This document shows positions 1 through 64,000 of a stretch of 64,000 bases of DNA, in pieces (positions within the stretch are counted from its first letter, which is position 1; the number at the start of each line of letters is the position of its first letter). The DNA lies in assembly GCA_002841865.1 (NCBI GenBank), contig PHBD01000005.1:1-64000 (forward strand), in the 5' to 3' direction. The position numbers were made by a program, and so were the translations under genes. A model generated the notes under the pieces. That model made no database searches. It was not told the DNA's origin and saw nothing but the letters and a program-made list of their open reading frames with translations. The stretch is from Deltaproteobacteria bacterium HGW-Deltaproteobacteria-19. Lineage in GTDB: Bacteria > Desulfobacterota > Syntrophia > Syntrophales > PHBD01.

Positions 1-2
1 CC

Positions 3-107
3 ATGTCCTACGACCACCGTATCATCGATGGTCGCGAGGCCGTTCTGGGCCTGGTGGCGATGAAGGAAGCGATGGAAGATCCGGCCCACCTGATCCTCGA
101 CGTATAA
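3..107 (+). CDS. sucB: Dihydrolipoyl acyltransferase (E2, SucB-type), C-terminal 34 residues only
   Basis: This is the last 34 codons of the E2 component of a 2-oxo acid dehydrogenase complex, most likely 2-oxoglutarate dehydrogenase, which moves the succinyl group from lipoyl-lysine to CoA in the cytoplasm. The visible tail contains the catalytic motif SYDHRIIDG (His and Asp of HxxxDG), then a helix and the typical LILDV end. The 5' part lies outside the window. It is followed after 87 bases by lpd, the normal order in beta/gammaproteobacterial suc operons. This respiratory TCA-cycle operon does not fit the anaerobic gene set of the rest of the window, so it may not belong to the same genome. 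Confidence 0.85.
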
Positions 108-926
<819 letters not shown>

Positions 927-934
927 GGAATACT

Positions 935-1687
935 GTGGCGCCCTTTATTTCCGTGGAGAATGTGTCCATGCGGTTCGGCGCCGTCGAGGCCGTCCGGGAG
1001 GTGTCCCTCGCGGTGGAGGAGGGGACCCTCTTCGGCCTGGTGGGCTCCGACGGGGCGGGGAAATCAACCCTGCTGCGCATGGCCGCCACCATGATCGCCC
1101 CCCTGGCCGGGCGGATCACCATCGGCGGCCTCGACGTGGCGAAAGACCGGAAAAAGGTGAAGCCCCTCATCGGTTACATGCCCCAGCGCTTCGGCCTATA
1201 CGCGGACCTGACGGTGGACGAGAACCTGCGCTTCTTCATGGACGTCTTCAACATTCCCCGGGCGGAGCGGATCCGCCGTCGGGAGAAATACCTCGGGTTC
1301 TCCAACCTCCTCCCCTTCGCCGACCGTCCGGCGGGAAACCTCTCCGGCGGGATGAAGCAGAAGCTGGGACTGGCCTGCGTGCTGGTCCACGAGCCCCGGG
1401 TCCTCATCCTGGACGAGCCGACCAACGGCGTCGATCCCGTCTCGCGGCAGGAATTCTGGGACATCCTGAAGCAGATGCGGCAGGAGGGCATGACGATCCT
1501 GGTCTCGACGGCCTACCTGGACGAGGGAGAAAAGTGCGACCGGCTGGCCCTGATGCACAAGGCTAGCCTGATCGAGACGGCTACCCCGGCGGACGTCCGG
1601 GCGGACTTCCCCTCCCTGGAGGAGGCCATGATCGCCCGGATCCGGGACGTGGACGAGGAGTTGGCAAATGAAGCCTTTCAGCGGTGA
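935..1687 (+). CDS. ABC transporter ATP-binding protein (first half of a YbhF-type pair)
   Basis: This cytoplasmic ATPase energises an ABC-2 type exporter. Walker A is GSDGAGKST (residues 37-45), the signature is LSGGM and Walker B reads LILDEPTNGVDP. At 250 residues it is one ATPase domain; in E. coli YbhF two such domains are fused, whereas here they are separate genes. GTG 935 is preferred because TGAGGA (924-929) lies 5 bases before it; GTG 923, overlapping the upstream stop as GTGA, is the alternative. The end overlaps the next ATPase gene by 20 bases, so the two are translationally coupled. The likely substrates are drugs or other hydrophobic compounds, inferred from the family only. 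Confidence 0.88.
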   Translation: MAPFISVENVSMRFGAVEAVREVSLAVEEGTLFGLVGSDGAGKSTLLRMAATMIAPLAGRITIGGLDVAKDRKKVKPLIGYMPQRFGLYADLTVDENLRFFMDVFNIPRAERIRRREKYLGFSNLLPFADRPAGNLSGGMKQKLGLACVLVHEPRVLILDEPTNGVDPVSRQEFWDILKQMRQEGMTILVSTAYLDEGEKCDRLALMHKASLIETATPADVRADFPSLEEAMIARIRDVDEELANEAFQR

Positions 1688-2423
1688 CGCCATCGCCGTC
1701 CGGGATCTGGAAAAGCGCTTCGGCAACTTCGTCGCGGTGGACCGGATCACCTTCTCGGTAAAGCGGGGCGAGATCTTCGGCTTCCTCGGCTCCAACGGCT
1801 CGGGAAAGTCCACGACGATCCGCATGCTCTGCGGCATCCTGAGCCCGACCTCCGGCCGGGGCGAGGTGGCGGGGATCGACATCTTCCGGGAGCCCGAGCG
1901 GGTCAAGGGCGTGATCGGTTACATGTCCCAGAAATTCTCCCTCTACGAGGAACTGACGCCTTCCGAGAATCTCCGCTTCTACCTGGGGATTTACGCCGTT
2001 CCGCCGGAACTCTGGGGGGAGCGGACCCGCTGGGTCCTCTCCATGGCGCGGCTGGAGGCGGTGAAGGACCGGCCCACGGGGGATCTGCCGCAGGGGTGGA
2101 AGCAGCGGCTGGCCCTGGGATGCGCCCTCCTGCACCGGCCGGAGATCCTGTTCCTCGACGAGCCGACGTCCGGAGTCGATCCGGTGACGCGCCGCCACTT
2201 CTGGGACTTCATCCGGCAGCTGGCGGACGAAGGCATCACGGTGTTCGTCACGACCCACTACATGGACGAGGCAAGGAACTGCGAGCGCCTTGTCCTCATC
2301 GACCAGGGCGCCATCGTGGCCCAGGGAAGTCCGGGGGAGATCGTCGACATGGCCTGCCCGGACCGGGAGGGGGCGGACCTCAACGACGCCTTCATCAGCC
2401 TGATGGCCCGGAAGCCCTGCTGA
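1668..2423 (+). CDS. ABC transporter ATP-binding protein (second half of a YbhF-type pair)
   Basis: This 251-residue ATPase is the partner of the preceding one. Walker A is GSNGSGKST (residues 41-49) and Walker B is ILFLDEPTSGVDP, followed by the H-loop in VTTHYMDEA. The ABC signature is degenerate: LPQGW stands where LSGGQ is usual. Two ATPases with one weak signature suggest an asymmetric heterodimer, as in other DrrA/YbhF-type exporters. A GGAG precedes ATG 1668 within the end of the upstream gene. The gene is followed by a secreted inhibitor-like gene and then by the two permeases. Confidence 0.88.
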   Translation: MKPFSGDAIAVRDLEKRFGNFVAVDRITFSVKRGEIFGFLGSNGSGKSTTIRMLCGILSPTSGRGEVAGIDIFREPERVKGVIGYMSQKFSLYEELTPSENLRFYLGIYAVPPELWGERTRWVLSMARLEAVKDRPTGDLPQGWKQRLALGCALLHRPEILFLDEPTSGVDPVTRRHFWDFIRQLADEGITVFVTTHYMDEARNCERLVLIDQGAIVAQGSPGEIVDMACPDREGADLNDAFISLMARKPC

Positions 2424-2455
2424 TGAGAGCGGAAAAATGAAAGGAGGATCGGGAC

Positions 2456-2884
2456 ATGAAGAAGGGATGGCTGCTGTTTTTGGTTCTTGCTGCTCTATTG
2501 GTTCTGGTTCCGGCGGTTCAGGCCGCGCCGGGAGACGGCCGGGCGGGGGCGGACCGGACCGCGGGAAAAGGGCCGGTCATTACGGATCCGAACCAGCCCA
2601 TAGAAGTGGCGGCAGGGGAGACCTTTCACATCGTACTCGACTCCAACCGGACGACGGGCTACGGGTGGCAGCTCGCGGAGATGCCCGACGAGGCCGTGGT
2701 GAAGAAGGTCAACAACCGCTACCGGGCGCTGAGGGTGAGGCGTCCAGGATCCGGCGGACGGGAGATCTGGTGGTTCCAGGCCGTGAAGCCGGGAACGGCG
2801 GAGATCCGGATGGTGTACGTCCGCTCCTGGGAAAAGGGCGTCGAGCCTGCCCGGAAGGCGATCTTCAAAGTCAACGTGAAGTGA
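2456..2884 (+). CDS. Secreted chagasin-like (I42 family) protease inhibitor domain protein
   Basis: The 142-residue product has a signal peptide (Lys-Lys, then a Leu/Val-rich core ending near VQAAPG, about residue 23). The mature part carries the family I42 pattern: a GETFHIVLDSNRTTGYGWQ segment corresponding to the NPTTGYxW loop, and a late RSWEKG segment corresponding to the RPW loop. Chagasin-like proteins inhibit papain-type cysteine proteases, and bacterial copies are usually periplasmic. A strong AAAGGAGG precedes ATG 2456. It lies inside an ABC exporter operon between the ATPase and permease genes, which is unusual. Whether it serves the exporter or is a passenger cannot be seen. Confidence 0.75.
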   Translation: MKKGWLLFLVLAALLVLVPAVQAAPGDGRAGADRTAGKGPVITDPNQPIEVAAGETFHIVLDSNRTTGYGWQLAEMPDEAVVKKVNNRYRALRVRRPGSGGREIWWFQAVKPGTAEIRMVYVRSWEKGVEPARKAIFKVNVK

Positions 2885-3027
2885 AGCTGTTGAGCGGGGC
2901 GCCGCGAGGCTGCGCGGCCCTGTCGCCAGCCGGCTCCCCGGAACGATCCGCCGGGAGACGGCGGGGGAAAGCGCGCAGCCATCGCCCCGTCCCGGTTTTC
3001 GGGAAAGCCATTGCCTGAGGAACGAGC

Positions 3028-4161
3028 ATGAACCCCGTCCGCGTCCAGGCCATCATCCGCAAGGAGTTCTATCACCTGATCCGGGACTACCGGAGCCTCT
3101 ACCTGGCCTTCGCGATCCCGCTTCTTTTGATCCTCCTGTTCGGCTACGCCCTCAGCCTTGACGTGGACAACGTCGAGACCGTGGTGGTGGACCAGGACCG
3201 GACCGACCTGAGCCGGGACTTCATCCGGCGGCTCGACGCCTCTCCATATTTCCATGTGAAGGCCCACCTGGCGGACACACGTATCGTCGGCGATTGGCTC
3301 GACCGGGACCGGGCCACCGTGGCCATCGTCATTCCCCCCGACTGGACGGAGAACCTCCGGAGCGACCGGGAAGCGCCGCTGCAGATCCTCCTGGACGGCA
3401 GCGACCCAAACTTCGCCAACATCGCCCGCGGCTACATCAACGCCTTCGTGGAGCAGTACAACGGCAAGCTCCTGGCGGATTTCCTGTCCCGCCAGGGATT
3501 CGAGCCGATCCGGCCGCCCCTGGAGGGGCGTGTCCGGGTGTGGTTTAACGAGGACCTGGAGAGCCGGAACTTCATCATCCCCGGGATTATCGCCGTCATC
3601 ATCATGATCGTCGGAGCCATCCTCACCTCGCTGGTCATCGCGCGGGAGTACGAGAACGGGACGATGGAGACCCTGAAGTCCCTTCCCGTTACGGGGATGG
3701 AACTCCTGGTGGGCAAGGCGGTTCCCTACTTCTTCATCGGCCTGACGGACGTGTTGATCTCCGTCTTCATGGGACAGGTCCTCTTCGGCATCGTCATGAA
3801 GGCGGGCTTCTGGGTCATGATCCTGGCGTCGTCGCTCTACCTGGGCGTGGCCCTGGCCCTGGGGCTCCTCATCTCCACCGTCACCAAGTCTCAGCTCGTG
3901 GCCAACCAGGGGGCGATCCTCATCACCTACCTGCCGTCGCTTCTCCTTTCGGACTTCGTCTTCCCCATTGCCAACATGCCGCAGGCCCTCCAGCTCCTGA
4001 CGTACATCGTGCCGGCGAAATACTATATCGAGATCCTGAGCGGCATCTACCTGAAAAACCTGGGGCTGATCCAGATGTGGACGAACTTCGTGGTTCTGGG
4101 GGTCATGTTTCTGGTCCTGGCGGGGATCAACGGAATCCTCCTCAAGAAGGAGGGCTTGTAG
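3028..4161 (+). CDS. ABC-2 type transporter permease (YbhS/YbhR-like)
   Basis: This 377-residue inner-membrane subunit of the exporter has the usual plan for the family. One N-terminal membrane helix (about residues 22-42) is followed by an extracytoplasmic domain of about 140 residues, then five to six helices from about residue 185 to the end. The segment REYENGTMETLKSLPVT after the second helix is the typical conserved cytoplasmic turn of ABC-2 permeases. The gene follows a 143-base gap after the inhibitor gene and is separated by one base from the second permease. The two permeases probably form a heterodimer with the two ATPases, and the truncated HlyD-type adaptor upstream would complete a tripartite pump. 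Confidence 0.88.
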   Translation: MNPVRVQAIIRKEFYHLIRDYRSLYLAFAIPLLLILLFGYALSLDVDNVETVVVDQDRTDLSRDFIRRLDASPYFHVKAHLADTRIVGDWLDRDRATVAIVIPPDWTENLRSDREAPLQILLDGSDPNFANIARGYINAFVEQYNGKLLADFLSRQGFEPIRPPLEGRVRVWFNEDLESRNFIIPGIIAVIIMIVGAILTSLVIAREYENGTMETLKSLPVTGMELLVGKAVPYFFIGLTDVLISVFMGQVLFGIVMKAGFWVMILASSLYLGVALALGLLISTVTKSQLVANQGAILITYLPSLLLSDFVFPIANMPQALQLLTYIVPAKYYIEILSGIYLKNLGLIQMWTNFVVLGVMFLVLAGINGILLKKEGL

Positions 4162-4162
4162 G

Positions 4163-5284
4163 ATGAACTGGCTCCGGATACGGGAACTCATTCGTAAGGA
4201 ATTCATCAGCCTCCTCCGGGACCCGAAAAACCGGCGCGTCCTGATCGCAGCACCGATTATCCAGATTCTTGTTTTCGGCTACGTGGTGAACTACGACATC
4301 CGACATATCCGCGTTGGCTGGCTGGATCAGGCGCAGACCCGGGAGAGCCGGATGCTGGCGGACAATCTCCAGGGGAACGGCATTTTCGATATCACCCACC
4401 ACGTCAGGGACTCCCGGGCCCTGGAGGACCTCCTCCTCCGGGGAAAGGTGGATCTCGGCATCAAGGTGGCGCCCGACATGAGCCGGCAGATCCGCCGGGG
4501 CGAGACGGCGGAGGTCCAGATCCTGGTAGACGGGAGCATGAGCAACATGGCCTCCGTCCGGATCGCCTATACGATGACCGTCCTGGACCGCATGAACCGG
4601 ACTCTGATCCGGGAGCTCAACCCGATGCACATGGACTATGGCCGGATCGACGCCCGGATCCGCACCTGGTACAACGCGAACCTGGACAGCACCTACTTCT
4701 TCGTCCCCGGGATCGTCGCCTTCGTGGTGATGCTGATCTCGCTCCTCCTCACGTCCATCGCCATCATCAAGGAGAAGGAGGCCGGGACGATGGAGCAGCT
4801 CATCGTGACGCCGCTCAAGCCGGTGGAGCTGATCATCGGCAAGACGATCCCCTACATCGTCATCTCGATGGCCCAGATGCTCGTGGTGACGGTCCTGGCG
4901 ATCTTCTGGTTCGAGATCCCCCTGGAGGGGTCGATCGGCCTCCTGGTCGTGGCCACCTGCCTCTTCCTCCTCTCCACCCTCGGCGTGGGCCTTTTCATTT
5001 CCACCGTGTCCTCGACGCAGCAGCAGGCCATGATGACGACGTTCTTCTTCATCCTGCCCTTCTTCATGCTCTCGGGTTTCGTTTTCCCCATCGCCAACAT
5101 GCCCGAGGTCGTCCAGTGGCTGACCTTCCTGAACCCACTCCGCTATTTCCTCGTCATCATCCGGGGCATTTTCCTGAAGGGCGTGGGCCTGGACGTCCTG
5201 TGGCCCCAGTATCTGGCCCTCGTCATCCTGGGAACCGCCGTCTTCGCGGGTGCCACGGTGCGGTTCCGGAAGCGGCTGGATTAG
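4163..5284 (+). CDS. ABC-2 type transporter permease, second subunit
   Basis: The 373-residue product is a paralogue of the preceding permease: an N-terminal helix (about residues 24-44), a soluble extracytoplasmic domain, and a membrane bundle starting at about residue 180. The conserved motif KEKEAGTMEQLIVTPLKP is present. It starts 1 base after the first permease stop. The pair matches the YbhS/YbhR organisation of multidrug ABC exporters. The substrate is unknown. Confidence 0.88.
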   Translation: MNWLRIRELIRKEFISLLRDPKNRRVLIAAPIIQILVFGYVVNYDIRHIRVGWLDQAQTRESRMLADNLQGNGIFDITHHVRDSRALEDLLLRGKVDLGIKVAPDMSRQIRRGETAEVQILVDGSMSNMASVRIAYTMTVLDRMNRTLIRELNPMHMDYGRIDARIRTWYNANLDSTYFFVPGIVAFVVMLISLLLTSIAIIKEKEAGTMEQLIVTPLKPVELIIGKTIPYIVISMAQMLVVTVLAIFWFEIPLEGSIGLLVVATCLFLLSTLGVGLFISTVSSTQQQAMMTTFFFILPFFMLSGFVFPIANMPEVVQWLTFLNPLRYFLVIIRGIFLKGVGLDVLWPQYLALVILGTAVFAGATVRFRKRLD

Positions 5285-5296
5285 GAGATGAATTTC

Positions 5297-5785
5297 ATGA
5301 TCCGAACCTGCACGATGGAAGACTGTGCCATGCTGGCCGGGACGATCCGGACGTCATTCTGGACGGTGGCGGAGCGGTTCGGCCTGACGAAGAATAACGC
5401 CGCCCGGCATCCCTCCAACTGCGAGGAGGACTGGGTCCGGAAGGATATGGAGCGGGGCGTCGTATATTATGTCCTGGAGATGGAGGACCGGACCGTCGGG
5501 TGTGTCGCCCTCGAGCGGACCGACGATGCAGGCTGCTACCTGGAGCGCCTGTCGGTATTGCCCGGACACCGGCGGCAGGGCCTGGGAAAGGTGCTGGTGG
5601 AGCATGTCTTTGCCGAGGCCCGGCGTCTCGGCCTCCACCGCGTGGGCATCGCCATGATCGCGGAGCAGGAAGAGCTCAAGGCATGGTATAAGGGGCTCGG
5701 CTTCATTGAGGGGGACACGAAGGAATATCCCCACCTGCCGTTTCGCGTGACCTTCATGTCTCATGCGCTTGTGGAGAATGGCTGA
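5297..5785 (+). CDS. GNAT family N-acetyltransferase
   Basis: This small cytoplasmic acetyl-CoA-dependent acyltransferase has 162 residues. The acetyl-CoA pyrophosphate-binding motif is visible as RRQGLGK after the strand YLERLSVLPG. The C-terminal YKGLGFIEG is the usual GNAT end motif. ATG 5297 is preferred because AGGAG (5283-5287) lies 9 bases upstream and MIRTCTMEDC is a typical GNAT start; ATG 5288 would touch the Shine-Dalgarno. The acceptor substrate is unknown. It follows the exporter by 12 bases and could be part of that transcript. Confidence 0.8.
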   Translation: MIRTCTMEDCAMLAGTIRTSFWTVAERFGLTKNNAARHPSNCEEDWVRKDMERGVVYYVLEMEDRTVGCVALERTDDAGCYLERLSVLPGHRRQGLGKVLVEHVFAEARRLGLHRVGIAMIAEQEELKAWYKGLGFIEGDTKEYPHLPFRVTFMSHALVENG

Positions 5786-5868
5786 CGTTTGCGGCGCGCC
5801 GGTGGTGAAGCGGAAATCAGAAAATATTGGGAAACAGAGTTATTTGCAGTCCTTTCTTTTCTTTGCCG

Positions 5869-5889
5869 ATTGAAATTCTGACTTTCAAT
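5869..5889. promoter_or_regulatory. Inverted repeat ATTGAAA-N7-TTTCAAT upstream of the hydrolase gene
   Basis: Perfect 7-base arms (5869-5875 and 5883-5889) lie 7 bases apart in an A+T-rich stretch 104 bases before the start at 5993. A TTGACA hexamer (5890-5895) abuts the right arm, but no good -10 box follows at the expected distance. It could be a regulator-binding site. No function can be assigned. Confidence 0.35.
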
Positions 5890-5992
5890 TTGACACGATT
5901 TATTGCCTGGTGCAGGCTCACGTCTTAACAGAGACGGCTGCCGGCTGCATGATTCGTCGTCGTCGGCAATTCCCATAAAGACGGAGTAAACG

Positions 5993-6709
5993 ATGAAAAA
6001 CAGCAACATCGAACTGGACGCGGCGGCGGCCGAGGGGATGCTCCGCGGGCTTCGCACCGAGCTGTACCCCCTGTTCCGGCAGTGGGGACGGCCGGAATGC
6101 CTGTTTTCCCCGAGCGTCGGGAAGGCCGCCCTTGTGGTCATCGACATGCAGAACTTCTCCTGCGCCCCCGTGTCCCATGAGGCCATGCCGCGGATCGGCC
6201 TGGTCGTCGAGCGGATCAACCGGCTCGCCGATTTCTGCCGCACCGCGGGCATCCCCGTGATCTGGGTGCGGCAGAACATCACCGAGACCCCGGGCAGGCA
6301 CGACGGAGGCCTGTATCCGGCCTTCCACGACGAGAAGCACTGGAAGAACGAGGCCAACATGGGCCCGGGAACGGAGATCTTTCCGGAGATGCGTCTCGAT
6401 CCCGCCCGCGATCACGTCGTGTTCAAGAACCGCTACAGCGCCTTCCTGTCCCGGCCACCGGAGCTGCGGGAGAAGCTGGATGCCCTGAAGCGGACGCAGC
6501 TGATCGTGGCCGGAGTGGCCGCCAACGTCTGCGTTGAGTCGACGGTCCGGGACGCCATGCAGCTCGATTACGAGGTGATCCTGGTGGCGGACGGCACGAC
6601 CGCCACCTCGGACGCGCTCTTGGAGAACGCCCTGCGGAACACGATGCTGTTCTTCGGAGACGTCCGGACGGCGGACGAAGTAATGACAATGCTGAGTGCC
6701 CGGGGCTAG
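5993..6709 (+). CDS. Isochorismatase-like cysteine hydrolase
   Basis: This 238-residue cytoplasmic hydrolase belongs to the isochorismatase/nicotinamidase superfamily. The catalytic triad is visible: Asp51 in VVIDMQN, Lys145 in FKNRYSAF, and the nucleophile Cys180 in GVAANVCVEST. The cis-peptide region VAGVAANV fits the fold. The substrate is uncertain; RutB-type ureidoacrylate or other amide hydrolases share these features. It is preceded by an A+T-rich region with an inverted repeat, and followed at 42 bases by a SnoaL-like gene that may be cotranscribed. Confidence 0.82.
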   Translation: MKNSNIELDAAAAEGMLRGLRTELYPLFRQWGRPECLFSPSVGKAALVVIDMQNFSCAPVSHEAMPRIGLVVERINRLADFCRTAGIPVIWVRQNITETPGRHDGGLYPAFHDEKHWKNEANMGPGTEIFPEMRLDPARDHVVFKNRYSAFLSRPPELREKLDALKRTQLIVAGVAANVCVESTVRDAMQLDYEVILVADGTTATSDALLENALRNTMLFFGDVRTADEVMTMLSARG

Positions 6710-6751
6710 ATGGTTCCCGGCGCAGTCGTATCCTGAGGAGGCCCGTTGCCG

Positions 6752-7135
6752 ATGACCGCGAAGGAAGTGCAGGCGCTTATCGAACGGTATATTGAGGCCT
6801 ACAACGCCCTCGACGTGGAGGGCATGCTCGTCCTGATGCATCCGGACGTGGTATTCAGAAATATCGCGGGTGGGAAGGTAACCGCCGAGGCGGTGGGGAT
6901 CGGGGCGCTGCGCGCCCTGGCGGTTCAGTCGAAAGAGCTGTTTGCCTCCCATCGCCAGGAGATCATGCACCTGTCGATCGAGGGCGACCGGGCGTCGGCG
7001 AGCGTCGATTTCGAGGGTGTCCTGGCAGCAGACGTGCCCGGCGGTCCGAAGGCCGGCGAAACGCTGCGACTCCGCGGACGGTCCGAGTTCGAGTTCCGGG
7101 CCGGCCTGTTTTATCAGATCACCGACATCAGCTAA
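6752..7135 (+). CDS. SnoaL/NTF2-like fold protein
   Basis: The 127-residue product fits the NTF2-like cone fold. It has an N-terminal helix (VQALIERYIEAYNALDVEGM), then the typical LMHPDVVFRN segment, and C-terminal strands ending FEFRAGLFYQITDIS. This pattern is common to SnoaL-like polyketide cyclases, ketosteroid isomerase relatives and stress proteins of unknown function. ATG 6752 has TGAGGAGG 10 bases upstream; TTG 6746 is an alternative with 4-base spacing. No catalytic role can be read from the sequence. Confidence 0.7.
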   Translation: MTAKEVQALIERYIEAYNALDVEGMLVLMHPDVVFRNIAGGKVTAEAVGIGALRALAVQSKELFASHRQEIMHLSIEGDRASASVDFEGVLAADVPGGPKAGETLRLRGRSEFEFRAGLFYQITDIS

Positions 7136-7161
7136 TATTCGGAAAAAGGACGACCCCTGTC

Positions 7162-7833
7162 ATGAATGCAGATGAATCGTTGGCCGGACGGCCGTTTTTC
7201 TGCTCCTGGAGCGGCGGGAAGGACTCCTGCCTGGCCCTTTACCACGCCGTGCGGAGCGGCGGGAAGCCGGAGGTCCTGCTGACCATGCTGTCGGAGGACG
7301 GCGTGTCGTCCCGCTCCCATGCCCTCCCCCGGCCGCTTCTGGAGGAGCAGGCGAGGAGCCTGGGGATGCGGTCCGTTTTCCGCTCCGCCTCGTGGGAGGA
7401 ATACGAAGAGGAATTCGTCTCGGCCCTCGGCGAGCTCAGGCGTGAGGGGATCAAGACGGGGGTCTTCGGGGACATCGACCTGGACCCGCACCGCGAGTGG
7501 GTCCGGCGGGTGTGCGCCAGGGCGGGGATCACGCCGGTTCATCCCCTCTGGAGGCGGGGCCGCCGGGAGCTCCTGGAAGAGTTCGTCGCCCTGGGATTTG
7601 CGGCGGAGATCGTCGTCGTCAACGAGGAGAAACTGGACGGGAGATTCCTGGGCCGGGCAATCGACGCCGGGACCGTTGAGGAAATGGAGGCGGCCGGCAT
7701 CGATCCCTCGGGGGAACTGGGCGAGTATCATACCGTCGTCACAAAGGGCCCCCTCTTCGCCTCGGAAATCCGGATCAGGCCGGACGGCCGTCGTCGCCAT
7801 GAGGGGTACGCTTTTCTGAACGTGCGGCTGTGA
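7162..7833 (+). CDS. PP-loop ATP pyrophosphatase of the diphthine-ammonia ligase-like family
   Basis: The 223-residue protein carries the PP-loop SGGKDS (about residues 15-20). It also has the family motifs GDIDLDPHREWVRRVCARAG and GEYHTVVTKGPLF, which are typical of the archaeal/bacterial MJ0570-type group related to Dph6. The eukaryotic relatives amidate diphthine on EF2. Bacteria lack diphthamide, so the bacterial substrate is unknown. The enzyme presumably adenylates a carboxylate or similar group. It begins 26 bases after the SnoaL-like gene. Confidence 0.78.
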   Translation: MNADESLAGRPFFCSWSGGKDSCLALYHAVRSGGKPEVLLTMLSEDGVSSRSHALPRPLLEEQARSLGMRSVFRSASWEEYEEEFVSALGELRREGIKTGVFGDIDLDPHREWVRRVCARAGITPVHPLWRRGRRELLEEFVALGFAAEIVVVNEEKLDGRFLGRAIDAGTVEEMEAAGIDPSGELGEYHTVVTKGPLFASEIRIRPDGRRRHEGYAFLNVRL

Positions 7834-7878
7834 TTTTTAATCGAGAGGAAACGCCGGGCCGGTTGGAATCGGGCCGGC

Positions 7879-7900
7879 GGGGAGGATGGTGATCCTCCCC
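7879..7900 (+). promoter_or_regulatory. Perfect RNA hairpin just upstream of the MFS gene start
   Basis: GGGGAGGAT (7879-7887) pairs perfectly with ATCCTCCCC (7892-7900) around the loop GGTG. No T run follows, so it is not a normal terminator. Its left arm contains the only good Shine-Dalgarno-like GGAGG near the MFS start (7903-7915), so a folded hairpin would hide it. A 20-codon frame starts at ATG 7886 and overlaps the MFS start. Confidence 0.45.
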
Positions 7901-7908
7901 TGGTGCCG

Positions 7909-9189
7909 ATGGGAATGGCTCCCAACGATCCCGGACCCTTCGGGGTGATCTTTCGGACACTCAAGTCCCGGAATTACCGACTGTTCTTCGGGGGCCAGGG
8001 CATTTCCCTGATCGGCACCTGGATGCAGCAGGTCGCGCTGAGCTGGCTGGTCTACCGCCTGACCGATTCGGTTTTCCTGCTGGGGGTGGTCGGCTTTGCG
8101 GGACAATTCCCCACGTTTGTCATCTCTCCGTTCGCGGGGGTCCTGTCGGACCGCTGGAACCGCCACCGGACCCTGATCCTGACCCAGGCGCTGTCCATGG
8201 CACAGGCCCTGACGCTGGCGGTTCTTGTCCTGACGGGCGCCGTGGCGGTCTGGCACATCATCCTGCTGAGCCTTTTCCTGGGCTGCGTCAACGCCCTCGA
8301 CATCCCGACACGGCAGTCCTTCGTCATCCACATGATCGACGACAAAAGGGACCTGGGCAACGCCATCGCGCTGAACTCCGCCATGTTCAACGGGGCAAGG
8401 TTTCTCGGACCCTCCGTGGCGGGCATCCTCATCGCCCTGGTGGGAGAAGGGGTCTGCTTTCTCCTGAACGGCCTGAGCTATATCGCCGTCATCGCGGCGC
8501 TTCTTGCCATGAGGCTGTCCCCGGCGGCCCCGGTGAAAAAGAGCACCAACATCCTCCAGGAACTCGCGGAGGGGTTCCGGTACGCCTACGAATTCAAGCC
8601 GATCCGGTTCATCCTCCTGCTTCTGGCCCTGACCAGCTTCATGGGGGTTCCCTACGCGGTTCTGATGCCCGCCTTCGCCCGGGACATCCTGCACGGAGGT
8701 CCCCATACCCTGGGCTTCCTGATGTCGGCAGCGGGTGTGGGGGCATTCGCGGGCGCCCTCTACCTGGCGTCCAGAACATCGGTTTTCGGGCTGGGCCGGA
8801 TCATTCCGCTGTCGGCGGGCATCTTCGGCGTGGGCCTGATCGCCTTCGCCTTTTCCCGCACCCTCTGGATTTCTCTTTTCCTGATGCTCATCGTCGGCAT
8901 CGGCATCATGATCCATGTGGCATCCTGCAACACGATGCTGCAGACCCTCGTGGAGGACAGCAAGCGCGGGCGGGTGATGAGCTTCTTCGCCGTCGCGTTC
9001 ATGGGGATGGCGCCGTTGGGCAGCCTGATGGCGGGTGCCGTGGCCGAAGCGATCGGCATCACCGCCACCATGGCGATCGGAGGGGTCTTCTGCATCGCCG
9101 GCGCCGTTTTCTTTGCCGGCAAACTCCCCCTGCTCCGGTCCATCGTCCGGCCGATTTATGCGGAGAAAGGCATTGCCAAGCCTTCTTGA
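7909..9189 (+). CDS. MFS transporter (EntS/MefA-like, DHA3 type)
   Basis: This inner-membrane transporter of about 426 residues has 12 predicted helices. The N-terminal RTLKSRNYRLFFGGQGISLIGTWMQQ-type segment and the motif A-like GVLSDRWNRHR between helices 2 and 3 place it in the DHA3-like MFS family, which exports siderophores and drugs by proton antiport. The start is unclear: GTG 7903, ATG 7909 and ATG 7915 are in frame and none has a well-spaced Shine-Dalgarno. A perfect hairpin precedes them. The substrate is unknown. The C-terminus ends in a short charged tail. Confidence 0.82.
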   Translation: MGMAPNDPGPFGVIFRTLKSRNYRLFFGGQGISLIGTWMQQVALSWLVYRLTDSVFLLGVVGFAGQFPTFVISPFAGVLSDRWNRHRTLILTQALSMAQALTLAVLVLTGAVAVWHIILLSLFLGCVNALDIPTRQSFVIHMIDDKRDLGNAIALNSAMFNGARFLGPSVAGILIALVGEGVCFLLNGLSYIAVIAALLAMRLSPAAPVKKSTNILQELAEGFRYAYEFKPIRFILLLLALTSFMGVPYAVLMPAFARDILHGGPHTLGFLMSAAGVGAFAGALYLASRTSVFGLGRIIPLSAGIFGVGLIAFAFSRTLWISLFLMLIVGIGIMIHVASCNTMLQTLVEDSKRGRVMSFFAVAFMGMAPLGSLMAGAVAEAIGITATMAIGGVFCIAGAVFFAGKLPLLRSIVRPIYAEKGIAKPS

Positions 9190-9327
9190 GTCTGTGTCGT
9201 CTCCCGGCGGCGTGGCCCGGCCCGGTCGCCGGGCTGGCGGATTCGCGATGCTTTTGATACAAGTCCTGCGGCGGTTGCCGCAAAGCCTTTGCCGTGGCCG
9301 CCGCGATTCCAATATGGCGGAGGACCC

Positions 9328-10134
9328 ATGAGTCACGCGTATGTCCACGGCTACGATCCGACGGAAAACATCCGGCTCCAGGACCAGGCGTCCACGCTGG
9401 TCCATCTGCTCCACTCCGACACCACCTATCCAGCCGGAAGCCGCGTGTTGGAGGCCGGCTGCGGCGTCGGCGCCCAGACGATCACCCTTGCCCGGAACAG
9501 CCCCGAGGCCCGGATCACCTCGATCGACATCTCCGAGGCGTCCGTCCGGGAGGCCGCGGACAGGGTGACTGCGGCGGGGTTGAGCAACGTGACGTTCCGT
9601 CAGGCCGATATATTCAGCCTGCCTTTTGAGGCGGGATCCTTCGACCACGTCTTTGTGTGCTTTGTCCTGGAGCATCTGCCGAGGCCCGTCGATGCCCTGC
9701 TGGCGCTGAAAAAGCTTCTCCGGACAAGTGGGACGATCACGGTCATCGAAGGGGACCACGGATCGACCTTTTTTCATCCCGACAGCGGGGCGGCGCACCG
9801 GGCGATCCAGTGCCAAGTCGAGTTGCAGCGGCGGGCCGGGGGGAACGCCGACGTGGGGAGGGAGCTGTATCCGCTCCTGTGCCGGGCGGGTTTCGGCTCC
9901 GTCCGCGTTTCGCCGCGGATGGTCTACGTCGACTCCAGCCGGCCGGAACTCGTCGAGGGATTCACGAAGAAGACCTTCACGGCGATGATCGAAGGCGTGA
10001 GGGAGTCCGCCCTGAAGGCCGGTCTCGCCGCCCCGCAGGATTTCGACCGGGGTATCGCGGACCTGTACCGGACCGCGGAATCCGACGGAGTGTTCTGCTA
10101 CACCTTTTTCAAGGCCTTCGGGGAAAAGACGTGA
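9328..10134 (+). CDS. SAM-dependent class I methyltransferase
   Basis: The 268-residue cytoplasmic methyltransferase has motif I VLEAGCGVGAQT, motif II acidic strand ITSIDIS, and the post-motif IV region DHVFVCFVLEHLPRP, typical of the UbiE/Methyltransf_11-type fold. ATG 9328 follows GGAGG (9319-9323) by 4 bases. The C-terminal third has no obvious membrane segment. The acceptor is not recognisable. It is separated by 19 bases from the LysE-type exporter gene, so the two may be coexpressed. Confidence 0.82.
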   Translation: MSHAYVHGYDPTENIRLQDQASTLVHLLHSDTTYPAGSRVLEAGCGVGAQTITLARNSPEARITSIDISEASVREAADRVTAAGLSNVTFRQADIFSLPFEAGSFDHVFVCFVLEHLPRPVDALLALKKLLRTSGTITVIEGDHGSTFFHPDSGAAHRAIQCQVELQRRAGGNADVGRELYPLLCRAGFGSVRVSPRMVYVDSSRPELVEGFTKKTFTAMIEGVRESALKAGLAAPQDFDRGIADLYRTAESDGVFCYTFFKAFGEKT

Positions 10135-10153
10135 GCGCCCGCCGGGGGCCGTC

Positions 10154-10771
10154 ATGACGACGTGGGCCTTCCTGATCCAGGGGATCGGCCTGGGATTCGC
10201 CGCCGCCGTGCAGCCGGGGCCGTTCCAGGCGTACCTCATCTCGCGGACGCTCTCCCGGGGGTGGCGACGCACGCTTCCGGCGGCCCTGGCGCCGCTGGTC
10301 AGCGACGGCCCCATCATCGTTCTGTGCCTTTTCGTCCTGAGTCAGTTGCCCCTCTGGTTTCAGCGCTTCCTGTATCTCGCCGGCGGCCTGTTCGTACTCT
10401 ATCTTGCGTACGGCGCCTTCCGGGCCTGGCGGACATTCGAGGGCGTCCCCGCCGCGGACGGCAAGGAGGCGCGGCAGACCGTCCTTCACGCCGCCCTGAT
10501 GAACGCCGCCAATCCCAGCCCCTACCTTTACTGGAGCCTCGTGACGGGGCCGATCCTCCTGAACGGATGGCGCACCGCCCCGGCCAACGGGATCGCCTTT
10601 CTCGCCGGCTTCTATGCCGCCATTATCTTCAGCCTGGCGGGGATCATCCTCCTGTTCGGCACCGCCCGGAAACTCGGGCCGAAGGTGAACCGCGCCATGA
10701 TCGGCATCTCCGCCCTCGCCCTGGCCGGCTTCGGCCTGTTCCAGCTCTGGTTCGGCCTGTCGGGAGGCTGA
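10154..10771 (+). CDS. LysE family translocator
   Basis: The 205-residue inner-membrane protein has six hydrophobic segments. The family start pattern is present (FAAAVQPGPFQAYLISRTLSRG), and the central NAANPSPYLYWSLVTGP segment corresponds to the conserved NPK/NP motif of LysE/RhtB exporters. These proteins export amino acids or related metabolites. The substrate cannot be inferred. It closes a short run with the methyltransferase gene. Confidence 0.8.
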   Translation: MTTWAFLIQGIGLGFAAAVQPGPFQAYLISRTLSRGWRRTLPAALAPLVSDGPIIVLCLFVLSQLPLWFQRFLYLAGGLFVLYLAYGAFRAWRTFEGVPAADGKEARQTVLHAALMNAANPSPYLYWSLVTGPILLNGWRTAPANGIAFLAGFYAAIIFSLAGIILLFGTARKLGPKVNRAMIGISALALAGFGLFQLWFGLSGG

Positions 10772-11310
10772 ACATAGCGGTTTCGTGAAAGTGCGGCGTC
10801 CGGTTCCACCTTTCCCAATGCCCCCGCACACCGTGACATGTCTGTTTCAGAGACAAGCCCGAGTGCCCGGTGAAGAACCGGACAATAGCCCCAGAGTGCA
10901 TGAAAACCTGTGCAGCCCTACCTCTTCCCTGATCGCCTGCAGTCCGATACCTACACATTCCTGCCAATCGCTAACAGAACTTCCGGCATTGAGATCTTCC
11001 GCGTTGGTGTTAAGAATCCTGTCCGAACGTTATCCGCCTGCCTGCGAAAACCGGTTCGTGAAAGACCTCTTTTCTCCCTGGCCCCGTAGACGCTCATAGA
11101 CTGTCCGAGACTTTGACCGGGGGGGAATACGGGAATGGTGATCCCGGGTGTTGCCGCAACGGTGTTGTCCCAATGCTTTCGCCGCATGTCCCGCCGACTC
11201 CATTCCCAAGCTCTCTCACGAAAAGAAGATCTTCCGTAGAGCATAGCGTGTCCGCAGGGCGATGTCCCTGCGCTCATCAATGATCAAGAAAGGAGTGTCA
11301 AGTAGAGATC
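10772..11310. other. Intergenic region upstream of the lactate permease
   Basis: No convincing gene lies in these 539 bases; the short frames on both strands lack ribosome binding sites and recognisable domains. The right end holds a possible 7-base stem (CGCAGGG 11253-11259 with CCCTGCG 11266-11272) without a T run, and an AAGGAG Shine-Dalgarno-like sequence that is rather far (about 15 bases) from ATG 11311. Promoter and regulator sites for the lactate operon probably lie here, but none could be fixed. Confidence 0.5.
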
Positions 11311-13089
<1,779 letters not shown>

Positions 13090-13209
13090 TCCCGGGCTTG
13101 TGCGTCGGTTACACCGGCGCGCAGGTTCCCCTCGTGTGCGGAGGGATCGAAGGCCGGAAATCGGATCGGAACCATCAGGGTGAATGATGGAGTCAGGGAG
13201 ACGGGAAAT

Positions 13210-14607
13210 ATGATGAACGATACAGTAATCGCCCAATTGAAGGACATTGTCGGCGAAGCGAACGTCCTGACGGACAAGGCTGACCTGGTGACCTACAGTT
13301 ACGATGCCACGGCCGATCTGCCGAGCCGGATGCCGGACGTGATTGTGCTGCCGGCAACCACCGCGGAAGTCCGGCACATCGTCCTCATCGCCAAAAAAAA
13401 CAAACTGGCCGTCTACCCCCGCGGGGCGGGCACCAACCTAAGCGGCGGGACGATTCCGCTGCAGAGGGGCATCGTCCTGTCGTTTCAGAGAATGGACCGG
13501 ATCCTGGAGGTGGACCCGGAAAACCTGACCGCCACGGTGCAGGCGGGCGTGGTCATCCAGGCCCTCAACGACGCCGTGGCGCCGTACGGGCTGATGTATC
13601 CCCCCGACCCGGGGACGGTGACGACGGCGACCATGGGGGGATCCGTCGCGGAATGCGCGGGAGGACTGCGGGGACTGAAATACGGTGTCACCAAGCACTA
13701 TGTCCTGGGGATGGAGGTTGTCCTGGCCTCGGGGGAAGTCTTCCGGTTCGGCGGGAAGACGGTGAAGAACGTCACCGCCTACGATTTCGCCTCCCTCTTC
13801 GTCGGCTCCGAAGGTACCCTGGGGATCATCACCCAGATCACCGTCAAGCTCGTCCCGCCTCCCCAATACCGCAAGGCTATGCTGGCGACGTTTCAGCGGC
13901 TCGAAGACGCCGGAAACACGGTGACGGGCATCATCAAGGCCCACATTATCCCCGCCACGCTTGAAATCATGGACCGGGTGACCATTCAAACCGTCGAGAA
14001 TTACGCGAAAGTGGGTCTGCCGACGGATGCGGAGGCACTCCTGCTCATCGAGGTCGACGGTGGATCGCAGGACCTGGTGGATGCGGAGGCGGAGGCCGTT
14101 CTGAAGGTGATCGTGGAGCACGGAGGGAAGGTCCGGCTCGCCCAGTCGGAGGTGGAGAGAGATCGGATCTGGACGGCCAGGAGGGCTGCACTCCCCGCCT
14201 TGGCCCAGGTCAGTCCTACGACCATTCTGGAAGACGCCACGGTGCCGAGAAACAGAATCGCCGATATGCTCGTAGCCGTTCAGGACATCGCCCGCCGGTA
14301 TCGCCTCCGGATCGGGACCTTCGGTCATGCCGGCGACGGGAATCTTCACCCCACCATTCTGACGGACGTGAGAAACGCGGAGGAAATGGAACGGGTCCAC
14401 CGTGCCGTGGACGAGATCTTCGCCACGGCCCTCCGGCTGGGCGGAACCCTTTCCGGCGAGCACGGGATCGGGCTGGCAAAAATGAAGTATCTCGGTGACG
14501 AGCTGAACGGCAGCGGGCTCAACCTGATGCGGTGCCTGAAGGATGCCCTGGATCCCGATTCCATCCTGAATCCGGCCAAAATGGTGCCGCTGAAAAGGAG
14601 TCTCTGA
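13210..14607 (+). CDS. glcD: FAD-linked 2-hydroxyacid dehydrogenase (GlcD/D-lactate dehydrogenase type)
   Basis: The 465-residue flavoprotein oxidises D-lactate or glycolate to the 2-oxo acid. The FAD-binding PCMH motif YPRGAGTNLSGG and the segment MGGSVAECAGGLRGLKYG are clear. The C-terminal FAD-oxidase domain has GTFGHAGDGNLHP and GTLSGEHGIG. ATG 13210 is chosen over GTG 13180 because AGGGAG (13195-13200) lies 9 bases before it. It is followed one base later by an iron-sulfur subunit that presumably takes the electrons. The lactate permease upstream suggests lactate as substrate. Confidence 0.9.
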   Translation: MMNDTVIAQLKDIVGEANVLTDKADLVTYSYDATADLPSRMPDVIVLPATTAEVRHIVLIAKKNKLAVYPRGAGTNLSGGTIPLQRGIVLSFQRMDRILEVDPENLTATVQAGVVIQALNDAVAPYGLMYPPDPGTVTTATMGGSVAECAGGLRGLKYGVTKHYVLGMEVVLASGEVFRFGGKTVKNVTAYDFASLFVGSEGTLGIITQITVKLVPPPQYRKAMLATFQRLEDAGNTVTGIIKAHIIPATLEIMDRVTIQTVENYAKVGLPTDAEALLLIEVDGGSQDLVDAEAEAVLKVIVEHGGKVRLAQSEVERDRIWTARRAALPALAQVSPTTILEDATVPRNRIADMLVAVQDIARRYRLRIGTFGHAGDGNLHPTILTDVRNAEEMERVHRAVDEIFATALRLGGTLSGEHGIGLAKMKYLGDELNGSGLNLMRCLKDALDPDSILNPAKMVPLKRSL

Positions 14608-14608
14608 G

Positions 14609-15892
14609 ATGAATACGGCCCTTTTCGACTCCCTGGACGGCGTGGCCGACGCCCTGTCCAGGTGCATGAAATGCGGGAACTGCATGGCCGTCTGTCCCGT
14701 GTACCTGACGGAGAAGCGGGAAGCCTCCTATGCCCGGGGAAAGCTTGCCATTGCGGAGGCGGTCCTGAGGGGCGATCTTCGCCTGGATGACGAAAGCGTC
14801 CAGGAAAAGCTCTTCAATTGCATCGTCTGCACCTCATGCATGCAGAGCTGTCCCTGCGGCGTGGATGTGAGCGGCATTGTGATCGCCCTCCGGGCTGCCC
14901 TGGCCAGGGGAAACGGGCTCCCGGCGATCAAGAAACTGATTTTCCGGACCCTGAGAAATCCGCCTCTCTTCAACCGGCTGATGAAGACCGGGGCCTCCCT
15001 GCAGGGACTCGGCCTGCGCAGGATTCCCGGAGATGCCGGGTACGAACTCCGCTTCAATGTCGGGCTTCTGGCGAAACGAATCTTTCCCGGCCTGGCCGCC
15101 ACGCCCTTTCGTGAGCAGGCGCCGGAGCGGATCTCCTTCCACAAACCGAGAGCGACCGCCGCCTTTTTCACCGGATGCACCTTCAACTACATATTCCCGG
15201 GAGTCGCCTGGGACGTGGTCCAGGTGCTGGTTGAAAACGATGTGGAGATCGTTATTCCTGCGGGACAGCAGTGCTGCGGAATCGCCCTGCTTGCCCACGG
15301 CGACGTGGAAGGGGCAAGGGACCTGGCGCGGAAAAACCTTGATATCATGGATACGTGCGGCGCCGACCATATCGTGACGGCCTGCGGGTCCTGCGGAGAA
15401 TCCTGGCAGCACGGCTTCCCGAATCTCCTGGCGGACGATCCGGTTTACGGTCCCATGGCGGATTTCTGGAAGAGCCGCACCTTCGATATCTCCACGTTCC
15501 TGACGGAGGTCGTTCCGTTTCGAAAACCGGAAGGCCGCATAGCGGCGACCGTCACGTACCATGATTCATGCCATTTGAAAAAAGTCATGAAAGTCTTCGC
15601 GGAGCCGCGGACCATTCTGCAGTCGATTCCGGGCGTGACTCTGAAGGAGATGGCCAGGCCGGACGCCTGCTGCGGGAGCGGCGGCTCCTACACGATTACC
15701 CATCCCGAGACATCTGCCGGGATCTCCGGCCGGAAGATCGCGGACCTGCTGCGTACCGGCGCCGACGAGGTCGTCACGGGGTGCCCCGGTTGCATGATGC
15801 AGATTTCCGAGGGACTCTCACGGGCGAAACAGACGATGGCTGCCGGCCATTACATATCACTGCTGGCCAGATCCTATCGGGAGGCAGGGTGA
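14609..15892 (+). CDS. glcF: Iron-sulfur subunit of lactate/glycolate oxidase (GlcF-like)
   Basis: The 427-residue protein has two [4Fe-4S] motifs near the N-terminus, CMKCGNCMAVCP and CIVCTSCMQSCPCG. Two CCG domains follow, seen as CCGIALLAHGD with TACGSCGE, and CCGSGGSY with TGCPGCMMQ. These are the heterodisulfide reductase-like cysteine-rich domains of GlcF/LldE relatives. It passes electrons from the GlcD-type flavoprotein to an acceptor, probably at the membrane. AAGGAG precedes the start. A strong hairpin about 110 bases downstream ends the operon. Confidence 0.9.
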   Translation: MNTALFDSLDGVADALSRCMKCGNCMAVCPVYLTEKREASYARGKLAIAEAVLRGDLRLDDESVQEKLFNCIVCTSCMQSCPCGVDVSGIVIALRAALARGNGLPAIKKLIFRTLRNPPLFNRLMKTGASLQGLGLRRIPGDAGYELRFNVGLLAKRIFPGLAATPFREQAPERISFHKPRATAAFFTGCTFNYIFPGVAWDVVQVLVENDVEIVIPAGQQCCGIALLAHGDVEGARDLARKNLDIMDTCGADHIVTACGSCGESWQHGFPNLLADDPVYGPMADFWKSRTFDISTFLTEVVPFRKPEGRIAATVTYHDSCHLKKVMKVFAEPRTILQSIPGVTLKEMARPDACCGSGGSYTITHPETSAGISGRKIADLLRTGADEVVTGCPGCMMQISEGLSRAKQTMAAGHYISLLARSYREAG

Positions 15893-16000
15893 AACGGGAA
15901 TAACGAACCGCAGCGCCTGATTACTGGTACGACGCCTGCGGCTCTCTTCAACGGCTTCTCTCTCCCCCTTCCCGCATTCTGTCGGGTTGGGACTTTCTCT

Positions 16001-16034
16001 CTCCGGCGCCAAACGTGTTTGGCGCCGGAGCTTC
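16001..16034 (+). terminator. Strong palindromic terminator after the lactate operon
   Basis: CTCCGGCGCCAAAC (16001-16014) and GTTTGGCGCCGGAG (16017-16030) form perfect 14-base arms around two bases. The T run after it is weak (CTTCATTTTA), so it may act mainly as a transcript-end hairpin. The next gene starts at 16158. Confidence 0.7.
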
Positions 16035-16157
16035 ATTTTACGGAACGCCGTTGCAATCGTCGAGCCGAAGCGCTATGCATCACCAGGCGGCGGATGGACA
16101 TTCCCCGGCGGCCCGGATAAGATGGTCCGGCATTCTCCGTTATCATAAGGTAGCATT

Positions 16158-16523
16158 ATGAGAGCACTGCTTCTGGTTGTATCCCTGCTGATGGTCTCCG
16201 TTTCCTACGCGGGAGAGCCGCCTCCAGCCGTCCGGGGGGAGATTGCACACCTGTTCTCCTATCTGGAGGCCTCCGGCTGCGATTTCTATCGGAACGACTC
16301 CTGGTACGGGAGCAGGGATGCAAGCGCGCATCTTCGGAGAAAATATGAATATCTCGTCAAAAAAGGCTTTGTGTCGTCGGCCGAGGATTTCATCGAGCGG
16401 GGCGCCACGCAGAGCAGCAGGAGCGGGAAGCCATATCAGGTCCGCTGCAGTGGAGGGAAAATCGTGGAAAGCGGTCCCTGGTTCCGGGCGGAGCTCAGGA
16501 AATATAGAGGTTTGAGAAAGTGA
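16158..16523 (+). CDS. Small secreted DUF5329 (YfeK-like) protein
   Basis: The 121-residue product has a signal peptide (MRALLLVVSLLMVSVSYA, cleavage before GEPPP). The mature domain shows the YfeK/DUF5329 pattern: EIAHLFSYLEASGCDFYRN, HLRRKYEYLVKKG, AEDFIERGATQSSRSGKPY and a Trp/Tyr-rich end with WFRAELRKYR. Function is unknown, and location is probably periplasmic. It stands alone between the lactate operon terminator and a glycosyltransferase gene 81 bases downstream. Confidence 0.75.
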   Translation: MRALLLVVSLLMVSVSYAGEPPPAVRGEIAHLFSYLEASGCDFYRNDSWYGSRDASAHLRRKYEYLVKKGFVSSAEDFIERGATQSSRSGKPYQVRCSGGKIVESGPWFRAELRKYRGLRK

Positions 16524-16604
16524 GTCCTGGAGAGGCGATGACGCTCCGGATTACATTCCCGGCGGGCTTCCCGAACGCAGTCGTTTGTTTCAGGTGGAAC
16601 AGGC

Positions 16605-17372
16605 ATGCTTCTTGACCGGAAAATCGTCGTGATCATGCCGGCCTACAACGCGGCGAAGACCCTGAAAAAGACATATGACGAGGTGATGGAGCAGGGGATC
16701 GTCGACCTGGTGATCCTCGTGGACGACGCCAGCCGCGACGAAACGGCGGAGATCGCCGCCGCCCTGCCGAAGACGAAGGTTTTCGTCCATGATCAGAACC
16801 GCGGTTACGGGGCGAACCAGAAGACCTGCTATCGACTGGCCCTGGCGGAGGGGGCGGACATCGTCATCATGGTGCACCCGGACTACCAGTACACGCCGAA
16901 GCTCATCCCCGCCATGGCCTCCATGATCGCCGGCGGCCTTTATTCCTGCGTCCTGGGGTCGAGGATCCTGGGAGGATATGCGCTCACGGGCGGCATGCCC
17001 GTCTGGAAATACATCGCCAACCGGTTTCTGACGCTGGTGGAGAATTTCCTGATCGGCGCCAAGCTGTCCGAATACCACACGGGGTACCGGGCATTCTCCC
17101 GGGACCTTCTGGAGAGGCTGCCTCTGCACGAGAACTCCGACGATTTCGTCTTCGACAACCAGATGCTGGCCCAGGTGGTCTGGTTCGGCTGCATCGTCGC
17201 CGAGGTCAGCTGTCCCACCCGCTACTTCGCCGAGGCCTCGTCAATCAACTTCAGCCGCAGCATGAAATACGGCTTTGGCTGCCTCCAAACGGCGGCGGAA
17301 TTCCGCCTCGCCAGATGGGGCCTCCGGTCATCGAGGCTGTTTCCGGGGAAGCCCGATGAAGGCGGACGATAA
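16605..17372 (+). CDS. Family 2 glycosyltransferase (dolichyl-phosphate mannosyltransferase-like)
   Basis: The 255-residue GT-A enzyme lacks clear membrane helices. It has the N-terminal IVVIMPAYNAAKTLKKTYDEV, the nucleotide-sugar acidic motif VDDASRDET, a VMVHPDYQYTP segment at the DXD position (His-Pro-Asp), and a late STGYRAF-like motif, here EYHTGYRAFSRDLLE. Such proteins transfer sugars to polyprenyl phosphate or to cell-surface glycans. It is followed 108 bases later by a PhzF gene with no evident link. Confidence 0.82.
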   Translation: MLLDRKIVVIMPAYNAAKTLKKTYDEVMEQGIVDLVILVDDASRDETAEIAAALPKTKVFVHDQNRGYGANQKTCYRLALAEGADIVIMVHPDYQYTPKLIPAMASMIAGGLYSCVLGSRILGGYALTGGMPVWKYIANRFLTLVENFLIGAKLSEYHTGYRAFSRDLLERLPLHENSDDFVFDNQMLAQVVWFGCIVAEVSCPTRYFAEASSINFSRSMKYGFGCLQTAAEFRLARWGLRSSRLFPGKPDEGGR

Positions 17373-17480
17373 GCGGTTTTCCCATTCTTCCCATGGCGGA
17401 ATGGTGCGGAACGGAGCAGGCCCAGGCGCTCGGGGCGCCGGCAGTGAATGCGGTTGATCCGGAAAATCGGAGGTGAACTC

Positions 17481-18392
17481 ATGCCCGAACAGTCTCCAGT
17501 GAAATCGTTTCCCTTCAAGAAAATCGATGCCTTTGCCACGGCGACATCGGCGGGAAATCCCGCCGGGGCGATCTACCTGAGCGCACCGACCGACATGACG
17601 GCCGAGGAAATGCAGAGAATCGCCCGGGAGCTGAGAGGGTTCGTTTCCGAAGTCGGGTATGTCTGGGAAATCGACGATGGCGTGTACGGATTGAAGTATT
17701 ATTCGTCGGAGCGGGAGGTCGCGTTCTGCGGTCATGCGACCATCGCCATCGCGCATGATCTCATCGGGAGCAAACCCGCCCTGCTGGGCCGGAAGAGTAT
17801 TCGAATCGTCAACAACATGGGGACGCTGACGGTGGAGAACAGGATCGAAGGGGAAAACGCCGTGTTCGTTGCGGCACCCGAGCCCGTCTTTGCGACTGCC
17901 CGAATTGACGGCGGCGGTTTTGCCGAAGCCGCGGGCATCGATCCGGGCGACCTGGACCGTGAAAAGCCGATATCCGTTGTCAATGCGGGCCTGGAGACAT
18001 TGATCGTCCCGATCCGGAGGCTGGAGACGGTGCTCCGGATGTCCCCCCGGCTGGAGGTCCTTAAATCCTACTGCGAGGCTCACTCCGTAGACATCGTGAC
18101 GGTGTACTCCCATCAAACGGCGGACAAGGCGAATGCCTACCGGACGAGAGTGTTTGCGCCGACCTTCGGGTACCTTGAAGACCCCGCGACAGGGTCGGGG
18201 AATGCAGCCTTCGGATGCTATCTCCTGAAGAATGGTATGTGGGACGGATCGTCCATAAGCCTGGAGCAGAACGGCGACCTCGCCAGGCCGAACATCGTCC
18301 GGCTGCTGGCCCGGGACGACGGAGGCGGCATGCGCGTCTGGTTCGGCGGCGGAGCCATCGTCCGGATCCGGGGCGAGTACTTTCTGGTGTAG
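17481..18392 (+). CDS. PhzF family isomerase-like protein
   Basis: The 303-residue protein has the two-lobed PhzF/diaminopimelate epimerase-like fold. The N-terminal IDAFATATSAGNPAGA, the catalytic Glu57 in GFVSEVGYV, the CGHATIAIAHDL motif (about 83) and DPATGSGNAAFGCYL in the second lobe all fit. PhzF proper acts in phenazine synthesis, but most relatives have other unknown roles, and no phenazine genes are nearby. ATG 17481 is chosen because CGGAGGTGA lies just upstream. Confidence 0.85.
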   Translation: MPEQSPVKSFPFKKIDAFATATSAGNPAGAIYLSAPTDMTAEEMQRIARELRGFVSEVGYVWEIDDGVYGLKYYSSEREVAFCGHATIAIAHDLIGSKPALLGRKSIRIVNNMGTLTVENRIEGENAVFVAAPEPVFATARIDGGGFAEAAGIDPGDLDREKPISVVNAGLETLIVPIRRLETVLRMSPRLEVLKSYCEAHSVDIVTVYSHQTADKANAYRTRVFAPTFGYLEDPATGSGNAAFGCYLLKNGMWDGSSISLEQNGDLARPNIVRLLARDDGGGMRVWFGGGAIVRIRGEYFLV

Positions 18393-18406
18393 AGACGAAC
18401 GGATTA

Positions 18407-20005
18407 TCAATGCCCGGCCTGGAGCGCCCCGGCAGCGTCGCAGGCCTCTTTCGAGCCCAGCGTGCAGGCCTTCCGGAAGTCCGCGAGGGCCTGGCTTTTC
18501 CTGCCCATCTTTTTGTAGGCGGTTCCCCGGTTCTTGTAGGCATTGGCGTACCCGGGGGTGAGGGCGATGGCCCGGTTGTAATCGGTGATTGCCTGATCCA
18601 GCCGGCCCTGTACGAACCTGGCGTATCCCCGGTTGTTGAAGGCGAGGTCATATTTTGGGTTGAGGGCGATGGCCCGGTTGTAGTCGTCGATGGCCCGTTC
18701 GATCCGGTTCATCCGCCGGTACACGATGCCCCGGGTGTTGTAGGCATCGGCCAACTTGGGGTCCATGGAGATCGCACGGTTCAGGTCCGAAAGCGCCTGT
18801 TTCAGGCGGTTCTTCTTGAGGTAGGCGTCTCCCCGGTTGTAGTAAGTACCGGCGTCGGACGGCTCCAGGGCGATGGCCCGGTCGAGGTCCGCAATGGCCT
18901 GGTCGAGTCGCCCCGCCATCAGGTGGGAATTTCCGCGGTGATGGAACGCCAGTGACGAGGCCGGGTTCAGCTCGAGAGACCGGTTGTAGTCCTTGATGGC
19001 CCGGTCGTATTCACCCTTGTGGAACCAGGCGCTGCCGCGGTTGTGGTAGGAACTGGACCCGTCCGGATTCAGGGCGATGGCCCGGTCGAAATCCTCGATG
19101 GCCCGGTCCGGTTTGCCCATCCGCCGGTATACGGTGCCCCGGCCGTCGTACGCACTGGCGCTGTTCGGATTCAGGGCGATGGCCCGGTTCAGCTCCTTCA
19201 GCGCCTGGTCGTACTTTCTCATTTCCCGGTAGGCAAGCCCGCGGTTGCGATGGATGTACGCCGCACCCGGCTCCAGCTCGAGGGCCCGGGTGTAGTCGGT
19301 GATGGCCCTGTCAAAGAGCCCCTGCCGCTGGTAGGCGTTTCCCCTGTTCGCATAGGCGTCCGCGTAACCGGAATCCAGCTCGATCGCCGACGTGTAGGCC
19401 GCGACGGCGGGCCCGAATTCGTCCCGCAGGTAGAACTGCAGGCCCTTCTCCAGCCAGGCGGAGGCCTGGAGGCGCTTTTCGTCCTGCGTGATTTTTTCCT
19501 GCAGGGGTTTGGCCTCTTTCTTTCCTTTCGAGCGGGACAACTCCGCCTTCAGCCGGTCAAGCTCCCGGCGGCTGTCTTCGTATGATTTCCGGAGGTTGCC
19601 GTAATCCTCGGCGGCGTCACGGTCCCGGACCCGGGCGGCCATTTTTTTGACCTCGTCCGTCTGGATCCGGGCGCTGATGCGGACCCACACAATGAGGCCT
19701 TCCCCCGCCATGGTCCGCTTCTTTTCCAGGACCGTCACGTCCATGATTCCCGAGGCGAGAACCTGGACCTCGTCCCGGGTGAGCTGGAGATTCTCCACCT
19801 TCGAGTAGCTCTCCACGTAGGTTCCCGCTTCCTCCAGGGCGGCCCGCTTCGCCTTCTGCAGGGCCCGCTCTTCCGCGGCCAGGGGCGTCTCGCCGTCTCC
19901 CATGATGTAGGAACCCTCGGCGGTGATCTCCCGAACATCCGCGACGGCAAAGGCCGGGATCATGAACAGGAAAAGGAAAAGGACGGCTGTGGAAAATGTT
20001 CTCAT
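18407..20005 (-). CDS. Secreted TPR-repeat protein with LPP20/FlgT-like N-terminal domain
   Basis: The 532-residue protein begins with a signal peptide (MRTFSTAVLFLFLFMIPAFA, about 1-21). Residues 25-115 (EITAEGSYIMGDGETPLAAEERALQKAKRAALEEAGTYV and the following strands) resemble the FlgT/LPP20 domain of envelope proteins. A charged coiled coil covers about 130-175. Ten consecutive 34-residue TPR units fill about 180-520, with the pattern AYxNRGxAYxxxGxxDxAIxDYxxAIxLNP. It is probably periplasmic and serves as a protein-interaction scaffold. It is transcribed towards PhzF. Confidence 0.82.
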   Translation of the reverse strand: MRTFSTAVLFLFLFMIPAFAVADVREITAEGSYIMGDGETPLAAEERALQKAKRAALEEAGTYVESYSKVENLQLTRDEVQVLASGIMDVTVLEKKRTMAGEGLIVWVRISARIQTDEVKKMAARVRDRDAAEDYGNLRKSYEDSRRELDRLKAELSRSKGKKEAKPLQEKITQDEKRLQASAWLEKGLQFYLRDEFGPAVAAYTSAIELDSGYADAYANRGNAYQRQGLFDRAITDYTRALELEPGAAYIHRNRGLAYREMRKYDQALKELNRAIALNPNSASAYDGRGTVYRRMGKPDRAIEDFDRAIALNPDGSSSYHNRGSAWFHKGEYDRAIKDYNRSLELNPASSLAFHHRGNSHLMAGRLDQAIADLDRAIALEPSDAGTYYNRGDAYLKKNRLKQALSDLNRAISMDPKLADAYNTRGIVYRRMNRIERAIDDYNRAIALNPKYDLAFNNRGYARFVQGRLDQAITDYNRAIALTPGYANAYKNRGTAYKKMGRKSQALADFRKACTLGSKEACDAAGALQAGH

Positions 20006-20128
20006 GGTTCGCTCCCGAATCGGCCTTCGAAAGGGTGCTTTGACAGGGGAAAATCCCGGGTGCGGGCGATGGGGAGTTTGGAATTTCCGCCCGTTCGACG
20101 GGTGAATGCGGCGCTTCCGCGACTCCTT

Positions 20129-20773
20129 TCAATCCGTCCGGCCCGGCAGCGGCGCTCCCTCTGCCGAGACGATTTTCCAGAACATGGGATAGAACGTGGG
20201 GAGGGTGTCCGAGAGTTTCCATTTCATGCCCTGGAAGAACCACATGTGGATCTGCCGGTAGCAGAACATGAAATACAGATCCATGACGTCCCGCGGGCGG
20301 ATCGATGGATCGATTTCACCCCGTTTGCGGCCGTGTTCGCAGACCTCCTCGAACATCTTCGTCGCGTCTTCCCGGATGTAGGACTGCTCCCGCATCCAGG
20401 TTCTCATGGGGACCGTGATGAAGGCCGTGATCGCAACCCCGGGGTTCTGGTCGTAGAAATCCAGGGTCACCCAGAAAATCTTGCGGAGGATCTCCCGGGT
20501 GCTTTCGATTCCCTTGATGTGGATTTCGGCCAGCCTGCCGACCTCCGTGATCTTTTCGTCGAGGATGGCGAAGAGGAGCGCTTCCTTGGAGGGGAAATAC
20601 TTGTAGATCGTGCTGGGGCTGATGCCTGACCTGCGGTAGATCTCGCGCAGGTTCACCTGGTGAAAGTCGTTTTGCGAGAACAGATCGAGCACCGCCGGAT
20701 ACAGGCGTTCTTTGACTTTCGCGGGAAGCGACGGCCTCTCGGCCGCATTGGAAGCGGTTTTTTCTATGGTCAT
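20129..20773 (-). CDS. TetR family transcriptional regulator
   Basis: The 214-residue DNA-binding protein has an N-terminal helix-turn-helix: LREIYRRSGISPSTIYKYFPSKEALLFAILDEK. The C-terminal ligand domain is not diagnostic. ATG 20773 (start of MTIEKTAS) is preferred over the longer frame from 20887, which would run through a perfect hairpin. It follows MaoC-like and acyl-CoA ligase genes on the same strand, so it likely controls acyl-CoA metabolism and senses an acyl-CoA or acid, as do many TetR proteins beside such genes. Confidence 0.82.
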   Translation of the reverse strand: MTIEKTASNAAERPSLPAKVKERLYPAVLDLFSQNDFHQVNLREIYRRSGISPSTIYKYFPSKEALLFAILDEKITEVGRLAEIHIKGIESTREILRKIFWVTLDFYDQNPGVAITAFITVPMRTWMREQSYIREDATKMFEEVCEHGRKRGEIDPSIRPRDVMDLYFMFCYRQIHMWFFQGMKWKLSDTLPTFYPMFWKIVSAEGAPLPGRTD

Positions 20774-20788
20774 TCGCCGGCCTGCCTG

Positions 20789-20828
20789 GAAAAGAGAAGG
20801 TGGTAGAGCGATACCACCTTCTCTTTTC
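20789..20828. terminator. Perfect 17-base inverted repeat between MaoC-like gene and tetR
   Basis: GAAAAGAGAAGGTGGTA (20789-20805) and TACCACCTTCTCTTTTC (20812-20828) are perfect arms around GAGCGA. The outer ends are A-rich on the left and T-rich on the right, so it could terminate in both directions. It sits 75 bases after the MaoC-like stop and 15 bases before the tetR start. It may end the acyl-CoA ligase transcript, act as a tetR leader hairpin, or be an operator. Confidence 0.65.
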
Positions 20829-20902
20829 GATTGCAATCGGCGGCACGGCCGGCAGCAGGCAACGGCCCGCCGGGAAAGGACGGACATCCCTTCCTTTTCA
20901 GG

Positions 20903-21781
20903 CTAGGGCAGGATCGTTACCCTGCCGTCCTGAAGGGCAGGCTTGCCGCTGTCCGTGAGGACCCGGAAAAAGAGATGCGTAGCCTTGCCTCCCTCTTCTC
21001 TGCCGACGAGCTGGACGTCGATGTTTTCGCCCGGGAACACCATGTTGGCGAAGCGGCAGGATATGGCCCGGATCTTCGAAGGCTCGGCGGCGGGTTCCCG
21101 GCGCGTGATTTCCCGGACCGCGAAGGCCAGCGTCGCCGTGCCCTGCAGGATGATGCCGGGGAGGCCCACCCGATGGGCGAATTTCTTCGAGGTATGAATC
21201 GGGAAATGGATGCGTGTGCAGCCGTCGTAAACAAACGGGCACAGGGGATCGATGGCGATCCGGGACGACCAGAACGGAACCCCCTCTCCGGTGCACGCGA
21301 CCTCCGGGGGCAGGGCGTCCGCTCCCCTGCCTTCTCCCTCGCAGGTGACGCCACGCAGAAGCCCGGTGATGTGTTCCGTGAAGACCGGTTCTCCCCGGGT
21401 GTCGAGGGCGTCATAGCGGATGACCAGACTCGTTCCCGCCGGATGGGGGGTGACGGCGGCCAGGCGCCCTTTGATCCGGAGACGGTCGCCGGGGACGACG
21501 GGCCGGATGAACTCCAGGTGCTCCCGGTAGTGGACCTGCCTCTGCAGCACGGCTGCCGGGAAGCTTTTGTCCTCGATGTAATCGTAGAGGTGCTCCGATA
21601 TCGGCCATGTGAGCGCCACGGCGAACATGGGAGGGGCGATGACTCCCGGTTCCCGCTCGTCGTCAAGGTAAAGGGGGTTGCTGTCGCCGACTGCGGCCGC
21701 GTAATTCATGGTGTCGCGCCAGTGGACGGCGGTTTCATATTCACGAAGCGGGGTACCCGCAAAACTTGAACTCAGTTTCAT
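20903..21781 (-). CDS. MaoC/HTD2-like acyl dehydratase (double hotdog)
   Basis: The 292-residue protein has an N-terminal FAS1-like dehydratase hotdog domain (about 1-140, with AVGDSNPLYLDDE and APPMFAVALTWPI) and a C-terminal half with the pattern DPLCPFVYDGCTRIHFP. In the C-terminal half, GLPGIILQGTATLAFAV corresponds to the MaoC active-site helix and following loop. Members hydrate or dehydrate acyl-CoA or acyl-ACP thioesters. It starts 16 bases after the acyl-CoA ligase on the same strand, so the pair probably activates and then hydrates/dehydrates a carboxylic acid as its CoA ester. Confidence 0.75.
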   Translation of the reverse strand: MKLSSSFAGTPLREYETAVHWRDTMNYAAAVGDSNPLYLDDEREPGVIAPPMFAVALTWPISEHLYDYIEDKSFPAAVLQRQVHYREHLEFIRPVVPGDRLRIKGRLAAVTPHPAGTSLVIRYDALDTRGEPVFTEHITGLLRGVTCEGEGRGADALPPEVACTGEGVPFWSSRIAIDPLCPFVYDGCTRIHFPIHTSKKFAHRVGLPGIILQGTATLAFAVREITRREPAAEPSKIRAISCRFANMVFPGENIDVQLVGREEGGKATHLFFRVLTDSGKPALQDGRVTILP

Positions 21782-21797
21782 CGTACAGGCCTCACAA

Positions 21798-23348
21798 TCA
21801 TTTTGTGCCGGAAACGTTCTTGAATTCTTCCTTCAGGGCCAGCTTGCTCACCTTGCCGTTGGCCAGAAGCGGCAGGAGCGGCCGGATGATGAACTTTTTC
21901 GGGACCTTGAAGTTGGCCATTTTTCCCTTGCAGTATTCCCGGAGCTCCTCCTCCGTGACCTCCTTGCCCGGTATGGGCATGATGAAGGCCCAGCCGACCT
22001 CCTGGTAGATCTCGTCGGGGACGCCGATGACGGCGGAGAAGAGGACCTTCCCCTGGACCTCCAGGATCTCCTCGATCTCCCGGGGGTAGACGTTCTCGCC
22101 GCCGGTCTTGAACATCTCCGACTTGCGGCCGGTGATGTAGATGTAGCCCTGCTCGTCCTTCCAGGCGAGGTCGGTCGTGTAGTACCAGCCCTCCCTGTCC
22201 AGCACCTCCGCCGTGGCCTTGGGATTGTTCAGGTATTCCTTGAACATGAAGGGTCCCCGGACAGCGATCTCGCCGACCTGGCCGTTTGGAAGCTCCCGGC
22301 GCTCCCCGTCGACGATCTTCAGCTCAAAGGGCGGCGCGATCTTCCCGGCGGTCTTCATGAGGGTCTCCATGCCGTCGCCCTTCTCGGTGAACGTGACGAA
22401 ACCGCAGACCTCCGTGCTGCCGTAGCCGGTGATCAGCATGGCCCCAGTCTGTGCGCAGATCCCCGAGAGGACGTCCAGCATGACCTTCGGAGCTGCGGCG
22501 CCGGCCCAGGCAATGAGCTTCAGGGCGCTGAAATCGGTCCGGGAGAACTCGGGCTGCTTCATCTGCATGAGGAACATGACCGGGAGCTGCCCGAACATGG
22601 TGATCTTTTCCTTCTCGATCGTCTTCAGGGAGCCGGCGGGATCGAAGGAATCCATGAAGACGGTGCAGCCGCCCGCGAGGATGGCGGCGAAGCCGATCTC
22701 CACGTCCGCCGCCACGTGGTTGATGGGGAAGTGGAGCAGGGCTCGCAGATTCTCGTCAAGGTAGAACTTTTTTACCTCCACCTTGATGTTCTCCACGATG
22801 CTCCGGTGGGTGTGGACGACGCCCTTGGGCTTGCCCGTCGAGCCGGAGGTGTACATGAGGAGCGCCTCGTCTGTTTCCTTCACCCCCGCGGAACGCTCCG
22901 CCAGGGCGGCGTCCAGCTCCGGACGGGGAAGGCACGTGAACGCCGCGAAGCTCTCGGTTTCCGGAACGGGCTCGCCGATGACGAGGACCTTCTTCAGGAA
23001 GGGGAATTCGTTTTTCAGGGCCTCGATGGTTCCGGCCAGGTCGTTCCCGAGAAACGTGCGGACGGCCATGAGGACGGCCGGTTTCGCGTCGCCCACCTGG
23101 TAACGAAGCTCGTCGAGGGTGAACTTCGGATTCAGGCCGAGCCACTTCCGGGCCGCCGAGAGGAGGGCCACCCGGTCACCCGGCCGGACGCCCGCCGCCA
23201 GGAAGGCCTTGGCGATGCCGTCCATGCGCACCTTGAAGTCCCCCCAGGTGAGACGCTCGTCTCCGAACACAAGGGCTTCTGCCCCGGGCTTTTCGGCCGC
23301 CCATTTCTCCACGTAATGCCAAGTCTCTGTCAGGCTTGTCCAAGTCAT
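21798..23348 (-). CDS. Acyl-CoA synthetase (AMP-forming)
   Basis: The 516-residue adenylate-forming enzyme has the P-loop-like motif MYTSGSTGKPKGVVHTH, the GYGSTEVCGF acyl-adenylate motif, the hinge region YTTDLAWKDEQGYIYITGRKSEM, and the C-terminal NGKVSKLALKEEF with the catalytic Lys. It activates a carboxylic acid (fatty or aromatic) to its CoA thioester. ATG 23348 is chosen because GGAGGTGATC, a full anti-16S match, lies just before it; the longer frame from 23423 would run through the promoter. It leads an operon with the MaoC-like gene. Confidence 0.9.
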   Translation of the reverse strand: MTWTSLTETWHYVEKWAAEKPGAEALVFGDERLTWGDFKVRMDGIAKAFLAAGVRPGDRVALLSAARKWLGLNPKFTLDELRYQVGDAKPAVLMAVRTFLGNDLAGTIEALKNEFPFLKKVLVIGEPVPETESFAAFTCLPRPELDAALAERSAGVKETDEALLMYTSGSTGKPKGVVHTHRSIVENIKVEVKKFYLDENLRALLHFPINHVAADVEIGFAAILAGGCTVFMDSFDPAGSLKTIEKEKITMFGQLPVMFLMQMKQPEFSRTDFSALKLIAWAGAAAPKVMLDVLSGICAQTGAMLITGYGSTEVCGFVTFTEKGDGMETLMKTAGKIAPPFELKIVDGERRELPNGQVGEIAVRGPFMFKEYLNNPKATAEVLDREGWYYTTDLAWKDEQGYIYITGRKSEMFKTGGENVYPREIEEILEVQGKVLFSAVIGVPDEIYQEVGWAFIMPIPGKEVTEEELREYCKGKMANFKVPKKFIIRPLLPLLANGKVSKLALKEEFKNVSGTK

Positions 23349-23370
23349 CTTGATCACCTCCAATGAAATA

Positions 23371-23388
23371 ACATCGTTTTTGCGATGT
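23371..23388 (-). promoter_or_regulatory. Operator-like palindrome ACATCG-N6-CGATGT in the acyl-CoA ligase leader
   Basis: The perfect 6-base arms (23371-23376, 23383-23388) lie between the -10 box and the ribosome binding site of the acyl-CoA ligase gene. This position suits a repressor that blocks transcription. The nearby TetR is the natural candidate, by inference only. Confidence 0.45.
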
Positions 23389-23394
23389 GGAATT

Positions 23395-23423
23395 TTAATA
23401 AACATTGTTACGTCACAAGTCAA
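23395..23423 (-). promoter_or_regulatory. Sigma-70-type promoter for the acyl-CoA ligase operon
   Basis: On the minus strand TTGACT (23423-23418) is followed after exactly 17 bases by TATTAA (23400-23395). The region is clearly more A+T-rich than its surroundings. The start codon lies 47 bases downstream of the -10 box. Confidence 0.6.
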
Positions 23424-23620
23424 TTATAAATATCATCGTTATCGTTTCGCCGACCCCGATCCATTCCTCCCGGTGCTTTTCATGAAGAAATTCTTCCGTA
23501 TTCCCGTGATGAACGTTGCTGTGACCGCCTTCCCATGGTAAAAAAACAACCCTTGAGAAACGCCATTCGTTCCGGATACCCGTCCCTCTCGGGAGGGGAC
23601 CGGTCGGAGAGGAATCGAGC

Positions 23621-24625
23621 ATGCTGAAGGTCATCGAGGACGAGGCCACCATCCGGCGGTGTCAGCAGCAGTTCAGCCGAAGTTTCCGGGCCGTCGCGGA
23701 CGCCCGGATTCCAGTCCGGGTGGGGCACGCGGGGGCGAGTTTCCGGGCCTCCGTTCACTGGTCGGACGAATTGGATCTCTGGCTCTATTCCAAGCGGATC
23801 CCGGAGAAGAACCACTGGAATGTCCTGGGTATCGGCAAGCCGGCGCCGGAAGGGCGCGTCGCCATCACCTGCGAGATCAATTTCCCGATCCGGGGAATCG
23901 ACCGGAAAACAGGCGGTGCCTTGGCGCGGGACCCGGAAGGGTCGATTTTCGTGGTTCACCGGGGCCGTCTCGGAGGCAGCCGGAAGGGGATCGGGAAGTC
24001 CCTCTTCGGGAACCGGTACCGCGGCGTCTGGGCCCTCATGGAGGACGGCGACGAGCAGGCGGCCGTGGCCGTTGTGGGCGCCCTTCATTCTCCCCGTTTC
24101 GTCCGCCAGCTCGGGCAGTTCGTCCGCAAGGTCCAACGGATGAAGGACCTTGCCGCTTCGCGGGACCCTCAGATGGCCATCGCCTTCCCTGAGGTGGAGT
24201 TCCGCGAGGAACTCAGTGGAGAGGCGGCCCTGCCGGTTCCCGACGACCTTTCCCGGTTATGCGACCGCAGCCTGGTCGCCGGCGACCTGGCCGCAGCCCT
24301 TCAGTCCATGGGAATCCAGGCCGGCAACGACGAGAGCCGCGACTGTTTCGCCGTGGACCGTCAGGGACGGATATCCATCCTGTTCAAGGTTCTGACAAGC
24401 CTCCGGGACGGTGACGTTCTCGAGGGGGCGGCGAAACTCCTGGTGGATCGTGTTTCTTTCCCGGAAAAGCCCCGGTTGGTGTTGGCGGTTCCGGCCGACC
24501 TGCCGGCCGACCTGGAGGAGTCCCTGAAGGCTCTCGGCCTGGAAATCCTGCCCTATGCGTGGGACGGGGAGCAGGCTGTGTTCCCGGATTTGAAGGCAAT
24601 CGTCCGGGGGATCATGACCTCTTGA
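23621..24625 (+). CDS. Uncharacterised protein, possible degenerate restriction-endonuclease-like C-terminal domain
   Basis: I do not recognise this 334-residue cytoplasmic protein. The first part (about 15-150) is rich in aromatic and basic strands (RVGHAGASFRASVHWSDELDLW, then VHRGRLGGSRKGIGKSLFGNRYRGVW). A helical linker follows (SPRFVRQLGQFVRKVQRMKDL). The last 110 residues show a strand-helix-strand order: DRQGRISILFKVLTS, then DVLEGAAKLLVDR, then PRLVLAVPADL. This resembles a PD-(D/E)XK core in which the usual E-x-K would be lost (FKV). GGAGAGGA precedes ATG 23621. It is divergent from the acyl-CoA ligase operon. Confidence 0.7.
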   Translation: MLKVIEDEATIRRCQQQFSRSFRAVADARIPVRVGHAGASFRASVHWSDELDLWLYSKRIPEKNHWNVLGIGKPAPEGRVAITCEINFPIRGIDRKTGGALARDPEGSIFVVHRGRLGGSRKGIGKSLFGNRYRGVWALMEDGDEQAAVAVVGALHSPRFVRQLGQFVRKVQRMKDLAASRDPQMAIAFPEVEFREELSGEAALPVPDDLSRLCDRSLVAGDLAAALQSMGIQAGNDESRDCFAVDRQGRISILFKVLTSLRDGDVLEGAAKLLVDRVSFPEKPRLVLAVPADLPADLEESLKALGLEILPYAWDGEQAVFPDLKAIVRGIMTS

Positions 24626-24701
24626 CTCCCTTGTGATCTGTCAGACTGCGGATTCCGGCCGCCCTCCCTCCCAGGTTCGACAGAGACTGCAGATATCCTG
24701 G

Positions 24702-25448
24702 ATGGTCGTGGAGCAGATGTTGCGCGAGGTTGCCAAGATACCCGAGACCGATCTTTCCGCCGGCAGGCTTTTCCGCTTTGCCCACCGGGGCGCTTCAGGC
24801 CGGGCTCCGGAGAACACGCTGATGGCGGTCGAAAAGGCTCTAGCCCTCGGGGCCGACGGGATCGAGATCGACGTGTACGCTGTCGAGGACGAACTGGTCG
24901 TGATCCATGATCCGCGGCTGGAGCGGACCACAAACGGACGGGGCCGGGTCATGGCCTCCTCTCTCGCCTACCTGCGTTCCCTTGATGCCGGTCAGGGACA
25001 GAGGATTCCGTTTCTCCGCGAGGTCCTGGACCTGGTGGACCGGCGGGCGGCGGTCAACGTGGAACTGAAGGGACCCGGTACGGCCGGCCCAGCGGCGGCC
25101 CTTGTGCAGCGGTATGTAAAGGAGCGGGGGTGGCACTTTGAAGACGTCATCCTGTCCTCCTTTTCCCGTCGCGAACTTGCTGTCGCCAGAGACGAGGCCC
25201 CCCGGATTCCCCTGGGCCTTCTGACGCGTTCCCCCCTCCTCCCCGCGAAGCGTTTTCAGGCGGAAATGAATCTTTTTTCCATCCATATCCGCCTGGACCG
25301 GGTCAGCCGCCGCTTCACGGACGCGGCCCACCGGCGGGGCCTGAAGGTTTTCGTCTACACGGTCAACCGGGAGGAGGACTTCCGGGCCGTTGAAGACATG
25401 GGAGTCGACGGCGTCTTTACCGACTTTCCGATGTCTGTGAAGGGATGA
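24702..25448 (+). CDS. Glycerophosphodiester phosphodiesterase
   Basis: The enzyme hydrolyses glycerophosphodiesters to glycerol-3-phosphate and an alcohol. The GDPD TIM barrel is clear: FAHRGASGRAPENT (catalytic His and Glu), GADGIEIDVYAVEDELVVIHD (metal-binding Glu, Asp and the second catalytic His), VNVELKG, and the C-terminal VYTVNREEDFRAVEDMGVDGVFTDFP. The start is uncertain. ATG 24702, ATG 24717 (GTGGAG 3 bases before it) and GTG 24633 are in frame, and none has a strong site. There is no signal peptide, so it is likely cytoplasmic. Confidence 0.85.
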   Translation: MVVEQMLREVAKIPETDLSAGRLFRFAHRGASGRAPENTLMAVEKALALGADGIEIDVYAVEDELVVIHDPRLERTTNGRGRVMASSLAYLRSLDAGQGQRIPFLREVLDLVDRRAAVNVELKGPGTAGPAAALVQRYVKERGWHFEDVILSSFSRRELAVARDEAPRIPLGLLTRSPLLPAKRFQAEMNLFSIHIRLDRVSRRFTDAAHRRGLKVFVYTVNREEDFRAVEDMGVDGVFTDFPMSVKG

Positions 25449-25578
25449 AAGAGGCAAATCGATATGCAGAGCGGGCAATCCGGAGCCGTCCCGAAGCCGT
25501 CGGGATTGACACCCTCCACGGCGTAATGCTATCCAATGCCCGGCATTTCACATTCCGATACGGCTGCGAGGTAAGCAC

Positions 25579-26796
25579 ATGAACAACGTCGATTTCTACA
25601 AGGCTGTGAAGATCACCGACCGGGTCTGGTGGGTCGGGGCGATCGACTGGAACATCCGGGACTTCCATGGATACACGACCCGCCGCGGGAGCACCTACAA
25701 CGCCTACCTGGTGATGGCCGACAAGATCACGCTGATGGACACGGTGAAGGCCCCGTTCCGGGACGAGATGCTCTCCCGGATCGCCTCCGTCGTGGACCCG
25801 AAGAAAATCCGCTACATTATCTCCAACCACTCGGAGATGGATCATTCGGGTTGCCTGCCGGAGATCATCGACATGATCCGGCCGGAGAAAGTCTTCGCCT
25901 CCCCCATGGGGACGAAGACCCTGCAGGAGCTTTTCCACCGGCAGGCGGAGATCGTTCCCCTGAAGGACGGCAGCCGCCTCAGCCTGGGCAATGCGACCCT
26001 GGACTTCATGGAGACACGGATGCTCCACTGGCCTGACAGCATGTTCAGCTACCTTCAGGAGGACCGGCTGCTCTTCTCACAGGACGGCTTTGGCATGCAC
26101 CTGGCCACGTCGGAGCGCTTCGACGACGAGATCGACCCGGCCATCCTCGAGTTCGAGGCGGCCACGTACTTCGCCAACATTCTTCTGCCGTATTCTCCGC
26201 TCGTGCTGAAGCTCCTGGAGCGGGTCGCCGCCTCGGGCCTGGCCATCGAGGTCATCGCCCCGGACCACGGGCCGGTCTGGCGGAAGGACCTCGCCGGGAT
26301 CCTGGCCCGTTACGGCCGCTGGGCCGCCCAGAAGCCGGCGGCCAAGGCCGTCGTGGTCTATGCCACCATGTGGAAGAGCACCGAGTGGATGGCCAAGGCC
26401 ATGGCTGAGGGGCTTGCCGACGGCGGGCTCCGGGTGAAGCTCATGAACATGGACGAGGTCCACCGGAGCGACGTGGTTTACGAAACCCTGGAGGCCGGGG
26501 CTCTCTGTGCCGGCTCCCCCACCCTGAACAACAACCTGCTCCCCCAGATGGCCGACGTCCTGACCTACCTGAAGGGGCTACGGCCGGCCAACCTGGCGGG
26601 GTGTGCCTTCGGTTCCTATGGCTGGAGCGGCGAGTCGGTGAAGCAGGTCCAGGAATACCTGGAAGACATGAAGGTGAAAATCGTCGGAGAAGCCATCCGG
26701 GTGAAGCACGTCCCCGACCGGGATACGCTGGCCCGCTGTTTCGAGCAGGGACGTCAGGTGGCTGCGGCTGTCAGGGACGTCGTTTCCCAGGGATGA
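25579..26796 (+). CDS. fprA: Flavodiiron protein (rubredoxin:oxygen/NO oxidoreductase)
   Basis: The 405-residue cytoplasmic enzyme reduces O2 to water or NO to N2O and protects anaerobes. The N-terminal metallo-beta-lactamase-like domain has the diiron ligand motif HSEMDHSG (His84, Glu86, Asp88, His89). The C-terminal flavodoxin domain starts at about 255 (KAVVVYATMWKSTEWMA) with GSPTLNNNLLP and FGSYGWSGESVKQ binding FMN. Rubredoxin, its usual electron donor, follows 27 bases downstream. The cassette with rubrerythrin is a classic oxygen-defence unit. Confidence 0.93.
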   Translation: MNNVDFYKAVKITDRVWWVGAIDWNIRDFHGYTTRRGSTYNAYLVMADKITLMDTVKAPFRDEMLSRIASVVDPKKIRYIISNHSEMDHSGCLPEIIDMIRPEKVFASPMGTKTLQELFHRQAEIVPLKDGSRLSLGNATLDFMETRMLHWPDSMFSYLQEDRLLFSQDGFGMHLATSERFDDEIDPAILEFEAATYFANILLPYSPLVLKLLERVAASGLAIEVIAPDHGPVWRKDLAGILARYGRWAAQKPAAKAVVVYATMWKSTEWMAKAMAEGLADGGLRVKLMNMDEVHRSDVVYETLEAGALCAGSPTLNNNLLPQMADVLTYLKGLRPANLAGCAFGSYGWSGESVKQVQEYLEDMKVKIVGEAIRVKHVPDRDTLARCFEQGRQVAAAVRDVVSQG

Positions 26797-26823
26797 AAGA
26801 ATCAGGCAATTGTGGAGGAAATC

Positions 26824-26985
26824 ATGAAGAAATATGTCTGTGACGTGTGCGGCTATGTGTACGACCCGGCCAAGGGTGATCCCGATGCCGGCATTCCCCC
26901 CGGGACGGCTTTTGAGGATCTGCCCGAAGACTGGGTCTGCCCGATCTGCGGTTCCGGCAAAGACGTCTTCGCCCCGGAGGAGTAG
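26824..26985 (+). CDS. rub: Rubredoxin
   Basis: This 53-residue one-iron electron carrier starts at ATG 26824 after GGAGG. The four iron ligands are in CDVCGY (Cys6, Cys9) and CPICGSGK (Cys39, Cys42). Conserved aromatic residues (Tyr4, Tyr11, Trp37) and [19 protein letters not shown] are typical. It sits between the flavodiiron protein and rubrerythrin and should deliver electrons to both. Confidence 0.95.
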
Positions 26986-26994
26986 GAGGAACCG

Positions 26995-27486
26995 ATGAGC
27001 AAGATCATGGAGATCCTCCACCAGGCCTACACCGGCGAGGCCAAGGCGGTCTTGCGGCTAAAGGTCTATGCCGACAAGGCGGAGAAGGAAGGCTATCCCC
27101 AGATGGCCAGGCTGTTCCGGGCCATTGCCCTGTCGGAGGAAGTCCACGGAACCCGGGCCCTGCGGCTTCTCAAGGAGATCAGGGGCACCGAGGAGAACCT
27201 GGCGGCCAGCTTCGAATCGGAAACGAAAGTGGCCGGCGTGGCCTATGACGCCTTCATCAAAATTGCCAATGAAGAGGGAAACAGGGGCGCCGCCCTGCAT
27301 TTCAGCCAGAGCCGGGACGTCGAGGAGGTCCACGCCAAGCTGTACAAGGAGGCCATGGGCCACCTCATGGAAGAGCGGGAGACGACGTACCACGTCTGCA
27401 CGATCTGCGGCTACGTCTCCGACGGCGTCCTGCCGGACAAGTGTCCCGTCTGTTCCGCCAAACCGGAGTATTTTACCCAGGTGTGA
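26995..27486 (+). CDS. rbr: Rubrerythrin
   Basis: This 163-residue diiron peroxidase reduces H2O2. The ferritin-like four-helix part (about 1-130) carries the Glu/His ligands, for example Glu15 and the SEEVHGTRAL helix with the ExxH motif near 48-51, and RDVEEVHAKLYKEAM in the last helix. The C-terminal rubredoxin-like domain has CTICGY and CPVCSAKPEYF. The start follows GGAGGA and lies 9 bases after rubredoxin. It completes the fprA-rub-rbr cassette. Confidence 0.93.
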   Translation: MSKIMEILHQAYTGEAKAVLRLKVYADKAEKEGYPQMARLFRAIALSEEVHGTRALRLLKEIRGTEENLAASFESETKVAGVAYDAFIKIANEEGNRGAALHFSQSRDVEEVHAKLYKEAMGHLMEERETTYHVCTICGYVSDGVLPDKCPVCSAKPEYFTQV

Positions 27487-27656
27487 CGTCGCTGGAACCG
27501 GGCCCGCTGCCGCGTTGCCCGTTATGCCCCGCCGTTGCGGTTCATGAAACGCTGTGCCGCACCCCCTGCAACCCATGCGTCTTGCCTGCGGAATCCCTTG
27601 CGGGTGAGGCGGGGTTTTCTACCGCTGTATCCGGCTGAGACCGGGAAGGATGATCC

Positions 27657-28088
27657 ATGACAGGTTTATTCATTCGCTGGCTGGTTCTGACCGTGGCCGT
27701 CCTCGCGGCGGCCTACTTCGTGGAAGGCATACATGTGGCCAGCTTCTGGTCCGCTTTCTTCGCCGCCGCCGCACTGGGGGTTCTCAACACGCTCCTCAAG
27801 CCGGTCCTGATCATCGTTACCCTTCCCGTGAACATCCTGACCCTGGGTCTCTTCACCCTGGTCATCAATGCGCTGCTCCTGAAGATGGCCTCCGGGGTGA
27901 TCCCCGGGTTCGACGTACAGGGATTCTGGCCCGCCGTCCTGGGCGCGCTCCTGATCAGCATCGTGAGCTGGATTCTCAACTCCTTCTTTTCCGGGTCCGG
28001 TACCGTATTCCGGGTCGGTCCCGGTCCCCGACGGGGAAAGGACGACGCCATCGACCTCTCGCGCCGTGGAGACGACCGATGGGAGTAG
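27657..28088 (+). CDS. Small membrane protein of the phage-holin-4-like (PF04020-type) family
   Basis: The 143-residue protein has four hydrophobic segments (about 4-22, 29-48, 60-82, 88-110) and a charged C-terminal tail. The segment [37 protein letters not shown] is typical of the family. Despite the database name, most bacterial members are not in prophages, and no phage genes are near. Its end overlaps the mutS start by 10 bases. Function is unknown. Confidence 0.8.
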
Positions 28089-30703
28089 GGGACCTGACCC
28101 CCGCCATGCGCCAGTATGTGGCGCTCAAGGAGAAGTATCCCGACTGCATTCTCTTCTTCCGGATGGGCGACTTCTACGAGATGTTCTTCGACGACGCCGT
28201 CACGGCGGCGCCCGTCCTGGACATCGCACTGACGTCACGGAACAAGGGGAAGGAGGACGCCGTTCCTCTCTGCGGCGTGCCGTGGCACTCGGCTTCCGGT
28301 TACATAGCCCGGCTCATTGAGAACGGCTTCAAGGTCGCCGTCTGCGAGCAGATGGAGGACCCCCGGCAGGCGAAGGGGGTCGTGAAGCGCGACGTGGTCC
28401 GCGTCGTGACGCCGGGGCTGGTCCTGGAGCCGGACAACCTCCAGGCCAAGGAGAACAATTTCCTCGCCTCCGTCTGCGTCCGGGAGGAGACTTACGGCCT
28501 GGCTTTCCTGGACATCTCCACCGGCGATTTCCGCGTCACCCGGTTCGCAGACCGGGAGTTCTTTCTTGCCGAGGCGGCAGGGCTGGGCTTCCGGGAACTG
28601 ATCGCCGGGGAAGAGGCCCGGACGGAGCCCTGGCTCAAAAGCCTCCGCCAACGCTCCAATGCCCTCCTGGTGAATTTCCTGCCGCAGGACTATTTTGACA
28701 GCGACGCCGCACAGGAGCGGCTTGGTGCGTATTTTCCGTCGGAATCCCTCGTCAAAAAGGGGTTGGCCGGGAGTTACGCCCTGGCGGGTGCGGCGGGGGC
28801 ACTGCTCCGCTACGTGGAGGAAACCCAGAAGGAGCGCCTGGGACATCTCCGGGAAATCCAGTTCCAGGAAGCCGGGGAATACCTCGTCCTGGACGAGACG
28901 GCCCGGGAGAACCTGGAACTCTTCAAAACCCTTCGGGAGCAGAAGAAGGCGGGCTCGCTTTTCCACGCCCTCGACGAGACGGTGACCCCCATGGGGGGGA
29001 GGCGACTCCGCTGGTGGCTCTCGTACCCCCTGGTGAATCCCGTGCGGATCTCCGAGCGCTTGGAGGCGGTCAGTGTGATCCGGGAGCGGAACCTCCTCCG
29101 GGAGCGTCTCCGGAAGTCCCTGGCGGGTGTACAGGACCTGGAGCGTCTGGCGGCCCGGGTGTCCATGGGCGTCGCCAATGCCCGGGACCTGGCGGCCCTC
29201 CGCTCTTCCCTGGAGCAGGTGCCGGCGGTCCTGGCCGCCGTCGGGGAGTGGACAGCGCCGCTGGCCGCTTCCCTGGGGGCGGACGTCGACGGGCTGGAGG
29301 ACCTGCGGGACCTCATCGGGAGAGCAATCGTGGACGATCCGCCCTTCACCGTCCGCGAAGGGGGGATCATCCGGGAAGGGTACGACGCCGACCTGGACGG
29401 GCTCATCGCCCTGAGCCGCGACGGCAAGCGGGGCATCGCCGCCCTGGAGGAGACGGAGCGGCGGAAGACGGGCATCTCCACGCTGAAGGTGGGCTACAAC
29501 AGTGTCTTCGGCTACTACATCGAGGTGACCAAGGCCAACGCCGACCGGGTGCCGCCGGAGTACGTCCGCAAACAGACGCTTGTGAACGCGGAGCGCTACA
29601 TCAACCAGGAACTGAAGGAGTTCGAGCATTCGGTTCTCCATGCGGAAGATCGGCGCCGCGATCGGGAATATGAGCTCTTTACGGCGGTGCGTGACGAGGC
29701 CGCCCGGCAGGTGCGGCGGATCCAGGCCACCGCGTCGGCCCTGGCCGATCTGGACGCCCTGGCCTCCCTGGCGGAGGTGGCCCAGCGGAACAATTTCTCC
29801 CGCCCGGAGGTGGACGACGGTGATGTCATCGATATCCGGGAGGGCCGGCACCCGGTGGTCGAAAAAGCGGTTTTTCCCGAGGCGTTCGTTCCCAACGACA
29901 CGCTCCTGGACGGGAGGGAGAACCGCTTCCTCATCATCACGGGCCCCAACATGGCCGGCAAGTCCACCTACATCCGCCAGGTGGCCCTGATCGTGATCCT
30001 GGCTCAGATGGGGGGATTCGTCCCCGCCGCCTCCGCCCGGATCGGGGTGGCCGACCGGATCTTCACGCGCATCGGCGCCGCCGACAATCTGGCCCGCGGG
30101 CAGAGCACCTTCATGGTGGAGATGAACGAGGTCGCGGGCATCCTCCGCCACGGCACGCCCCGGAGCCTCGTCATCCTGGACGAGGTGGGGCGCGGGACCA
30201 GCACCTTCGACGGCCTCTCCATCGCCTGGGCCGTGGCGGAGCATCTCCACGACGCGCCGCACCTGAAATGCCGCACCCTTTTCGCCACGCATTATCACCA
30301 GCTCACGGAGATGGCCGCCGCGAAGGAAGGCGTCAAGAACTACAACATCGCCGTCCGGGAGTGGGGGGACCGGATCATCTTCCTCCGGAAGATCATGGAG
30401 GGCGGGACGAACCGGAGCTACGGCATCCAGGTGGCCCGCATCGCCGGCGTGCCCGAGGAAGTCATCCAGCGCGCCCGGGAGATCCTCCACAACATCGAGA
30501 ACGGCGAGTTTGACGAGGGCGGGATGCCCCGTCTCGCCAGGGGAAAGCGGGCGGCCCGGAAGGAATCGAACCAGCTCAGCCTCTTCGCGGGTGTCCGGGA
30601 CGATCTCCTGGAGGAGATCCGGGCGGCGGATCCGCTGAATATGACGCCCCTGGAGGCCCTGCAGCGGATCCAGGGGTGGAAGGAGAGGATGGAGAAGGAA
30701 TAG
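28079..30703 (+). CDS. mutS: DNA mismatch repair protein MutS
   Basis: The 874-residue mismatch-recognition ATPase carries the N-terminal FYE motif ([15 protein letters not shown]) whose Phe and Glu contact the mismatch. Connector and lever domains follow, then the C-terminal ATPase with Walker [11 protein letters not shown] and the [18 protein letters not shown] Walker B/signature region, and the FATHYHQL motif. The C-terminal tail with LSLFAG is typical for MutS1. ATG 28079 has GGAG 8 bases before it. It overlaps the end of the small membrane protein gene, so it is translationally coupled to it. No mutL is in the window. Confidence 0.95.
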
Positions 30704-30885
30704 GAGTACGGAATTCCGGGGATATCGATCCGGTACCATGATCTGTTCCTCGCGCAGTCGGCTGCGAACCTGCTCATCGAAACACAGGTAACGGCATCAT
30801 CCGTTCCGCCGGGGAATGATTCGCCGCACTTGCCGGGACGGATCCCGAATGAAAAGAATTTCTTGTCAGGAGAAAACGTGAAGCC

Positions 30886-32454
30886 ATGACCCATCCGAAA
30901 CTCGTCGAGACCATGCTGCGCCCCGACTTTTACCCCCACCGGCCGGAATCGGTCGAACTCGTCCAGACTCATATTTCCTATGTCTTCATCGCCGGGCAGG
31001 AAGTCTACAAGGTGAAGAAGCCTGTGGACTTCGGATTCCTCGATTTTACCACCCTGGAGAAGAGAAAGTTCTACTGCGGTGAAGAGGTTCGGCTGAACCG
31101 GCGGCTGGCGCCCGGGGCCTACCTGGGCGTGGCGGAGATCCGTGAAGTCGCCGGCGGCCTGTCCCTGGCCGGGGATGGGAAGGTCGCAGAGTACGCCGTC
31201 CGGATGAAGCGGTTGCCCCAGGACAGGATGCTCAAAGGGCTGCTTCAGGAGGGTGCTGTGGATATCTCCGTCATGGACGCCGTGGCCCGAAAAGTTGCCG
31301 ATTTTCACGCCGCCGCCGAGACGGGCGGGCGCATCGATGAGGTGGGGGGAATCGACACGATCCGGCATAATCACGATGAGAATTTTGACCAGACGGCCAA
31401 ATACAGGGGCATAACCATCCCTGCTCACCAGTGGGCCTTCACCCGGGATTACATCGCCTTTTTCATGGATCGGAACGGGGACCTCCTGCGCCGCCGGGTG
31501 GCGGAGCACCGGATCCGGGACTGCCACGGGGATCTGCACCTGGAGCACATCTGCCTGGCCGGGGAAATCGTCATCTTCGACTGCATCGAGTTCAACGAGC
31601 GGTTCCGCTTCGAAGACACGGCGGCGGAGGTCGCATTCCTTGCCATGGACCTGGACTACAACGGCTATCCGGAATGGGCGGAGGCCTTCGTGGAGGCCTA
31701 CATCCGTCACTCCGGAGATGAGGCGGTGCGGACGCTTCTAAATTTCTACAGATGCTATTACGCCTTTGTCCGGGGGAAGGTGGTCAGCTTCCGTCTCGAT
31801 GACCGGGCCATCGGTGAGGAGGGACGCCGGGAGGCCCGGAAGATGGCGGAAAAATACTTTGACTGGGCCTATACCTATGCGGCCCGGCCGGATCGACCGA
31901 CGCTGATCCTGACGGCAGGGCTCATGGGGACCGGAAAGAGTGTCGTGGCCCGGCAGATCGCCCCGCGCCTGGGTGCCCGCATCATCCAGATGGATGCCCT
32001 GCGGAAGGAACTGGCCGGCCTTGCGCCGGGGGAGAAGCGCCCCGAGGCCTTCGGCGCGGGTCTCTATTCGGAAGATGTCTCGCAACGGACGTATACGGCT
32101 GCCCTGGAGCGGGCCGCGGAGGAGATCCGGGCGGGCCGGTCGGTTATGATCGACGGGTCCTACAAGCGGCGGGAGGAGCGGCTGCGGGCCCTGGATACGG
32201 CCCGGAGTCTCGGTGCGGATTTTGTCGTTCTCGAGTGTCGCTGCGATGAATCCAATGTGCAGCGGAGGCTTGAAGGGCGCAAGTCGGAAGCGGGCGAGCC
32301 CTCCGACGGGCGCTGGGAGATCTTCCGGAAGCAGCAGGCGGACTATGACGCCGTCCATGAATTGCCGAAGGAGTGCCACGGCGTTGTGGAAACGGACGTT
32401 TTGCCGGAGGAAGCAGCCGACCGTGCACTGCGCCGCCTTCGTTTCCCGGAGTGA
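30886..32454 (+). CDS. Fusion of phosphotransferase-like (APH) domain and P-loop kinase (AAA) domain
   Basis: The 522-residue protein has two parts. The first (about 1-330) resembles the aminoglycoside phosphotransferase fold, with the kinase catalytic loop HGDLHLEHICL near 214 and IFDCIEFNERFRFED supplying the metal-binding Asp. The second (from about 335) is a small P-loop kinase domain with Walker A GLMGTGKS (about 345-352). This two-domain arrangement is a known family of unknown function in proteobacteria. It follows mutS after 182 bases and ends at a bidirectional terminator. Confidence 0.8.
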   Translation: MTHPKLVETMLRPDFYPHRPESVELVQTHISYVFIAGQEVYKVKKPVDFGFLDFTTLEKRKFYCGEEVRLNRRLAPGAYLGVAEIREVAGGLSLAGDGKVAEYAVRMKRLPQDRMLKGLLQEGAVDISVMDAVARKVADFHAAAETGGRIDEVGGIDTIRHNHDENFDQTAKYRGITIPAHQWAFTRDYIAFFMDRNGDLLRRRVAEHRIRDCHGDLHLEHICLAGEIVIFDCIEFNERFRFEDTAAEVAFLAMDLDYNGYPEWAEAFVEAYIRHSGDEAVRTLLNFYRCYYAFVRGKVVSFRLDDRAIGEEGRREARKMAEKYFDWAYTYAARPDRPTLILTAGLMGTGKSVVARQIAPRLGARIIQMDALRKELAGLAPGEKRPEAFGAGLYSEDVSQRTYTAALERAAEEIRAGRSVMIDGSYKRREERLRALDTARSLGADFVVLECRCDESNVQRRLEGRKSEAGEPSDGRWEIFRKQQADYDAVHELPKECHGVVETDVLPEEAADRALRRLRFPE

Positions 32455-32528
32455 CAGGCGGCGAGCCGGGGGCGTCCCGCCGGCTGACCGTCCCATCTCC
32501 GGCGGACGTGGATCCATGAAGACGCCAT

Positions 32529-32556
32529 AAAAAAAGGAGCCCCCGGGGGCTCCTTT
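32529..32556. terminator. Bidirectional Rho-independent terminator
   Basis: GGAGCCCCC (32536-32544) pairs directly with GGGGGCTCC (32545-32553), with an A run on the left and TTT on the right. It separates the convergent phosphotransferase/kinase and bamD genes. The stronger A run favours termination of the minus-strand bamD transcript. Confidence 0.8.
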
Positions 32557-32592
32557 CCATATCGGGTCGGCGACCATTGCCGGGCCGCAGGC

Positions 32593-33405
32593 TCAGCCGC
32601 TTTCCTTTTCCTTATTCTCTTTGCCCTTGTCCTTGTTTTTTGCCTTGTTCTTCTTCTCTTCTTTTTCTTTCTCTTTTGCTTCCTTGAGCCGCTTCTTTTC
32701 TTTTGCCTTCTGCTCTTCAACTTCCTGCACGGCGGCAAGCTTTTTCGTCTCGGCAAGGTACCAGTTGAGCTTGTAGTCCAGCCCGAGGCCCGAGTAATCT
32801 TTTGCGATGCCCTCGAAACGCTTTAGGGCGGCCTTGTACTTCTTCGTCCGGAAGTAAAACTCGCCGATGTAAAACTCGTGTTCCGCCAAGTGCTGTCTCG
32901 ATTCCCGGAGGCGCTTTTCCGCCAGGAAGGAAAACTTGCTGTTGGGGAACCGGGTGATAAGGCGCTCGAAATCCTTCCTGGCTCTCAGGGCCTCCGACTG
33001 GTCACGGTCGATCGTCGGCATCTGGTTATAGTGGCACATCGCAATCTGGTAGAGGACATAGGGAACATTCTCATTGGTGGGGTGCAGGTTGTAGAAGTCC
33101 GTATAGGCCACCTCGGCTTCTGCATAGGCCTTATTGCTGAACTGGGCGTCAGCGATGCCCATCTCGGCAAGAATCGCCAGGGGGCTCAGGGGATAGACTT
33201 CCTTGAGCCGCTGGAACGACTCGATGGCCTTCTCGTAGCGCCCTTCCTGGTAGTCCTCGTATCCCCGGGCGTAAATGGCGTCCGGAGTTGATCGGCCCAT
33301 GTCCTTCTTTGTAAAGAGGTTCTTCACCCAGCCGCAGCCGGTCATCATGAAAATCAGGGCGAGCAGGATCAGCAGGAGAGCCTGGCGTTTTCTCGCGTTC
33401 CGCAT
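32593..33405 (-). CDS. bamD: Outer membrane assembly lipoprotein BamD
   Basis: The 270-residue lipoprotein has a signal peptide with lipobox MTGC (Cys at about 24). A TPR array follows from about 45 to 210 (YARGYEDYQEGRYEKAIESFQRL, FSNKAYAEAEVAYTDFYNLHP, FERLITRFPNSKF, EFYFRTKKYKAALKRFEGI). It is part of the BAM complex that inserts outer-membrane beta-barrels. An unusual tail from about 220 is almost only Lys, Glu, Asn and Ala and probably forms a charged coil. Its start overlaps the thioredoxin stop (TAATG). Confidence 0.88.
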   Translation of the reverse strand: MRNARKRQALLLILLALIFMMTGCGWVKNLFTKKDMGRSTPDAIYARGYEDYQEGRYEKAIESFQRLKEVYPLSPLAILAEMGIADAQFSNKAYAEAEVAYTDFYNLHPTNENVPYVLYQIAMCHYNQMPTIDRDQSEALRARKDFERLITRFPNSKFSFLAEKRLRESRQHLAEHEFYIGEFYFRTKKYKAALKRFEGIAKDYSGLGLDYKLNWYLAETKKLAAVQEVEEQKAKEKKRLKEAKEKEKEEKKNKAKNKDKGKENKEKESG

Positions 33406-33734
33406 TACAGCCCCTTCTTTACAAACGTTTCCAGCTTGTCCTTCGGCGCCAACCCGATCATGGTGTCCAGGACTTTCCCGTCCTTGAAAAGAAGCAGCGT
33501 GGGAATGCTGCGGATCCCGTAAGCGGCCGATGTCCTGGGGTTGTCATCCACGTTGACCTTGGCGAACTTGATCCGGTCCCCGTAAACTGCCGCCACTTCC
33601 TCCACGATCGGCCCGAGGGCCTTGCAGGGGCCGCACCAGGGAGCCCAGAAATCAACCAGGGCCGGCCTGTCGGCCTTCAGGATTTCCTGATCGAAGTTGC
33701 CGTCGTTGGCTTCGAAAAGCTTTCCTTCCGCCAT
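33405..33734 (-). CDS. trxA: Thioredoxin
   Basis: The 109-residue cytoplasmic disulfide reductase has the active site WCGPCK and the cis-Pro in IRSIPTLLLFKDGK. The N-terminal AEGKLFEANDGNFDQEIL and the length are typical. It is followed by bamD with a TAATG overlap, so they form one transcript. There is no signal peptide. Confidence 0.93.
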   Translation of the reverse strand: MAEGKLFEANDGNFDQEILKADRPALVDFWAPWCGPCKALGPIVEEVAAVYGDRIKFAKVNVDDNPRTSAAYGIRSIPTLLLFKDGKVLDTMIGLAPKDKLETFVKKGL

Positions 33735-33895
33735 CGGGTTTCCTCCGGGTGAGTTTTTCTGTGCCTATGGCACACAAGCGGAGAGGCTGTCAATCCCTTT
33801 GCCGCCGGCCCATTCGCAAAGGATTCCTTGCGGGATGGGGCATTTCTGGGGTAATATCAACTCGCTTGACAATTCTTCACATGGAAGGGAACGTC

Positions 33896-34612
33896 ATGCC
33901 GCCCCTGGGAATCATCTCCGGTCCCATGCTCCTGAAAAGTCATGTCCTGGGCAGGCTAAAGCCGCGTGCGCTGGAGACGCCCTTTGGTCCCGCCACGATC
34001 CTCTTGTCCGATGAGGTTGCGTTCCTCCCCCGCCACGGCCTGGAGGGGGAACCCTATATCCTGCCCCACCGGATCAACCATCCCGCCAACCTGACGGCCC
34101 TGCGGGACCTGGGGGTACGCCAGGTTGTTTCCGCCAACTCAACCGGATCGCTGAAGACGGCTTTTCCCCCGGGAACCCTTGTCGTGCCCGACGACTATAT
34201 CATGCTTGCCGCCTCTCCGACGGTATTCCACGACCAGCCGGTCCACATCACTCCCGCCCTGTCCGAGGAACTCCGGCAGGAGTGGCTTTCGGCCGCGGCG
34301 GACTGCCGCCTGGCGATCGTAAACGGCGGCGTGTACTGGCATACGGTGGGTCCCCGGTTCGAAACGAGGGCGGAAGTCCGCATGGCGTCCGCATTCGCCG
34401 ACATCGTCGGGATGACGCTGGGTGGCGAAGCCTCCGTGGCGAAGGAACTGGGACTTGATTATGCATCTCTCTGTTCCGTCGACAATTTCGCCCACGGTAT
34501 CGGCGGGAAACCTCTGACCATGAAGGAAATCGTCCGGTGCTCCCGGGAGAACGCCGGGGCCATTGTACGAATCGTCAAACAGCTGCTGGAAAAGAGGAGG
34601 GGAAACGGATGA
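33896..34612 (+). CDS. Nucleoside phosphorylase (MTAP/PNP family)
   Basis: The 238-residue enzyme splits a purine nucleoside or methylthioinosine/methylthioadenosine with phosphate. The pattern HRINHPANLTALRDLGVRQVVSANSTGSLK and the active-site region GGVYWHTVGPRFETRAEVRM, with the segment GMTLGGEASVAKELGLDYASLC, fit the family; the usual Asn/Asp base-binding residue region follows. ATG 33896 is chosen for GAAGGG 6 bases before it. It overlaps the adenosyltransferase gene by ATGA. Confidence 0.83.
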   Translation: MPPLGIISGPMLLKSHVLGRLKPRALETPFGPATILLSDEVAFLPRHGLEGEPYILPHRINHPANLTALRDLGVRQVVSANSTGSLKTAFPPGTLVVPDDYIMLAASPTVFHDQPVHITPALSEELRQEWLSAAADCRLAIVNGGVYWHTVGPRFETRAEVRMASAFADIVGMTLGGEASVAKELGLDYASLCSVDNFAHGIGGKPLTMKEIVRCSRENAGAIVRIVKQLLEKRRGNG

Positions 34613-35124
34613 AATTTTCGAAGAAGGGCGATGGGGGGGAGACAAGTCTCCTGGGAGGGCAGCGGGTACCGAAATATGATTCACGACCGGAGACGTATGG
34701 GGTTCTTGACGAGGCCAGTTCCGTCATGGGAGTCGCCAGGGCGATGACCGGGAACTCGAAAATCAAGGAAATCCTGCTGGACGTGCAGAAGGACCTCCTC
34801 GTCCTGGGGGCCGAGCTGTCGGCCCTTCCGGAAGATCTGCCGAGACTGTCCCGCCGCATCGGCCAGGGAGATGCGGAGCGCCTGGAGAACCTCATCGACG
34901 AGCTCCAGAAGGATGTCACGCTGGGACGGGAATTTATCTACCCGGGGAAAACGGTTGTCTCCGCCCAGATCGACGTGGCCCGCACGGTCATCCGGCGGGC
35001 CGAGAGGAAGGCCGCCCTGCTCAAGGCGGAGGGGCTTGTGCAGAACGACGCCATCCATGAATATATGAACCGGCTGGCGGACATGCTCTTCACGCTGGCC
35101 CGGTACGAGGAGCAGAACGGATAG
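34609..35124 (+). CDS. ATP:cob(I)alamin adenosyltransferase (PduO type)
   Basis: The 171-residue enzyme adenosylates cob(I)alamin to form coenzyme B12. The N-terminal KKGDGGETSLLGGQRVPKYDSRPETYGVLDEASS matches the PduO ATP-binding signature, and the later RTVIRRAERKAALLKAEG and NRLADMLFTLARYEE segments match the active-site helices. ATGA overlap couples it to the nucleoside phosphorylase, which could recycle by-products of adenosyl chemistry; that link is inference. A B12-dependent mutase would be expected elsewhere. Confidence 0.9.
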   Translation: MKFSKKGDGGETSLLGGQRVPKYDSRPETYGVLDEASSVMGVARAMTGNSKIKEILLDVQKDLLVLGAELSALPEDLPRLSRRIGQGDAERLENLIDELQKDVTLGREFIYPGKTVVSAQIDVARTVIRRAERKAALLKAEGLVQNDAIHEYMNRLADMLFTLARYEEQNG

Positions 35125-35195
35125 ATCGCCGGAGGGCCGGAGGACCTGCCGGCCGCCTGATTGAAAAGGCCTTGTTAAAAGGAAGGCTATCGGCC

Positions 35196-36917
35196 ATGAA
35201 GCGTGCGGCAGGTAATCTTCTCCTGGTGGGGTTCCTTCTCGCTGCGTTGTTTCTGGCGAAGGTTCATAATTATCTTCTCTACCATGCCATCGCCGAAGGA
35301 TTCTCCATCGTTATCGCCTGCACGATCTTCGTGGTCGTTTGGAATGCCCGCCGGGTTCTCGACAATCACTACCTACTCCTCATCGGCATTTCTCTCCTGT
35401 CCTCTGCGGCCCTCGATTTCGTTCATATCCTCTCCTATCCGGGAATGGGGGTCTTCCCGGGGCATAGCGCGGACCTGCCGGAACAACTCTGGATCTCCGC
35501 CCGGTTCATCGAGAGCCTGTCCTTCCTGGTAGCACCCCTTTTCGTCCGTCACCGCCTCCCGGCTCGGAGGACGCTGACGTTCTATGTGCTTGTAACAGCA
35601 GGACTCTTCTTCGCCATCTTTACGCCGGGAGGATTCCCGGAGTGTTTCCGGGAAGGTGCCGGGGGGACCCTCTTTAAAATCGCCAGCCAGTACATGATCT
35701 GCGGAATTTTTCTGCTTGCGGTGGCTTTCCTGTCCCGTGTCCGGGACGCCTTCGATCCAAGCGTCTATCAACTTATTGCAGCGGCGATTCTGATCAAGAT
35801 TGTCCAGGAGGCCGCCTTTACCTTCCACGCGGACGGCTACGGATTTCTTGATACCCTCGGCAATGTCTTCAGGGTCCTGGCCTTCTGGCTTCTCTATCTG
35901 GCTCTTGTCCGTACCGGGCTGCAACGCCCCCATGAGTTGCTGTTTCGCAGCCTGAAATCAAGCGAGGAAACCCTCCGGGAATCGGAAGAGCAATTCCGCA
36001 GCCTGGCGGAGGAATCCGCTGTCGGGGTTCTGGTCCTTCAGGACAGCCGCATCCGTTACGTGAACCGTCGCATAGCGGAGATGTTCGGTTTCCACCCGAG
36101 TGAGATAAGTGACAATCCGTTGCCGACGGATTTCATCATTCCGGAAGACAGACCCGTCTTCGAGGAAAACATGAGGCGGCGTCTCGCCGGTGACTGGAGT
36201 AAGGCCCATACGCCGTACCGGGGCTTGCGAAAGGACGGAACCGTAATCAACGTGGAGGTCCACTCCGCCATGATCTCCTTCCGGGGAAGGCCGGCTATCA
36301 TGGGGACGGTCATCGATGTGACAAATCACATCCAGGTCCAGGAGGCGGTCCGGCACATGGCATACCACGACCCCCTGACGGGGCTTCCGAACCGCGCCCT
36401 CCTGCAGGATCGCATTGAAAACGCCCTGACGGCCGCCGTCCGCGCGAAACGCCATGCGGCGCTCCTGGTGCTTGACCTGGACCGGTTCAAGGAGGTGAAC
36501 GACACCCTGGGCCATGCCCTGGGAGATCAACTTCTGACAGAGGTGGCCGGCCGGCTCCGGCAGGCGGTGCGGGAGAGCGATACGGTGGCCCGTCTCGGGG
36601 GAGACGAGTTTGTGGTCTTTCTTCCCGAGGTCCAGAAGGATAAGGCAGCTCTGCAGGTGGCGGAAAAGATCCTGGAGTCCTTCAGGATGGATTTTGTCCT
36701 GGAAGGTCATGCGATTCATTCCTCTACAAGTATCGGGATTGCCCGATTCCCGGAGGATGGGAAGGATGGCAAGACTCTGCTTAAGAAGGCTGACGAGGCG
36801 ATGTACCGGGCGAAAGAGGCGGGGGGAAACCGGTATGAGCAGGCCCGGGCTTTTCAAGACCTGAAGGAAGACAATCCATCAAGTGCTGCCCCTGATTATC
36901 GAGGGAATTCACTGTGA
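35196..36917 (+). CDS. Membrane diguanylate cyclase with MASE3 and PAS domains
   Basis: The 573-residue signalling protein has an N-terminal MASE3 membrane sensor (about 5-240, seven to eight helices, with LLSSAALDFVHILSYPGM). A short coiled coil and a PAS domain (about 262-380) follow, then a GGDEF domain (about 390-545). The active site reads GGDEF at 468-472 and the inhibitory I-site RESD at 459-462 lies exactly five residues upstream, so it should make c-di-GMP with product inhibition. No EAL domain is present. ATG 35196 follows AAAAGGAAGG. Confidence 0.9.
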   Translation: MKRAAGNLLLVGFLLAALFLAKVHNYLLYHAIAEGFSIVIACTIFVVVWNARRVLDNHYLLLIGISLLSSAALDFVHILSYPGMGVFPGHSADLPEQLWISARFIESLSFLVAPLFVRHRLPARRTLTFYVLVTAGLFFAIFTPGGFPECFREGAGGTLFKIASQYMICGIFLLAVAFLSRVRDAFDPSVYQLIAAAILIKIVQEAAFTFHADGYGFLDTLGNVFRVLAFWLLYLALVRTGLQRPHELLFRSLKSSEETLRESEEQFRSLAEESAVGVLVLQDSRIRYVNRRIAEMFGFHPSEISDNPLPTDFIIPEDRPVFEENMRRRLAGDWSKAHTPYRGLRKDGTVINVEVHSAMISFRGRPAIMGTVIDVTNHIQVQEAVRHMAYHDPLTGLPNRALLQDRIENALTAAVRAKRHAALLVLDLDRFKEVNDTLGHALGDQLLTEVAGRLRQAVRESDTVARLGGDEFVVFLPEVQKDKAALQVAEKILESFRMDFVLEGHAIHSSTSIGIARFPEDGKDGKTLLKKADEAMYRAKEAGGNRYEQARAFQDLKEDNPSSAAPDYRGNSL

Positions 36918-36966
36918 CAATGAGGGGGGCGCCCTTGCGGCGCACCCCGATGCAGAGGTGGGGGGG

Positions 36967-37395
36967 TCAGAAAGCCCCGAGCTGGCAGGGCTTGACCTTG
37001 ATCTTCAGGGCTTCGCAGGCTGCGGCCACTTCCATCTTCGGTACGTCGAACCGGCGGGCGATCTCCCAGGAGTCGAGGCAGGGCAGGCGCCCGTCCCGGA
37101 GGGCCGCCCGGATGGCCCTCTCGATGTCCGGTGGAGCCGCAATGGCGGCATTCACGATCCTGCCCTGGGGGTAGCCGAAGAGACCGAGCTGGCACCGGGT
37201 GAGCTGGATGTTCAGCAGGTCCAGGTGCATGCCGATCGTGGCCATGTCCTTCCGGAGAAAGTCTGCCAGCCTGGTCGCTGCGGCGCAGGAGATGGCCCCC
37301 TTTTCGGAAGCGTTTCGCAGGGCCTCGGCGATTTCGGGATCTGCTGTGACGCCCGGGTGCTTGTCCCGGAAGCTTCCCTTGTCCTCGTGCTTCAT
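36967..37395 (-). CDS. Small protein with two tandem CQLGxF repeats, function unknown
   Basis: The 142-residue protein contains two copies of about 52 residues, at about 20-73 and 90-142. Each has a helix, a short turn with Gly and Cys (KGAISC, DGRLPC), a second helix, a helix that looks like a recognition helix (MHLDLLNIQL, VAAACEALKI) and the end motif CQLGLFG or CQLGAF. The layout suggests a duplicated winged-helix-like unit. The paired Cys residues could bind metal. It is set on the minus strand just after the diguanylate cyclase, and 118 bases lie between it and the end of the ACT gene upstream of it. Confidence 0.65.
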   Translation of the reverse strand: MKHEDKGSFRDKHPGVTADPEIAEALRNASEKGAISCAAATRLADFLRKDMATIGMHLDLLNIQLTRCQLGLFGYPQGRIVNAAIAAPPDIERAIRAALRDGRLPCLDSWEIARRFDVPKMEVAAACEALKIKVKPCQLGAF

Positions 37396-37513
37396 GTCGT
37401 TCCCCCGTTCTGTGCGAAGTCTTTGAGTGTATGCCCGGCCGCCCGCCGTGGTGTAGAACAATCCTTCCCTGTTCTTCGTTCTTCCCCCCACGCGGGCGAA
37501 GGGCGGCTTACCC

Positions 37514-37969
37514 TCAATACTTCATGTAGTGAAATGGTTCGATGGTCGACAGGGCATCCGTGTCCAGCGTCCGAAAGCCGTTCTTCTCAACCAGCTTTTC
37601 CGCCTTTTCCATCTGGTCTACATCCACCACAAATACGGCCTTCTCACGGCTCTCGAGGACGAAACCGTATGCGTTGTTCACGTTGACGCCTTCCTTGAAG
37701 AGGAGCTGGGTGAGCCGGTCCAGGCCGCCGGGCTTGTCGTCGATGAGGATCGCCAGAACAGGCCGGAGTTTTACCATCATCCCGGCTTTGGTCAGGGCGG
37801 CCTGGGCGGCCGTGGGATCGTCCACGATCAGGTTGATGACGCCGAAGGTGTCCGTTGTGGCGATCGTGGTCGCCCGGATGCTTACCTTTGCCTTGGCCAG
37901 GACGGAAGTGACGGCGGCGAGCTTGCCGGGCTTGTTCTCCGCGAAAATGGAAAGCTGATGTGCGATCAT
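37514..37969 (-). CDS. Tandem ACT-domain protein associated with phenylacetate-CoA ligase
   Basis: The 151-residue protein consists of two ACT-type ligand-binding domains (about 3-68 and 69-145). The first starts HQLSIFAENKPGKLAAVTSVLAKA and the second LRPVLAILIDDKPGGLDRLTQLL; both show the ACT Gly turn. Such ACT proteins sit next to PaaK in many anaerobes and may sense an amino acid or aromatic acid. It lies 14 bases after paaK on the same strand. Confidence 0.85.
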   Translation of the reverse strand: MIAHQLSIFAENKPGKLAAVTSVLAKAKVSIRATTIATTDTFGVINLIVDDPTAAQAALTKAGMMVKLRPVLAILIDDKPGGLDRLTQLLFKEGVNVNNAYGFVLESREKAVFVVDVDQMEKAEKLVEKNGFRTLDTDALSTIEPFHYMKY

Positions 37970-37983
37970 GAATGGTTCCTCCT

Positions 37984-39282
37984 TTATTTTTCGCGGTTGT
38001 CAATGACCCTGACCGCCTTGCCCTCCGTCTTGGGGAGGCTGTCGGGTTCCACCAGGTCGACTTTCGGCGTGATGAGGATGTCGCTCTTGAGTTCCTCTAC
38101 GATGCGTCGCCGCAGTGCCTCCAGGTGACGAAGCTCGCCGTTGAAGAACTCCCGCTCCACCTCCACCTTGATGTGCATCAGGTCGTTGAAGCCCTCCCGC
38201 TCCAGGAGGATGACGAAGTTCCTGCCCACCCCCGGGATCTCCATGAGTTTCTTCTCGATCTGGATGGGGAAGATGTTGACCCCCTTCAGGATCATCATGT
38301 CGTCGGTGCGGCCGGTGATCCGCTCGATGCGGCGATGGGTGCGCCCGCAGGGGCATTCGCCGGGGAGGATCCGGGTCAGGTCCTTTGTCCGATATCGCAG
38401 GACCGGCATGCCTTCCCGGAGCAGGGTCGTCATGACCAGTTCCCCCTCCCGGCCGTCCGGAACGGGCTGGAGGGTGACCGGATCGATGATCTCGACGATG
38501 AAGTTGTCCTCCCAGATGTGCATTCCGTTCTGCTCGGGGCATTCAAAGGCCACACCGGGTCCGTTCATCTCCGAGAGCCCGTAGGAGTTGAAGGCCCTGA
38601 AACCGTAGAATTCTTCGATCCGCTTCCGCATCTTCTCCGAGTGGGGCTCCGCGCCGATGAAGGCCATGCGGACCTTCGTATCCTTCTGCGGCTTGAGACC
38701 GAGTTCCTCGAAGACTGTGTAAAGGTGCAGGGCGTAGCTGGGGATGATGTGGATGGCCGTCGTGTCGAAGTCCCGCATGAGCTGGATCTGGCGCTTGCTG
38801 TTGCCCGCCCCGGCGGGAATCGTAAGGGCGCCCACCCGTTCCGCCCCGTAATGGAAGCCCAGGCCGCCGGTGAAAAGGCCGTAGGTCATCATGTTCTGGA
38901 AAACGTCGCTCTTTCTGAGCCCCGCCATGTACATGCTGCGGGCCACCAGGTTCGTCCAGGCGTCGACGTCTTTCTTCGTGTGGAAGATGACCGTGGCCCG
39001 GCCCGTTGTTCCCGAGGACGAGTGCATGCGGATCAGTTCGTCCTTCGAGACGGCCAGAAATCCGTAAGGCCAGTTTTCCCGGAGGTCGTCCTTCGTCGTA
39101 AAGGGGATCCTTCTGATGTCGTCGAGGGTGCGGATGTCCTTCGGATGGAGGCCCGCATCCGTGAAGGCCTTCCCGTAATAATAGGATTGGACGGCCCGTC
39201 TCGTTGTCTCCTGGAGCCGTTCCAGCTGCAGAGTCGCCAGTTGTTCGCGGTTCATCGTTTCCAGCTCTTTTTCCCAGTACAT
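37984..39282 (-). CDS. paaK: Phenylacetate-CoA ligase (AMP-forming)
   Basis: The 432-residue enzyme activates phenylacetate or a related aryl acid to its CoA thioester. The motifs are clear: MHSSSGTTGRATVIFHTKKD (P-loop-like), FNSYGLSEMNGPGVAFEC, YRTKDLTRILPGECPCGRTHRRI and GRTDDMMILKGVNIFP. It is cytoplasmic. The ACT-domain partner gene follows. In anaerobes this pair is typical for aromatic amino acid breakdown through aryl-pyruvates, as the indolepyruvate ferredoxin oxidoreductase genes often lie close; none is visible here. Confidence 0.92.
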   Translation of the reverse strand: MYWEKELETMNREQLATLQLERLQETTRRAVQSYYYGKAFTDAGLHPKDIRTLDDIRRIPFTTKDDLRENWPYGFLAVSKDELIRMHSSSGTTGRATVIFHTKKDVDAWTNLVARSMYMAGLRKSDVFQNMMTYGLFTGGLGFHYGAERVGALTIPAGAGNSKRQIQLMRDFDTTAIHIIPSYALHLYTVFEELGLKPQKDTKVRMAFIGAEPHSEKMRKRIEEFYGFRAFNSYGLSEMNGPGVAFECPEQNGMHIWEDNFIVEIIDPVTLQPVPDGREGELVMTTLLREGMPVLRYRTKDLTRILPGECPCGRTHRRIERITGRTDDMMILKGVNIFPIQIEKKLMEIPGVGRNFVILLEREGFNDLMHIKVEVEREFFNGELRHLEALRRRIVEELKSDILITPKVDLVEPDSLPKTEGKAVRVIDNREK

Positions 39283-39553
39283 CGCTTGCCTCCCGCTGAT
39301 TGTCCGTGGAAAATTCCTACTTCAGGGGCCGTGTTTTCGCAAGACAAATCTCCCCATGAACGTTGCCGATGTCCCATGGCTGAAGGCCCGGGTGATGTTG
39401 GAGGGCCGCTTCCCGTAAAACAATCAGGGGTCACCGGGCCGTCATGCCGGTCGACGAAAAACAGCCTCCAACGGGCCATTCGGGGCCGTCCATGGTTGAC
39501 ATTGCTTGCGATACAAATTAACGTCACCAAACCGCAACCGGGAAAGGCCTCGG

Positions 39554-41374
39554 ATGGAGATCAGATTCGGCCAATATCGGCAGACGTTTTCGACCCTGCG
39601 GATGAAATCCATAGGGCGCTGGATTGTCCTGGGGATGACGGTCGGCGTGGTTTCCGGGCTGGGAGCCATTCTCTTCAATTATCTGCTGATAAGCGGGTCC
39701 CGGTTCTTCATGACCGATCTCGTTGCCTGGGTGATTCCGGAATCCTTCCGGGCCGTCCGCATCCTTGGGTTCCCCCCGGGGCAATGGCTGATGATCGTGA
39801 TCCCGGCACTGGGCGGTCTGATCTCGGGTTTCCTGGTTTATCGGTTTGCCCCTGAGGCGGAAGGCCACGGAACAGACGCCATGATCGACAGCTTTCACCG
39901 GAAGGGGGGAGCGGTCCGGCCGCGGGTACCGGTCATCAAGACCATTGCGTCGGCGATCACCATCGGCTCCGGCGGGTCGGCCGGCAAGGAAGGTCCCATC
40001 GCGCAGATCGGTTCCGGCTTCGCCTCCATCCTTGCCACACTGCTGAAGATGGATGAGCCGAGTCGCCGGCTCATGCTGCTGGCCGGTGCTGCGGGAGGAA
40101 TCGGCGCCATCTTCAAGGCGCCGCTGGGCGCGGCCCTCTTCGCCACGGAGGTGCTCTACCGGAAACCGGAATTCGAGTTCGAGGGGATCATCCCCTGCAT
40201 CATCTCCTCCATCGTGGCCTTCACCGTCTATTCCCTCCACACGGGATATGGGACGATTTTCACCATTCCCAACCTGGCTCCCGTTACCGCCCCGGTGGAG
40301 CTGCTGCTCTATGGAATCTTTGGTATCCTGTGCGCCGCTGTGGGCTATGTTTACATCCGGTTTTTTTACGGAATGCGGGACTTTTTCGCCAGCCGGCTCC
40401 GGGTGAACAAGATATACCGGCCCGCCGTCGGAGGATTGTTGCTGGGGCTGCTCGCGTTTTTCCTGCCGGAGGTCCTGGGTGGAGGCTACGGCTGGATTCA
40501 ATCCGCCATTGACGGCCGGATGGCGATGCGCCTGATGCTGCTCCTGGTCTTTGCCAAGATCGTCTCTACATCCCTCACGATCGGCTCAGGCGGGAGCGGG
40601 GGCGTCTTCGCTCCTTCGCTCTTCATCGGGGCCATGCTGGGCGGTTTTTACGGGCACTTCTGCGGAAGCCTCTTCCCCCAATGGTCCCTCCATCCCAGCG
40701 CCTTCGTCCTGGTGGGAATGGGAGGGTTTTTTGCCGGCGTGGCCAAGGTCCCCATCGCATCCCTGATCATGGTGGCGGAAATGACCGGCGGCTACAGCCT
40801 GATCGTTCCCCTCATGATTGTCTCGACGATCTCCTATCTCCTGCTGGGCGACGTCTCGCTTTACGAGAAGCAGGTGCCCGCCCGCATCGATTCACCGGCC
40901 CATCTTGGAGATTTCGCCGTCGATACGCTCGAACACGTCTGCGTGTCGGACGCCGTGCCGCCGGACAGGAAGGTGGAGACCATCCCGGAGAACTGTAGCT
41001 TTGACGCGCTTCTCCAGCGGATCGTCGATTCCACGCAGTCCAATTTCCCGGTCGTGGATGCGAACGGCTGCCTGACGGGGATTCTCTCCATCTCCGATGT
41101 GCGCAGGGTCATGCTGGCCGAGGAACTCCACAACCTGGTCGTTGCCAAGGATGTGGCAACGGAGAACATCCTGACCGTGACTCCGGGAGACGATCTGAAG
41201 ACCGCTCTCCGGATGATGACGAAAGCGGAGGTCCGCGAATTGCCCGTCGTGGACCCCGGAGATCCGAAGAAGCTGATTTCCATGATCAGCCGCAAGGATA
41301 TCATCCGCACCTATTACGAAAAGATCGAGAAGGTCAAAACGGGCAGGGGCGGCTCGACAACGGGGTTGACTTGA
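39554..41374 (+). CDS. CLC-type chloride channel/antiporter with CBS domains
   Basis: The 606-residue inner-membrane protein carries the CLC signature GSGGSAGKEGPIAQIGSG, which contains the external gating Glu in GKEGP, and the second filter segment GSGGSGGVFAPSLFIGAMLGG. About eleven hydrophobic helices cover 30-440. Two CBS domains follow (about 465-600), with VDANGCLTGILSISDVRR and VDPGDPKKLISMISRKD, suggesting adenine nucleotide regulation. ATG 39554 follows GGAAAGG by 6 bases. It may take part in pH or osmotic balance, but no direct link to the osmotic operon downstream is visible. Confidence 0.9.
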   Translation: MEIRFGQYRQTFSTLRMKSIGRWIVLGMTVGVVSGLGAILFNYLLISGSRFFMTDLVAWVIPESFRAVRILGFPPGQWLMIVIPALGGLISGFLVYRFAPEAEGHGTDAMIDSFHRKGGAVRPRVPVIKTIASAITIGSGGSAGKEGPIAQIGSGFASILATLLKMDEPSRRLMLLAGAAGGIGAIFKAPLGAALFATEVLYRKPEFEFEGIIPCIISSIVAFTVYSLHTGYGTIFTIPNLAPVTAPVELLLYGIFGILCAAVGYVYIRFFYGMRDFFASRLRVNKIYRPAVGGLLLGLLAFFLPEVLGGGYGWIQSAIDGRMAMRLMLLLVFAKIVSTSLTIGSGGSGGVFAPSLFIGAMLGGFYGHFCGSLFPQWSLHPSAFVLVGMGGFFAGVAKVPIASLIMVAEMTGGYSLIVPLMIVSTISYLLLGDVSLYEKQVPARIDSPAHLGDFAVDTLEHVCVSDAVPPDRKVETIPENCSFDALLQRIVDSTQSNFPVVDANGCLTGILSISDVRRVMLAEELHNLVVAKDVATENILTVTPGDDLKTALRMMTKAEVRELPVVDPGDPKKLISMISRKDIIRTYYEKIEKVKTGRGGSTTGLT

Positions 41375-41400
41375 AAATCCGGGAATGCAATCAGAAAAGA

Positions 41401-41473
41401 GCAGAGCAGGGTTGGACGAACGCAGAAAGAATAAGGAGGCTGTTTGTCCATGACCTGTGACACCCTGCTCTGC
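41401..41473. repeat. 12-base inverted repeat in a convergent gene gap
   Basis: GCAGAGCAGGGT (41401-41412) and ACCCTGCTCTGC (41462-41473) are perfect arms around 49 bases, located between the CLC gene and the minus-strand secreted protein gene that end towards each other. It may serve as a terminator for either side, but the loop is long and no T run is adjacent. Confidence 0.45.
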
Positions 41474-41483
41474 CGAAGGGGTC

Positions 41484-41924
41484 TTACTTTTGCGTGTCGA
41501 GGGCGGCGCTACGAGGATGTTCCTTTTTCAGAACGTGGATCGTGACCGCTCCGTCCCCCGGGGCGCCGTAAAAAATCAGCCGGAGTCGGTATTTGCTGAT
41601 GATGTAACCGATGTGGACCGTGCGGTCCGAGATAATGACGGTCAAAAAACGCCCCCGGTCATCCAGCGTTCCACGGAACTTCTTCCATGCCGGTGCCTGG
41701 TCGTCGGTTGCGAGGCGCCCGCTGAACTTGCGGTTCGACTGATTCTCGATCTCCATGAGAAACGTTGAAGGAACGGGGGCGAAGCCCGTTTGGTCCGCCT
41801 TTAGCGTTGAACATCCTGTCCAACTCCCCCGCAGGTCCGGGATCGTGCTATCCGCCGGGACGGCCGTTCCGGAAAAGAAGGTGAGAAGGATAATCAGAAC
41901 AAATGTGGAAATATGTCGTTTCAT
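41484..41924 (-). CDS. Secreted beta-rich protein of unknown function
   Basis: The 146-residue product has a signal peptide (MKRHISTFVLIILLTFFSGTAVPA, about 1-24). The mature part starts DLRGSWTG and has alternating strands with FLMEIENQSNRKFSGRLA, FRGTLDDRGRFLTVII, HIGYIISKYRLRLIFYG, which suggest a small lipocalin-like beta-barrel. There is no lipobox. ATG 41924 is preferred over the longer frame because of the signal peptide. It is divergent from the marR gene at 42061. Confidence 0.65.
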   Translation of the reverse strand: MKRHISTFVLIILLTFFSGTAVPADSTIPDLRGSWTGCSTLKADQTGFAPVPSTFLMEIENQSNRKFSGRLATDDQAPAWKKFRGTLDDRGRFLTVIISDRTVHIGYIISKYRLRLIFYGAPGDGAVTIHVLKKEHPRSAALDTQK

Positions 41925-41991
41925 TATGGTTTCATGTCTTTCTACAAGGCCTCCGTTGACGAATGGGGCCCACACTGCTATATGATTTCTA

Positions 41992-42016
41992 TGCAAACTA
42001 TTTGATCTGCAACTAA
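41992..42016. promoter_or_regulatory. Tandem motif in the intergenic region of the secreted protein gene and marR
   Basis: Similar sequences TGCAAACTA (41992-42000) and TGCAACTAA (42008-42016) follow each other at 16 bases in an A+T-rich stretch before the marR start. They may be half sites for the MarR regulator. The repeat is imperfect, so the call is weak. Confidence 0.3.
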
Positions 42017-42060
42017 CAAATTGTCGTGCTACCTGCAACTCCTTTTTTGAGGTTTATTAC

Positions 42061-42585
42061 TTGGACGAAAAGCATCGGACCATCGCGGACATCATCGATA
42101 ATGTCAGGAGAATCTTTCAGATCCTGAACGAACAGTCCAAGAAGATAGAACGGGAAACCGGTTTGACGGGGCCGCAGCTCTGGACGATCAAGGCCATTGC
42201 CGAATCCTCGCCCGTCCGGGTGCTCGATCTGGCTAAGCGTATCTACCTGCACCCGGCCACCGTGGTAGGCATTCTGGACCGCCTGGAGGCGCGGGGCTAC
42301 CTGCTGCGGCGGCGCTCCGGGGACGACCGGCGGGTCGTATGGGTGGAACTGACAGAGAAGGGAAACGGCCTTCTCTCCTCGGCACCCGAAGTGGCCCAGG
42401 GCCTTCTGGCTTCCGGGCTTGAAACGCTCGGCGGGGAAAAGCTCCGGGACATCAATCTCAGCCTCGTTCAACTGGTGGCGATCTTCGGCGCCCAGAAAGT
42501 GCCGCCCCAGCTGATCCGATCCTCGGAATGGAACGTGCCGGCGGGGGACCATCCTTCACCCGAACGGGAAAAGAGGGAACCATGA
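42061..42585 (+). CDS. MarR family transcriptional regulator
   Basis: The 174-residue regulator has the winged helix fold: GLTGPQLWTIKAIAESSPVRVLDLAKRIYLHPATVVGILDRLEARGYLLRRRSGDDRRVVWVELTEKG, spanning helix-turn-helix and wing. It starts at TTG 42061 with GAGG 8 bases upstream; no in-frame ATG exists near. It stands divergent from the secreted protein gene, which is a possible target, and 214 bases before the osmotic operon, another possible target. Confidence 0.85.
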   Translation: MDEKHRTIADIIDNVRRIFQILNEQSKKIERETGLTGPQLWTIKAIAESSPVRVLDLAKRIYLHPATVVGILDRLEARGYLLRRRSGDDRRVVWVELTEKGNGLLSSAPEVAQGLLASGLETLGGEKLRDINLSLVQLVAIFGAQKVPPQLIRSSEWNVPAGDHPSPEREKREP

Positions 42586-42799
42586 ATATCCTGACACAAT
42601 CCGGGTGACTCCGGAAATGGTCGCAAAGCTTCTCCATTCTTTTCCGTTTCCATTTCCGTTCATCACCTCGTCAACTCATGATCAGGATTAAAAAGGGCCT
42701 TCCCCGTCCGGCCGTTGTCCGGAATCGTTCAGACGTGACTCCAGCGGATGAAAGCAGGCCCCGATACGGCAGGAACAGGCCCGAGGAAGGAATTCCTTC

Positions 42800-43693
42800 A
42801 TGAAATGGCTTCTGTTTTCCGATCTCGACGGGACGCTCCTGAACCATGATGATTATTCCTACGAGGATGCCCGGCCGGTTCTGGAACGAATCCGGCGGGA
42901 AGGCATTCCCCTCGTCATCGCATCCAGCAAAACCCGGGTGGAAGTGGAGGAGATTCAGGAGGAGATCGGACTCCGGATGCCTTTCATCGTTGAAAATGGA
43001 GGCGGCATCTATTTCCCCCGGGGTTGTCGCGGGACCCCTTATTTGCCCGGATCGGAGCGGGAACCCTATTTTGCCGTTCGGCTGGGGATGCCTTATGAAG
43101 AAATTCGGGAGTTCGTAGCCCGGGCGCAGCAGCGGATTCCTCTCCGCGGCTTCGGCGATATGACCGTCGAGGAGGTGGCACGCCTGACGGATCTACCCCT
43201 GGAGCGAGCGCGGCTGGCAAAGACAAGGGAGTTCTCCGAGCCGTTTCTCCTGGAGGACGGGGAGTGGCTGCCCGAACTGACCGCACGGGCGGATGAGATC
43301 GGTCTTTCCATCACCCGGGGCGGCCGCTTTTTCCATCTTGTCCGGCATGGCCAGGACAAGGGGAGGGCCGTCCGGTTTGTCAAAACGGTCTTTCGACGCC
43401 AATGGAACGAACCGATCCTGACCGTGGGCCTGGGCGACAGCCTGAATGACATTCCCTTGCTTATGGCCGTTGATTATCCGGTCCTGATCCCCTCGCCGGG
43501 TGGGAAAGAACTGCAGATCGAGGTGCCCCGACTGATTCTGGCCACCGTCCCCGGAAGCCTGGGCTGGCGGAAGTCGGTCGAAGGAATTCTCGGATGGACC
43601 GGAGAGCGGGAAGGGGAGATTCCTGGCGGCGGAAGGGACGCGGAGAATAGGGACAAAATGGGGGACGATAAGGACAAAGGGGAGAATTCATGA
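42800..43693 (+). CDS. HAD-IIB phosphatase of the mannosyl/glucosyl-3-phosphoglycerate type
   Basis: The 297-residue cytoplasmic phosphatase has the HAD motifs DLDGTLL (Asp nucleophile at 8), SSKTR, and GLGDSLNDIPLL, with the cap segment FIVENGGGIYFPRG typical of MpgP/YedP. In known pathways it removes phosphate from mannosyl- or glucosyl-3-phosphoglycerate to give the compatible solute. A low-complexity Gly/Asp/Lys tail from about 270 is unusual. The next gene overlaps by ATGA. Two glycosyltransferase genes directly downstream support the pathway. Confidence 0.85.
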   Translation: MKWLLFSDLDGTLLNHDDYSYEDARPVLERIRREGIPLVIASSKTRVEVEEIQEEIGLRMPFIVENGGGIYFPRGCRGTPYLPGSEREPYFAVRLGMPYEEIREFVARAQQRIPLRGFGDMTVEEVARLTDLPLERARLAKTREFSEPFLLEDGEWLPELTARADEIGLSITRGGRFFHLVRHGQDKGRAVRFVKTVFRRQWNEPILTVGLGDSLNDIPLLMAVDYPVLIPSPGGKELQIEVPRLILATVPGSLGWRKSVEGILGWTGEREGEIPGGGRDAENRDKMGDDKDKGENS

Positions 43694-44934
43694 ATCCGGA
43701 CCAGCGTTTCAGTACGGCATTGAGAATCGGGGCGAGGAGACAGATCGAGCACCTCGGGCAGGCGGATGTCATCGTCGGGATTCCCTGCTATCAGAGCGGG
43801 AAAACGGTCCGGCACGTTCTGGAGACTGTTTTTCACGGACTTTCCACACATTATCCCGATGCCCGATCCCTGATTCTCGTTTCCGATGGGGGCTCCACCG
43901 ACGATACGCGGGAGATCGCCGAGCTGGTTGACGAGAAGGCCTTCCGGATCGTAAAAGTTGTAACGATCTATCGCGGTGTTCCCGGCAAGGGATCGGCCCT
44001 GCGTGCGATCTTCGAGGCCGCCGACTTCCTTCGACCCAGGGCGCTGGCCGTCTTCGACTCCGACCTCATCTCCATTTCCCCCCGGTGGGTCAGGAATCTC
44101 CTGGAGCCCGTCTTCGAGGGATACGATTTTGTCGCCCCCGATTACGAGCGGTTCAAGCTGGACGGGACCATTACCAACACGATCGCCTACAACCTGACGC
44201 GATCCCTCTACGGCCGGCGGATCCGCCAGCCCATCGGCGGAGACTTCGGGCTGTCGGGTGCCATGGCCAGGCATTTTCTGAGACAGGACGTCTGGGAGAC
44301 CGATGTGGCCCGCTTCGGAATCGACATCTGGATGACCACCACAGCCATCGTCGACGGCTTCCGCCTCTGCCAGGCCAAAATGGGCGTGAAGGTGCACGAC
44401 CGGAAGGATCCCGCGGCGGATCTGAGCCCCATGTTCCGGCAGGTCGTGGGGACCATCTTCCAGATGATGGAAACCCACGACGCGTTCTGGAGGGGCATGC
44501 AGGGTTCCAGCGATATTCCAACGGTCGGGACGAGCGACGGGGGAACACCCGAGGCATTCACGGTCAACCAGGAAGCCCTGATCGAGTATTTCCGGGTCGG
44601 TTTCTTCCACTTCGGAGAAGTCTGGCGGCAGATCGTCGAGGAGGCCGATTTTGCCATCATCCGGGACCTGGCGGAGAATGGCCGGGCGACCCGGTTCCTT
44701 TTGCCCATCGAGACCTGGGTCCGGATCGTGTACCGCTACGCCGCGGCTTTTCATGCGGCTCCCCGGCAGCGGATGAAGCTCCTCGACACGATGATTCCCC
44801 TTTACAACGCGCGGGTTGCCTCCCTTGTCATCGAGCTGGAAGACGCGGATACGGAACGGGCGGAGCGGCTGTTCTCGGACCAGGCGAGGACCTTCGAGGA
44901 AATGAAGCCCTATCTCCTGGAGCAATGGAAATAA
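43690..44934 (+). CDS. GT2/GT81-type glycosyltransferase, glucosylglycerate synthase-like
   Basis: The 414-residue cytoplasmic GT-A enzyme starts with VIVGIPCYQSGKTVRHVLETV, then the VSDGGSTDDT motif, PGKGSALRA, and a DXD-type motif DSD at 123-125. The later IGGDFGLSGAMARHFL and WMTTTAIVDGF segments fit glycosyltransferases that make glucosylglycerate or related solutes. It overlaps the phosphatase by ATGA. It may use glycerate or glucosylglycerate as acceptor to make a di- or trisaccharide-type solute; this is inferred from the pathway context. Confidence 0.78.
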   Translation: MNPDQRFSTALRIGARRQIEHLGQADVIVGIPCYQSGKTVRHVLETVFHGLSTHYPDARSLILVSDGGSTDDTREIAELVDEKAFRIVKVVTIYRGVPGKGSALRAIFEAADFLRPRALAVFDSDLISISPRWVRNLLEPVFEGYDFVAPDYERFKLDGTITNTIAYNLTRSLYGRRIRQPIGGDFGLSGAMARHFLRQDVWETDVARFGIDIWMTTTAIVDGFRLCQAKMGVKVHDRKDPAADLSPMFRQVVGTIFQMMETHDAFWRGMQGSSDIPTVGTSDGGTPEAFTVNQEALIEYFRVGFFHFGEVWRQIVEEADFAIIRDLAENGRATRFLLPIETWVRIVYRYAAAFHAAPRQRMKLLDTMIPLYNARVASLVIELEDADTERAERLFSDQARTFEEMKPYLLEQWK

Positions 44935-44952
44935 TCCTGAGGAGGCAACACC

Positions 44953-46161
44953 ATGTCCGATTTCTACCAGCACGGAATGATCACCACCCTTCAGAAGCTG
45001 AAGGACAGGCCCTTTGGTGAACTGAACGAAGAGCTGGCGGCCATTGCCCGGCGGAGAAAGATCGTCCTCCTCCTGCCGGCCCTGATCAGCGAGTTCGATA
45101 CGCCGTCCATGCCGGTCATCCTGGAGGAGCTCAAAAAGGTCACGTTCCTGCATCGAATCGTTCTCTCCCTGGACCGGGCAAGCGAGGAAGATTTCCTGCG
45201 GGTCCGCCGCCTGCTCTCGGACCTGCCGGCGGAGGTCCGGATCGTCTGGCACGACGGTCCCCGCATGCAGGCCCTCTATGACGAGCTACGGGGCAGCGAT
45301 TTCAATCTCGACACCCCCGGCAAGGGGCGCTCCGTCTGGATGACCATCGGCTATATCCTGGCGGACGAAAGCGTCTACGCCATGGCCCTCCACGACACGG
45401 ACATCCGGAACTATCGCCCGGAACTGCTGGCCCGGCTTGTCTATCCCGTCGTTCATCCGGCCGTTGATTTCGAATTCAGCAAAGGATATTATGCACGGGT
45501 CGCCGACCGGCTCTACGGCCGGGTGACGCGGCTCTTTTACACTCCGCTTATCCGGGCGCTGAAGCGGATCATCGAGTACAATGCGTTCCTCGAGTACCTG
45601 GGGAATTTCCGGTATCCCCTCTCAGGGGAGTTCGCCTTCATTACGAGCCTCGCCCGGGGCATGCGCATTTCCCCCACCTGGGGCCTGGAGGTGTCTCTGC
45701 TCAGTGAAGTGTACCGGCGGGCGTCGGTCAACCGGATCTGCCAGGTCGAGATCGCCGATGTCTATGAGCACAAGCACCAGTCCCTCGACCGTCAGAAACC
45801 GGATGAAGGGCTGATCCGGATGTCCACGGATATCGCGGAGGCCCTCTTCCGGGTCTTGAGCCAGGACGGCATTGTCATGAGCCAGGCCTTCTACCGGACC
45901 CTCTGCGCCGCCTATGTCGAGGAGTCGCGGGTGACCGTGGAGAAGTATCACGCCCTCTCCCTCATCAACGGGCTCGTGTATGACCGCCACAGCGAGATCG
46001 AGGCCTCCGAGGCCTTCGTCGGGTCCCTTCGCCGGGCGCAGGAAAAATACCAGGCCGACCCGGTCGGCATCCCCCTGATGAGCGCCTGGGTGCGGGTTGC
46101 AGCGGCAATCCCGGACTTCTCCAGCCGTCTGACGGAGGCTGTGGAGCGGGACAACGAATAG
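44953..46161 (+). CDS. Glycosyltransferase, glucosyl-3-phosphoglycerate synthase-like
   Basis: The 402-residue GT-A protein has KIVLLLPALISEFD, the PGKGRSVWMTIGY segment, and the metal motif DTD at 148-150 in ALHDTDIRNY. FEFSKGYYARVADRLYGRVTRLFYTPLI and RYPLSGEFAF are strongly like GpgS, which joins glucose to 3-phosphoglycerate. It begins after GAGGAGG, 18 bases behind the previous glycosyltransferase. Together with the phosphatase it would make glucosylglycerate, a solute known to help under salt stress and nitrogen limitation. Confidence 0.78.
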   Translation: MSDFYQHGMITTLQKLKDRPFGELNEELAAIARRRKIVLLLPALISEFDTPSMPVILEELKKVTFLHRIVLSLDRASEEDFLRVRRLLSDLPAEVRIVWHDGPRMQALYDELRGSDFNLDTPGKGRSVWMTIGYILADESVYAMALHDTDIRNYRPELLARLVYPVVHPAVDFEFSKGYYARVADRLYGRVTRLFYTPLIRALKRIIEYNAFLEYLGNFRYPLSGEFAFITSLARGMRISPTWGLEVSLLSEVYRRASVNRICQVEIADVYEHKHQSLDRQKPDEGLIRMSTDIAEALFRVLSQDGIVMSQAFYRTLCAAYVEESRVTVEKYHALSLINGLVYDRHSEIEASEAFVGSLRRAQEKYQADPVGIPLMSAWVRVAAAIPDFSSRLTEAVERDNE

Positions 46162-46212
46162 GAAAGAAGCAGGGGAAAGAGCGGTCCGGTTTCCATCGTG
46201 AGGAGGCGCTTC

Positions 46213-47424
46213 GTGGAGGTTGCGCTGCTGTTCTTCATCGCCGGGGCAATCGTTCTGGTTGGTTTCCTGGGCAACGTCGCTTTCGAGAAGTTCAAGATTC
46301 CCGACGTCCTGATCCTCCTGGGCGTCGGCGTCGTCCTGGGACCCGTCCTCAAGCTGATCGACCATCGGCTCCTGAGTTCGTTCGCCGAGTCCTTCGGGAT
46401 GTTCGCCCTCATCGTCATCCTCTTCGAGGGCGGGATGGACGTGAAGATCCGCACGCTGATCCTGGCGTTCCGGAGCGCCACCCTCCTTGTGCTCGTCTCG
46501 TTCTTCCTGACCGCCGGCGCCATCACCGCATGCCTGCTCCAGTTCATGGCCTGGCCGCTTCTGCCGAGCCTCATGATGGGGACCATCCTGGGCTGCACGA
46601 GCGCGGCGATCGTGGTTCCCGTCGTGGCAAAGATGACCCTGAAAGAGGAGGTCAAAACCGTCCTGACCATCGAATCGGCCATGAGCGACGTGCTGGCCGT
46701 CGTCCTGGCCGTCTCGCTCATCGAGTTCGTCCGGTTCGAGACCATCGGGATCGAAAAACCGCTGCGGGCCATTGCCAGCTCCTTTTCGATCGCCATCGTC
46801 CTGGGCACTTTGGCCGGCCTCTTCTGGTACAAGATCCTCCGCGTTCTGGGGGAGCGGAAGTATTCCTACATGGTGACCCTGGGCGTTGTCCTCATCGTGA
46901 CGGCGGTCATCGATTTCCTGGGCGGGAGCGGTCCCATCGCGATCCTCCTGTTCGGAATCGTCCTCGGGAACTGCGGGGATATTCCCTTCTTCGGCGAGTC
47001 GCCCACCTGCGGTGTCATCGAGGAGACCATCAAATTCTTCCATGGAGAAGTGACCTTCTTCATCCGGACCTTTTTCTTCGTGTACATCGGCATGCTGATA
47101 ACCCCCGCCGTCCTGTCTCCCCGCTACCTGGGCGTCAGCGTCGCCCTGTTCGTGATCATTGCCGTCACGCGCTACCTGAGCGTCGAGTTCGTGGAGCGGC
47201 GGTCCGGAAGGGATCCGGCGGACCGGCGGGCCATCTTCTTCATGCACCCCCGGGGACTGGCCTCCGCCGTTCTGGCATCCCTTCCCGTTGCCGCCGGAAT
47301 CCGCGGCTCCGAGGATTTCATCGTGTACACCGTCAGCGTCATCATCCTCACCAATATCCTGATGACGGCCGGCGTGTTCCATATGGAGAAAAAGGCGGCG
47401 GGAGGCGTCTCGCTCGATGGGTAA
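46213..47424 (+). CDS. Cation:proton antiporter (NhaP/CPA family)
   Basis: The inner-membrane protein of 403 residues has about 12 helices. The N-terminal KIPDVLILLGVGVVLGPV and MFALIVILFEGGMD are typical of CPA1/NhaP-type antiporters, and ESAMSDVLAVVLAVSL carries the conserved acidic transport site. It lacks a clear cytosolic regulatory domain. GTG 46213 is preferred because AGGAGG (46201-46206) lies 6 bases before it; GTG 46198 lacks a site. It overlaps the permease gene by 8 bases. Na+ export fits an osmotic operon. Confidence 0.85.
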   Translation: MEVALLFFIAGAIVLVGFLGNVAFEKFKIPDVLILLGVGVVLGPVLKLIDHRLLSSFAESFGMFALIVILFEGGMDVKIRTLILAFRSATLLVLVSFFLTAGAITACLLQFMAWPLLPSLMMGTILGCTSAAIVVPVVAKMTLKEEVKTVLTIESAMSDVLAVVLAVSLIEFVRFETIGIEKPLRAIASSFSIAIVLGTLAGLFWYKILRVLGERKYSYMVTLGVVLIVTAVIDFLGGSGPIAILLFGIVLGNCGDIPFFGESPTCGVIEETIKFFHGEVTFFIRTFFFVYIGMLITPAVLSPRYLGVSVALFVIIAVTRYLSVEFVERRSGRDPADRRAIFFMHPRGLASAVLASLPVAAGIRGSEDFIVYTVSVIILTNILMTAGVFHMEKKAAGGVSLDG

Positions 47425-49681
47425 ATTCCGGACGGAAATCCGGCTGAGCCGGGAGATGACCCTCCTGGACGCCACCATGATCGGCGTCGGCGCCATGATC
47501 GGGGCGGGGATCTTCGTTCTGACCGGCATCGCCGCCGGTGTGGCGGGGCCGGCGCTTCTGGTCGCCTTCGTCCTCAACGGGGCGATCGCCCTCCTGACAG
47601 CGATGTCCTACGCTGAGCTGGGATCCTGCTATCACGACGCCGGCGGTGGCTACCTGTGGGTGAAGGAGGGGCTTCCCAAGTGGAACGGGTTCCTCTCGGG
47701 ATGGATGAGCTGGTTCGCCCATGCCGTCGCCTGCAGCCTCTACGCCCTCGGGTTCGGCGCCTATTTCAACCACGTCCTCCTGGAGACCGGATTCACCCTC
47801 CCCCAATGGGGGTTCTTCTCCTCCCAGAAGCTCCTGGCCGTCCTGGCGGCCCTGGTCTTCGCTTACATCAATTTCCGGGGTGCTTCGGAGACGGGAAAGA
47901 TCGGGAACTTCATCACGATCACGAAAATCGTCATCCTGGGCATTTTCGTCACCTTCGGAATCCACCTGATGTTCGGGCGGGGCAACTGGCAGGCCTCCTT
48001 TGAGCCCTTCATGCCGGAAGGATGGCTCGGCATCGTGAAGGCCATGGGGTTGACGTTCATCGCCTTCCAGGGGTTCGAGGTCATTTCCCAGAGCTCCGAG
48101 GAGATCCGCAACCCGAAGAAGAATATCCCCCGGGCGATCTTCCTGTCGCTCCTGATCGTCCTGCCGATCTATCTCCTGGTAGCCGTGGCGGCCCTGGGCT
48201 CCGCGGACACGGGAAGCGAAACGTCCTGGGCCTACCTGGCCCGGCTGAAGGAGACGGCCCTGGTCGACGTGGCCCGGAACTTCTTCTACGGCGGGGGGGT
48301 CATGCTCCTGGTGGGCGGCCTGATCTCCACCATGTCGGCCCTCAACGCGACGGTCTATTCCTCGTCCCGCGTCGCCTTCGCCATGGGGCGGGACCGCAAC
48401 TTTCCGTCCTTCTTCAGCCGTGTCCATGAAAACAACTATACCCCCCACTGGGCCATCCTGGTGTCCCTGGCCGTCATCGTCCTCATGTGCCTGTCCCTCC
48501 CCATCGAGGACGTCGCCAGCGCCGCGGACATCATGTTCATGCTCCTCTTCATCCAGGTGAACCTGGCCATGATCCGGCTGAGGCGGAAACGGCCGGACCT
48601 CGACCGCGGATTCGTGGTCCCCCTGTTCCCCTGGCTCACCATTGCGGGCATCATCCTTCTGCTTGTGCTGGCCGCGTTCATGTACGACTATAGCGTGACG
48701 GCCTGGATTGTCAGTATCGCCTGGATCGCCTCGGGCCTGGTTGTCTACCGTGTGTACGCCTCGTCCCGGGAAATCGAGTATGCCCACAAGGTGGCGGCCC
48801 TCGAGCGGATCGAGAGACAGGAGTACCGGATCCTGGTCTGCATCTCCAACCCGCAAACGGTGCCGGCCCTTTCCAGCCTTGCCAAGGCCGTCGCCCGGAG
48901 CCATAGAGGAGAGATCATCTTCCTTCACGTCATTGAGGTCTCCGAGGGGGCGTCGCTGGCTGCGGGTGAGAAGATGACGGAGGAGGCGGAGGAGCTCTTT
49001 GCCATCGTGGAAAGCTGCACCGGCGAATCGGAGGTTCCCTGCCGTTCCCTCGTCAAGGTTTCCCATCGAATCTCGACGGGAATCCTCGAAACGGCCCGGG
49101 AGGAGCAGTGCAACTTCATCGTCATCGCCCGGCAGAAGAACCCGGGAACCGTCGACCGGATCTTCTCCTCCCTGATCGATACGGTTCTCCAGAAGGCGCC
49201 CAGCGAAGTGGCCGTCCTTCACGGCCATTTCGACCCCGGACACGTGAAACGGATCATGATCCCCTACGCCGAGAACGTCCACACGAACCTGGCCACGGAG
49301 ATCGCTCCGGCCCTGAAGGAAACCTTTCAGGCCGATCTGCAGGTCGCCTTTGTCCTCAACCCCGACGATCCCCGGGACGTGAGCGACCAGCGGCTGGAAA
49401 AGGTACGGGGGCAGGTCCGCGAAACCCTTCCGGGTGCCCGCATCAAAGCCGTTTGCGCCCGGGATATCCTGGCCGGGGTCGTGGAGGCCTCCCGGGGTGC
49501 TGACATGCTCCTCATGGGCGGCCGCTCCGGCGATTTCATGGAACTCCTGCTCACCCCGTCGCTGACCCAGGAGATCACCGAGCAGGCCCACTGCCCGGTG
49601 GTCTGGGTAAAGGAATACGAAGAGCGGGAGCCCCTGTGGCGCATGATGATCCGATCCCAGCATCCCTCCCGGAGGCAGTGA
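47417..49681 (+). CDS. APC-family permease with two C-terminal UspA domains
   Basis: The 754-residue protein has twelve membrane helices (about 15-450) with the APC start TLLDATMIGVGAMIGAGIFVLTGIAAG. Two universal-stress-protein domains follow, one from about 469 (YRILVCISNPQTVPALSSLAKAVA) and one from about 612 (RIMIPYAENVHTNLATEIAPALK); the second ends with LLMGGRSGDFM. Such proteins transport amino acids or other solutes, and the Usp parts probably sense nucleotides or stress. It overlaps the antiporter by 8 bases and is followed by channel-like genes at one base. Confidence 0.88.
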   Translation: MGKFRTEIRLSREMTLLDATMIGVGAMIGAGIFVLTGIAAGVAGPALLVAFVLNGAIALLTAMSYAELGSCYHDAGGGYLWVKEGLPKWNGFLSGWMSWFAHAVACSLYALGFGAYFNHVLLETGFTLPQWGFFSSQKLLAVLAALVFAYINFRGASETGKIGNFITITKIVILGIFVTFGIHLMFGRGNWQASFEPFMPEGWLGIVKAMGLTFIAFQGFEVISQSSEEIRNPKKNIPRAIFLSLLIVLPIYLLVAVAALGSADTGSETSWAYLARLKETALVDVARNFFYGGGVMLLVGGLISTMSALNATVYSSSRVAFAMGRDRNFPSFFSRVHENNYTPHWAILVSLAVIVLMCLSLPIEDVASAADIMFMLLFIQVNLAMIRLRRKRPDLDRGFVVPLFPWLTIAGIILLLVLAAFMYDYSVTAWIVSIAWIASGLVVYRVYASSREIEYAHKVAALERIERQEYRILVCISNPQTVPALSSLAKAVARSHRGEIIFLHVIEVSEGASLAAGEKMTEEAEELFAIVESCTGESEVPCRSLVKVSHRISTGILETAREEQCNFIVIARQKNPGTVDRIFSSLIDTVLQKAPSEVAVLHGHFDPGHVKRIMIPYAENVHTNLATEIAPALKETFQADLQVAFVLNPDDPRDVSDQRLEKVRGQVRETLPGARIKAVCARDILAGVVEASRGADMLLMGGRSGDFMELLLTPSLTQEITEQAHCPVVWVKEYEEREPLWRMMIRSQHPSRRQ

Positions 49682-49682
49682 C

Positions 49683-50363
49683 ATGAGCGAGAGGCTCCAA
49701 CAAGTCTGGATGGTGGCCCTCAACACGGCCATCGAGTTTCTTCCCAAGCTGCTTTCCGGCCTGCTCCTGCTCCTGTTCGGCTGGGTCGTCGCCTGGATCG
49801 CCAAGCGGGTGCTGATTCAGCTCCTGATCATCTTCCGGATGGAGCGGTTCCTGTCCCGTTTCCGCTGGGGCGGCGCCTTCGGGAAAGCCGATATCCGCTA
49901 CGGGCTGTACAATCTGGCGGGCAATGTCGTTTTTGTCCTGGTCATGCTCACGTTTCTCGATTTCACCCTGCTCATCTGGAACATGCAGGAGCTCTCCAGC
50001 CAACTCAGCGATGTCATTCTTTTCCTGCCCAGACTCGTCAAAGCCGCCCTGATCGCGCTCTTCGGCTGGTACCTGGCGAAAGGATCCGGCCAGGCGATCG
50101 CAACCAGGACGTTCCGGGACAACGTGAGCCACGCCTCCCTTGCGTCCTGGTTCGTCCGGCTGGCCCTGCTTCTCGTTTTCGGCGGCATGGCCCTCTTTGA
50201 GATCGATCTGGCGCGGCCGATCCTGATGATCGCCTTCTCAACCCTGCTGATTGCCCTGTGTCTCCTGGCCCTGCTGGCCGGATACGCCGTGATGAGGGAG
50301 AGGGAGCAGGGTGTAAAGGTGGCGGACACGAGCCGTCCGGATGAGGAGGAACCTCCGGAATGA
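49683..50363 (+). CDS. Membrane protein resembling the transmembrane half of MscS-type channels
   Basis: The 226-residue protein has about five hydrophobic helices. The pattern LPKLLSGLLLLLFGWVVAWIAKRVL and LPRLVKAALIALFGWYLAKGSG matches the conserved TM-helix repeat found in front of mechanosensitive channel domains. It lacks the MscS beta and C-terminal cytoplasmic domains. Its end overlaps the following full MscS gene by ATGA, so the two are coupled. It may be an accessory subunit of that channel. Confidence 0.75.
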   Translation: MSERLQQVWMVALNTAIEFLPKLLSGLLLLLFGWVVAWIAKRVLIQLLIIFRMERFLSRFRWGGAFGKADIRYGLYNLAGNVVFVLVMLTFLDFTLLIWNMQELSSQLSDVILFLPRLVKAALIALFGWYLAKGSGQAIATRTFRDNVSHASLASWFVRLALLLVFGGMALFEIDLARPILMIAFSTLLIALCLLALLAGYAVMREREQGVKVADTSRPDEEEPPE

Positions 50364-52036
50364 AAAAACCATCGCGGTATCGGTCACTTCTTTTTCTGTC
50401 GGTCATTTTCCTGGCTGCCTCCGTGTTTTCTTTTGCCGGAGAGGTTCAGGCCGCCAAGGCCGGGAAAAAGGAGCAGAAAAAAGAGGCCCCGGCCCCTCCG
50501 GAAAAAGTGCCTGTCCGGTTCGAGGACAGAGATCTATTTTTCATCACGAGCCGCATCCTCTCCCTGAGCCCGAAGGACCGGGCCGAGATCATCTCGAAGA
50601 AAATCCGGAAAGTCGCGAAGGATCCCTTCATCGAGCCGTCGGGAATCGCCACGGTGCCGCAGGAGACAGGGGTCGACATTGTCGCCGGGGACATCATCCT
50701 CATGACTGTCACCGAGGCGGATGCCCGCCAGGCCGGGATTCCCGTTGCCACCCTGGCCCTGGAGAACGCCGGGTCGATCCGGAAGGCCCTGACGGAGTAT
50801 CGTCAGGCGACGAGTTGGGAGGCGATCCTGCTGGGGGTTCTCTATACGCTCCTCATGACGGCCGCCCTGCTGGCCCTGTTCTACGCCCTCAAGCGGTTCG
50901 ACGCCTGGCTCAATGGAAAGATTCCGGTGCTTCGGGAGCGGCTCGGCCTGTGGCGGGAGACGTCCCGGCAGAAGATCGGGGGGCTTGCCCGCTTTCTGCC
51001 CATCGAGGCCTTCCTCAGCCTCCTGACGATCCTCGCGAAGGCGGTCCGGATTCTCCTCTCCCTGTTCCTGCTGTATTTCTATTTTTCCCTGGTCCTCGGG
51101 TTTTTTCCCTGGACGCAGGCCATTGCCTCCACGTTCCTGTCCTTTATCCTGAAACCCCTCTCGGTTCTCTGGAGGGGATTCGTCTCGGCCGTTCCCGATA
51201 TGGCCGTGATCATCATCGTGACCATCCTTGCCTATTACGTCCTCAAGTTTCTGAAGATCATCTCCCGGGAACTGGAACAGGGAGGATTCGAGATCGAAGG
51301 GTTCTACAAGGACTGGGCCATGCCGACGTACAAGCTGGTCCGGATCCTGGTCATCGTCTTCTACTTTGTGATCATCTTTCCCTATATCCCCGGTTCCGAC
51401 TCGGCGGCCTTCAAGGGGGTCTCGATCTTCCTGGGTGTCCTGTTTTCCCTGGGATCCACCTCCGCCGTGTCGAACATGGTGGCGGGGATCATCATCACCT
51501 ACATGCGGCCGTTCCGCCTGGGGGACCGGGTCCGTATCGGCGAGACCGAGGGGGACGTCATGGAGCGGACGCTCCTGGTCACCCGGATCCGGACCATCAA
51601 GAACGTGGACGTGACCATCCCCAACACGAGCGTCCTCGGCAGCCATATCATCAACTTCAGCCTCTCCTCGGAGGGGACGGACAAGGGCCTCATCCTGAAC
51701 ACGAGCGTCACCATCGGCTACGACGTTCCCTGGCGGAAGGTGCACGAGCTGCTCATCGATGCCGCCCTCGACACGGAATACATCGTGCCGGACCCGAAGC
51801 CGTTCGTGCTGCAGACCAGCCTGAACGACTTCCACGTTTCGTATGAGCTGAACGCCTACACCCGGACGCCGTCCAAAAAAGTCTTGATTTATTCCCTCCT
51901 GCACCAGAGTATCCAGGACGTCTTCGACCGGGCGGGCGTGGAGATCCTGTCGCCGGGATATGCGAGCCTGCGGGACGGAAGCCCGTCCACGGTCAAGCCG
52001 GTGCCGGCCGCGGATGAAACGTCCGGATCCGGTTGA
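50360..52036 (+). CDS. MscS family mechanosensitive channel
   Basis: The 558-residue protein starts with a signal peptide-like segment (to about residue 30), then a long extracytoplasmic part and several helices. The pore helix GSTSAVSNMVAGIIITYMRPF (about 362-382) and the beta domain DRVRIGETEGDVMERTLLVTRIRTIKN, ending with PNTSVLGSHIINFS, are clear MscS features. It would release solutes after osmotic downshift. The C-terminal tail is short and Pro/Ser-rich. It completes an uptake, synthesis and release set with the neighbouring genes. Confidence 0.9.
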   Translation: MKKPSRYRSLLFLSVIFLAASVFSFAGEVQAAKAGKKEQKKEAPAPPEKVPVRFEDRDLFFITSRILSLSPKDRAEIISKKIRKVAKDPFIEPSGIATVPQETGVDIVAGDIILMTVTEADARQAGIPVATLALENAGSIRKALTEYRQATSWEAILLGVLYTLLMTAALLALFYALKRFDAWLNGKIPVLRERLGLWRETSRQKIGGLARFLPIEAFLSLLTILAKAVRILLSLFLLYFYFSLVLGFFPWTQAIASTFLSFILKPLSVLWRGFVSAVPDMAVIIIVTILAYYVLKFLKIISRELEQGGFEIEGFYKDWAMPTYKLVRILVIVFYFVIIFPYIPGSDSAAFKGVSIFLGVLFSLGSTSAVSNMVAGIIITYMRPFRLGDRVRIGETEGDVMERTLLVTRIRTIKNVDVTIPNTSVLGSHIINFSLSSEGTDKGLILNTSVTIGYDVPWRKVHELLIDAALDTEYIVPDPKPFVLQTSLNDFHVSYELNAYTRTPSKKVLIYSLLHQSIQDVFDRAGVEILSPGYASLRDGSPSTVKPVPAADETSGSG

Positions 52037-52054
52037 GTTTCAAGGAGGATGAAA

Positions 52055-52732
52055 ATGAAAGGGAAGGGAATGAAGCTGCGCCTGTGTGCCGTCGCAATCG
52101 TGCTGACCGCCGCTGCGGTCCTTTGGGGTTGCGCTCCGATCACACTCTACAGCATTGACATGCGGTACGCGCCGGTCAAGCCGATCTCCGTGGGGGAGAG
52201 GCCATGCGGTGACCGGCACGTTGCCGTGGCTGTCTTCCGCGATGCGAGACCAGCCGGGGACCCCCTGCGGATCGGCACGGTGATCGAGCCGGGGGGCGGC
52301 CGGGTGCCGGTCCTTCCTGAAAAAGTAACGGCCGGGGAGGCTGTTTCTTCCGGGATCCGCTCCTACCTGGTGCGCTCCGGATGTGTCGTGGCGGAGACCG
52401 CCCCGGCCTGGAATCTCAAGGAGGACACGATCCGGCCCGAATGGGGGGACATCCTGCTGGGAGGGACCATCGATGCCCTGGAGGTGACCTGCGACCGCTC
52501 GGACCGTTTCAACCCTCTCAACCGGTACAAGGCGAGAGCGAAACTGACGATCGTCATGGCCGACGGCAAAGACAGGAAGATCGTCCACCGAACGACCGTG
52601 GAAAGCACCTCTTCCCTTGAGGACATCGGGTTTTCCAGGGAGAAGCTGGCGGCCCAAGTGAACGGCGTCCTGTCCGACGCCATCGAGCGGATTGTCGATC
52701 GCTCCCGGAAGCTGTATCCCGGGATGCGCTGA
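52055..52732 (+). CDS. Lipoprotein of unknown function
   Basis: The 225-residue product has a signal peptide with lipobox VLWGC (Cys at about 26), so it is probably an envelope lipoprotein. The mature part has no recognised domain. It contains GRVPVLPEKVTAGEAVSSGIRSYL and GDILLGGTIDALEVT, a pattern reminiscent of the YajG/LPP20-like anchored lipoproteins. ATG 52055 lies 6 bases after AAGGAGG. It is 18 bases after mscS and directly abuts the next gene. Confidence 0.75.
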   Translation: MKGKGMKLRLCAVAIVLTAAAVLWGCAPITLYSIDMRYAPVKPISVGERPCGDRHVAVAVFRDARPAGDPLRIGTVIEPGGGRVPVLPEKVTAGEAVSSGIRSYLVRSGCVVAETAPAWNLKEDTIRPEWGDILLGGTIDALEVTCDRSDRFNPLNRYKARAKLTIVMADGKDRKIVHRTTVESTSSLEDIGFSREKLAAQVNGVLSDAIERIVDRSRKLYPGMR

Positions 52733-53335
52733 ATGGAAAGGATCACACCCGTGGAGCCTGTCGCGGGAGTCATATTGTCGGGCGGAAAGAACCTCCGGAT
52801 GGGGACCAACAAGGCCTTCCTCCAGGTGGACGGGGTGCGGATGATCGACCGGGCCGTCGGGATCCTCCGGGAGGTCTGCGGGGAAATCATCATCGTCACG
52901 AACGAGCCCCTGGACTACCTTGACCTCGACGCAACCGTCGTAACGGACATCTTCAAGGGGATGGGCCCCCTGGCGGGGATCCATTCCGGCCTGTTCCATG
53001 CCCGGGCTCCGCGGGCCTTTGTCTGCGCCTGCGACATGCCGTACCTGGATGCCTCTTTCATTCGCCACCTGGCATTCCTGGCGGAGGGGTACGACATCGT
53101 CGTCCCCGTCCGAGGGGGGCGTCCGGAGCCCCTCCACGCCGTATACGACCGGAAATGCCTGCCCGTCATCCGCCGCCTCCTGGAGCGGGACGAACGGAAG
53201 GTGACCGGATTTTATAAAGGCTTCCGCGTCCGAGACGTCGAGGAGGCGGAAACGGAACCCTTCTTCGCGGGAAGGGATCCCTTCCTGAATGTGAACACCC
53301 GGGAACAGCTCCGGGATCTCCCGAAAACAACTTAA
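52733..53335 (+). CDS. mobA: Molybdenum cofactor guanylyltransferase-like protein
   Basis: The 200-residue nucleotidyltransferase would attach GMP to molybdopterin. It carries GVILSGGKNLRMGTNKAFL (the GTP-binding loop, with Leu in place of the usual Ser), the GMGPLAGIHSGL motif and CACDMPYL with the metal-binding Asp. It starts immediately after the lipoprotein stop. Molybdo- or tungsto-enzymes are common in anaerobes. Placement at the end of the osmotic operon looks incidental. Confidence 0.85.
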   Translation: MERITPVEPVAGVILSGGKNLRMGTNKAFLQVDGVRMIDRAVGILREVCGEIIIVTNEPLDYLDLDATVVTDIFKGMGPLAGIHSGLFHARAPRAFVCACDMPYLDASFIRHLAFLAEGYDIVVPVRGGRPEPLHAVYDRKCLPVIRRLLERDERKVTGFYKGFRVRDVEEAETEPFFAGRDPFLNVNTREQLRDLPKTT

Positions 53336-53448
53336 AGAAGCTGCTTTTGTGCTCGGTCCTGGAGCGGTCCAAGCGGAAATCTGTGTTGGACATCCGGGGA
53401 CATGTGTGTTAGATAGCTGCGCATTTTATAAAAGGAGGAATCGCTTTC

Positions 53449-54774
53449 ATGGCAGAGAAGACCTTCAATCGGTGGCTGGTGGTTGTGGGCGCAATGCTGA
53501 TCCAGGTCAGCCTGGGCGCCGTTTACATTTACAGCGTTTTCAAACCGGGCCTGAGTGCCCGATTCCCCACCTGGAGCGCCACCGACCTGGCGCTCCCTGC
53601 ACAGTTGATTCTGGCTTTCTTTGCCCTGGGCGTTATCTTCGCCGGCAAGATCCAGGATAAGATCGGGCCCCGGATCGTCGCGACGGTGGGTGGCGCCATG
53701 CTGGGCCTCGGCCTTATCCTTGCGTCCTTCGCGGACAGCCTTATGATGTTCACCCTGTCCTTTGCAGTCATCGGCGGCATCGGCATCGGCGCTGCCTATG
53801 TCTGTCCCATCGCCACCTGTGTGAAGTGGTTCCCGGACAAGCGCGGTATGATTACGGGGCTGGCCGTGGCCGGGTTTGGCGCCGGCGCCCTGGTTTTCAC
53901 CCCCATCGCCAAGGCCTTCATCGCCTCCTCGGGCATCATGCCGACCTTCATGTATCTCGGCATCATCTTCCTGGTTGCCGTCATTCTTGGCGCCCAGCTC
54001 ATGGTGGTTCCCCCGGCCGGCTACAAGCCCGCAGGATGGAATCCCCCCGCACCCGCCGCGGGTGCGAAAGCATCGTCCGGAGGTGATTTCTCGACCGGCG
54101 AAATGCTCAAAACGCCCCAGTTCTATTTTCTCTGGATCACCTATTTCGCCGGCTGCACGGCAGGCCTCATGATCATCATGAACATCACGAACATGTGGCA
54201 GGCTCCGTCCATGATCGAGATGGCAAAGACAATGCCCACGATCACGAAGGACGCCTTCAAGACCATTGCCGACCAGGGAGCGCTGGCCGTCATGATCGTC
54301 GCGATCCTGAATGCGGCCGGACGCCTTGTCTGGGGCCAGGTCTCCGACGTCATCGGCCGTAAGAACACCCTGTACATTCTCTTTGCCTTTGCCGGCGTCA
54401 TCATGCTGGTCCTCAAGATGTTCACCAGCTATCCCCTGTATCTCTTCGGCGTGTGCTCCATCGGGTTCTGCTTCGGCGGTTATCTCGGGCTCTACCCGGC
54501 GATCACGGCGGACTACTTCGGGACGAAGAACGTGGGCGCCAACTACGGCCTGATGTTCGCGGCCTACGGCGCAGGCGGTCTGTTCGGTCCCTGGCTGGCC
54601 CCGAAGTTGATGTCCATCGTCGGCCAGATTCCCTACGAGGCCATGGATAAGGGGATCCAGGTGGTGAAGCAGTTCGGCGCCGGCGACTACTCTACGTCTT
54701 TCATCATTTCCGGTGTCATGTGCCTGGCATCCATTGCGATCATATGGATGCTGAAGCAGCCCTCCAAGGCCTGA
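53449..54774 (+). CDS. OFA-family MFS antiporter (oxalate/formate type)
   Basis: The 441-residue inner-membrane protein has twelve helices and starts NRWLVVVGAMLIQVSLGAVYIYSVFKPGL, a pattern typical for the oxalate:formate antiporter family. The segments GKIQDKIGPR and GYLGLYPAITADYFGTKNVGANYGLMF also fit. The true substrate in such anaerobes is often a monocarboxylate or dicarboxylate; it cannot be fixed here. GGAGG precedes ATG 53449. A strong terminator follows. Confidence 0.88.
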   Translation: MAEKTFNRWLVVVGAMLIQVSLGAVYIYSVFKPGLSARFPTWSATDLALPAQLILAFFALGVIFAGKIQDKIGPRIVATVGGAMLGLGLILASFADSLMMFTLSFAVIGGIGIGAAYVCPIATCVKWFPDKRGMITGLAVAGFGAGALVFTPIAKAFIASSGIMPTFMYLGIIFLVAVILGAQLMVVPPAGYKPAGWNPPAPAAGAKASSGGDFSTGEMLKTPQFYFLWITYFAGCTAGLMIIMNITNMWQAPSMIEMAKTMPTITKDAFKTIADQGALAVMIVAILNAAGRLVWGQVSDVIGRKNTLYILFAFAGVIMLVLKMFTSYPLYLFGVCSIGFCFGGYLGLYPAITADYFGTKNVGANYGLMFAAYGAGGLFGPWLAPKLMSIVGQIPYEAMDKGIQVVKQFGAGDYSTSFIISGVMCLASIAIIWMLKQPSKA

Positions 54775-54812
54775 TTCATCTTGGAGTCGTGAAACCCTAA
54801 GCAGACTGAAGC

Positions 54813-54844
54813 GGCGCCGGCCCCGAGGCCGGCGCCTTTTTTTT
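54813..54844 (+). terminator. Rho-independent terminator after the OFA antiporter gene
   Basis: GGCGCCGGCC (54813-54822) pairs with GGCCGGCGCC (54827-54836) around CCGA and is followed by eight T (54837-54844). It is a textbook intrinsic terminator on the plus strand. Confidence 0.93.
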
Positions 54845-54912
54845 GCCCGATTCGGATTGACAAGGCCGTTCCTCTTCCCTATCATCGGGCTCACTTCCAT
54901 CCGGCGGTACCC

Positions 54913-55893
54913 ATGACGATCCAGGACATTTTCCAGTATTACGCGGCCGACCTCGGACAGGTTGAAACCTTCATGGAGAGGGAATTCCGCTCCGAGGTGG
55001 CACTCATTCCCGAGATCTCCCATTACCTGATCGGCAGCGGCGGGAAGCGTTTCCGGCCCCTCCTGCTCATCGCCTGCGCCAACCTGAGCGGGTACCGGGG
55101 CGAGCGGAGCGCCCGTCTTGCCGCGGTCCTGGAATTTATCCACAGCGCCACTCTCCTGCACGACGACGTCATCGACGAGGGCCGGCTCCGCCGCGGAAAG
55201 GCCTCGGCCAACACTGTCTGGGGCAACGCGGCGAGCGTTCTGGTGGGCGACTTCCTCTACTCCAAGTCGTTCCGCATCCTGTCGGACGACGGGAGCATCG
55301 AGGTTCTCCGCCTGATGTCGGAGACGACGAACATCATGTCCGAGGGGGAGGTTTTTCAGCTCGTCCGGAGCGGCGATGTCGGCATCACGGAAGAGGATTA
55401 CCTGACCATCATCGAGAAGAAGACGGCCATTCTCATGGCGGCGGCCTGCGCCATCGGTGGAATCCTGGGCGGGCACGGGCCGGAACACACGGCCGCGCTC
55501 CGGCGTTTCGGTCTCCTCCTGGGCATGGCCTTCCAGATGACCGACGACACCCTGGACTACATGGCCGAGGAAGCCCTCTTCGGAAAGACCATCGGCAAGG
55601 ACCTCCAGGAGGGAAAACTGACCCTGCCGCTGATTGTCGCGCTTGCCCGGAGTCCAGAAAAGGAACGCGGGAAAATCGTAGGTCTCGTCGAGGAAATGAA
55701 GCGGACGGGCGGCGACGACGGGGTTGGGGAAGTGGTGGACTGCATCCGCTGCCACGGAGGTATTTCTTATACTCTCGGGAAAGCGGAGGCCTTCGTGGCG
55801 GAGGCAAAGGACTGCCTGAACGGCTTCGGGGCCTCCGAGGCTAAGAATCACCTGCTTGCCATCGCCGGGTTCATCCTCGAACGGAGAGCCTGA
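54913..55893 (+). CDS. Polyprenyl diphosphate synthase
   Basis: The 326-residue trans-prenyltransferase has the first Asp-rich motif in LLHDDVIDEGRLRRGKASAN (DDxxD) and the second as DDTLDYMAEEALFGK. It has the family's GKRFRP start and length, and lengthens allylic diphosphates for quinones (IspB-like, probably octaprenyl or similar). It is cytoplasmic. It starts after a terminator and probably has its own promoter; no Shine-Dalgarno is obvious near ATG 54913. Confidence 0.9.
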   Translation: MTIQDIFQYYAADLGQVETFMEREFRSEVALIPEISHYLIGSGGKRFRPLLLIACANLSGYRGERSARLAAVLEFIHSATLLHDDVIDEGRLRRGKASANTVWGNAASVLVGDFLYSKSFRILSDDGSIEVLRLMSETTNIMSEGEVFQLVRSGDVGITEEDYLTIIEKKTAILMAAACAIGGILGGHGPEHTAALRRFGLLLGMAFQMTDDTLDYMAEEALFGKTIGKDLQEGKLTLPLIVALARSPEKERGKIVGLVEEMKRTGGDDGVGEVVDCIRCHGGISYTLGKAEAFVAEAKDCLNGFGASEAKNHLLAIAGFILERRA

Positions 55894-55922
55894 ACCGCCG
55901 AGAACGCTTTTACGGGGACCCG

Positions 55923-57500
55923 TCAGCCGATAACGGCCGGAAGCCGACAGTGGGCAGGCTCACGTGCCGGCGGCGTCTCCCGGTCCTGCTTCAGGGCGGC
56001 GGGCAGGAATTCCAGGATATCCCGGGCGGTGATGCCGTCTTCCCCCTTTGCGTCCGCCGCCAGGTCCCCCGCCAGGCCGTGGAGGAAGACCCCTTTCCGG
56101 ACGGCCTGTTCCAGGGGCAGGCCCATCCCGAACATGGCCGCGATCGCTCCCGTGAGGACGTCCCCCGATCCCGCCGTGGCCATCCCGGCGTTTCCGCTCA
56201 GGTTGACGAAGACCCGGCCGTCGGGGCATCCGATCAGGCTGTGGGCCCCCTTCAGCACGATGGTGGATTTCAGGTCCCGCGCGGCGGCCTGGAGGACGGC
56301 GATCCGGTTTCGGCGGATCTCCCCGGTTGTTTTCCCCGTCAGCCTGGCCATCTCGCCGGGATGCGGCGTCAGGACCGTCGGTGCCTTTCGCTTCCGGAGG
56401 ATTCCCGGATCCGCCGCCACGGCCGTCAGTCCATCGCCGTCGATCAGGACGGGTTTCCCGATCCCCTTGACCAGCTCCCGTGCCATTGTCTGCGTCTCCG
56501 CCGCCAGGGAAAGGCCCGGGCCCAGGACCACCATGTCCACGGTATCGGCCAGTGCGAGGATCTCTGCCTTGTTCCTTCGGGAGAGGCTTCCGGACGTCGT
56601 TTCCCGCTGGGGGATGAAAACGGCCTCGGCAACGCCCTGGGCCAGGAAGGGCACGATCGAGGCGGGAGCCGCCAGCCGGGCGTAGCCACCACCGGCCTTG
56701 AGAAACGAAAGGGCGGCAAACTGGGGGGCCCCGAGGTAGCCGGCGGCGCCGGCAATGAAAAGAACGTCCCCGACGGCCCCCTTGTGGGCCTCCGGATCCC
56801 GGGAAGGCAGTGGGACGAACCCGTTCAGCGCGATCATCAGATCCTCCCGGCCCGTCAGTTCCGGGGGGAAGGAAATGCCGGACACGAAGAGCTCTCCGCA
56901 GCAGCCGAACCCTGGGTAGAGAACGTTCCCCGGCTTCGGGAGACCGAAGGTTACCGTCCAGCAGGCCCGCACGGCGACGCCCATGATCTCGCCGGTGTCG
57001 CCGTTGACGCCCGAGGGGATGTCGAGGGAGAGGACCCTGCGGCCGCTGTCGTTGATGAGATCGATGGCGTCGCGGTAGAGGCCTGACACGTCCCGGTCGA
57101 GGCCGGTTCCGAGCAGGGCGTCGACCACGATGTCGGCGTGCACGATGTATCTCCGGATTTCCTCAAGGTCGTCCGCCGCCCGCATGTCAACCGGCAGGCG
57201 CTTGAGAATCCCGAAGTTCGTTGCCGACGCTCCCCGGAACCGGGCCGGATCGCCCAGGAGGAAGACCTTCGGGACGCCGCCCAGGGAATGGATCTTCCGG
57301 GCCACGACCAGCCCGTCGCCGCCGTTGTTCCCGCTCCCGCAGAGGACGACGAACCGCTTCCCGGCTATACCGAACTCGCGGTCCAAGAGTGCAACCGCGG
57401 CCAGCCCGGCATTTTCCATCAGGATTTCTTCCGGAATTGCGAGCTTCTCGATTGCCCATCGGTCCATCGCCCGGATCTCTTCGACGCCGGCCACCTTCAT
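55923..57500 (-). CDS. nnr: Bifunctional NAD(P)H-hydrate epimerase / ADP-dependent dehydratase
   Basis: The 525-residue enzyme repairs hydrated NAD(P)H. The N-terminal epimerase part (about 1-215) begins IRAMDRWAIEKLAIPEEILMENAG with the GSGNNGGDGLVVARKI motif. The C-terminal dehydratase part (about 235-500) has VLTPHPGEMARLTG, GVVLKG-like segments (TIVLKGAHSLIG) and the ADP-binding GNAGMATAGSGDVLTG. It is the last gene of a minus-strand cluster and is separated by 13 bases from the upstream CoA hydrolase gene. Confidence 0.92.
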   Translation of the reverse strand: MKVAGVEEIRAMDRWAIEKLAIPEEILMENAGLAAVALLDREFGIAGKRFVVLCGSGNNGGDGLVVARKIHSLGGVPKVFLLGDPARFRGASATNFGILKRLPVDMRAADDLEEIRRYIVHADIVVDALLGTGLDRDVSGLYRDAIDLINDSGRRVLSLDIPSGVNGDTGEIMGVAVRACWTVTFGLPKPGNVLYPGFGCCGELFVSGISFPPELTGREDLMIALNGFVPLPSRDPEAHKGAVGDVLFIAGAAGYLGAPQFAALSFLKAGGGYARLAAPASIVPFLAQGVAEAVFIPQRETTSGSLSRRNKAEILALADTVDMVVLGPGLSLAAETQTMARELVKGIGKPVLIDGDGLTAVAADPGILRKRKAPTVLTPHPGEMARLTGKTTGEIRRNRIAVLQAAARDLKSTIVLKGAHSLIGCPDGRVFVNLSGNAGMATAGSGDVLTGAIAAMFGMGLPLEQAVRKGVFLHGLAGDLAADAKGEDGITARDILEFLPAALKQDRETPPAREPAHCRLPAVIG

Positions 57501-57513
57501 TGTCTTGTCCCCC

Positions 57514-59415
57514 TCAACGGATTCCCTGATTGTATCCCTCTTCCCGGAAGGTCATCTTCAGCTCGTGGACGCCGCCGCTGCTGCGCCGCTCGATCTCGAA
57601 CCCGCCCTTCTCGAAAACGTTGAGCATCGGTTCGTTCCCCGTGACGACCGTGGCGGTGAATCCCAGGAGCCCCTGGCGTTTTGCCAGGAACGTCAGATAC
57701 GACAGGAGCTCGAGACCGATCCCGCGGTTCTGGTGGTCGTCCCGGACGGCGAAGGCCACCTCCGCCGAATGGGTGTCCGGCTCGATGTAGTAGCGGCCCA
57801 CGCCGACGATGCTCTCATTCTCCTCGCCGCCCGTGACGGCCAGGATGGCCATTTCTTTCGTGTAGTCGATGACCACCAGGGGCTGGAGGCGCTCGTGGGG
57901 CATGTCCTTCCGGGCTGAGATGAAGCGCCGGTACATGCTCTGCTCCGACAATGAGTAGATGAAGTCCTTCAGGCGCGGCTCGTCGCTGATCTTGATGGGC
58001 CGGAAGTAGATGTTGAAACCCTTCCGGGTGGTCCGGTAGGACTCCAGGTGCTCCGGATACATCCCCCGCTCACCGGGGATGTAGGCCTGGTCGCGGTATA
58101 CGAGGCCGGCCTTCTTCGCCTCCTCCATCAGCCGGGCGCGGAACTTCGGATGGGCGATGCCGATGAGTTCCATGGCCCGCTCCCGGATGTTCTTCCCGTG
58201 GAGATAGGCGATGCCGAACTCGGTCACGACGTACTGAACGTCCCCCCGGATGAGGGTGGCTCCTGCACCCTCCCGCAGGTACGGTACGATCCGCGAGATC
58301 ATTTCCGCCGAGGCGGTGGACTGGAGGGCCAGGATGGTCTTTCCGTTCCGCGCCATGGAGGCGCCCCGCATGAAGTCGGCCTGCCCCCCGATGCCGCTGT
58401 AGAATTTCCGGCCGATGGACTCCGCCGTGGACTGCCCCGTCAGGTCGATCTCCAGGGCGCTGTTGATGGCCACCATGTTGTCCTGCCGGGCAATGACCAG
58501 GGGATTGTTTGTATAGTCGATGGTCTTGAACTCGACGGCGGGATTGTCGTGGATATATTCATAGGTGACCCGGTGGCCCATGCAGAAAGTGGCTACCGTC
58601 TTGCCCCGGTCGATGGTCTTCCGGGTGTTGTCCACGACGCCCCGCCGCATCAGGTCCGCGATCCCGTCGCCCAGAAGCTCCGTGTGGATTCCCAGATGGC
58701 GCTTGTCTCCCAGGTGGGTGAAGACGCCGTTGGGCAGGCTCCCGAGTCCCACCTGGATCGTATCGCCGTCCTGGATGAGCTTCGACACATAGCGGCCGAT
58801 GCGATGGATGATTTCCGAGTCTGCCTCGGGGGCGTACTCCAGGAGCGGCTCGTCGTGGGGCACCAGGAAATCGATATCGTCGAGATGAAGGAAGCCGTCG
58901 CCGTGGACCCGGGGCATGTCCCGGTTTATCTGGGCCACGATCAGATCCGCCTTCTCCACGGCGGCCTTGACGATGTCCACACTGACCCCCAGGCTCACGT
59001 AGCCGTGCTCGTCGGGGAGTGAAACCTGGATCATGGCGATGTCCACGTGGGCCAGGCCGCGGTAGAAGAGCTCCGGAACCTTGGAAAGGGAGACGGGTGT
59101 GTAGTCCGCCACGCCCTCGTTGACGGCGTCCCGGGTGGTCTCGCCGATGAAGAAGGAGTTGTGGCGGAAGTTCTGCTTGAACCGCTCGTAGGCGTAAGGC
59201 GCCACGCCCAGTGTCCGGATGTGGAGGACCTCCGCGTCGAAGAAGGCCTTCGGGTGGGCCTTGACGTACCGGATCAGGGAGTGGACCAGGTACTGCGGCT
59301 CCGCACAGGCGGAGCCGACGAAGATCACGTCCCCCCGGTGGATGTGGCCGAAAATCGCTTCTTCCGGGGCGAATTTTTTCGGGTACCGCTCTTTCCAACT
59401 TTCCATGGTGTTCAT
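57514..59415 (-). CDS. Acetyl-CoA hydrolase/transferase fused to a C-terminal GNAT domain
   Basis: The 633-residue protein has a CoA hydrolase/transferase part (about 1-440): [10 protein letters not shown], the GLGSLPNGV segment, the catalytic-type [20 protein letters not shown] and [12 protein letters not shown]-like end. From about 460 to 630 a GNAT acetyltransferase follows, with [31 protein letters not shown] (acetyl-CoA loop) and [10 protein letters not shown]. Such fusions are known in bacteria. The GNAT part may use or sense acyl-CoA and modify proteins. ATG 59415 follows AGAGGA and overlaps the DUF255 stop by ATGA. Confidence 0.88.
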
Positions 59416-61472
59416 GGGTGTTCCTCTTCCAGGGCTTCCCGAAGCGCTTCCGGGTCCGTGACCGGCTGCCGGCAGCTGAAATGGCGGCATACGTAGGCCG
59501 CGGCCTTTCCTGCCAGGGGTTTCATGTCCTTTACGAAGGGGGCCAGTCTCCCGATTTCCCCGGCGCTTCGCCCCGGGGGCCTGAGCAGAAGCGTGCCGGC
59601 GGGCAGGTACCGCTCCCGCACGACCGTGAGCAGGGCTGCCGTGTCAGGGGCCGAGGGGTCGCCGGCAATGACGATTTCATAGGACGGATTGGTGAGAAAG
59701 TCCAGCGCCGCCATGAGCATGGTGTACGCCGAGGGCATCGTGGCGACGGCGGAGGCGAAACAGCGCAGGAGCCTCACAGCCCGCTCTTCATGGGAGCCGT
59801 CTCCGGTGAGGCGGCTCAGGCGGGCCAGGTTCAGCGCCGAGACGGAATTCCCCGACGGGAGGGCGCCGTCGTAGATCTGCTTTTTCCGGACCAGGAGATC
59901 GCGGCTCTCAGCGGAAGAAAAAAAGTATCCCCCCAGGCGGTCATCCCAGAATCGGCGGTCCTGCTCCAACTGGAGACGGAGTGCTGTCGCCAGGAGGGAC
60001 GGATCCAGGAAGGCCTGGTAGCCCTCGATCAGTCCCCAGATGAGGAAGGCGTAGTCGTCCAGGTGGGCTCCAATGGCCGCTTCACTGTCCCGCCAGCGGT
60101 GGAGCAGGACTCCGTTGCGGAGCATCGTGCCGGAGAAGAAGGAAAGGCATCGCCGGTAGGCCTCGCCGTAGCGGGCGTCTCCGAATGCCACGGACGCTTT
60201 GGCCAGTGCGGCCAGCGTCAGGCCGTTCCAGTCCGTCAGGACCTTGTCGTCCCGTTGCGGGCGGGGCCGCTTCTCCCGGACTGCAAAAAGCGTCCGCCGG
60301 GCCTGCTCGATGGAGGACGGCAGTTCGGCCGGAGGATCCCCCTTCCAGTGGAGGATGTTCTTTCCCGTCCCCTGTCCCGTGGCCTCTTCGATGTAGTTGC
60401 CTTCCTCCCGGACCTGGTACGCCTCCCCAAAAGGCCGGGCGGCCTGTGTCCCCAGGATCCGACTGATTTCTTCCGCTTTCCAGACGTAGAAAGCTCCCTC
60501 CTCTCCCTCGCTGTCGGCGTCCTCGGCGCTGTAAAATCCCCCGCCGGGATCCGCCATGTCCCGGAGAACATAGGTGAGGATGTCTTCGGCCACGGAGCGG
60601 TACAGGGGCGCTCCCGTGGCCTGGAAGGCCTCCGTGTAGGCCAGGGCCAGCAGGGCCTGGTCGTAGAGCATCTTCTCGAAGTGGGGCAGGTGCCACTGAT
60701 CGTCGGTGCTGTAGCGGTGGAAGCCGAAGCCCAGGTGGTCCCAGATTCCTCCGGCCCGCATGGCCTTCAGGGTCTTCTCCGCCATCTCCAGGGCCCAGCC
60801 GGTCCTTCTCGAGCGGGCATAGCGGAGAAGAAACAGGATCTGGTGGGGAATCGGGAACTTGGGCCGTTCCCCGAAGCCGCCGGCCTCGGGATCGAACCGG
60901 TCCCGAAGCTCGCCGTAGGCCTGGTCGACGATCTCCTTCGGAAGATCCTCTTCGGGGCCGTCCTTTCCCGAGTCCTGCAAGGCCTGCAGGATCCTGCCGG
61001 CGGACTGGAGGACGTCCTGCCGCCGCGTCCGCCAGAGATGGACGATCTTCGGGACGAGGTCCATCAGGCCCGTGCGGCCCAGGCGGGTTTCCCGGGGGAT
61101 GTAGGTGGCGGCAAAGAAGGGCCTCCGGTCCGGCGTCAGGACGACCGTCAGGGGCCAGCCACCGGATCCGGTCATCATCTGGCAGGCCGTCATGTAAAGG
61201 TGGTCCAGGTCGGGCCGTTCTTCCCGGTCCACTTTGATGCAGACGAAGGCATCGTTCAGAAGGGCCGCCGCCTCCTCGTTCTCGAAGGACTCATGGGCCA
61301 TGACGTGGCACCAGTGGCAGGTGGAATAGCCGATGGACAGGAAAACCGGGCGGTTTTCCCTCCGGGCCCGGGTGAAGGCCTCTTCACCCCAGGGATACCA
61401 GTCCACGGGATTCGATGCGTGCTGCAGGAGATAGGGGCTCTTTTCGCCGGCGAGGCGGTTCTGTCCGGTCAT
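59412..61472 (-). CDS. Thioredoxin-like DUF255 (YyaL/SSP411-type) protein
   Basis: The 686-residue protein begins with [29 protein letters not shown] and the redox-type motif [15 protein letters not shown], followed by [16 protein letters not shown], typical for the YyaL family. The later part is an alpha/alpha barrel-like domain ([35 protein letters not shown]). The cellular role of YyaL is not settled; it may act on sugars or on proteins. It is translationally coupled to the CoA hydrolase-GNAT gene. Confidence 0.9.
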
Positions 61473-61526
61473 AAATCGATCCTTTGTATTGCAGTCGGGA
61501 CTTCGTCCCGGAAATCCGGCGGCGGT

Positions 61527-61545
61527 CAGGCGACGCGTTCGCCTG
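61527..61545. repeat. Short stem-loop between pgi and the DUF255 gene
   Basis: CAGGCGA (61527-61533) and TCGCCTG (61539-61545) form a 7-base stem around five bases, in the 81-base gap before the DUF255 gene. No T run follows on either strand. A regulatory role cannot be shown. Confidence 0.3.
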
Positions 61546-61553
61546 CGTTCGCG

Positions 61554-63224
61554 TCAGTCCCCGAGGAGTTCCGCCAGGGCGCGCAAGCGGTCCGCCGGGT
61601 CGGTGTTCAGGTGAAGGTGGAGGACCCTGCGGCCGGCCTTCTGTAGCGCCGCCCGGTCGCCTGCCGCCTGGGCGGCTTTCAGCGCGCCGAAGGTCAGGGT
61701 CGACTCGTCACTGTCCATGGCCTTGGGAATCGGAAGGTCCTCCCGGTCGTCGGCGGTAATCTGGATGAAGAGGCCCCGCCCGGCGTCACCTTTGTGGATC
61801 TGTCCCGTCGAGTGGAGATAGCGGGGGCCGAAACCCGCCGTCGCCGGACGGCGGGAAAGGCGCTCGGCCGCCCGGCGCAGGTTCTCCAGGGCGGATCGGA
61901 TGCCCGGTTCGTAAGGAAGAAAAGCCTGAAGGGCTGTGTATCCGTCCGCGGCGGCTCCGGCCAGAAACCCCCGCAGAACCCTTGCCACCGATTCCTCCCC
62001 GCCGCGCCCGCAATCCAGGTCTTCTCCGCCTGCAAGCCGGGCCTCCCGGTCGAGATTCTCCAGAAACCGGCGGGCCCCTTCCTTGGCGGATTCCACATCG
62101 GGCTGGTCGAAGGGATTCACCCCCAGCCTCCAGCAGGCACAGGCCGTGGCTATCTCCCAGAGAAACAGGAATGCTCCCAGGTCCCGCCGGGGATCCGTAT
62201 CCAGGGCGACCCAGGGGCAACCGCACTGCTCGACTTGACGGAGCCGGTCGGCGGGCGGCGCGGCTTTTCCCGGATGAAGGAAGACGAAGACACGGTTTTC
62301 ATCCGGTTCGAGCGAGGCTTCCGGGTCGTTTCCGGGGACGGGCAGGATCCCTTTCCCCTCTTTCCCGGTACTCTCCGCCAGGAGCTGCTCCAGCCAGTCC
62401 GCGAGAGGGGCCAGGTCCTGGGGATGGAACAGGAGCAGTCTGTCCCGTCCCGCCGCTGCCGCCTCGCCCAGGAAGACTCCCAGCTCCAGGCCTCCGATGG
62501 ATCCCGCCTCCGCCTCCCGCTGTTCCCTCTCCGCAACGGTGGTGGCATCCTCCAGCAGGCGGCTGGGAGAGGCTCCCGCCAGGGCGGCGGGAACGAGCCC
62601 GAACAGGGACAGAGCGGAGAAGCGGCCGCCGATGTCCGGATCGTTCAGGAAGATCCGGCGGAAGCGGCAGGCCCCGGCGAGCACCGCCAGGCCACTGCCC
62701 GGGTCGGTGATCGCGCAGAAATGGCCGCCTGCCCGCTCCGCCCCCAGCCGGCGGACGGCGAGGCGGTAGAAATATTTCAGGAGGGACAGGGTCTCGACGG
62801 TTCCCCCCGACTTGGTGGATGCAATATAGAGGGTCTCCTCCGGCGGGAAGCGGTCCGTAAAATTTCGAATCGTAACGGGATCGGTCGTGTCGAGGATCTC
62901 CAGGGGCAGTCCCCATTCCGTTCCAAGAAGCCGGGCGTACAGGTTCGGGGCGAGGCTGGATCCCCCCATGCCCAGGACCAGAACCCGCCGGAAGCCTTCC
63001 GCCCGCACGGATTCCGCAAAGGCCTCCATGTCCGGAATAAACGGGACCATGGACTGCGGGCAGTCCAGCCAGCCCAGGCGATGATTGATTTCCGCGGCGG
63101 GTCCCGGCCAGAGGGACGCGTCTTTCCGCCAAAGGCGCGACCGCACGGAGGCGCTCCGGGCCTCCCCCAGGGCGGCCCGGTACCGTTCTTCCAGGGGTCC
63201 GGGGTGGATCCTGACTCTGTTCAC
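61554..63224 (-). CDS. pgi: Glucose-6-phosphate isomerase
   Basis: The 556-residue enzyme interconverts glucose-6-phosphate and fructose-6-phosphate. The first sugar isomerase segment has LVLGMGGSSLAPNLYARLLG and the phosphate-binding STKSGGTVET; NPFDQPDVESAKEGA corresponds to the second signature, and the STGQIHKGD region holds the active-site His/Lys. This lineage resembles the Pgi half of transaldolase-isomerase (Tal-Pgi) fusions, here free of the Tal part. Start ATG 63224 fits the N-terminus. It begins the minus-strand cluster. Confidence 0.88.
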   Translation of the reverse strand: MNRVRIHPGPLEERYRAALGEARSASVRSRLWRKDASLWPGPAAEINHRLGWLDCPQSMVPFIPDMEAFAESVRAEGFRRVLVLGMGGSSLAPNLYARLLGTEWGLPLEILDTTDPVTIRNFTDRFPPEETLYIASTKSGGTVETLSLLKYFYRLAVRRLGAERAGGHFCAITDPGSGLAVLAGACRFRRIFLNDPDIGGRFSALSLFGLVPAALAGASPSRLLEDATTVAEREQREAEAGSIGGLELGVFLGEAAAAGRDRLLLFHPQDLAPLADWLEQLLAESTGKEGKGILPVPGNDPEASLEPDENRVFVFLHPGKAAPPADRLRQVEQCGCPWVALDTDPRRDLGAFLFLWEIATACACWRLGVNPFDQPDVESAKEGARRFLENLDREARLAGGEDLDCGRGGEESVARVLRGFLAGAAADGYTALQAFLPYEPGIRSALENLRRAAERLSRRPATAGFGPRYLHSTGQIHKGDAGRGLFIQITADDREDLPIPKAMDSDESTLTFGALKAAQAAGDRAALQKAGRRVLHLHLNTDPADRLRALAELLGD

Positions 63225-63504
63225 GGGATTCCTTGCTGCGGCGGATGGTTTGATGCTCCCGAATGTACGCCAGCATTATCATACAGAGAGTCGGGACGAG
63301 TCAATCCAATTGTTTCCGGGGAGTTGCGCAAGCATCTGATTTTTCACTAAGCATCTTTAGTGTTGCAGAATCGCCGGAAGGCGAGTACATTCGCAATGTT
63401 TCAATCACTTCCCACAATTATTCTCCTGATTGTCAGAGCGCTGCCACCATAGGGCAATAATAGATAGCGCCTGTCATTTACAGCGGAATCAATGGAAATA
63501 ATAA
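63225..63504. other. A+T-richer intergenic stretch before the partial nuclease-like gene
   Basis: The 280 bases are clearly richer in A+T than the preceding genes. They hold a small palindrome CACTAA-N6-TTAGTG (63345-63362) and a direct repeat AAGCATCT (63330-63337 and 63349-63356). No gene or ribosome binding site is convincing apart from those for pgi and the right-hand gene. It may mark the edge of a transferred region. Confidence 0.45.
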
Positions 63505-64000
63505 GTGAATAAAGCGACGAGGGAAAAAAGTACAAAGGCTTCCGGCACAATGAAGCATAGCCGGGGACAGGCAACCACGCGCTCAACCGCTGGACCGGGT
63601 TTTGACTTTGAAGACCAAGTCGCTGCATGGTTGCTGTTGAAGATGCTGACTGGCGAGGGCATGCCCGGAATGGACGGATGTATCGGCAGGCGGATACAGT
63701 CGCAGACCGGTACACTCGGGTGGAAGATCGATGATCTTCTAGTTACGTGCGTGTCTGAATCGCAAGACTCCTTTTTGGCTCTCTCTTGTAAGAGTAATCT
63801 GCAGGTGACAAGTGCTGGTCTTCCTCGCGACTTTGTCAGCATTGCCTGGCAACAGTTCAGGATTGGCAGGACCGGACCAATGCGTCACGGTCGTGATCGT
63901 ATTGCGTTAGTAACAAGGGGACGCCATCCAGGGTTTCAGGCGGCTTGGACGGACATAAAGAATGCATGTACCGGCAGTGATCCTATGCTTGCGGTAGGAA
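63505..64000 (+). CDS. N-terminal part of a large protein with a PD-(D/E)XK-like nuclease domain (partial)
   Basis: The frame starts at GTG 63505, directly after an in-frame stop, or at ATG 63550, and runs off the window (165 residues visible). After a basic start it shows GPGFDFEDQVAAWLLLKML (about 30-48), a helix typical for nuclease domains on large defence ATPases. Asp76-Asp77 in WKIDDLLV and Ser94-x-Lys96 in LALSCKSN fit a D...(S)xK active-site pattern. Then AWQQF and RDRIALVTRG follow. Codon use (ATA, AGG, CTA, TTA) differs from the rest of the window, suggesting transfer. The remainder would be expected to hold an ATPase or STAND module. Confidence 0.6.
   Translation, partial: MNKATREKSTKASGTMKHSRGQATTRSTAGPGFDFEDQVAAWLLLKMLTGEGMPGMDGCIGRRIQSQTGTLGWKIDDLLVTCVSESQDSFLALSCKSNLQVTSAGLPRDFVSIAWQQFRIGRTGPMRHGRDRIALVTRGRHPGFQAAWTDIKNACTGSDPMLAVG

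Follow-up and report, generated by a model that had tools for sequence, protein, structure and literature searches.

A conserved gene encoding two homologous units

What does a small protein do whose two halves close with the same cysteine-containing motif, and whose gene lies between a signalling gene and aromatic-acid genes? The question is raised by a gene in the window, the whole stretch of 64,000 nucleotides analysed here. The gene and its parts are as follows, the helices and strands being those of AlphaFold2 models.

36967..37395, minus strand: gene of the two-unit CQLG protein, 142 amino acids plus stop, with homologues in 131 of 149 genomes
37354..37395, minus strand: N-terminal extension, residues 1-14 (with K12 and H13), carried by most two-unit forms (from the alignment)
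37171..37344, minus strand: unit 1, residues 18-75, ending CQLGLFG (AlphaFold2 and profile comparison); helices 20-29, 37-47 and 51-60, strands 34-36 and 64-66
36970..37140, minus strand: unit 2, residues 86-142, with CQLGAF at the exact C-terminus (AlphaFold2 and profile comparison); helices 89-98, 106-115 and 120-129

The interval 36967-37395 is a real protein-coding gene, present as a single copy in the genome of the window. It runs from an ATG at 37395 to a stop codon ending at 36967. The earliest in-frame start of the reading frame is a GTG at 37491, 5' of this ATG; we preferred the ATG because a methionine at this position is present in all 24 rows of the closest alignment (A1) and a G-rich, ribosome-binding-like stretch immediately precedes it. 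The protein is 89% identical to its counterpart in a congener (genome G001), and the codon changes between the two comprise 35 synonymous and 16 non-synonymous ones. Most nucleotide differences (40 of 63) fall at codon position 3, and the gene is therefore under protein-level constraint.

An earlier note, made from the sequence without database searches, had described the protein as two CQLGxF units, and this description was borne out. The protein consists of two homologous units of about 55 residues, each closing with CQLG-x-F. The halves aligned over 58 residues without gaps at a Smith-Waterman score of 68, which none of 20,000 shuffles of the second half reached (highest 53), and the profile of unit 1 matched that of unit 2 at 99.6% (E 7.7e-24). 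The endings CQLG(L/A)F were read correctly, whereas the shared turn noted as Gly-x-x-Cys is actually Gly-x-x-x-Cys (G33...C37 and G102...C106). Each half also matched the profile of single-unit relatives (99.7% and 99.6%, hhalign), a profile that found two matches in the genome of the window (G000; best E 1.6e-14), and both halves have the profile match, the cysteine pair and the CQLGxF motif that define the single-unit family. Judged from these comparisons, the gene arose by tandem duplication of the single-unit domain.

Distribution of the family and its two forms

A profile search with one repeat, which the earlier note had proposed, proved productive: of 395 genomes sampled across the phylum, a set that includes the genome of the window and 15 of its order, 188 had a homologue, and the two-unit profile (A1) and the single-unit profile (A4) both gave this count. 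Among the 188 carriers, 175 had one match and 13 had more than one. Within the genus and order, 131 of 149 genomes, own genome included, carried a homologue. A contig scan confirmed at least 561 relatives. The two-unit loci named below are the best 80 of these, a sample that leans to close relatives of the window, and their record titles read Syntrophales, Syntrophaceae, Smithella, Desulfobacteraceae and Deltaproteobacteria, with some Pseudomonadota metagenome-assembled genomes. Within the phylum of the window, where this distribution was established, the CQLG family is retained in many bacteria related to syntrophs and sulfate reducers. Plasmid and phage collections gave no match and viral contigs held no confirmed relative, so we rejected a mobile origin.

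Many homologues outside the order of the window are single units of about 57 residues, ending with CQLGCF or one residue longer; of 55 single units, 26 have the cysteine of this C-terminal motif in the penultimate position and 25 have it one place further from the end. In a tree of 153 units, which has few columns, many weak branches and an unsettled bootstrap, four label changes separated single, first and second units, compared with a least possible number of 2 and a shuffled mean of 72.6. From this tree and the profiles we read the two-unit form as the product of an old event in which a single-unit ancestor was duplicated in tandem. A distinct two-unit type (L166-L168 and L172) has an MREFND-like N-terminal extension and, mostly, CQLGCF at both units; it branches elsewhere and may stem from a separate event. 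Three longer single-unit proteins (L145, L219 and L220) have extra N-terminal cysteines; the first two are both carried by genome G338 and the third comes from G381.

Library and literature searches

No family in Pfam, NCBIfam, PHROGs, PADLOC or the PDB sequences covers the window protein, in agreement with the earlier note, which could not match it with a characterised family. In NCBIfam the window protein matched nothing up to an E of 10, and the 55 single units gave nothing relevant at E up to 0.01. No curated helix-turn-helix (HTH) family scored above its cut-off for the window protein, the best Pfam HTH hits reaching 12.5 and 12.2 bits against 27. Several members had sub-threshold Pfam hits to HTH_36, AsnC-type, HTH_3, GntR and LysR-type HTH_1 domains, and further weak hits in members were to GntR, MarR, HTH_6 and HTH_38. 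Weak hits to Pfam families outside the HTH group scored similarly or better, namely Arg_tRNA_synt_N (three members, best 8e-5), PEP-utilisers_N and VBS. A PADLOC PDC-S70 hit of L167 (E 0.0019) and a poxvirus A20 hit of the single-unit profile (E 0.19) were judged to be chance.

Pfam DUF7645 (PF24655) matched the first half of the unit, omitting the CQLG half, in 15 of the 101 members of a broader alignment (A2) at E 0.01. Its cut-off was passed by one of ten scanned homologues (L024, a partial match at 28.2 against 27 bits), while the window protein had no match and eight scanned genomes had none over the cut-off. L024 barely exceeds the cut-off, over half a unit, and we did not accept membership of DUF7645 on this match. 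Rfam gave nothing in the 64-kb window. A literature search found neither the motif CQLGCF nor DUF7645, and broader searches, judged from their listings, returned nothing resembling the CQLG family. What is described here is a family that the searched libraries do not name, built on a known fold, and not a new kind of system.

Predicted fold

Both halves had been proposed to share an HTH-like layout, and the models agree. AlphaFold2 modelled the two-unit form with a pLDDT of 92.7 and a pTM of 0.83 (alignment A2) and the single-unit form with 87.0 and 0.63 (alignment A5), and a trihelical HTH core is predicted in both. The CQLGxF parts of the two-unit model lie in confident blocks (residues 61-80 and 131-142, at 87-96). 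The models of the single form and of unit 1 run helix, strand, helix, turn, helix, strand; that of unit 2 has three helices and only shorter strand or bridge residues. Of the winged helix that the note suggested for structure prediction, the trihelical HTH-like core is predicted, but the full beta wing with its third strand is absent from the models, which have at most two short strands per unit.

Foldseek found no fold match at E 0.001 for either form, and the best VIA-align Z scores were 5.3 and 5.6, with none above 6 among the matches listed. Homeodomains made up most of the top solved folds for the single unit, at Z of about 5, and the regulator TM1602 also figured among these folds; similar VIA-align scores were obtained for the C-terminal domain of ribosomal protein L11 and the N-terminal domains of NuoE, HydC and NfnC, so that the weak structural neighbours mix DNA-binding, RNA-binding and redox-enzyme domains. 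With HTH and homeodomain-like domains, TM1602-type regulators included, the units share three helices and the HTH-like turn, and the tandem copies in the window protein recall double homeodomains; the CQLG units differ by two short strands and an invariant cysteine tail, and the likeness is one of predicted fold, the window protein matching no such sequence family above cut-off. An HTH-like fold of each unit is likely on these models. Its weak structural neighbours include domains that do not bind DNA, and it does not distinguish DNA binding from other uses.

Conserved cysteines

The earlier note counted four conserved cysteines. All four are invariant, in 101 of 101 rows of A2 and in 130 of 130 distinct two-unit homologues, but a fifth, C127, had been missed. 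The codons, with their conservation in these two sets, are listed below.

37285..37287, minus strand: Cys37, unit 1, start of helix 2 (101/101, 130/130)
37192..37194, minus strand: Cys68, unit 1, in CQLG (101/101, 130/130; motif partly selected for)
37078..37080, minus strand: Cys106, unit 2, start of helix 2 (101/101, 130/130)
37015..37017, minus strand: Cys127, unit 2, helix 3, the fifth cysteine (88/101, 117/130)
36985..36987, minus strand: Cys137, unit 2, in the C-terminal CQLGAF (101/101, 130/130; motif partly selected for)

The alignment of cysteines across homologues that the note had called for therefore came out in its favour, with the qualification that the invariance of C68 and C137 is partly selected, the CQL motif having been used in the contig scan and in unit counting, whereas C37 and C106 lie outside this selection. 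Invariant in A2 are C37, C68, Q69, C106, A113, C137, Q138 and F142; Q138 is kept in 129 of the 130 distinct two-unit proteins, L109 being the exception. The N-terminal extension has K12 in 91 and H13 in 82 of the 101 rows. In the single-unit rows, C21, C52 and F57 are each present in 55 of 55 and C56 in 51. The equivalent of C56 is mostly replaced in two-unit forms (L72 in 94 and A141 in 87 of 101 rows), and the constant core is therefore two cysteines per unit. The cysteine/CQLGxF element is conserved most strongly, above the third, recognition-like helix. This helix is often acidic in single units (E37 in 34, E40 in 25 and E44 in 45 of 55), and the mean net charge is about +1.4 for single-unit and +2.5 for two-unit proteins.

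Gene neighbourhoods

Two genes lie upstream of the CQLG gene in the same direction.

37514..37969, minus strand: ACT-domain-pair protein, 151 amino acids, directly upstream (Pfam ACT_8 in the homologue at L031)
37984..39282, minus strand: PaaK-like phenylacetate-CoA ligase, 432 amino acids (named by eye)

Here and below, the names PaaK, NifX-like, FdhE-like, MoeA, activase and acyl-CoA synthetase were given by eye, and we take the genes to be such from their sequences. Read along the minus strand, the PaaK-like ligase comes first, then the ACT-pair protein and then the CQLG gene, which a GGDEF gene faces; the congener keeps this order. The facing PAS-GGDEF gene (35172-36917), which by eye has a predicted membrane part, is convergent with the CQLG gene at about 50 bases, and its product is 69% identical between the congeners, against 89% for the CQLG protein. 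A gene resembling purine-nucleoside/MTA phosphorylases by eye lies at 33749-34612, and 30 of the 80 named loci (best 80 of at least 561) have members of its family in the vicinity of the CQLG gene on the other strand, 33 copies in all.

The location between signalling and aromatic-acid genes, which together with the cysteines had led the note to call a metal- or redox-sensing regulator possible, holds for the window, with GGDEF on one side and PaaK and ACT on the other, but is not general. Among the best 80 of at least 561 relatives, 44 of the 78 two-unit loci with enough flank have an ACT gene immediately upstream, PaaK is upstream in 35 of 69, and both are upstream in 31. The gap from ACT to CQLG is at most 55 bases in 30 of the 45 gaps listed, consistent with both genes being in one operon at those loci; in the window it is about 118 bases. 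The genes beside the family are not constant, contrary to what the note's proposed check looked for: single-unit relatives have different neighbours, and the surroundings depend on lineage, with ACT and PaaK here and radical SAM with a large activase, Mrp, FdhD or siroheme decarboxylase elsewhere.

Of 53 single-unit genes, 20 have a radical SAM gene immediately downstream (raw count), and 19 of these 20 loci have the start or the whole of an activase of about 1390 residues within 3 kb. No radical SAM gene was found within 1.5 kb of 159 two-unit genes, as far as the available flanks reach, and the genome of the window has only weak matches to this partner (best E 1.3e-6). We therefore rejected radical SAM as a universal partner. 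The trio at L153:5001-10375 comprises a single-unit CQLG gene, a radical SAM protein of about 315 amino acids with a GPVPSRRLG-like start (COG0731-like by eye) and a BadF/HgdC-type activase of about 1390 amino acids (by eye); equivalents are found at L143, L144, L147-L150, L154, L156, L157, L210 (activase cut off) and L227, and several trio loci are preceded by a TetR-type gene. A RiPP-like precursor peptide modified by radical SAM was considered for the conserved C-terminus and rejected as the main reading, since the two-unit motif is internal, the whole domain is conserved and 33 of the 53 single-unit genes have no radical SAM neighbour.

At L211, L212 and L214 a single-unit gene is followed by a Mrp-type Fe-S carrier ATPase and a nitroreductase-like gene and adjoins a MerR-like or metallo-beta-lactamase-like gene, with NifX-like genes further on in L212 and L214. 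FdhD is directly downstream in L219 and L220, and L145 is surrounded by formate dehydrogenase-like, FdhE-like and MoeA-like genes. Siroheme decarboxylase-like genes lie near L151, L221 and L229, and an ADP-forming acyl-CoA synthetase-like gene is upstream of L160-L165. A phylogenetic profile of 40 hand-picked carriers against 40 non-carriers gave CdhC (E 1e-50 or better) in 35 against 21 and AFOR_C in 39 against 28; we set this co-occurrence aside as evidence, the counts being uncorrected for kinship.

Strong inverted repeats were found upstream of 7 of 54 single-unit genes (0.6 expected from shuffles) and 4 of 98 two-unit genes (1.2 expected). No common operator was seen in these 54 and 98 upstream stretches, and the repeats printed resemble mostly terminators or repeats. 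In two of eight printed repeats the arms are the same, ATCCGCC/GGCGGAT, and lie some 90 to 115 bases upstream of two-unit genes; they are possibly a dispersed repeat.

A cysteine-dependent regulator and its alternatives

We tentatively favour, with somewhat less than even confidence, the reading that the window protein is a cysteine-dependent regulator of HTH fold, responding through metal or thiol and acting as a dimer or built-in dimer. In this reading the CQLGxF element would complete the trihelical HTH-like domain of each unit. The two invariant cysteines of a unit, at the start of helix 2 and in CQLG, would serve either as a redox dithiol or as one half of a metal or Fe-S site built from four cysteines. 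Homodimers would then be the working form of the single-unit relatives, and the window protein would contain both halves of such a dimer. Whether the protein binds nucleic acid or a partner, for example the adjacent ACT protein, would depend on its thiol or metal state, and genes of anaerobic metabolism would be tuned in this way. For this reading speak the homology between the two units and with the single-unit family, the unchanging cysteines (130 of 130 in two-unit proteins; C21 and C52 in 55 and C56 in 51 of 55 single units), the confident models with homeodomains and TM1602 among the top folds, the sub-threshold HTH hits and the ACT gene directly upstream in 44 of 78 close loci (best 80 of at least 561). 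Against it stand the fold searches, with no match at E 0.001, Z below 6 and unrelated trihelical domains tied, and the weak Pfam hits outside the HTH group that score alike or better. The acidic helix 3, the modest net charge and the conservation peak on the cysteine/tail element also count against it, as do upstream inverted repeats without a common operator and neighbours too variable to define a regulon.

That same peak on the C-terminal CQLGCF element suits the main rival, which is possible though doubtful: a thiol, sulfur or metal carrier or adaptor working like DsrC/TusE, without DNA binding, in which the HTH-like scaffold would offer a C-terminal cysteine and deliver sulfur, electrons or metal to an anaerobic metalloenzyme or to the apparatus that matures it. 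The single units fit it, with F57 in 55 and C56 in 51 of 55 and with the cysteine penultimate in 26 and one residue further from the end in 25. Some of their genes adjoin FdhD, FdhE-like/MoeA, Mrp-type Fe-S carrier, siroheme decarboxylase or radical SAM genes, although these neighbours are confined to a few lineages (raw counts). DsrC offers a precedent, its strictly conserved penultimate cysteine being described in PMC3397948 as the sulfur-binding residue. The family resembles DsrC/TusE (TIGR03342) in its small size and, among the single-unit relatives, in a conserved cysteine close to or at the C-terminus; the cysteine spacing differs, and only 26 of the 55 single units have the cysteine next to last. 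Two-unit forms mostly swap C56 for L or A, and the window protein ends with A141-F142. Membership of the DsrC family was rejected, as the NCBIfam scans, up to E 10 for the window protein and over the 55 single units, gave no match to TIGR03342. A bolder version would make CQLG proteins a new class of C-terminal-cysteine carriers, analogous but unrelated to DsrC, that hand sulfur, metal or electrons to diverse anaerobic metalloenzymes across the phylum, the tandem form being a fusion whose duty has shifted to the invariant dithiol of each unit; we consider this version decidedly improbable.

The four invariant cysteines per two-unit protein would also suit a structural zinc protein or assembly factor, in which a putative zinc stabilises a small domain docking onto a lineage-specific partner, here the ACT protein and the CoA ligase. 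The operon-like gaps between ACT and CQLG (at most 55 bases in 30 of 45 listed) and the similar trihelical fold in NuoE-type subunits of larger complexes point the same way. A third cysteine in 51 of 55 single units exceeds the need of a zinc site with two cysteines per subunit, and we regard this explanation as unlikely. Highly improbable is descent as a paralogue from the N-terminal trihelical domain of NuoE/HydC, with a role as an electron-transfer accessory. The structural tie at Z of about 5 and one member with a weak Pfam 2Fe-2S_thioredx hit (E 0.013) would speak for it, but hhalign gave a probability of 28.9% over 27 columns and the NuoE row, where aligned, lacks a cysteine in the corresponding position; at 29% in profile comparison we did not accept this homology. 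The NuoE, HydC and NfnC domains, which belong to Pfam 2Fe-2S_thioredx, resemble CQLG units in trihelical fold and structural score, whereas CQLG proteins have no [2Fe-2S] domain.

Set against these alternatives, the cysteine-dependent regulator of HTH fold remains the reading we favour. At about 57 residues, the single-unit forms are small enough for NMR, and metal analysis and knock-out in laboratory strains are likewise feasible. The cysteines are unchanging and the spread is wide (188 of 395 genomes in the phylum, 131 of 149 in the genus and order), and such conservation suggests an important anaerobic function.
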